Assembly (NCBI GenBank): GCA_004294495.1
Contig: REAS01000072.1
Span: forward strand, 1-33,543
DNA: 33,543 bases
Source: Sphingobacteriales bacterium
Lineage (GTDB): Bacteria > Bacteroidota > Bacteroidia > Sphingobacteriales > Sphingobacteriaceae
Direction of reading: 5' to 3'
Under the pieces are notes generated by a model. The model worked only from the letters and a program-made list of their open reading frames with translations. It had not been told where the DNA came from and made no database searches. Shown piece after piece: positions 1 to 33,543 of the stretch. The translations under genes were made by a program, and so were the position numbers. Positions within the stretch are counted from its first letter, which is position 1, and each line of letters begins with the position of its first letter.

Positions 1-205
1 ATGTGGTATTGACTAAACCCAAAAAAAGAGAGTCTGCTTGCTTAAACGACGATTTTAGAGAGTTGGTTTTAGGGCTTTTTTAAATGCGTTAGCCCTGCGA
101 GTAAGATCAAAAAATATGTTTTTAATTATTATTTGTTTATGAAAATTAAATTTAGTTTGTACCTAAATAACACCAAAGCCATAAATACCTCATATATTTG
201 TAGGT

Positions 206-814
206 ATGAGTATCAAAACAATCTTCAAACTACAATTACCTACAGACCCACTTTGGGTAAAAAATGTTGTAGAAAGTAATTTAGAAGAAATATTAACCGA
301 CCACGCCTACTGCGAACAAAAAGCTGCAACTAACGCCATTACGCTAATTATTCAAAACCCAAACATTAGCGAGTTGGTGCAAGAAATGGCGCAACTGGTA
401 CAGGAAGAAATGGAGCATTTTAAACTTGTACATACTTTTATTATAAACCGAGGTTTTATTCTAGGGCAAGAGAGAAAAGATAATTACGTAAACCAACTCA
501 CCAAATTTTTAAAACGTGGGGGAGGAGAGCCAAAACGAATTGAAAGTATGGTAGATAGGTTGCTACTTGCTGCAATGATAGAAGCCCGTAGCTGCGAACG
601 ATTTAAAGTACTATCGCAACATATAAACGATACCGAATTAGCTTCTTTTTACAACGAATTAATGATATCGGAAGCTACTCATTACACCCTTTTTATTGGT
701 CTTGCTCGCAAATATGGCCAAGGTATTGATGTTGAAAAACGTTGGCAAGAGTGGTTAGATTATGAAGGTGAAATTATTAAAGATTATGCAAAATCTGAAA
801 GCATACACGGGTAA
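206..814 (+). CDS. miaE: tRNA-(ms2io6A)-hydroxylase (MiaE family diiron protein)
   Basis: 202-aa ORF; ferritin-like helices with E..(EMEH)..E..(EATHY) diiron pattern; N-terminus (LPTDPLWV) typical of MiaE. Confidence 0.9.
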   Translation: MSIKTIFKLQLPTDPLWVKNVVESNLEEILTDHAYCEQKAATNAITLIIQNPNISELVQEMAQLVQEEMEHFKLVHTFIINRGFILGQERKDNYVNQLTKFLKRGGGEPKRIESMVDRLLLAAMIEARSCERFKVLSQHINDTELASFYNELMISEATHYTLFIGLARKYGQGIDVEKRWQEWLDYEGEIIKDYAKSESIHG

Positions 815-960
815 ATTAAAATCAAAAGTTAAAATTGAAAATTCAAAACCTGATTAAAATTAAAAATTTAAAACATGTTTGAATTTAAAAGTTAAAATTT
901 AATTATTTCTAATTATGGATAAAAAACTAAATCAAAAATCACAATTCATAACTCACACAC

Positions 961-1362
961 AACAAGCAAATCATAAATCACACATCAAAAATCACAAATC
1001 AAACTCACACTAAACAAGCAAATCATAAATCACACATCAAAAATCAAAAATCAAACACACACCAAACAAGCAAATCATAAATCACACATCAAAAATCACA
1101 AATCAAACTCACACAGAACAAGCAAATCAAAAATCACAAATCAAACTCACACAAAACAAGCAAATCATAACTCACACATCAAAACTCACAAATCAAAATC
1201 ACATCAAACAAGCAAATTAAAAATCACACATCAAAAATCACAAATCAAACTCACACCAAACAAGCAAATCATAAATCACACATCAAAAATCACAAACCAA
1301 ACTTACACCCAACAAGCAAATCACACATCAAAAATCACAAATCACGAATCAAAAATCACAAA
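961..1362 (+). repeat. 52-bp tandem repeat array, 8 units, immediately upstream of the ald start codon
   Basis: Unit AACAAGCAAATCATAAATCACACATCAAAAATCACAAATCAAACTCACAC; unit starts at 961, 1013, 1065, 1117, 1155, 1207, 1259, 1311 (period 52; the 1117 unit is 14 bp short). Confidence 0.95.
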
Positions 1363-1365
1363 CCT

Positions 1366-2592
1366 ATGGAAGTAAAAGGACTAAATGGATTTTCGGAAAT
1401 TGCCCAACAAGCAATGTTGCAACCACAAGAAGCTTTAGAAGAAACAAAAAATCGTAAAAACCAATTATTTATAGGGATACCTAAAGAAACTTCGTTTCAA
1501 GAAAACCGTATTGCGCTTACTCCATTATCTGTTGCTTTATTAATTCATAACGACCATAAAGTAGTTATAGAAGCTGGTGCTGGCCTTGCGGCAAACTTTA
1601 CCGATACCGATTATAGCGAACAAGGCGCACAAATTACTTACAACACTCAAGAAGTTTACCAAGCCGATATAATTATAAAAATTGCCCCACCAACCGATGC
1701 TGAGATTGAATTGATGAAACAAGGACAAATTATAATATCAACCCTGCAAATGTCTACTATAAAACAGGAGAACTTACACGCAATGATGCACAAAAAAATT
1801 ACTGCATTAGCATTTGAATATTTAAGGGATGATGCTAACATATTAAGTGTTGTAAGGGCAATGGGCGAAATTGTAGGCTCAACATCAATATTAATTGCTG
1901 CCGAGTATTTGAGTAATGTTTTTGAAGGTAAAGGCTTAATGCTAGGTGGTGTAACCGGTGTACCGCCTACCGAAATTGTAATTTTAGGAGCCGGAACAGT
2001 AGGCGAGTATGCAGCCCGTACTGCTTTAGGTTTGGGTGCACAAGTTAAAGTTTTCGATTCATCGTTATACAAATTACGCCGCTTACAAAACAACATTGGC
2101 AACCGTGTTTTTACCTGCGTTATGCAACCTATAGTACTAAAAAAAGCCATAACCACCTGCGATGTTGTTATTGGTGCAGTAAGAGCAACCAACGGCCGAA
2201 GCCCCTGCATAGTAAGCGAAGAAACGGTAAGCTTAATGAAACCAAACTCGGTAATAATAGATGTGAGTATTGACCAAGGCGGATGCTTCGAAACATCGGA
2301 AGTAACCAACCATAAAAACCCGGTTTTTAAAAAATATGGCGTTACACATTATTGCGTACCAAATATTGCATCGCGTGTTAGTCGTACTGCAACTTACGCA
2401 CTAACAAATATTTTTACGCCTATACTTTTAGATATTGGCGAATTGGGGGGAATTATGAATCTAATTTGGGAAAAACCAAGTGTACGAAATGCAGTTTATT
2501 TGCATCAAGGCCATCTTACTAATAAAGATTTAGGCAACCGATTTAACATGCCTCATAAAGATTTAAACTTGCTTGTAGTATCGCAACGTTAG
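1366..2592 (+). CDS. ald: alanine dehydrogenase family protein (Ald / transhydrogenase alpha-like)
   Basis: 408 aa; IGIPKE..ENRIALTP, Rossmann VILGAGTVGEYAARTALGLGA, PNIASRVSRTATYALTN motifs. Confidence 0.88.
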   Translation: MEVKGLNGFSEIAQQAMLQPQEALEETKNRKNQLFIGIPKETSFQENRIALTPLSVALLIHNDHKVVIEAGAGLAANFTDTDYSEQGAQITYNTQEVYQADIIIKIAPPTDAEIELMKQGQIIISTLQMSTIKQENLHAMMHKKITALAFEYLRDDANILSVVRAMGEIVGSTSILIAAEYLSNVFEGKGLMLGGVTGVPPTEIVILGAGTVGEYAARTALGLGAQVKVFDSSLYKLRRLQNNIGNRVFTCVMQPIVLKKAITTCDVVIGAVRATNGRSPCIVSEETVSLMKPNSVIIDVSIDQGGCFETSEVTNHKNPVFKKYGVTHYCVPNIASRVSRTATYALTNIFTPILLDIGELGGIMNLIWEKPSVRNAVYLHQGHLTNKDLGNRFNMPHKDLNLLVVSQR

Positions 2593-2627
2593 TTTGGGGA
2601 AATAATTTTTTAATTATATCGTATATT

Positions 2628-3131
2628 TTAAATTAAATAAACGGCATCTTTCTCGTTGTTTTCATTTAAAATTACTTGAACATGTTCTTTTAAAACCGTT
2701 GAAAGCTCTAATCCTACAAAATCGGTAGCAATCGGAAAAAGTTTGTGGCTGCGGTTTATTAAAACTGAGGTACGTAATTTTTTTATAGGCGATTTTAAAA
2801 AAAAAGCCGATCCTAATGCCAAATTACGGCCGCTACTTAAAACATCATCTACCAAAATAACAACTTTGTTATCTAAATTTATTAATTTAATATCAGTTGA
2901 AGCATCGTAATTAATACTTTCTTTATCTAATAAAATACTGCTTACTGTAATTTTTATTTCACAAATTTTTTGTAAAACACTTTGCAAGCGTATTGCAAAC
3001 CTATAACCCCTGGCCCAAACACCAGCTATTATTACTTCTTTTTCTTCAAAATTATCTTCCAATATTTGAAAAGCAATTCTATTGATTTTTTGCTGAATTT
3101 GGTTTTTATCTAAAATTAATTCTCTTTTCAT
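2628..3131 (-). CDS. phosphoribosyltransferase domain protein (PyrR-like)
   Basis: 167 aa; PRPP-binding motif VVILVDDVLSSGRNLA. Confidence 0.8.
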   Translation of the reverse strand: MKRELILDKNQIQQKINRIAFQILEDNFEEKEVIIAGVWARGYRFAIRLQSVLQKICEIKITVSSILLDKESINYDASTDIKLINLDNKVVILVDDVLSSGRNLALGSAFFLKSPIKKLRTSVLINRSHKLFPIATDFVGLELSTVLKEHVQVILNENNEKDAVYLI

Positions 3132-3186
3132 AATTTAAAATTGCAATAATTTCATTTTAATTAATTTGTACATCAATTTAGTAAAT

Positions 3187-3966
3187 CTAAACTTTACTAA
3201 TAAATTCTACTACTTTTTTGTTAAACAAATATGCTTTATCTAAATTAACCACATGCCCACAGTTATCAAAAACCATTAAAGTAGAATAGTGTTTTTGTGT
3301 TTTAACCAATTCTTTAATAGAAGGCAGAAACATTGCATCTTGATCGCCCAAGATATAAAAAATAGGTATTTCTAATTCGTTTTGCCTAAAACTTTTTAAT
3401 ACAGGGTTAACTTGGTTGGCTAAGCTAAACCAACGTATAAATTCTTTTTGGTTTAATTTTTTTGCTTCTTTAATAAACACATCTCTTGATGGTTTGTGGT
3501 TTTTGCGTGGCATAATTATGTACGCAAAAAAAGTATATAAAGTTATGTAGGGTATTATTTTTTTAAAAATATTGCCAATGGCAACTAACACTTTAGACCT
3601 AAAGTTTAGTTGCATAATTGCACCAGCTAAAACCATACTACTTACCCTTTTTGGGTGCTTGTCGGCAAGTTGCCTAAGAATTATTGTACCCAAAGAAATG
3701 GCAACAAAATGCGATTTTTTAATATTTAAAACATTTAAAAGTTCTATAATATCGTTTGCTAAAAACTCGAAAGTATATTTTACATTTCCTAAATCTTGGC
3801 TTCCCAAAGAGTTACCGTGGCCACGTAAATCAAGTAACAAAACATTAAAATGCTTTTTAAATGCTTTAATTTGTTTAAACCACGTAATGTAGCTACCGCC
3901 TGCACCGTGAATAAATGTTACCCATTCGGTAGATTTTGGATTAAGATATGTAATGTGATTTAACAA
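3187..3966 (-). CDS. alpha/beta hydrolase
   Basis: 259 aa; HGAGGS oxyanion region, LLDLRGHGNS, nucleophile-elbow-like VAISLGT, catalytic D (GDQDAMF) and H (CGHVVNLD). Confidence 0.88.
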   Translation of the reverse strand: MLNHITYLNPKSTEWVTFIHGAGGSYITWFKQIKAFKKHFNVLLLDLRGHGNSLGSQDLGNVKYTFEFLANDIIELLNVLNIKKSHFVAISLGTIILRQLADKHPKRVSSMVLAGAIMQLNFRSKVLVAIGNIFKKIIPYITLYTFFAYIIMPRKNHKPSRDVFIKEAKKLNQKEFIRWFSLANQVNPVLKSFRQNELEIPIFYILGDQDAMFLPSIKELVKTQKHYSTLMVFDNCGHVVNLDKAYLFNKKVVEFISKV

Positions 3967-4294
3967 AATATAGGGTAAAGATATTAATTGAATACAAATA
4001 TTTGGGATGATTTTGAACTAAAAAATAAGTTAAGCCTTCGGATAAGTACAGAACATGAAATTTTAATTTTTTATTAATGCTTTATTACATGTAGAAAGAA
4101 ATATATAACATTTTAACGGCCTTAAACCTTTAAATTTTGCTTTATTTAATAAAAAGGTTTAATGATTATATGATGGTTTAAATTTACACTCCATAAAATA
4201 GCCAGCAGTTTAAACCCTCAATTTCATCTAACAATTGTAAAATATAAATCATAAATAGGCTATTTACATAATTTGCAGTATTTTAGTTTTTTAA

Positions 4295-5881
4295 ATGGAA
4301 GCTCAATACATATCCTATAAAGAAACTGGCTGTTTTTCGCCCACAATCATTCGTTATTTAGATGAAGATAATACCCTTAAACCATTTATTAATGAGTTTG
4401 CAAGTATAGCAGCTTTCGAAAAAGTTATTAATCAAAAAAGTTTAAATGCAGACCGAGATATGCTTGTGAAAGTGTTAAAGTCGCAGTATCAAGCCATTGA
4501 TAATCAAAGCCAAAATTTAATACAAAATATAGAAATCCTACACCAAAACAACACTTTTACCATTACAACTGGCCACCAATTAAATATATTTACGGGCCCA
4601 TTATATTTTATTTTTAAGATAGTTACTGCTATAAAACTTTCGCTAGATTTAAAGCTACAATACCCAAATTACAATTTTGTTCCATTGTATTGGATGGCCA
4701 CCGAAGACCACGATTTTGAAGAGATTAACCATACCCACATTGGCGGTAAAAAATTAATTTGGGACATTAATACCGAAGGTGCAACAGGTCAAATAAGTAA
4801 TCAAACCATTAAAAAAACGCTCGACGAATACAACCAAATGTTAGGCTTATCGCTTAACGCAGATACTTTGGCCGACGTTATAAACACTGCTTATACCCAA
4901 TTTAATACCTTGGCTGATGCAACCCGGTATTTGGTAAATCAACTTTTTGGCAAATATGGTTTAGTGATTTTAGATGCCAACGATGCCAGTTTAAAAGCAC
5001 AATTTGCATCCATTATTAAGCAAGATATTTTACAGCAAAACAGTTTTAAATGCATCGGCGAAAGCGATAAAAAACTTGCTGAAATTGGTATAAAACCACA
5101 AGTTGCCGCCCGAGAAATCAATTTTTTTTATTTAAAAGATGGATTACGAGAAAGGCTAGAATTTGAAAATAACTTTTATAAAGTTTTAAATACAAATATA
5201 AAGTTTTATGAAACCGAATTAGTAACCGAAATCGATAAACACCCCGAACGTTTTAGCCCAAACGCAGTATTACGGCCTTTGTATCAAGAAGTTATTTTAC
5301 CAAACATTGCATACATAGGCGGTGCTGCCGAGGTAACTTATTGGTTGCAGCTAAAACCAACATTTGATTTTTACGGTATTAATTTCCCAATTGTAATGCT
5401 ACGCAATTCGGCAATGTTTATTCCTAAAAAGATCCAACATAAAATACAAAAACTGCAACTGAAAACAACCGATGTTTTTACCGAAACGATTACCTTAAAA
5501 AACAATTTTACCAAAGCACACACTACCCACAATTTAAGTTTAGACGATGAATGGCGTAGCTTAAATTGCGTTTTCGAAAGTTTAAAACTTCGTACCCATA
5601 AAATAGATGCTACCCTTTCGGCTAGTACCGATGCTGTAAAAACTCGGCTACAAAAAGCCATCAAAAATCTTGAAAAAAAAATATTAAAAGCCGAGAAAAG
5701 AAACTTTGCAGAAGCAATGGCCGATATTGATAAAATTAAAAGTACCCTTTTCCCTGATAATCATTTACAAGAAAGGAGTGAAAATTTTGGCTTATTTTAT
5801 GTACAATATGGCGATGATTTTATTGCCCAACTTATCCAAAACTTTAAACCCTTAGATTTTAAATTTACCATCCTACAATAA
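4295..5881 (+). CDS. bshC: bacillithiol biosynthesis cysteine-adding enzyme BshC
   Basis: 528 aa; TTGHQLNIFTGPLYFIFKI, PLYWMATEDHDFEEINH and VLRPLYQEVILPNIAYIGGAAEVTYW are BshC-characteristic. Confidence 0.93.
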   Translation: MEAQYISYKETGCFSPTIIRYLDEDNTLKPFINEFASIAAFEKVINQKSLNADRDMLVKVLKSQYQAIDNQSQNLIQNIEILHQNNTFTITTGHQLNIFTGPLYFIFKIVTAIKLSLDLKLQYPNYNFVPLYWMATEDHDFEEINHTHIGGKKLIWDINTEGATGQISNQTIKKTLDEYNQMLGLSLNADTLADVINTAYTQFNTLADATRYLVNQLFGKYGLVILDANDASLKAQFASIIKQDILQQNSFKCIGESDKKLAEIGIKPQVAAREINFFYLKDGLRERLEFENNFYKVLNTNIKFYETELVTEIDKHPERFSPNAVLRPLYQEVILPNIAYIGGAAEVTYWLQLKPTFDFYGINFPIVMLRNSAMFIPKKIQHKIQKLQLKTTDVFTETITLKNNFTKAHTTHNLSLDDEWRSLNCVFESLKLRTHKIDATLSASTDAVKTRLQKAIKNLEKKILKAEKRNFAEAMADIDKIKSTLFPDNHLQERSENFGLFYVQYGDDFIAQLIQNFKPLDFKFTILQ

Positions 5882-5883
5882 AA

Positions 5884-6978
5884 ATGTTGTATCATATTTT
5901 TCAAGAAACTGCACTAAGAAACTTTACCGAAAACGTATTTTTAAAAATGGGTTGCTCGGTTGCTCATGCTACTTTAGCAGCCGATGTATTAATAAAATCA
6001 GATTTACGAGGAATTGATTCTCACGGCGTTGCTCGGCTTACTGGTTATGTACGCCTGTGGGAGAAAAATCGAATAAACACCCAACCAAATATTAAAATAA
6101 TACACCAAACCGCTACCACTGCAACCGTTGATGGTGATGCCGGTTTAGGGCTAGTAGTTGCCCCATTTGCAATGCAAATTGCGATAGAAAAAGCCGAGAA
6201 ATATGGCTCGGGCTGGGTGGCGGTAAAAAACTCGAACCACTTTGGCATAGCTACTTACCACGCTTTAATGGCGGTAGAAAAAGATATGATTGGCTTTGCA
6301 ATGACAAATGCTAGTCCGTTGGTTGCGCCAACTTTCTCTACCGAACGTATGTTGGGTACCAACCCAATGTGCTACGCTTTTCCGGCGGGGAATTATCCAC
6401 CACTGGTGGTAGATTTAGCTACTTCAACAGCTGCTAATGGCAAGTTAGAAATTGCCCAACGAAAAGGCGAAAACGTACCCGAAGGTTGGATACAAGATAA
6501 AGATGGAAATGTTGCATTAAACCCTGCCGACTTAAAAAATGGTGGTTCTTTATTGCCATTAGGTAGCGATAGGGAACACGGTAGCCATAAAGGATTTGGT
6601 TTAGGTGCAACGGTTGATATACTTTCGGCTGTACTATCGGGTGCTAGTTACGGGCCTTGGGTGCCGCCTTTTGTAGCTTTTTTAGACCCATTAGATAACC
6701 AACCCGGTGAAGGTATTGGACATTTTTTGGGAGCTATGCGTGTAGATGGCTTTAGGCCTAAAGAAGATTTTAAACACCATTTAGATAATTGGATAACAAG
6801 ATTTAAAGCAGCAAAACCCATAAACCCAGCGCAACCTATAATTATTCCTGGCGAACCCGAAACCATTGCCGAAATTGATCGTAAATTAAATGGGATACCC
6901 TTAATTGATGTTGTAGTAAACGATTTAAATGATTTGGCAGAAAAGTTGGGTGTTAGCAAATTAATAGGAGAGGGGTAA
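5884..6978 (+). CDS. Ldh-family (malate/L-lactate/ureidoglycolate-type) NAD(P)-dependent dehydrogenase
   Basis: 364 aa; SDLRGIDSHGVARL, NSNHFGIATYHALMA, NPMCYAFPAG; starts 3 bp after bshC stop. Confidence 0.9.
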   Translation: MLYHIFQETALRNFTENVFLKMGCSVAHATLAADVLIKSDLRGIDSHGVARLTGYVRLWEKNRINTQPNIKIIHQTATTATVDGDAGLGLVVAPFAMQIAIEKAEKYGSGWVAVKNSNHFGIATYHALMAVEKDMIGFAMTNASPLVAPTFSTERMLGTNPMCYAFPAGNYPPLVVDLATSTAANGKLEIAQRKGENVPEGWIQDKDGNVALNPADLKNGGSLLPLGSDREHGSHKGFGLGATVDILSAVLSGASYGPWVPPFVAFLDPLDNQPGEGIGHFLGAMRVDGFRPKEDFKHHLDNWITRFKAAKPINPAQPIIIPGEPETIAEIDRKLNGIPLIDVVVNDLNDLAEKLGVSKLIGEG

Positions 6979-7053
6979 CTAATAGCGAAGAATGTATCAT
7001 CCTCAATCTAATTTTTGTTATTTTATAAAGCGTAATTTATGCTTTCTTTAGGT

Positions 7054-7151
7054 GCGTTAACGATGGTAGCGGCATCCTTTTTATCAATTGCCCCCGACTT
7101 AAGTCGGGTCAATTGATAAAAAGATATAGCGGACAGCGTGTTAAAACGCCC
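7054..7151 (-). repeat. Quasi-palindromic dispersed element, copy A
   Basis: Minus strand reads GGGCGTTTTAACACGCTGTCCGCTATATCTTTTT-[hairpin 7078-7122]-GGATGCCGCTACCATCGTTAACGC; same ends as copies B-D. Confidence 0.85.
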
Positions 7152-7219
7152 AAAATTTAAACAAAACAATTATTCAAAAATTTTATATTGATTGAAATCG
7201 TGAAATAGTTATATAAAAA

Positions 7220-8452
7220 TTACTCGTACCTTAAAGCCTCCACAGGGTCTAGTTTCGATGCTTTTGAAGCAGGAATAAAGCCAGCTAATAGCCCCGTAAG
7301 TACACAGGCAATTACGCCGCCAACTATCCAAAGCCAAGGTATTACAAAGCCGGCATTCATTACTAAAGCCAGCAAATTACCAATAACAATTCCTGAAAAA
7401 ATACCGAAAAATCCGCCCATAAGGCAAATCATTATAGATTCGTACAAAAATTGTTTACGAATAATGGCTGGCGTTGCACCAATAGCTTTTCTAATACCAA
7501 TTTCTTTAATACGTTCTGTAACCGAAACCATCATAATATTCATAAGCGCAATTGCAGCGCCTAAAAGCGTAATAAATCCAATTGCAATGCCTGCAAGTTT
7601 TACGTATTTTAGGTTTTCTATTAATGTTTGTGCAACAGCGTCGCTTTTACTTACTTCAAAATTATTGTCTTTTTGTACACTTAAACTCCTAATATTTCTC
7701 ATTAAAGCAGTGGCTTCGCCAACCATATTATCCATTGCTAACGGGTTATCAACTTTTACTGCAATTGTATAGCTTGGGTTGTTTGATGTTGTTATTTGCT
7801 TACCTTTTAAAACAGGAATTATGCACACTTTATCGCCACCATAACCCATACTAGAGCCTTTAGATTCGAAAACGCCAATAATTTTAAATTTCGCACTCCC
7901 AACAGAAATAATTTTATCTAAAGGGTTTTCGTTTGAAAAAAACTTGTTTTTAATTTCATCGCCAATAATTACTACGCTGCTACCAAATTGGGTTTCTCGT
8001 AAGCTAAAATTTCGGCCTTGTGCTAGTTTATAACCCCCAGTTATTAAATATTCGGCATCGGCACCTAAAACCGATATGTTTGGGTTTGTTTTAACGTTGC
8101 CGTATTTTACCGTACCCGCCATAGTTACAAAAGTGTTTATTGATATGGTTTTGGCCACACCAAATCTGTTTTTAAACGCTACGGCTTCACTAAATTTAAT
8201 TGCAGGGTAACGTTTCGCTTTTTTGCCGGCACCGCCAATTCTAATGCCCACACCACGGTTTCGTATAGTAAAAGAATTAGCCCCCATGCTAGAAAAAGTG
8301 TTGTTTAACGATGTTTCAATTGCCGCAATTGAAGTTAAAATACCTACCAAAGCCATTAAACCAATAGCAATTATTAAGGCGGTAAGCAAACTGCGTAATT
8401 TGTTGCCCGATATTGATTGTAACGCAACTTTTAAATTTTCTTTGGCAGTCAT
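7220..8452 (-). CDS. ABC transporter permease (MacB/FtsX type)
   Basis: 410 aa; N-terminal [27 protein letters not shown]-terminal [22 protein letters not shown], terminal [12 protein letters not shown]. Confidence 0.92.
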
Positions 8453-8583
8453 TAATCTGAGTTTTACTAATTTAACCTAATAGACAAGCAAAAGGATGTT
8501 TTTGTTACACTTTAACATTTTTTTTTGAGTAGATATTATTTTTTAAATCAATATTTTACTTAATAATTTCTAATATATTATTT

Positions 8584-8691
8584 GGGCGTTTTAACACGCT
8601 TTCGGCTGTATCTTTTTTTAAACTGATTTACCAAGTTTTAAAAACTTGGCAAGTCAGTTTGAAAAAAGTATGCCGCCTCTATCGTTAACGC
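8584..8691 (+). repeat. Quasi-palindromic dispersed element, copy B
   Basis: GGGCGTTTTAACACGCTTTCGGCTGTATCTTTTTTT-[AAACTGATTTACCAAGTTTTAAAAACTTGGCAAGTCAGTTT]-GAAAAAAGTATGCCGCCTCTATCGTTAACGC. Confidence 0.85.
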
Positions 8692-8824
8692 AGCCTAAAC
8701 TGTGTAAATTCAATAAGAGAAATTAAACTTAGCATCATTTATAAGTTTAATTTCAATAAATTTAATCGCCTCGAAATTTTAATTAATTATAATTGTAATT
8801 CAATTTAAATAGCGCAAACCAATA

Positions 8825-9394
8825 ATGCAAATTTTTAGACTTTTTTCAGCACAATTAAAAATGTGTTTTTTAGGCATTTTCCTATTTATCAGCGTAAGCG
8901 TACATGCCCAAAACAAGTTCACAAACTATACTATAAAAAGTTTTGCAGTTAAACAAAACCAAGTTAATAGCCAAAAGTTAACCGTTTTTGCATTAGATAC
9001 TTTAACAAAAACCAATCAAAAAATTAATGGAAATTATTTGTTTACGGTTAATGGTCTGTCGCAAAGTTTGTTGTTTAACAATGGCGAGGCGGTATTAAAT
9101 TTGCCTCTAAAAAAGTCTTCCTTTTTGTACGTCAAGTTTGATAACGAAATAAACAATCCTTCAAATTTATATTACGTTTACAAAACCGATAACAGCTTAA
9201 CACCTTTTAAAGTAAACCTATTTTGGTTATTGGTAATACCAATAGGTTTAATATTAATAGGTTATATGTTTAAAAAAATAATTGGACTGGCAATTTTTTT
9301 TATGTCGGTGTATTTTTATTTTAACCATAGTAGCGGTTTATCAATGGGTATTATTTTACAAACCATATTTGATGGTTTAAAAAGCATATTTTAA
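8825..9394 (+). CDS. hypothetical secreted/membrane protein
   Basis: 189 aa; signal peptide (FLFISVSVHAQ), C-terminal hydrophobic segments. Confidence 0.7.
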   Translation: MQIFRLFSAQLKMCFLGIFLFISVSVHAQNKFTNYTIKSFAVKQNQVNSQKLTVFALDTLTKTNQKINGNYLFTVNGLSQSLLFNNGEAVLNLPLKKSSFLYVKFDNEINNPSNLYYVYKTDNSLTPFKVNLFWLLVIPIGLILIGYMFKKIIGLAIFFMSVYFYFNHSSGLSMGIILQTIFDGLKSIF

Positions 9395-11721
9395 AAAGGC
9401 ATACCAATACCAAATTGTATTTGGGTGAACGAATAGGTATCGGGTTTATTAGTTACATTATTATAAGTGTTTTTAAAATCGTTTTTAGCATCCTTATCAA
9501 ACCAATATTTAGAAACCCATTGGTTTGAGCCAATAAACTGAGGGTCTTTCATTTTAAAGCCAGCATCTAACCTAAAAACAAAAAAGCTTACATCAAACCT
9601 TAGTCCTAAGCCAACGCCAATGGCAAGCTGACTCCATAATTTATTTAATTGTATTTCGCGGGCTTGGTTTAAACCCTCGTTGCGTAATTGCCAAATATTA
9701 CCATAATCAACAAAAGTTGCACCCTTAACTTTTGTACCAAAAAAATTATTTATTAATTTAAATCGATATTCAAAATTACCTTCAAACTTTATATCTCCAA
9801 GTTGATCTAGGTTTCTAAGATTATTGCGGGCAGTATCGTTTTTTAAGCTACTTCGGTTATAATTACCAGGGCCTAAAGTACGGGCTTGCCAAGCCCTAAC
9901 ACCTGTGGAGCCGCCTGCAAAAAATAGTTTTTCGAATGGTAAAGCCTTCACATTTCCATACGCAAAACCAATACCTGGGTTTAAACGAATAATTAATTGT
10001 TTTTCGCCACCTAAACTTTTGTAATATCTAAAATCAGTTTCTAGCTTAACAAATTGATAATAAGGCACACCAAATATTTTCTTTTGCCCTTCGTTATCTT
10101 GTTTTATACCTATTGCGTTGGCTATTAATGCTGTTGAGTTTCCACCAATTTCTATATTTGCTAATAAAAAAGCAAAGTTACTGTACTCGGCAAGCCTTGC
10201 AAAATTGTAGGTGTACGTATAAAAACTGCTAGATACCAATTGCGAACGTAGTGTAGTTAAAAAAAAGCGTTCGCCTTGGGCAACTAAACTATCGGCAACA
10301 GATTGTTTGATGTTTCCTAACGAGTATTGAATATTTATTGGAGTAAACGAGTGGGTTTTAAATCGGGTTTCTACCCAATCGTAGGTTAGCGTAGTAGCTA
10401 CCGTATTACGTTTATAGGTGTTGGTAAGGTTAAACGATTGGTAACTTAACCCAAACCGGGTGCGGGGTATACCGTAACGACCAATTAATGGGATGCGGAT
10501 AGGGCTAATTAAACGCGGAAAAGTAAGGCTTGTGCCTATTTGGTAATCCCGGCTAAGTACCCTATCAAAAAACTTGCCTGTTAAGTTTCTATCAAACTGA
10601 AAACCGCCCCGCAATTTAACTTCAAAAACCTCGCCACCCCCAAACGCATTTCGGTTTTGGTAGGTTAAGCCTAGGTTAAACCCAGTAATACTGGAGTTAA
10701 ATGTGTAATCACCATCTAACCTATTAAATTTACGTTTTAAAGGAGTAATGTCTAAAAAACTATTTAAACGGTTGGTACTATCGCTGGTTTTTTTAAAGTT
10801 TATATTTATACTTTTAAAAACATTAAGCTCGTTTAAACGCCTATTGGTTAGTTCTACTTTGGTAATATCATAATCAGTATTTTTTTTTATATAAATAATA
10901 TCAGCAATACGTTTTGCTTTAAAAAAATTAGATTTATCGTAAAAATAGTATTGCGAATCAATAACCGTTGTATCAATTTTATTAGGATTTATGCCTGCCG
11001 ATTGTATATTAATGTAAGTGTTATTTATGGTGTATTGTTGGTGGTTAGTGCCATCAACCGGGTTTATTATGGCAATTTCTACATTAGCTAAATTTTTATT
11101 TAAATTAGTATCAACGCTAGGCCTTACATATTGACGTAAAAAATCATAATAGCCATTAGCTTTCATCAATAAATAGATTTTCTCACGTTCGTAAACAATG
11201 CTATCTTCATCAAAACGGGCTCCGGGTGTAATTTTTGTAAAGGTATTGCGGGTATTTAGGTAAAGTGCTTTTATGGTATCGTTAGGGATTTTGAAACTTA
11301 TATCTTTAAAAACGAATGCTTTACCTTGCTTTGCGGTAAAGGTTAACGCTGCTCTTTTATTTTTAATTTTAATTTGGGATGCTACTTCGGCATTTAAAAA
11401 ACCTTTAGTTTTTAAAAATTTTTGAATTTGATTTTTAGATACTTCTATCAATGCGCTATCAACCAAATGTGGGGGTTCACCTAATTTTAACTTTCCGTTT
11501 TTACTAAAAGTATTGTAAATAAATAAATTGAAAGGAGAATTTGGTCTAACATCTAAGGCAACATAAGCAGCTGCTTGTTCTTCAAACTGTTTGTCAAATC
11601 CTTTTAATTCTAATTTTGTAATAAGCGCATCGTTTTTACCTAATTTTTTAGTAGACAGGCAACTGGTTATTAAAGCAAAAAGAATTAATATTGCAAAAGT
11701 ATAATAGTAAAATGCTTTCAA
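9391..11721 (-). CDS. BamA/TamA-type outer membrane lipoprotein (TamL-like), TTG start
   Basis: 776 aa; lipobox LITSC; POTRA-like N-half; C-terminal barrel with GGSTGVRAWQARTLGPG and FEGNFEYRFKL. Confidence 0.88.
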   Translation of the reverse strand: MKAFYYYTFAILILFALITSCLSTKKLGKNDALITKLELKGFDKQFEEQAAAYVALDVRPNSPFNLFIYNTFSKNGKLKLGEPPHLVDSALIEVSKNQIQKFLKTKGFLNAEVASQIKIKNKRAALTFTAKQGKAFVFKDISFKIPNDTIKALYLNTRNTFTKITPGARFDEDSIVYEREKIYLLMKANGYYDFLRQYVRPSVDTNLNKNLANVEIAIINPVDGTNHQQYTINNTYINIQSAGINPNKIDTTVIDSQYYFYDKSNFFKAKRIADIIYIKKNTDYDITKVELTNRRLNELNVFKSININFKKTSDSTNRLNSFLDITPLKRKFNRLDGDYTFNSSITGFNLGLTYQNRNAFGGGEVFEVKLRGGFQFDRNLTGKFFDRVLSRDYQIGTSLTFPRLISPIRIPLIGRYGIPRTRFGLSYQSFNLTNTYKRNTVATTLTYDWVETRFKTHSFTPINIQYSLGNIKQSVADSLVAQGERFFLTTLRSQLVSSSFYTYTYNFARLAEYSNFAFLLANIEIGGNSTALIANAIGIKQDNEGQKKIFGVPYYQFVKLETDFRYYKSLGGEKQLIIRLNPGIGFAYGNVKALPFEKLFFAGGSTGVRAWQARTLGPGNYNRSSLKNDTARNNLRNLDQLGDIKFEGNFEYRFKLINNFFGTKVKGATFVDYGNIWQLRNEGLNQAREIQLNKLWSQLAIGVGLGLRFDVSFFVFRLDAGFKMKDPQFIGSNQWVSKYWFDKDAKNDFKNTYNNVTNKPDTYSFTQIQFGIGMPF

Positions 11722-12461
11722 AATCTCAAATAAGTTTAGTTAATAGCCTGCAACAAAAAAAAAACCGTACAGAGTTAGGTTTATTTGTTGTTGAGGGTTT
11801 AAAATCAATATCAGAGTTTCTAAATTCTGATTATGTTATAGATACTTTATTTTTTATAAAAGATATAGCTATAAGTTTGCCAAAAATACCTCAAAATATT
11901 AAATTATTTGAAGTTAATGAACAAGAATTAAATAAAATTTCTACATTAAAAACCCCCCAAGGAATTTTAGCATTAGTAAAAATACCGCAACAAAATAACC
12001 ATAATAACTTATATAACAGTGCTAAAATACATTTAGTATTAGATGGCATACAAGATCCTGGTAATTTAGGTACCATTATACGCACTGCAAACTGGTTTGG
12101 TTATACCCATATTTTTTGCTCGCCAAACACGGTTGATGCCTATAACCCTAAAACGGTACAGGCTGCAATGGGTGCATTATCGCAAATTAAAATTATTTAC
12201 ACCCCACTTTTTGCTTTACTAAGCGAAGCAAAAATACCAGTTTACGGAGCTTTATTAAATGGGCAAAATATTTATAAAACCCAATGGCCTAGCCACGCTT
12301 TTGTTGTTTTTGGTAACGAAGGATCGGGTATTAGCCCCGAAATATTTCCTTTGATTACAAAATCCATAACCATACCCAGTTTAGGCAATACCGAAAGTTT
12401 AAACGTTGCTGTTTCGGCGGCCATTTTTTGTGCCCAAATACAAAGTTATTTGCAAAAATAA
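11712..12461 (+). CDS. TrmH/SpoU family RNA 2'-O-methyltransferase
   Basis: 249 aa from the ATG at 11712 (the ORF track start at 11691 looks too early); LDGIQDPGNLGTIIRTANWFG, VFGNEGSGIS, IPSLGNTESLNVAVSAAI knot motifs. Confidence 0.92.
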   Translation: MLSKSQISLVNSLQQKKNRTELGLFVVEGLKSISEFLNSDYVIDTLFFIKDIAISLPKIPQNIKLFEVNEQELNKISTLKTPQGILALVKIPQQNNHNNLYNSAKIHLVLDGIQDPGNLGTIIRTANWFGYTHIFCSPNTVDAYNPKTVQAAMGALSQIKIIYTPLFALLSEAKIPVYGALLNGQNIYKTQWPSHAFVVFGNEGSGISPEIFPLITKSITIPSLGNTESLNVAVSAAIFCAQIQSYLQK

Positions 12462-12462
12462 A

Positions 12463-12492
12463 TTGGCTAATCTAATAATTTTACTATTTTTG
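12463..12492 (+). promoter_or_regulatory. Bacteroidota-type promoter (TTG-N19-TATTTTTG) for tRNA-Cys
   Basis: TTG at 12463-12465, 19-bp spacer, TATTTTTG (TAnnTTTG) at 12485-12492; tRNA 5' end at 12510. Confidence 0.65.
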
Positions 12493-12509
12493 CAATCTTG
12501 AAATTAAAA

Positions 12510-12580
12510 GGTCGAGTGGCCGAGTGGCTAGGCAGAGGTCTGCAAAACCTTCTACAGCGGTTCGAATCCGCTCTCGACCT
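12510..12580 (+). tRNA. tRNA-Cys (GCA), CCA not encoded
   Basis: 71-nt cloverleaf: acceptor GGTCGAG/CTCGACC, D-stem GCC/GGC, anticodon loop CTGCAAA, T-arm AGCGG-TTCGAAT-CCGCT, discriminator T. Confidence 0.95.
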
Positions 12581-12610
12581 CAACATAAAAATATTAAAAA
12601 AACAAACACA

Positions 12611-12784
12611 ATGGCAGTAACCCGTTTAAAAAGAAAAGATAGAAGAAACAAAACTGTTTCGCGTTTAGAAGTACAATTTTTAAAAAACGCAACCAATATA
12701 GAAGTTGGTAGCCGTTCGTTAGAACCTAAACACAGCCAAGTTGTAAAAAACAACGCTATTTTAGCCGAAGTAGCTAAAGGATAA
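12611..12784 (+). CDS. small basic protein of unknown function (57 aa)
   Basis: MAVTRLKRKDRRNKTVSRLEVQFLKNATNIEVGSRSLEPKHSQVVKNNAILAEVAKG; the ORF track start at 12524 lies inside the tRNA, so 12611 is preferred. Confidence 0.75.
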   Translation: MAVTRLKRKDRRNKTVSRLEVQFLKNATNIEVGSRSLEPKHSQVVKNNAILAEVAKG

Positions 12785-12805
12785 TAGTATATTTTAATTT
12801 TTGTG

Positions 12806-12846
12806 AAAGTGCCAACTTAGCTAATTAAGCAAGGTTGGCACTTTTT
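12806..12846 (+). terminator. Rho-independent terminator
   Basis: Perfect 11-bp stem AAAGTGCCAAC/GTTGGCACTTT followed by further T residues. Confidence 0.85.
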
Positions 12847-12866
12847 GGTTTTTGGGCAAATATTTA

Positions 12867-13235
12867 TTAATATTGTTTTGTAGCTAAAAGCACCAACGTA
12901 CAAGCTTCCAAAGTTTCAATTCCGTTTTGTTGGGCAGGGGTTTCTAATTCGGGGTTTTCGGTTCCGGGGTTAAATATTATGCGTTTGGGTTGGGTAGCAA
13001 TTATATAATTGTACAGCTGGGGCTGATTTGCTGAGCCAATGTAAAGGGTTATGGTATCAATATTTTGATGGATTTTGCTTGCAGTTTCGATTTTAACGCC
13101 TGCAATTTCACCTGTTTTTATGCCAACATTAATGATTTTATGTCCGGTTTTTACCAATTGGTTTGCGGCCATATAAGCGTAACGGCTTGGGTTAGTAGTT
13201 GCTCCTAGTACAAGTGTTGTTTTGTTAGTTTCCAT
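12867..13235 (-). CDS. CoA-binding domain (YccU-type) protein
   Basis: 122 aa; TLVLGATTNPSRYAYMAANQLVKTGH, IIFNPGTENPELE. Confidence 0.85.
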   Translation of the reverse strand: METNKTTLVLGATTNPSRYAYMAANQLVKTGHKIINVGIKTGEIAGVKIETASKIHQNIDTITLYIGSANQPQLYNYIIATQPKRIIFNPGTENPELETPAQQNGIETLEACTLVLLATKQY

Positions 13236-13639
13236 TTTGGTTTTTAATAAAGTGTATTAAAATTAATTGCAAATTTTCGTTATTTATAATTTAATTTGCT
13301 TATAATAAGTAACCTAAGTTATTTTGTCTTAACAATTGCAAGCATTTAGCCGAAAGCATGTTTACCATGCCTACCTTAGAGCACCAACGCCCATTTCTAA
13401 TTAAGGCAATTAAAACAAATTTTATCAATTGAAATGATGTTATTTTAATTTATTAAACCGTATTTATTTACCACTATTTCAAATCAAATTTTATCCTTCA
13501 ACCTTCAAATTTTAAAATTTTTAGTTTGGATTAGCTGTGGGTACAATATAATATTTTACTTTTGTTTATTAATGCAAAAATAGATTACAATCCTGCGAAA
13601 GCTTATTTACTAAAAACCCGCATTAATTTTACATATTTT

Positions 13640-14245
13640 ATGAACCTAACCAACATACAGCCCGATTTTAACAAAGCCGATTTACTGCCAGTTATTATAC
13701 AACACCAACAAACTTTAGAAGTGCTAATGTTAGGTTATATGAATGTTGAGGCTTATAATAAAACAATTGCAGAGGGGAAAGTAACTTTTTTTTCACGCTC
13801 TAAAAACCGATTATGGACCAAGGGCGAAGAAAGCGGCAATTTTTTATTTGTTAAACACACTAGTATTGATTGCGACCGAGATACTATTTTAATTTCCGTA
13901 TTGCCCCAAGGCCCAACATGCCACAACGGCACACGCAGTTGTTTTGATACGGCTTATAACCAAAACTTTATTTTTGAGCTAGAAAGTATTATAAAAGATA
14001 GGTTCGAAAATCCCCGCCAAGGGTCGTATATAAATAGTTTACAGCAAAAAGGCCTAAATAAAATTGCCCAAAAAGTAGGCGAGGAGGGCGTTGAAACTGT
14101 TATTGCTGCTTTGGCCGAAACTGATGTTGATTTTGTTAATGAAGCATCTGACTTGGTATTTCACCTGTTAGTTTTGTTACAACAAAAAGGTTTTTCGTTA
14201 GAAAGTATTGCGAAAAATTTAGAAACTAGGCACAAAAGCAATTAG
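13640..14245 (+). CDS. hisIE: bifunctional phosphoribosyl-AMP cyclohydrolase / phosphoribosyl-ATP pyrophosphatase HisIE
   Basis: 201 aa from the ATG at 13640; MLGYMN, FFSRSKNRLWTKGEESGN, DCDRD, GPTCHNGTRSCF, and HisE KVGEEGVETVIAA. Confidence 0.93.
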   Translation: MNLTNIQPDFNKADLLPVIIQHQQTLEVLMLGYMNVEAYNKTIAEGKVTFFSRSKNRLWTKGEESGNFLFVKHTSIDCDRDTILISVLPQGPTCHNGTRSCFDTAYNQNFIFELESIIKDRFENPRQGSYINSLQQKGLNKIAQKVGEEGVETVIAALAETDVDFVNEASDLVFHLLVLLQQKGFSLESIAKNLETRHKSN

Positions 14246-14262
14246 CTAATTGCACATATAAA

Positions 14263-15159
14263 ATGGAAGCCATAGATTTAGTAGGACATAATAACCCAAT
14301 TTATGCTGTAGTTGCGCATCGTACCCAAAACCTTTGTTATACCGCCGGTAACGATAAAGGAATTGTGGAATGGAATATCCAAACTCAAAAATTTTCGAGA
14401 ATTTTTAAACCCGTTAACTACACCGTTTATGCTTTAGAAATTGTAAGTGAATATGGTTATTTAATAGCAGGCTGCAACAATGGGCATATTTTATTTTTTA
14501 ATTTAGAAACTGCCGAACTCCTATTTACTAAAGATGTAGCATTACCAGTTTTTTGCATAAAATATTTGAGTGAAAAAAAAGAGTTGTTGGTTGCCACCGA
14601 TACTGGTAAAATTATAATTATTAATATTGAAAATCAGGAAATAGTGCACCTTTTTGCATCGGGAAGCCAAAAAATAAGAAGTTTTGATTTTAGCTATTCT
14701 TCAAACATACTGGCTACAGCATCAAACGATAATTTTGTACGCCTTTACCAGCTAAACGATTATACTTTTATAAATAGTTTTGAAGCCCATACTATGGGTG
14801 TTGGCGCAATTGGGTTTGACCCAATCAGTCAACAAATGCTTACGGGGTCTAGAGATGCTCATTTAAAAATTTGGGATACACAAAATTGGCTTTGTAAAAC
14901 CGATATTGCTGCACATTTATTTGCCATTTATCAAATTGCCTTTCACCCATATTTACCTTTTTTTGCAACTTGCAGCAGAGATAAAAGCATAAAGATTTGG
15001 CGAAGTACCGATTATAGCTTGTACAAAAACTTAAGTTTAGATAAAGGTATTAACGGCCACCGATTATCGGTAAATCAAATTTGTTGGGATGCAAATGGAG
15101 AAAATTTAATCTCGGTAAGCGATGATAAAATGGTAAAAATTTGGCCTTTTATTGGGTAA
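14263..15159 (+). CDS. WD40 repeat protein
   Basis: 298 aa; repeated blade endings such as DAHLKIWDTQ, DKSIKIWRST, DKMVKIWPF. Confidence 0.9.
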   Translation: MEAIDLVGHNNPIYAVVAHRTQNLCYTAGNDKGIVEWNIQTQKFSRIFKPVNYTVYALEIVSEYGYLIAGCNNGHILFFNLETAELLFTKDVALPVFCIKYLSEKKELLVATDTGKIIIINIENQEIVHLFASGSQKIRSFDFSYSSNILATASNDNFVRLYQLNDYTFINSFEAHTMGVGAIGFDPISQQMLTGSRDAHLKIWDTQNWLCKTDIAAHLFAIYQIAFHPYLPFFATCSRDKSIKIWRSTDYSLYKNLSLDKGINGHRLSVNQICWDANGENLISVSDDKMVKIWPFIG

Positions 15160-15184
15160 GTTTTACTTTAGTACAAAAGTAATT

Positions 15185-15973
15185 TTACAAATACCTTTTT
15201 AAAAATTTTAACTTGTGCGAGTACTCGTTTTTTTCTTCACTAAATATCCCATAATTATCAATCTTATCTATTTTTACCCTGCCCGATGCATGAATAATTT
15301 GGTTTTTACTCAATAGCATTCCCACGTGGGTAATTTTACCTTCTTCGTTATCAAAAAAAGCTAAATCACCAAGGTTTGCAGTATCTAAAAAATCAACATT
15401 TTCCCCTTGTTGGGCTTGTTGCCATGCATCTCGGTATAATTGTATGCCTAAAACTTTAAAAACTTGCTGTGTAAAGCCCGAACAGTCTATGCCAAAATGC
15501 GTTTTACCGCCCCATAAGTAAGGAACATTTAAAAATAAGCGAGCATAATTTTCTACATTTTCAAAAAAAAATGCTTTGTTGGGTAAAATGTAATTATCGT
15601 ATTTTAAAGGATAAGATATGCCATTAAAACTTAAAATTTTTTGATTTAAAAAGTGCAAATTAGAGCCAAAAGGTAAGTAAAATTCTATTGTTTTAGTTGG
15701 GTTGTAAACTTGTGTAAATGCTTTGAAGGTTAAATTTGGCAAAGTTATGTGTAGCATTTTTGCTTCAGTTTCATGGGTTTTCTGGTGTTGATTTTTATCT
15801 ATCCATCCTTCGTAACCATCATTAGCTATTTTAATTTTTAGCCAATTATTTTCGGTTTGTATAATGCTATACAATTCGCCAAAAAGAAGTTGAGAAACCA
15901 TTTGGGCTTTGTGCGATGGATTTTCACGAAGAGGAACAACAGAGAGGTGGCAAATTTCTATAGGCAAGTTCAT
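15185..15973 (-). CDS. NlpC/P60 family peptidase with SH3-like domain
   Basis: 262 aa; IDCSGFTQQVFKVLGI, GDLAFFDNEEGKITHVGM, later ASGRV; N-terminal SH3-like segment. Confidence 0.9.
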   Translation of the reverse strand: MNLPIEICHLSVVPLRENPSHKAQMVSQLLFGELYSIIQTENNWLKIKIANDGYEGWIDKNQHQKTHETEAKMLHITLPNLTFKAFTQVYNPTKTIEFYLPFGSNLHFLNQKILSFNGISYPLKYDNYILPNKAFFFENVENYARLFLNVPYLWGGKTHFGIDCSGFTQQVFKVLGIQLYRDAWQQAQQGENVDFLDTANLGDLAFFDNEEGKITHVGMLLSKNQIIHASGRVKIDKIDNYGIFSEEKNEYSHKLKFLKRYL

Positions 15974-16056
15974 ATTGGCAAGGTTTTTGAAAAAAGATAT
16001 TTATTTAACAAATTAATAATTTAAATTTAAAGGAATAAAATTATAAACAATTAAAC

Positions 16057-16539
16057 ATGAAAGCTAATATACAATTTAATAAAATTTTGATTGCTGTTGA
16101 TGCAAGCACATATTCTTTAAAAGCCGCAGAGTATGGTATAACTTTGGCTAAAAATTTAAACGCTCAAGTTGCCTTGATACACGTTGATGAGTATCAAACG
16201 GTAGCTAATATATCGGTCGACCCTATAATGGGTGATCAAATGTTGCTTTTACCCGATTTGGAAGAAATTAAAAAAGAAAGTGCACAAAAACTTTTAAAAC
16301 AAATTATTGCGGATTTTGCCGATGGGTTAAACGTAATTCAAATTTTAAAAACTGGTGATATTAAAAAAGAAATTTTAGAAACTGCAAAAACTTGGGATGC
16401 TAAAATTATAGTTATGGGTACACATGGCCGCAAAGGTTTTGATCATTTTTTGTTAGGCTCCATGGCCGAAAGTATTACTAGAAATGCCCATTGCCCTGTT
16501 TTTATTGTTCCTAACAAAGAAGATGACGATGAAGATTAA
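16057..16539 (+). CDS. universal stress protein UspA family
   Basis: 160 aa; ILIAVDASTYSLKAAEYG, VMGTHGRKGFDHFLLGSMAESITRNAHCPVFIV. Confidence 0.95.
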   Translation: MKANIQFNKILIAVDASTYSLKAAEYGITLAKNLNAQVALIHVDEYQTVANISVDPIMGDQMLLLPDLEEIKKESAQKLLKQIIADFADGLNVIQILKTGDIKKEILETAKTWDAKIIVMGTHGRKGFDHFLLGSMAESITRNAHCPVFIVPNKEDDDED

Positions 16540-17030
16540 GGTTTTTTAAACGAAAATTTTAATTGAGATAAGTAACTAAAAATTATAATTAAAAATGTAG
16601 CTAAAACCATTGACGGGGTAGGGTACCATTTTAATATATCCACAAAAATGCTTAACAGTATGTAATTTAAAAAAATACAAACAATTACCACTAAAAAATA
16701 TCTAAATAGTTGTATTCGTTTGCGCAAATGAGAGCCGTTAAATACCACAAACATATTTAAATACAAACCAATAGGAAACGTTATTAAAAAAGCAATTAAA
16801 AATGCAGCTATATGCGAACTTATGGTTACAAAACCCAAATACAAATGTTGTTTTTTTAATATATGGTTGTAAGAAAGGTAGTACAAAATTATATTTAACG
16901 TGGTATTACCCCCACCACAGGCAGCATACCTAAAAGTTTGGTATGGCATTATTTTTTTAAAAGGTGGATAAAACCAATCTATTAAATTAATAATAAAAAG
17001 CCTAAATTTTTGATGTAAATTTATAAGCAT
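16536..17030 (-). CDS. GtrA family membrane protein
   Basis: 164 aa; FRYAACGGGNTTLNIILYYLSY and four TM segments. Confidence 0.8.
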   Translation of the reverse strand: MLINLHQKFRLFIINLIDWFYPPFKKIMPYQTFRYAACGGGNTTLNIILYYLSYNHILKKQHLYLGFVTISSHIAAFLIAFLITFPIGLYLNMFVVFNGSHLRKRIQLFRYFLVVIVCIFLNYILLSIFVDILKWYPTPSMVLATFLIIIFSYLSQLKFSFKKP

Positions 17031-17034
17031 GGCT

Positions 17035-18276
17035 TTATAAATTTTGTTTAATAACAGGGTGTGTTTTTAAACTTTTTGCAGCTAAAAATATACCTATTAA
17101 TACCAATATAGAACTTAATAAAAAGGGTGCACCCGGAAAATACACAGGTGCTTTATTGTTGGTAAAATAGGCAAATAGGTTAGTCATTACTGGTGGTGCA
17201 AAAATGGTGGTTGCGCTCATTAAGCTAGCTAAAGCACCTTGTAATTCCCCTTGTTCATTAGCAGGGGCAAAGCCGCTAATAATACTTTGCAATGCAGGGC
17301 CGGCAATACCACCCAAAGCATAAGGTACTATAAAAGCAAACATTAATAAACCGTTAGTTGCAAAAGCAAAAAGTAATAAACCTAAGCTTGATAAAAATAA
17401 ACCTATATATAAAACCTTTTCGGGGCCAAATTTAGGGATAACCCAACGTATTAAACCGCCCTGTACAATGCCTACCATTAAGCCTACAAAACCTAAGGAA
17501 TAACCTACCCAGGCTTCGTTCCACCCAAATTTTTGCATCCCGTAGTACGACCAAGTGCTTTGTATAGCATTGTTTGCAATGTACATTAAAATTAAAGTAA
17601 ATATTAAACCGCTAATGGCGGGATATTTTTTAAGCTGCATAAGCGAGCCTAAAGGGTTGGCTCGTTTTATATCAAACTTTCGTCTGTTTTCTTTGGATAA
17701 AGATTCGGGCAGTACAAAATATCCGTAAGCAAAATTTAAAAAACTAAAACCAGCAGCTGCAAAAAATGGTATTCGCGAACCAAATTGTCCTAATAAACCA
17801 CCTATTACGGGTCCTAAAATAAAGCCTAAACCAAAAGCAGCACCAATAATTCCAAAGTTTTGCGCTCTTTTTTCGGGTGTACTAATATCGGCAATATAAG
17901 CTGTTGCTGTTGTAAAGCTTGCACCTGTAATGCCAGCAATTATACGCCCAATAAATAGCCACCAAATAGATGGTGCAAAGGCTAAAAACAAATAATCGAT
18001 ACCAAAACCTAATAACGAAAACAATAAAACTGGCCTACGACCATATTGGTCGCTTAGGTTGCCTAACACAGGTGCAAAAATAAATTGGGTTAAAGCGTAA
18101 GCTAAAGTAAGCCATCCACCATACTCAGCAGCTGTACTTAAATCTCCTTTAATTAATTCTTTAATTAAGGTGGGTAAAACTGGTATAATTATTCCTAAGC
18201 CTGTTACATCTATTAAAAGGGTTATAAATATAAACCCCAATGCTGCTTTTTTAGTTTCCCCCATAATATTTTGCAA
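17035..18276 (-). CDS. MFS transporter (TetA-like drug:H+ antiporter family)
   Basis: 413 aa, 12 TM-like; [50 protein letters not shown]. Confidence 0.9.
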
Positions 18277-18325
18277 AAGTGCAAATTTTAAGGAGTTTTA
18301 TAAAGGTTTAGGCGTTAAAAAATTT

Positions 18326-18583
18326 GGCTCTTCGCCAAAAACAGTGGATGGACTTTTAATAATAGGATTTATTTACATTAAACAGGTGTGCGATTGGGGA
18401 CGGCCTAGCTATTATTTGGATAGGGAAGTCAATAAATTTTTTTGTAGAAACATTCATAAATCGCTAGCCAAGCAATTCGCAGCGTGTTGCAATAACATTG
18501 TTAAACCACTAAATTGGTTAACACGCCTAAAAATGCCAAATATTTCAATAAAATTATTTAACCATACATTATGGCGAAGAGCC
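18326..18583. mobile_element. 258-bp ISL3-like MITE with 8-bp target duplication
   Basis: Ends GGCTCTTCGCCA ... TGGCGAAGAGCC (12-bp perfect TIR), flanked by direct AAAAATTT at 18318-18325 and 18584-18591; no transposase ORF. Confidence 0.85.
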
Positions 18584-18591
18584 AAAAATTT

Positions 18592-19515
18592 TCAGTCTAA
18601 AAAATCAATATTTCTTTTTAAACCAGTAAATTTTGTTCGCTTTAAGGCTGATGATTTAAAGAGTTTGCCAAACACATCGTCGGTAATTTCTTGCCAATCT
18701 TGCTTCGTCATACCTAGTAAATCGGGGTGAGGAATAAATTCTTCGTGTTTGTTGGGTACTGCAAAACGGTTCCAAGGGCAAACATTTTGGCAAACATCAC
18801 AACCAAACATCCAATTATCCATTTTACCTTTAAAACTGTTTGGTAAATTATCTTTTAATTCAATGGTAAGGTACGATATACATTTGCTACCATCAACCAC
18901 ATAAGGCGCAATAATTGCTTCGGTAGGGCAAGCATCCATACATTTTGTACAAGTGCCACAATGGTCGGTGTAAAACGGTAAATCGTAATTAAGTTCTAAA
19001 TCAATAATCAATTCTCCTAAAAAAAAGAACGAACCCGCTTTTTTACTAATCAAGTTAGAGTGTTTGCCAAGCCAGCCAATGCCTGCTTTTTGTGCCCAAA
19101 CTTTATCTAACACAGGTGCCGAATCTACAAATGCTCGTCCATCAACCTCACCAATGGTTTCGTTTATAAACTCCATAAGTAAAGCCAGTTTTTCTTTTAT
19201 CACAAAATGATAATCGGTACCGTAAGCATATTTAGAAATTTTCGGAGCAGTATCATCCAAAGGTTTTTCATCAGTAAAATAATTTAAACCTACCGATATA
19301 ATTGATTTTGCACCATCAACCAGTAGCCTAGGGTCTAAGCGTTTATCAAAATAGTTTTCCATATACGCCATTTTGCCGTTATAGTTATTACGCAACCATT
19401 CGTCTAAACGTGGTGCTTCTTCCTCCAAAAAATCGGCTTTAGCTATTCCACAAAACAAAAAACCTAAACGTTGGGCTTCGGCTTTTATAAGTTGCGTGTT
19501 GTTATGGTTATTCAT
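18592..19515 (-). CDS. queG: epoxyqueuosine reductase QueG
   Basis: 307 aa; two 4Fe-4S motifs [16 protein letters not shown] and [11 protein letters not shown]. Confidence 0.95.
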
Positions 19516-19565
19516 TTTTTATGATTGGATTCTAAGATTAAACTACCTAATTAAATTCAAATACA

Positions 19566-20738
19566 TTAACTTACACCCTTGCCAAAACGGTTTAAAACCC
19601 AATAACCCACCAAACCTGCAAACACACTTGCTGCTAAAATGCTAAATTTCGCTATCATTTGAGATTGTAAGTTTGGCAACGAAAGTAAGGCAATAAAAAT
19701 TGACATGGTAAAACCAATACCTCCCAAAATACCTACCCCTATAATTTGTTGCCATTTGCAGTTTTGCGGCAGTTGTGCTATTTTAAATTTAACGGCAAGC
19801 CACGTAAATAAAGTAATACCTAAAGGTTTGCCAATTAACAATCCGCAAATTATACCTAAGCTTAATGGCTGGGCCAATGCTTTAAACATGGTGGGATAAA
19901 ATGCAATGTTGGTATTTGCTAATGCAAAAATTGGCATAATTATTAAGTTTACGGGCAAACCTAAAGCGTGTTCTAGTTTTTCTAATGGCGATTTTTGTGC
20001 AGTATTATTAGTAGGTATGGTAACCGCTGTTAAAACCCCGGCAATGGTTGCGTGTATGCCCGAGTGGTGTATAAAGTACCACATTACTATACCCGGTAAA
20101 ATGTAAAATGCCAAGTGTTTTATATTTAAGCGATTAAATATCAATAAAACTATAAAAACACCCAGGGCATATAAAAGGTAATTGTATTGTATTTGTTGCG
20201 AATAAAAAAAGGCGATTACAAGTATTGCTCCTAAATCATCAACTATAGCTAAAGCGGTTAAAAATATTTTCAAAGATAGTGGTACCCTTTTGCCTAAAAC
20301 ACCTAAAATAGCAATTGCAAAAGCTATATCGGTAGCCATTGGTATGCCCCAACCAGCTGCAGTGGGGGTGCCGCTGTTAAAACAGAAATAAATAAGTGCG
20401 GGTACTAGCATACCGCCCAAAGCGGCCATAACAGGTAAAATAGCTTGTTTGAAAGTAGCTAGTTCCCCTTCAATAACTTCCCGTTTAATTTCTAAGCCAA
20501 TAAGCAAAAAAAATACAGCCATTAAACCATCGTTAATCCAAGTAAACAAAGAGTATTTTAAATGGAGGTTAAAAATGTTAGTACCGAAATTGATGGCTAA
20601 AAGTTGGTTAAAATCATCGGCTAAAAAACTATTTGCAATTATTAGGCTAATTATAACACAAAAAATAAGCACAAAGCCTCCAAGCGATTCGGATTTAATA
20701 AAATTTGTGAAAGATTGTTTATTTATTTTTTGAGCCAT
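19566..20738 (-). CDS. nhaA: Na+/H+ antiporter NhaA
   Basis: 390 aa; WINDGLMAVFFLLIGLEIKRE, MATDIAFAIAILGVLGKRVP, ALAIVDDLGAILVIA, GGIGFTMSIFI. Confidence 0.96.
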   Translation of the reverse strand: MAQKINKQSFTNFIKSESLGGFVLIFCVIISLIIANSFLADDFNQLLAINFGTNIFNLHLKYSLFTWINDGLMAVFFLLIGLEIKREVIEGELATFKQAILPVMAALGGMLVPALIYFCFNSGTPTAAGWGIPMATDIAFAIAILGVLGKRVPLSLKIFLTALAIVDDLGAILVIAFFYSQQIQYNYLLYALGVFIVLLIFNRLNIKHLAFYILPGIVMWYFIHHSGIHATIAGVLTAVTIPTNNTAQKSPLEKLEHALGLPVNLIIMPIFALANTNIAFYPTMFKALAQPLSLGIICGLLIGKPLGITLFTWLAVKFKIAQLPQNCKWQQIIGVGILGGIGFTMSIFIALLSLPNLQSQMIAKFSILAASVFAGLVGYWVLNRFGKGVS

Positions 20739-20868
20739 TTTTTTGCAGAAAATGTATTTGGGGTTAAGGTATAAAATTATATTTATTTGGCTAAAAAATT
20801 TGGGTTGATGTAAAAATATGTAAGTTATAATGGAGATAATCTAAATCAACGGAATTTACCTGATAACA

Positions 20869-21129
20869 TGAGTTCGATTAATAAATCATTGTTTATTATA
20901 GTTTTGATTATGATTTGGGCGTTTCCTGCCTGCCGGTAGGCAAGGTAACACGCCGGGAGTTTATCCTGACAAAGGAAGGGCTATATCTTTTTTTATATGT
21001 ATCCCCCCCCGACCCCCGAAGGGGGAGATTCGGCGTAAAAAAAGGATGTCGCTACCCTCGTTAACGCTTTAAAATCGTAAATAACATTGATTTACAGCAA
21101 ATTATACTATAGTTTACTAATCGAACTCA
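20869..21129 (+). mobile_element. MITE-like unit with TGAGTTCGATTA/TAATCGAACTCA ends enclosing quasi-palindromic copy C (20917-21067)
   Basis: TGAGTTCGATTA(A/G)TAAA terminal inverted repeats, 16/17 match; core GGGCGTT...TAACACGC...GGATGTCGCTACCCTCGTTAACGC. Confidence 0.75.
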
Positions 21130-21197
21130 TATTAATAAATTAAAAAAAATTAAATCTATCATGAGCAATCAAAAATAAAACCTCAAACATCACAAAT

Positions 21198-21323
21198 CTA
21201 TTTCAGGTAATCAAAAATCACACATCAAAAATCAAAAATCTATTTCAAGCAATCAAAAATCTGAAATCAAAAATCACAAATCTACTTCAGGTAATCAAAA
21301 ATCAAACCTCAAAATCACAAATC
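21198..21323 (+). repeat. 42-bp tandem repeat, 3 units, overlapping the ypfJ-like stop codon
   Basis: Units start at 21198, 21240, 21282 (CTATTTCAGGTAATCAAAAATCACACATCAAAAATCAAAAAT and variants). Confidence 0.85.
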
Positions 21324-22151
21324 CCCAAAAGTATCTCCTTGTTTAATGTCGCCGGTTTCGTAACCTTTTTTAAACCAAAACATACGCTGTGCCGATGTGC
21401 CATGAGTAAATGCATCGGGTACAATATAACCCTGACTTTCCTGTTGTAATTTATCGTCGCCAATAGCGTTTGCGGCCGTTAAAGCTTCCTCAATATCGCC
21501 TTCTTCTAAAATATTTTTCCTATTTTTTTGGTAATGAGCCCAAACACCTGCGTAAAAATCGGCTTGTAGTTCTAATTTAACCGATAGTTTATTGTATTCT
21601 TCTTTACTTAAAGTATTACGGGCATCATCCAATTTTTGGGTAGTCCCCATTAAATTTTGAATATGATGACCTACTTCGTGTGCAATAACATAAGCCATTG
21701 CAAAATCGCCTGAAGCATTAAATCTGTTTTTTAAATCATCATAAAAACTTAAATCAATATATACTTTTTGGTCGCCGGGGCAATAAAACGGCCCCGATGC
21801 CGAAGTAGCACCACCACAAGCCGATTGTATTTGACCATTAAAAACTACCAATTTTGGTTGCACATATTGCATATTGTTTTCCGTAAAAATTTTAGTCCAA
21901 ATATCCTCCGTATCCGCTAAAACCACTTTTGTAAATTTTGATGCTTCGTTTTGAGGGTCAACTCCTTGCTGCACCTGCTCAGTTTGCATACCGTTTTGCG
22001 ATACTTGATTGATAAGTTCGATAGGATTTTTACCCATAATTAAACCTATAATCACAACTACAATTGTACCAATACCTCCTAATGCAAATTTCCCACCGTT
22101 ACCACCACCAAACTCTACATTGCTACTTTCTCTTCTACCTAACCATTTCAT
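21315..22151 (-). CDS. neutral zinc metallopeptidase (YpfJ family)
   Basis: 278 aa; MKWLGRRESSNVE, YVIAHEVGHHIQNLMG (HExxH), SACGGATSASGPFYCPGDQKVYIDLSF. Confidence 0.93.
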   Translation of the reverse strand: MKWLGRRESSNVEFGGGNGGKFALGGIGTIVVVIIGLIMGKNPIELINQVSQNGMQTEQVQQGVDPQNEASKFTKVVLADTEDIWTKIFTENNMQYVQPKLVVFNGQIQSACGGATSASGPFYCPGDQKVYIDLSFYDDLKNRFNASGDFAMAYVIAHEVGHHIQNLMGTTQKLDDARNTLSKEEYNKLSVKLELQADFYAGVWAHYQKNRKNILEEGDIEEALTAANAIGDDKLQQESQGYIVPDAFTHGTSAQRMFWFKKGYETGDIKQGDTFGDL

Positions 22152-22195
22152 ACTGCTATTTATTTTATGTTAAAACAAATTTTAAACCAAAAAAA

Positions 22196-22223
22196 AACCA
22201 CCATCATAAAAATGATGGTGGTT
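22196..22223 (-). terminator. Rho-independent terminator of the glutamine synthetase III gene
   Basis: Perfect 12-bp stem AACCACCATCAT/ATGATGGTGGTT with 4-nt loop; minus-strand T-tract from 22191-22197. Confidence 0.85.
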
Positions 22224-22245
22224 AAATTTATAATAATTAAAATAA

Positions 22246-24420
22246 TTATTTAATAAATAACAATTCTCTAAATTTAGGTAAAGGCCAAGCGTTATCATCA
22301 ACCAATAGTTCTAATTTATCTACATGGTAACGTATAGGCTCAAAGTACGATTTTACTTTCTCATCGTAAGCAATTGCTTTATCTCTAGCATGTTCTAAAG
22401 CATTAGCAATTTTACGTTCTTCAACCATAGCGTAAACGTTATCTTTAATAAATTTAACGTGTTGCGATATTTGTTTGATAATAATCATTTGCGCTTCGTA
22501 AGCATCGGCATCTAAACCAATATCTTTTAAGCCTTTAACGTTGGTAACCAATTTAGTTTGGTACTCAACAGCTACAGGTATAATTACGTTGGTTACCAAT
22601 TCGCCCATTACCCTTGCTTCAATTTGGATTTTTTTGTAATAATCTTCAATTAAAATTTCGTGGCGAGCATGTGCTTCACGTACACTAAATACGCCAGTTT
22701 CTTGGAATAATTTAGCGGTTTTTTCAGTTAACAATGCATCTAAAGCTTTAGGTGTAGTTTTAATGTTAGCTAAACCTCTAGCTTCGGCTTCGGCAGCCCA
22801 CTCGTCGCTATAACCATTACCTTCGAAACGTATAGATTTTGATTCTTTAATGTATTTTTTAACAATAGTTAAAATGGCAACATCTTTTTTATCACCTTTT
22901 TTAATTAGTTTATCAACTTCGGCTTTAAATTTAATTAACTGGTCGGCAACTATCATGTTTAAAACCGTCATCGGGTTTGATGAGTTTGCTGATGAACCAA
23001 CAGCTCTTAATTCAAATTTGTTACCTGTAAAAGCAAATGGCGAAGTACGGTTTCTATCGGTATTATCCAATAAAATTGAAGGAATTTTAGGAATGCTATG
23101 CCACATTGTGCTATCCTCTTTCACTTTTTTGCTTATTCTAGAAGTTTCAATTTCGTCTAAAACATCGTTTAGTTGGCTTCCTAAGAAAATAGATATAATT
23201 GCTGGTGGGGCTTCGTTTGCACCTAAACGGTGATCGTTGTTAATAGATGCGATTGATGCTCTTAACAAATCGGCGTGTTCGTGAACTGCTTTTACTGTAT
23301 TTACAAAAAACGTTAAAAACATTAAGTTGTTTTTAGGCGTTTTACCTGGCGATAATAAGTTTTTACCAGTGTTAGTAATTAACGACCAGTTGTTATGTTT
23401 ACCCGAACCATTAATGCCTGCATAAGGTTTTTCGTGTAATAAAACTTTAAAGTTATGGCGGCGAGCAACTTTATCCATCAAATCCATCAATAATTGATTA
23501 TGATCGATAGCTAAGTTGATTTCTTCGTAAATAGGTGCACACTCAAACTGTGAAGGGGCAACCTCGTTATGGCGAGTTTTTAATGGAATGCCTAATAATA
23601 AAGCTTCGGTTTCAAAATCTTGCATGTAAGCATACACACGCTCAGGTATCGAACCAAAATAATGATCCTCTAACTGTTGGTTTTTTGCAGATGAATGACC
23701 AAATAAAGCTCTACCAGTTAATAACATATCTGGGCGGGCATTAAATAAGGCTAAATCAACTAAAAAGTATTCTTGCTCTATACCTAACGATGCATTAATT
23801 TTAGTAATACCTTTATCAAAATAACCACAAACATCAACCGCTGCTTTATCTAAAATGCTTAATGCTTTCAATAAAGGAGCTTTATAATCTAAAGCTTCGC
23901 CAGTGTATGAAACAAATACAGTTGGGATACAAAGTGTTTTATCGTATATAAATGCTGGAGAAGATGGGTCCCAAGCGGTATAACCTCTAGCCTCGAAAGT
24001 GCTACGGATACCACCATTAGGGAAACTTGAAGCATCGGGCTCTTGTTGTACTAAAGCATCGCCTGAGAATTTTTCTACAGCAACACCATTACTATCAGGC
24101 TCAAAAAACGAATCGTGTTTTTCGGCAGTATTACCAGTTAAAGGTTGAAACCAATGCGTATAATGTGTAACACCTTTGCCCATAGCCCACGATTTCATGG
24201 CGGTAGCAATATGTTCGGCAATATCTCTTTCTATAGGCGTACCGTTTTCTGCCGCATCGGCAATTGCTTGGTACGATTCTTTAGACATAAACGCCTTCAT
24301 TTTTACTTTATCAAATACATTTGCGCCGTAAAAATCCGAAATTTTTGATGATGGAGGTGTTACCTCAGGAATTGTTCTTCCCAATACTGCTTGTAAAGCT
24401 TGAAATCTGATTGTTGACAT
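22246..24420 (-). CDS. glnN: glutamine synthetase type III
   Basis: 724 aa; GIEQEYFLVD, HNEVAPSQFECAPIYEE, NGSGKHNNWSL, NDHRLGANEAPPAIISIF. Confidence 0.95.
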   Translation of the reverse strand: MSTIRFQALQAVLGRTIPEVTPPSSKISDFYGANVFDKVKMKAFMSKESYQAIADAAENGTPIERDIAEHIATAMKSWAMGKGVTHYTHWFQPLTGNTAEKHDSFFEPDSNGVAVEKFSGDALVQQEPDASSFPNGGIRSTFEARGYTAWDPSSPAFIYDKTLCIPTVFVSYTGEALDYKAPLLKALSILDKAAVDVCGYFDKGITKINASLGIEQEYFLVDLALFNARPDMLLTGRALFGHSSAKNQQLEDHYFGSIPERVYAYMQDFETEALLLGIPLKTRHNEVAPSQFECAPIYEEINLAIDHNQLLMDLMDKVARRHNFKVLLHEKPYAGINGSGKHNNWSLITNTGKNLLSPGKTPKNNLMFLTFFVNTVKAVHEHADLLRASIASINNDHRLGANEAPPAIISIFLGSQLNDVLDEIETSRISKKVKEDSTMWHSIPKIPSILLDNTDRNRTSPFAFTGNKFELRAVGSSANSSNPMTVLNMIVADQLIKFKAEVDKLIKKGDKKDVAILTIVKKYIKESKSIRFEGNGYSDEWAAEAEARGLANIKTTPKALDALLTEKTAKLFQETGVFSVREAHARHEILIEDYYKKIQIEARVMGELVTNVIIPVAVEYQTKLVTNVKGLKDIGLDADAYEAQMIIIKQISQHVKFIKDNVYAMVEERKIANALEHARDKAIAYDEKVKSYFEPIRYHVDKLELLVDDNAWPLPKFRELLFIK

Positions 24421-24821
24421 ATTGTTTAATTTGTTTAGTTATTTACGTTATGTTTTTAAATTTTTGCACTAAAATAGAATGTTTTTATCAAATATGTAGT
24501 TTTTTTATAAAAAAAATTAAAAAAAGTATAAATAAATCTAAAAAATATCTTTTTAAAAAGAATTTTAATTGAAAAATGTGTGTTTTGGGATATTATTGAA
24601 CCAAAACAAAATTAATTAATGCGCTTTTATATATTTTTAAATATTGCATAGTATAAACATATTATGCTATTATATGTAATAGAATTGATGTATTTTACAG
24701 TAAAAAGGATAAAAGATTTAATATTTCAAAAAAAATTTGGATGTTATTTAAAATATTAACAATTTAGCAAAAAATAAAATTGACTTTTAAAATAACTAAA
24801 TTCAAACTAAATTAAAAAAAA

Positions 24822-25889
24822 ATGAAAAAAATCGTACTTAGTTTAACTGCTTTATTTGCAGTTGCAATTGGAGCTAACGCTCAAGACACACCACTTTCTA
24901 TTTCTGGTTACGCAGATACGTATTACAAGTTTGATTTAGGTGAGAAATCAAATATTGCAACCAGTTTCGCATCAGATCAAAACTCATTATCTTTAGGTAT
25001 GATAGGCGTAGCTTTAAAGAAAACAACTGGCAAAGCATCTTTTGTGGGTGAGTTATCTTTCGGCCCTCGTGGACAAGGACAATCTATCGTTAACATAGAC
25101 AACAAATTTGATGAAAGCAGACACGGTTTTAACATTCAAAACTTGAATATGACTTATGCTTTTACTGATAAATTCTCAATGGGAGCTGGTTTTTTTGGTA
25201 CTTTTGTTGGTTATGAAGTTATAGCACCAGTTGGTAATTACAATTACTCTACTTCTTATTTATTCACTAATGGCCCATTCCAAAACGCTGGTGTTAAAGC
25301 TACTTATGCTTTTTCGCCTAAAGTTAGTTTAATGGTAGGTGGATTTAATGAAAGTTGGAATGTGTACAAAGCAAATTCAAATTTTGGTATATCAACTTTA
25401 GGAGCACAATTAGCTGTTACTCCAATAGAGGGTTTAAGTGCTTACGCAAATGTGCTTTCTGGATATGTATCTGGCACAATTTTAGATTTAACTGCTTCTT
25501 ACCAAGCTACAAAAACTTTCAAAATTGGTTTAAATGCTGCAGACTGGTCTGCTGGTATGGGTGCTAAAGAAACTGGGTACACTGGTGCTGCTTTATATTT
25601 ACAAAACGCATTTACCGAAAAATTTGGTCTTGGTGTTAGAGGTGAGTATTTTGAAACTAAGAAAAATGGTGGTGTAGCTTATGGCCCTGGTGCTGGTCAA
25701 AATGTTATTGCTGCAACTTTAACTGCTAACTTTAAAGCAGGTGGTTTAACTTTTATTCCAGAATTTAGGTTAGATAATTCTTCAAATGATGATTATCAAA
25801 ACGGTGTGTTAGCTCCATTTACAGATAGAAAAGGTGTAATTACAAGACAAGCTACTCAAGCTTCTTTAGCTGTTGTTTACGCATTTTAA
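24822..25889 (+). CDS. outer membrane beta-barrel porin (BBP2/OmpL-like)
   Basis: 355 aa; signal peptide to ANAQ; ISGYADTYYKFDLG start, amphipathic strands, terminal ASLAVVYAF. Confidence 0.82.
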   Translation: MKKIVLSLTALFAVAIGANAQDTPLSISGYADTYYKFDLGEKSNIATSFASDQNSLSLGMIGVALKKTTGKASFVGELSFGPRGQGQSIVNIDNKFDESRHGFNIQNLNMTYAFTDKFSMGAGFFGTFVGYEVIAPVGNYNYSTSYLFTNGPFQNAGVKATYAFSPKVSLMVGGFNESWNVYKANSNFGISTLGAQLAVTPIEGLSAYANVLSGYVSGTILDLTASYQATKTFKIGLNAADWSAGMGAKETGYTGAALYLQNAFTEKFGLGVRGEYFETKKNGGVAYGPGAGQNVIAATLTANFKAGGLTFIPEFRLDNSSNDDYQNGVLAPFTDRKGVITRQATQASLAVVYAF

Positions 25890-25907
25890 TCACAACAATA
25901 TTAAAAA

Positions 25908-25938
25908 AAAAAAGGGCGCTTATGTAAGTGCCCTTTTT
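25908..25938 (+). terminator. Rho-independent terminator of the porin gene
   Basis: AAAAGGGCGCTTA/TAAGTGCCCTTTT stem (one G-T juxtaposition) with T-tract. Confidence 0.8.
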
Positions 25939-26029
25939 TGTTCAGTCTTTTTTATGTTGAATTTTTTTTAGTATAAGCTTTTCAACCCAAACTTATCCAT
26001 AATACTCTTTAAACGTAACCTTATAACGC

Positions 26030-26430
26030 TTAACACAGTGAAGAGTCTACGTTTTGTCACTCTGAACGCTGAAGAGTCTGTAAAAACGTTGATGAGATTC
26101 CACGCTTCGCTCTGAATGACAGCTGTAAAATCTGAATAATCTGTTAGCCATAATTTTGTAGTACTGAACGGTTGAAGACTCCACGTTTTGTCACTCTGAA
26201 CGTAGTGAAGAGTCTGTAAAAACGTTATAATTGTCCAGACACGATTTTAGGATTATTTGATTTACATGATTTCTGAAGTTTATGTTTGTTGTTAAAACTC
26301 CCGTTACTTTGAATGAAATGGAGCGTTTTTTTTTACTCAAAACGCAGTTCTGTTACACTGAGCGCAGTGAAGAGTCTGTAAAAACCCGGATGAGATTCCA
26401 CGCTTCGCTCTGAATGGCAAAAGCTTCGCT
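26030..26430. repeat. cluster of degenerate TCACTCTGAACGNAGTGAAGAGTCTGTAAAAACGTT repeats
   Basis: Near-identical blocks at ~26056-26090, ~26190-26226 and ~26350-26386, plus GATGAGATTCCACGCTTCGCTCTGAATG at ~26091 and ~26390. Confidence 0.85.
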
Positions 26431-26477
26431 CTAAAGGACAAAAATGTTAAAAAAAAGATTTTAATTTTTTAAATGCG

Positions 26478-26867
26478 TTAGCTCGGTATTTGTTCAACCA
26501 ATACTTCATTTCCTGCCAAATCAAAATAAGCGCAAGTCATATTTTCAATATTTACAACCCAGTTTTCTATACCGGATTTCGCACAATCGTTACAAAAAGT
26601 AGGATAGTCTGTTTTTCCTTGTTGGTGAGCTTTAATGTGGATTTTAAACTGTTCAATGTTTGTTTCGCTAGCAATTGCTAAGTCACCATATTTTGCAGGA
26701 CTTGAAGTTTTAAAATCGTTTTTCCCAGAATAATCTACATGTCCGTCTGCAACAAAGGATTGGTATCGTGTTACACCTAATTTTTTAATATCCTGAATGA
26801 ATAACGGAAAGTCTGCACCCGATTTTACTTTACTATGCGCTGTTTTAATTTCATCTATTGTAAACAT
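26478..26867 (-). CDS. DUF1398 family protein
   Basis: 129 aa; MFTIDEIKTAHSKVKSGADFPLFIQDIKKLGV...FCNDCAKSGIENWVVN pattern. Confidence 0.8.
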   Translation of the reverse strand: MFTIDEIKTAHSKVKSGADFPLFIQDIKKLGVTRYQSFVADGHVDYSGKNDFKTSSPAKYGDLAIASETNIEQFKIHIKAHQQGKTDYPTFCNDCAKSGIENWVVNIENMTCAYFDLAGNEVLVEQIPS

Positions 26868-27060
26868 TTTATTTATTTTTGATAATTTTTTAATACAGTT
26901 TTAATACTTTTAAAGCTTATTAATTTGTATTTGAAAAGGTTTGGTTAATTTGATGATTTTAAAATTGGGATAAGGTTTCATTCAAAGCTTATATAAAATT
27001 TAAAAGGTGCTAGTGCTAAAGCAATTAACTTCACTTAGGTTAAACCGAAATTAATTCCAG

Positions 27061-27479
27061 TTAAATTGATTTTAAAAAATCCTCAAATAGGGTAACTCTT
27101 CTAAACTTTAGTTTCTGCAGCCCCTCATATAATGGCTTATCTCTTGTTAATAGTGGTAAATCTAACTGTATGCTAAAGCTACATAACTTATATCTTTCAA
27201 ATCAATTTTATCAAGTAATTTTTCGGATTTTTCAATGCTTTCTTGACTTAAAACATACTCTGGTAAAATAGTTATTTTTGAAAATACGAAATAACTCCAT
27301 TGCAAAAATTCATATTTTTGCATTTTTGTTCTACTTTTTAAAAGATCTTTATATTTATCAATTTCAATTAAAACAAAGTCGGGCAATATAAAATTATAAT
27401 TTGTTAAAAATGGTTTATAACTTGCTTTACCGCTAATTAATATACTCATTAATATATTTGCATCAATTACATAATCCAC
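27061..27479 (-). pseudogene. PIN-domain toxin disrupted by an apparent 1-nt deletion near 27165-27172
   Basis: ORF 27162-27479 (GTG start) ends ...KDISYVALAYS*; a different frame continues directly as QLDLPLLTRDKPLYEGLQKLKFRRVTLFEDFLKSI* to 27061, the expected PIN C-terminus. Confidence 0.82.
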
Positions 27480-27706
27480 TATTTTTCAACAATATATTTA
27501 TGTTTTTCTTGTTGCCAAGCCAAGTTTCTTGATATTTGCCACTCTTGGTCATTTTCAAGATTAATAGTTTCTAAGTCTTTTAATATGTCCTGAGCCGAGA
27601 GCCGTAAAACTATTTTTTGCATAAACTGTTGCAAATAACTTTCTATTTGCTTATGTCCTAAAGTTTCTACAAAACTTTCTTCCAATTGTATTTTAAATTC
27701 TACCAT
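27479..27706 (-). CDS. putative antitoxin partner of the PIN protein
   Basis: 75 aa; immediately upstream of and overlapping the PIN start by 1 nt (TAGTG). Confidence 0.6.
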   Translation of the reverse strand: MVEFKIQLEESFVETLGHKQIESYLQQFMQKIVLRLSAQDILKDLETINLENDQEWQISRNLAWQQEKHKYIVEK

Positions 27707-27786
27707 TTGTAATAAGTTTGGTTAAAAGCTAATTTACAAGTTTTTTTTATATTGTTAATGATTTTTTATTTAAGTATTTTTCTAGA

Positions 27787-28566
27787 TTACCAACTTCCGC
27801 CAGCACCGCCACCGCCACTACTTCCACCGCCAAAACCACCAAAGCCACCGCCTCCAAAACCACTATCACCACCTCTGTGGCCGCCACCACCACTAGCTAA
27901 ACCAGCCAGCAAACTCCACCATAGCATATTTGCACCACCACGGCCACCAATCACATTTCGTCCGCCACCGCCTTTGCCACCCTTGCTTATAAAAACAATA
28001 AGCGCAATAACAATCAATATTAACAAACCAGCCGGAAAGCCTTTGCCGCCTTTTTCTTTTTTGGGTTTATCGACTTTATACTCGCCTTTGGTATAGCTAA
28101 TTATAGCATTTGTGCCTTCTTCAATCCCACCATAATAATCGCCGTTTTTAAAGTTTGGTTTTATTTGGTTTTCTATAATTCGTTTGGCAATAGCATCGGG
28201 TAGGGCACCTTCTAAACCGTAGCCTGTGGTAATAAACATTTTACGATCTGCTTTGGCAATTACCAATAAAATACCTGTATTTTTTTCTTTACCGCCTACA
28301 CCCCAGTTTCTAAAAAGTTTTACCGAATAATCGGCAATTTCGTATCCTTCTAACGATGGAATCATAGCAACCGCAATTTGTATAGATGTAGTATCGGCGA
28401 AAGCCACCAACTTGTTTTCTAAACTGTTAACTTCTTGTGCGCTTAGTGTTTGTGTATAATCGTTAACTAAAGTTGAGGGTTTAGCTGGGAATTTTTGAGC
28501 ATAAATAGTACCGCAAGTAAGTAAAAATACGAGTACTAAAAAATGTTTTTTCATAAGGTTTAGCAT
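27787..28566 (-). CDS. TPM-domain protein with Gly-rich C-terminus
   Basis: 259 aa; signal peptide, FPAKPSTLVNDYTQTLSAQEVNSLENKL, GTGILLVIAKADRKMFITTGYGLEG-like TPM block, Gly-rich tail ending GGSW. Confidence 0.92.
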   Translation of the reverse strand: MLNLMKKHFLVLVFLLTCGTIYAQKFPAKPSTLVNDYTQTLSAQEVNSLENKLVAFADTTSIQIAVAMIPSLEGYEIADYSVKLFRNWGVGGKEKNTGILLVIAKADRKMFITTGYGLEGALPDAIAKRIIENQIKPNFKNGDYYGGIEEGTNAIISYTKGEYKVDKPKKEKGGKGFPAGLLILIVIALIVFISKGGKGGGGRNVIGGRGGANMLWWSLLAGLASGGGGHRGGDSGFGGGGFGGFGGGSSGGGGAGGSW

Positions 28567-28572
28567 CTAAAA

Positions 28573-29001
28573 TTAAGGTAAAAAAACAATATCGTCCGGC
28601 AGTTCGTTGCCATCGCCGCTTTGGTATGGGAAATATTTTTTTAACTGTTTACCAGCTTCAATAATTCCTACGCTAATGCCTTCGGCAAGGTTGCCATTTT
28701 TAAACTGTGAGGCCATTAAATCTTTGGTACTATTCCAAAAATCGGTGGGTACCAAGGCGTTTATTCCTTTATCGCCAATAATGGCAAATTTATGATCATC
28801 CGTGGCAACGTAAATTAAAACTCCGTTGTTTAGTTTTGTTTTATGCATTTCTAAATCGTGGAAACACACAACCGCTCGGTCTAAAACCTCAATTTTGCAT
28901 TTTTTTTCAATACACACTCGTATTTCACCCGATGTGTTTTTTTCGGCCCATTCAATCGAGTGTTTAATTTTTTCTTGGTCGTTATCGCTTAAAGCTGCCA
29001 T
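28573..29001 (-). CDS. TPM-domain protein (second paralogue)
   Basis: 142 aa; IEWAEKNTSGEIRVCIEKKC...NGVLIYVATDDHKFAIIGDKGIN. Confidence 0.88.
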   Translation of the reverse strand: MAALSDNDQEKIKHSIEWAEKNTSGEIRVCIEKKCKIEVLDRAVVCFHDLEMHKTKLNNGVLIYVATDDHKFAIIGDKGINALVPTDFWNSTKDLMASQFKNGNLAEGISVGIIEAGKQLKKYFPYQSGDGNELPDDIVFLP

Positions 29002-29032
29002 TAATAGAAGTTTTTATTACAAACATTTGTTA

Positions 29033-29067
29033 AAACCCTATAAGGTTTTAACAACCTTATAGGGTTT
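29033..29067. repeat. perfect 15-bp inverted repeat between lemA and the TPM genes
   Basis: AAACCCTATAAGGTT-TTAAC-AACCTTATAGGGTTT. Confidence 0.9.
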
Positions 29068-29074
29068 AGTTTTC

Positions 29075-29653
29075 TTAAAATTTCACTGTTGGTGCTTTAT
29101 CAGCTCCAGCCTCGGCAGCAAAACTACCTTTGGTAGCAAAACCAAACATACCTGCAAAAAGGTTATTTGGGAAAGTACGGATGTTGGTATTATATGACTG
29201 TACCGAATCGTTAAAGTCTCTACGAGCTACAGTTATGCGATTTTCGGTTCCTTCTAGTTGTGCTTGCAACTCTAAAAAGTTTTGGTTTGCTTTTAATTCA
29301 GGATATTTTTCTGATACCACCATTAACCTGCCTAAAGCCTGACTTAACTGCCCTTGTGCGGCTTGAAATTTTGCCATATCTTCGGGACTAGTTTTGCTTG
29401 GGTCAACCGTTACCGATGTTGCTTTTGCTCTAGCTTCAATAACTGCTGTTAAAGTTTCTTTTTCGAAATTTGCTGCACCTTTTACACTGGCTACTAAATT
29501 AGGAATCAAATCAATACGGCGTTGGTATTGGTTTTGTACTTCGCCCCAGGCGGCTTTAACTTTTTCGTCTAAAGTAACCGAACTGTTGTAACCACAAGAA
29601 CTTAAAGTTGCTGTAACAAATAATGCAATGGCATAAAAAATAGTTTTTTTCAT
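29075..29653 (-). CDS. LemA family lipoprotein
   Basis: 192 aa from MKKTIFYAI; lipobox LSSC; WGEVQNQYQRRIDLIPNLVASVKG, LEGTENRITVARRDFNDSVQSYN. Confidence 0.93.
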   Translation of the reverse strand: MKKTIFYAIALFVTATLSSCGYNSSVTLDEKVKAAWGEVQNQYQRRIDLIPNLVASVKGAANFEKETLTAVIEARAKATSVTVDPSKTSPEDMAKFQAAQGQLSQALGRLMVVSEKYPELKANQNFLELQAQLEGTENRITVARRDFNDSVQSYNTNIRTFPNNLFAGMFGFATKGSFAAEAGADKAPTVKF

Positions 29654-29743
29654 TTTGATGAGATTTAGTTTTTTCAATTTTAAGAGTTAATTCTCAAATT
29701 TCATACCTTTGTTTAATTCGTGATAAAAACACGACAAAAGTAA

Positions 29744-31306
29744 ATGATTATAGAACGTGAAGTTATCATCTTTCCCGATGATATTAATGATTTGGATAAA
29801 ATAAAATCCGAAATAATTTCTCAAACCAAAACCAAAACAAGTGATTTTAGTGGCTATACTATATTAAAACGCTCTATTGATGCCCGTGGTAGGTTTATTA
29901 TGTACCGCCTAAAGGTGGCAGTGTACATTAACCAAGTTCCTGTTTTCGAGGTGAACAATAGTATATGTCAAAATGTCGGTAATGGTAAACGAGTAATTGT
30001 AGTGGGTGCTGGCCCGGCGGGGCTTTTTGCCGCTTTACGTTTAATAGAGCTTGGCTTAAGGCCGATAATTATTGAACGTGGCAAAAACGTTAAAGACCGT
30101 AGGCGAGATTTAGCCGCACTAAATAAACAAGGCTTGGTAAACCCAAATTCTAACTATTGCTTTGGCGAAGGTGGTGCAGGTACTTACAGCGATGGTAAAC
30201 TGTACACCCGCAGCAACAAACGTGGCGATGTTAATAAAATGTTGCAAATATTAATTGACCACGGCGCAACACCCGATATTGCCATAGATGCTCGCCCACA
30301 TATTGGCACCAATAAACTGCCACAAATTATTGTTAACATTCGCGAAAGCATATTAAATTACGGCGGCGAAATACATTTTGATACCCAAGTAACCGACCTA
30401 AATATTACATCGCAAACGTTTAAAAGCGTAGTTACCAACAACGGAATTATTGATGGCGAAGCCCTTATTTTAGCCACTGGCCACTCGGCAAAAAATATGT
30501 ATGAGTTGTTACGAAACAAAGGTATTTTACTGGAAGCCAAGCCTTTTGCTTTAGGAGTTAGAATTGAACACCCACAATATATTATAGACCAATTGCAATA
30601 CCATTGCGAGGTGCGCCATCCTAATTTACCGCCATCAAACTACAGTTTGGTACAACAAGTTGGTGGCCGTGGCGTGTTTAGTTTTTGTATGTGCCCAGGC
30701 GGCATAATTGCCCCTTGTGCAACAAATACAGGCGAAATTGTGGTAAACGGTTGGAGCCCGTCTAAACGTAATAACCCCTATGCAAACTCGGGTACGGTGG
30801 TACAAGTAAACCTAAACGATGTACCGGGCGATAATAGCAACGCTTTTAAATTATTAGATTTTCAAACCCAAATAGAGCAACAAGCTTTTACCGCTGGGGG
30901 CGGGAGTTTAAAAGCACCTGCACAACGTATGCTTGATTTTGTAAATCATAAAACATCGTCAAGTTTACCCCAAAACTCTTATTTACCCGGTTTAACAAGC
31001 AGTAATTTACACGATATTTTACCACCTTTTGTTGCCCAAAGTTTAAAAACCGCATTGCCTTTATTTGGCAATAAAATGAAAGGGCGTTTTGGTAACGATG
31101 GCTATTTTACTAACGAAGCAGTTTTGGTTGGAGTGGAGTCTCGCACTTCATCGCCCATACGCATACCTAGAGACAAAGAAAGTTTACAGCACCCACAAAT
31201 AAAAGGATTTTTTCCGTGTGCCGAAGGGGCTGGTTATGCAGGTGGTATTATTTCGGCAGCTATAGATGGGCAAGCTTGCGCCGATGCTGTTTTTAGGTAT
31301 GTTTAA
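29744..31306 (+). CDS. NAD(P)/FAD-dependent oxidoreductase
   Basis: 520 aa; VIVVGAGPAGLFAALRLIELGLRPIIIERG, SYCFGEGGAGTYSDGKLYTR-type motif, C-terminal GFFPCAEGAGYAGGIISAAIDG. Confidence 0.93.
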   Translation: MIIEREVIIFPDDINDLDKIKSEIISQTKTKTSDFSGYTILKRSIDARGRFIMYRLKVAVYINQVPVFEVNNSICQNVGNGKRVIVVGAGPAGLFAALRLIELGLRPIIIERGKNVKDRRRDLAALNKQGLVNPNSNYCFGEGGAGTYSDGKLYTRSNKRGDVNKMLQILIDHGATPDIAIDARPHIGTNKLPQIIVNIRESILNYGGEIHFDTQVTDLNITSQTFKSVVTNNGIIDGEALILATGHSAKNMYELLRNKGILLEAKPFALGVRIEHPQYIIDQLQYHCEVRHPNLPPSNYSLVQQVGGRGVFSFCMCPGGIIAPCATNTGEIVVNGWSPSKRNNPYANSGTVVQVNLNDVPGDNSNAFKLLDFQTQIEQQAFTAGGGSLKAPAQRMLDFVNHKTSSSLPQNSYLPGLTSSNLHDILPPFVAQSLKTALPLFGNKMKGRFGNDGYFTNEAVLVGVESRTSSPIRIPRDKESLQHPQIKGFFPCAEGAGYAGGIISAAIDGQACADAVFRYV

Positions 31307-31520
31307 AACCCGAGTTCGATTAAAGAATGTTTTTTTAGTAAAGATTAGGGCGTTTTAACACGCTTTTCGCTGTATCTTTTTTTATTTATCTATCCCCCCG
31401 CCCCCGGAACGGGGAGATTCGGCGTAAAAAAAGGATGCCGCTGTAATCGTTAACGCAAAAAATAGTTTATAATTTTGATAAACAGTAATTTATATTAGAA
31501 TTAACAATCGAACTCAGGTT
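31307..31520 (+). mobile_element. MITE-like unit with AACC(C/T)GAGTTCGATT ends enclosing quasi-palindromic copy D (31348-31456)
   Basis: Outer inverted repeats match 14/15; core GGGCGTTTTAACACGC...CCCCGGAACGGGG...GGATGCCGCTGTAATCGTTAACGC. Confidence 0.75.
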
Positions 31521-31604
31521 AAAACACTATAAAAATTGTGTTGTGAGAATAAACGTTTCCTATTGAATTACAAATGGGATATAAAACTTTTTTATCCCGT
31601 TTTG

Positions 31605-33392
31605 TCAATCTAAAACTTGCTCTTCTAACAATTGTTGTTCGTATAAATTAGTGTAATACCCGTTTAAAGCCATTAAATGAGTATGAGTGCCTTGTTCTAC
31701 CATTTTTCCGTCCTCTAAAACTATAATATTATCTGCATTTTTAATAGTGCTTATACGGTGTGCAATTATAATGCTGGTTTTGTTTTGCATTACACGGCTA
31801 AGGTTGTTTAATATTTCTTCTTCGGTTTGGGTATCAACAGCAGAAAGACAATCATCAAAAATTAATATTTGTGGTGATTTTATTATACCACGGGCAATAG
31901 ATATGCGCTGTTTTTGTCCACCCGATAATGTAATACCTCTTTCGCCAATAAAAGTTTCAAATTGGTTTGTAAAGGCCATAATATTATGGTAAACGGCGGC
32001 ATCTTTGGCTGCTTGTATTACCTTGGGCATATCTAAAATATCGTTGCCAAAAGCAATATTACGGGCAATAGTATCCGAAAACAAGAAAACCTCTTGAGGT
32101 ACAAAACCTGTGTTACTTCTGTAATTATCTAAATTTAAGTTTTTTATGTTTATATTATCGATGCTGATTTGCCCATCGCTAACATCGTACATACGCATAA
32201 GCAGGTTAGCAAGGGTTGATTTTCCGGAACCCGTTTTACCAATAATTGCTACAACTTCTCCTTTTTTAACCTCAAAACTTACGTTTTCTAAAGCCTTAAT
32301 TCCCGTATCGGGGTAAATAAAACTTACGTTTTCAAATTTAATATTTCCTTCAATGTGTTGGATATCAAAATTAGTGTTCACAATTTCGGGTACGGTTTTT
32401 AAAAACTCGTTTATTCTTTTTTGCGATGCGGCACCTCTTTGTATTAACATGGTTACCCAACCTAATGATGTGATTGGGAACGTAAGTTGGTTTACATAAA
32501 CAATAAATTCGGCAATGTTACCTGCTGTTATGGTACCTGCAATAACTTGTAAGCCACCAATATAAATGGTAATTAGGGTACTTAAACCTATCATGGTTAA
32601 CATTAGTGGAAAAAACAAAGCTTGTGTTTTGGCTAAGTCTAATGATTCTTGCTTATAGTTTTCGCTTTGTGCGTTAAAGCCATCTCTAACAAAACCCTCT
32701 CTACCGTAAGCTTTTATAACCCTAATACCCGAAAAACTTTCTTGCACAAACGATGATAATTTACTTAACCGTTGCTGTATTTTCTCGCTTTTTAGATTTA
32801 TTATACTGTTTACTTTATAAATGCCAAACACCAAAATAGGTAAGGGGCACAAGCAATAAATGGTAAGCGTTACATTTATGCTAAGCATAGCTACAATAGT
32901 TAAGGCAAAAAGTACCGCAGTATTTATGGTGTACATAATTGCAGGGCCAATGTACATACGCACTCGACTAACATCTTCGGTTGCTCTAGCCATTAAATCG
33001 CCAGTATTGTTGCGGCGATAAAAAGCTAGTGTAAGTTGCTGGTAATGTGCATAAATTTCGTTTTTTAAATCATATTCAATACGCCTAGAAGTTAAAATTA
33101 TAGTTTGGCGCATAAAAAACAAAAACAAGCCACGTATTACAGCAAGCAATAAAACTAAGCTGCCAAAAAGAAATAGGCTGCTAGCAAAAATTTTATAAAT
33201 AATTTGTTGTTGCTCAAACCCATTAAAAAGGCGGTATAGGGCAATATTTTCGTTTACCAAATCAAATGCAATACGAATTACTTGAGCAGGCAAAACCGCA
33301 AAAAGGTTTGATAATATTACAAAAACAGCACCCGGTAATAAATGCTTTCGGTATTTGTAAAAAAACTTATTAAGGTACGCTAATTCTTTCAT
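31605..33392 (-). CDS. ABC transporter, fused TMD-NBD (MsbA/lipid exporter type)
   Basis: 595 aa; Walker A GKTGSGKST, signature LSGGQKQRISIARG, Walker B ILIFDDCLSAVD, H-loop IAHRIST. Confidence 0.95.
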   Translation of the reverse strand: MKELAYLNKFFYKYRKHLLPGAVFVILSNLFAVLPAQVIRIAFDLVNENIALYRLFNGFEQQQIIYKIFASSLFLFGSLVLLLAVIRGLFLFFMRQTIILTSRRIEYDLKNEIYAHYQQLTLAFYRRNNTGDLMARATEDVSRVRMYIGPAIMYTINTAVLFALTIVAMLSINVTLTIYCLCPLPILVFGIYKVNSIINLKSEKIQQRLSKLSSFVQESFSGIRVIKAYGREGFVRDGFNAQSENYKQESLDLAKTQALFFPLMLTMIGLSTLITIYIGGLQVIAGTITAGNIAEFIVYVNQLTFPITSLGWVTMLIQRGAASQKRINEFLKTVPEIVNTNFDIQHIEGNIKFENVSFIYPDTGIKALENVSFEVKKGEVVAIIGKTGSGKSTLANLLMRMYDVSDGQISIDNINIKNLNLDNYRSNTGFVPQEVFLFSDTIARNIAFGNDILDMPKVIQAAKDAAVYHNIMAFTNQFETFIGERGITLSGGQKQRISIARGIIKSPQILIFDDCLSAVDTQTEEEILNNLSRVMQNKTSIIIAHRISTIKNADNIIVLEDGKMVEQGTHTHLMALNGYYTNLYEQQLLEEQVLD

Positions 33393-33490
33393 TTAAGCTT
33401 GCAATTTATATTTAATTAACGCACATATAAGTTTAAAGTTAGTTTATGCAGGGCTAACGCATTTAAAAATTGTTTTATTGAAAAAAATTG

Positions 33491-33543
33491 TCACTCTGAA
33501 CGAAGTGAAGAGTCTAAAAAACGTGTTTTGAGACTCTTCGTTG
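33491..33543. repeat. TCACTCTGAACG...AGTGAAGAGTC dispersed repeat with extended hairpin, truncated by window end
   Basis: GAAGAGTCT (33507-33515) pairs with AGACTCTTC (33531-33539); same sequence family as 26030-26430. Confidence 0.85.

Follow-up and report, generated by a model that had tools for sequence, protein, structure and literature searches.

An ISL3-type miniature element beside queG in a Sphingobacteriales genome: a deletion derivative that probably carries a captured structured repeat

Results

The insert adjoining queG

The stretch of DNA analysed here (the window, 33,543 nucleotides) belongs to a draft genome of a Sphingobacteriales bacterium (G000; 2.38 Mb, 192 contigs, 92% complete), and between an MFS efflux gene and queG it contains an insert of 258 bp, read directly at 18326-18583 (Table 1). 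The insert has a 12/12 terminal inverted repeat, GGCTCTTCGCCA at 18326-18337 and TGGCGAAGAGCC at 18572-18583, enclosing an interior of 234 bp, and the window has no further exact occurrence of GGCTCTTCGCCA. Beyond these 12 bp the inverted repeat continues with mismatches, the motif TGTGG being found again about 18 bp inward from each end. An initial sequence-only reading of the locus had described an exact 8-bp duplication, 12-bp ends and the absence of any spare base before the queG stop, and direct reading of the coordinates bears out all three: 0 bases separate the right duplication from the stop codon of queG, whose product scores 345.9 bits against TIGR00276 QueG (cut-off 200). This adjacency is nothing special, as several other copies of the element lie 3-20 bp from the end of an ORF. 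The element has no ORF of its own and thus, like a MITE, lacks coding capacity.

The nearest named relatives of the window QueG are from Sphingobacteriales MAGs (83-87% identity), followed by Pedobacter puniceum, P. glucosidilyticus and P. cryophilus (about 75-76%). The MFS efflux gene (17035-18276, minus strand), which flanks the insert on the side away from queG, resembles the Tet(A/B/C) family at 337 bits, below every curated Tet cut-off shown, and is therefore not called a resistance gene.

Table 1. Features of the insert and its flank, in window coordinates.
Feature	Position	Strand	Basis and remarks
Left 8-bp target-site duplication, AAAAATTT	18318..18325	.	Direct reading; other copies have different 8/8 duplications
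Left ISL3-type end, GGCTCTTCGCCAAAAACAGTGGATG	18326..18350	+	Outer 12 bp form a perfect inverted repeat; direct reading, comparison with copies and ISL3 elements, end matrix
Structured element (probably captured), 5' part	18395..18528	+	5' arms of helices A, B and C and part of the helix C 3' arm; alignments A1 and A2
Helix A 5' arm, GCTATTATTTG	18408..18418	+	3' arm deleted in the window copy
Helix B 5' arm, CAATAAATTTTT	18430..18441	+	3' arm deleted in the window copy
Helix C 5' arm, GCAATTCGCAGCGTG	18472..18486	+	3' arm reduced to CACGC (18522-18526)
Internal-deletion junction	18528..18529	.	93-94 bp absent relative to the 351-bp copies L002 and L003; alignment
Right ISL3-type end, reading inward GGCTCTTCGCCATAATGTATGGTTA	18559..18583	-	Outer 12 bp (18572-18583) form a perfect inverted repeat; direct reading, comparison with copies
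Right 8-bp target-site duplication, AAAAATTT	18584..18591	.	Direct reading
queG, tRNA epoxyqueuosine(34) reductase	18592..19515	-	Stop codon 18592-18594 adjoins the duplication; TIGR00276 QueG

Copies, target duplications and an empty site

When its own genome was searched with the element, 82 matching pieces were found at about 40 places, with identities from 100% down to about 70%; because many contigs end within a copy, a single copy split in two may in some cases have been counted as two places. The copies fall into two subfamilies, with the ends GGCTCTTCGCCAAAAACTGTGGATGGA and GGTTCTTCGTCAAAAACTGTGGAATAGA. Perfect 8-bp duplications, nearly all differing, are present around the window copy and nine more in the genome (they include AAAAATTT, AAATAATT, TATTATTT, AAAAGAAT, ATTTTATA, AATTATTT, ATTATATT, ACAACTTT and AAATATTT), and further copies have 7/8 duplications. 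In the sister species G015 a copy is flanked by the perfect duplication ACAATAAA, and in G016 one copy (L035) has, as judged by eye, AATTTTTA on either side. Chance is excluded as the source of the ends and duplication in the window, since GGCTCTTCGCCA is present there only twice and there are about 40 copies, many with duplications of their own.

To seek empty sites, we fused the two flanks of each of twelve copies and used them as queries against the three nearest species. One of the twelve gave a clear result: the copy on G000:C70, with the flanks AGATAGAT and AGATATAT, corresponds to uninterrupted AGATAAAT in G016:C84, where the target is present as a single copy. At the queG site the element is absent from all three species, and the DNA beyond the stop cannot be aligned, synteny being lost right after the stop.

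The closest siblings of the window copy, on G000:C74 (L002) and G000:C187 (L003), are 351 bp long and 96-97% identical to it, and they carry the 93-94 bp that it lacks; the window copy is therefore a deletion derivative. The length of 258 bp reported in the sequence-only reading is thus correct for this copy but is not the native size, and that reading overlooked both the deletion and the structured, widely distributed character of the interior.

A second miniature, of 181 bp and belonging to subfamily B, was observed on G000:C128 (L006 2031-2211) downstream of a 345-bp copy; it has a perfect AAAAGAAT duplication and is an independent internal-deletion derivative. Beside another MITE copy lies a TTTGCGTTCTTTGCGGT-type repeat (L015-flank query 1630-1830) which is itself high-copy in G015 and G005. 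Gene orientation around the copies showed no consistent bias, which makes a dedicated cis-regulatory role improbable in this genome; a terminator or UTR role was rejected on the same ground.

Affinity of the ends to ISL3

Within the same family, ISL3 (PF01610) elements are flanked by 8/8 duplications and have ends of the form GGNTCN6(C)AAAANNTGTGGA, spaced as in the MITE; in GGATCAGTTTCAAAACCTGTGGACT and GGATCATGTTCAAAAGTTGTGGAGT, for example, GG.TC, CAAAA and TGTGGA stand at the spacing of the MITE ends. The end of IS1251, GGCTCTTTGTCAAATGATGTTGG, and that of a Tetragenococcus ISL3 element, GGCTCTTTGTCAAATAGTGTTG, both start with GGCTCTTTGTCAAAT and accompany 8/8 duplications (AAAATTAT and TATAAAAA, respectively), as does the end of ISKox3, GGGTCTTCCCC (duplication ATGCATAT). 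We built a matrix from 30 ISL3 ends and scored the 33.5-kb sequence with it in 67,036 windows. The consensus left ends outscored every one of these windows; the right ends scored weakly, that of the window copy being equalled or beaten by 129 windows. ISL3 elements within the genus have different ends (GGATCAAGCGTAAAAGTTGGGG).

The element therefore shares with ISL3 insertion sequences (PF01610 elements, IS1251, ISKox3) its 8-bp duplications and ends that begin GG(A/C/G/T)TC and have TGTGG or TGGGG near positions 18-22, but it differs from them in having no transposase gene, in its length (351 or 258 bp against about 1.3-1.5 kb) and in that no autonomous partner was found. No match to ISL3 transposase models (PF01610, NF033550) exceeded the cut-off in the 92% complete draft. 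PF01610 and end-pattern searches of 18 genomes of the genus and about 300 of the family, and an exact scan of the whole genome-contig collection, yielded no autonomous element with GGYTCTTCGYCAAAAACTGTGG ends, and end-pattern matches outside the sister species, among the about 300 family genomes, were single-ended and at chance level. The ISL3 element with matching ends that the sequence-only reading had predicted was thus not recovered, and its designation "ISL3-like MITE" stands as regards the ends and duplications, whereas we only infer the mobiliser, having found no ISL3 transposase in the draft and, in the family genomes, no autonomous element bounded in this way. As a MITE by definition has no transposase gene, the missing transposase lowers only the claim of a current partner.

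ISL3-type MITEs are an already known kind. MITEAba12 is 113 bp long and has a coresident parent IS (PMC6382973). Like the present element it is short, non-coding and AT-rich, with IS-type ends, many copies and duplications on a subset of them (PMC6382973); our element differs in its length of 351 bp, in having no parent in the genome and in its class-wide conserved fold.

A conserved fold in the core

The core of full-length copies is about 226 nt and contains four covarying helices (A-D) and a candidate pseudoknot; this middle part aligns with sequences of the same genus that are without GGYTCTTC ends. The covariance model R1 matches the window at 18395-18585 with 114.5 bits, although the window copy, having lost 3' arms, cannot form the fold. 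Pairing is kept as the sequence changes, in helix A from GCTATTATTTG/CAAATCATAGC to GCTGTTGTTTG/CAAACAACAGC and TGAAGATTTG/CAAATATTCA, in helix B from AATAAATTTTT/AAAAATTTATT to GGGAAATCTTT/AAAGATTTCCC and in helix C from GCAATTC/GAATTGC to GCAAACCG/CGGTTTGC, and hairpin D (GTTCTTTTCTC/GAGAAAGAAC) likewise varies in ways that preserve pairing. The candidate pseudoknot would join an upstream CCTTGAT to the hairpin-D loop ATCAAGG, both mostly invariant, so that the argument for it is one of conservation.

RNAalifold, run on alignment A1, recovered helices A and B and mis-paired C, partly owing to palindrome inserts, and the structure was then assigned on a realignment without the palindrome-bearing copies. 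Across 27 sequences, two-sided changes occurred in 23 of 51 pairs, compared with 10.4 in shuffled and 5-10 in slid controls, and 91.9% of cells were paired. The 21 copies from other families (alignment A3), which lay outside the model-building set, had 93.1% of cells paired (63.3% when shuffled) and showed two-sided changes in 39 of their 45 pairs, counts that are inflated by alignment to the model's own structure; the slid controls, from the same alignment, stay low. Their covariation score was 0.524; shuffling gave 0.127, and the slid controls did not exceed 0.117. Compensatory base changes thus occur across the proposed helices, as in a conserved structured RNA, and this covariation shows the fold to be maintained by selection.

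Within the core of some copies lies a 20-bp palindrome, CCTGCCTGCCGGCAGGCAGG, in full or shortened; it occupies at least 3 different positions across copies and species (L008, L056, L054, L035, L131, L027 and L117-L119).

Distribution of the core

Within the family, R1 matches 181 of 301 genomes, which represent 16 of the 25 genera. In a sample from the whole class it matches 147 of 395, some of these matches being partial and not counting as full copies. Because only a few candidates were scored in each genome, copy numbers are minimum values. As background, the best match in non-Bacteroidota plasmid DNA reached 11.4 bits, against 114.5 for the window element. The core is often found in tandem arrays without ISL3 ends. 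On G116:C11 (L209 3768-6335) eight cores lie head to tail with a period of about 313 bp between a dnaK-like and a methyltransferase-like gene, and the spacers between them, of about 90 nt, are also similar. A separate ~119-bp tandem array is seen beside core arrays on G007:C10 (L118 1513-2101). Plasmids of Persicobacter and Aureibacter match the hairpin-D region only, and a phage search with the core gave no match. None of the 4227 Rfam families matched the element above its gathering threshold, and identity with any of them was rejected, the matches being at chance level. A search of the open literature, with incomplete coverage, found no description of the structured repeat.

Discussion

We consider it probable (roughly 0.78) that the element is a non-autonomous ISL3-type MITE which captured a pre-existing structured repeat, and of which the window copy is an internal-deletion derivative. 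Capture is suggested by the presence of this fold across the class without ISL3 ends, frequently as tandem copies. The structured repeat would have existed first and would then have been packaged between ISL3 ends in a small-genome lineage (G000, G015, G016 and G005), within which it would have spread as a MITE. An ISL3-family transposase acting in trans presumably recognised the ends, of about 25 bp, and inserted the element at AT-rich intergenic sites through an 8-bp staggered cut; the 3' part of the window copy may have been lost later or in transit.

The direction of capture may be the reverse of this, the ISL3 ends having been lost elsewhere. The core would then have belonged from the start to an ancient ISL3-type MITE, whose ends other lineages lost while the core went on spreading, and no capture would have taken place. 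Core and ends do occur together in all well-preserved G000 and G015 copies and in the G016 copy, and in some copies the ends have decayed; we nevertheless regard this history as unlikely, since in other genera the core forms head-to-tail arrays with different flanks and with no matching ends within 2 mismatches, and the ends are known from the small-genome clade only. More improbable again is mobilisation by another DDE family that makes 8-bp duplications, with a convergent likeness to ISL3 ends. The lack of an ISL3 transposase in the genome and the weak match of the right ends to the ISL3 matrix would fit such an enzyme, but the element has GGYTCTTYGYCAAA, TGTGG at a fixed spacing and an 8-bp AT-rich duplication in common with annotated ISL3 elements. 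That the insert is not mobile at all, being a bidirectional terminator or a chance palindrome, could draw on the finding that the strand folds better than its shuffles (z -4.55); it is refuted by the empty site and by the presence of about 40 copies, scattered through the genome and bearing 8-bp duplications of their own, and its probability is negligible.

Under the preferred history of capture by an ISL3-type MITE, the fold most likely acts as RNA, read from the plus strand of the window, a tentative assignment suggested by the excess of G-U over A-C in paired cells (56 against 16), to which a few columns contribute most. We put at about even odds the broader proposal that the MITE interior belongs to a structured noncoding RNA class not described before, about 226 nt long, which spread in dispersed and tandem form through the class and was made ISL3-type cargo by one small-genome lineage. 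Somewhat less probable, and in our view doubtful, is a role at the DNA level, in which the fold is a hairpin or protein-binding site that aids multiplication of the repeat, like REP or BIME, rather than an RNA. The many copies, the tandem arrays and the lack of bias in gene orientation speak for such a role; the strand preference for G-U over A-C speaks against it, and a multi-helix fold of about 226 nt far exceeds the 20-40 bp of REP sequences (PMC3733652).

What is unusual in this element is its cargo, a fold that is deeply conserved, shows strong compensatory evolution, is present in more than one third of the sampled class genomes and is absent from Rfam. The covariance model can be used to annotate a major unnamed intergenic repeat, and in the small-genome lineage one can study how such a repeat comes to be carried by a transposon and whether its fold benefits the transposon, the host or neither of them. 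Natural alleles for comparison exist in the window copy, with its deletion, and in the 351-bp copies, which are near-intact.

Correia, ERIC and BOX elements are structured mobile repeats. So are REP and REPIN sequences (PMC3733652, PMC3116915). All of these resemble the present element in being intergenic, multi-copy and palindromic; it differs from them in its larger multi-helix fold, candidate pseudoknot, class-wide covariation, tandem arrays and lack of an Rfam match. Flavo-1 RNA (RF01705) is, like the element, structured and multi-copy in the same genome, but it is a separate family of 76 positions with no match to the element. Two Flavo-1 RNAs above the gathering threshold lie in the window, at 7046-7147 (plus strand) and 31352-31461 (minus strand), and a further one was observed at L006 1129-1238.
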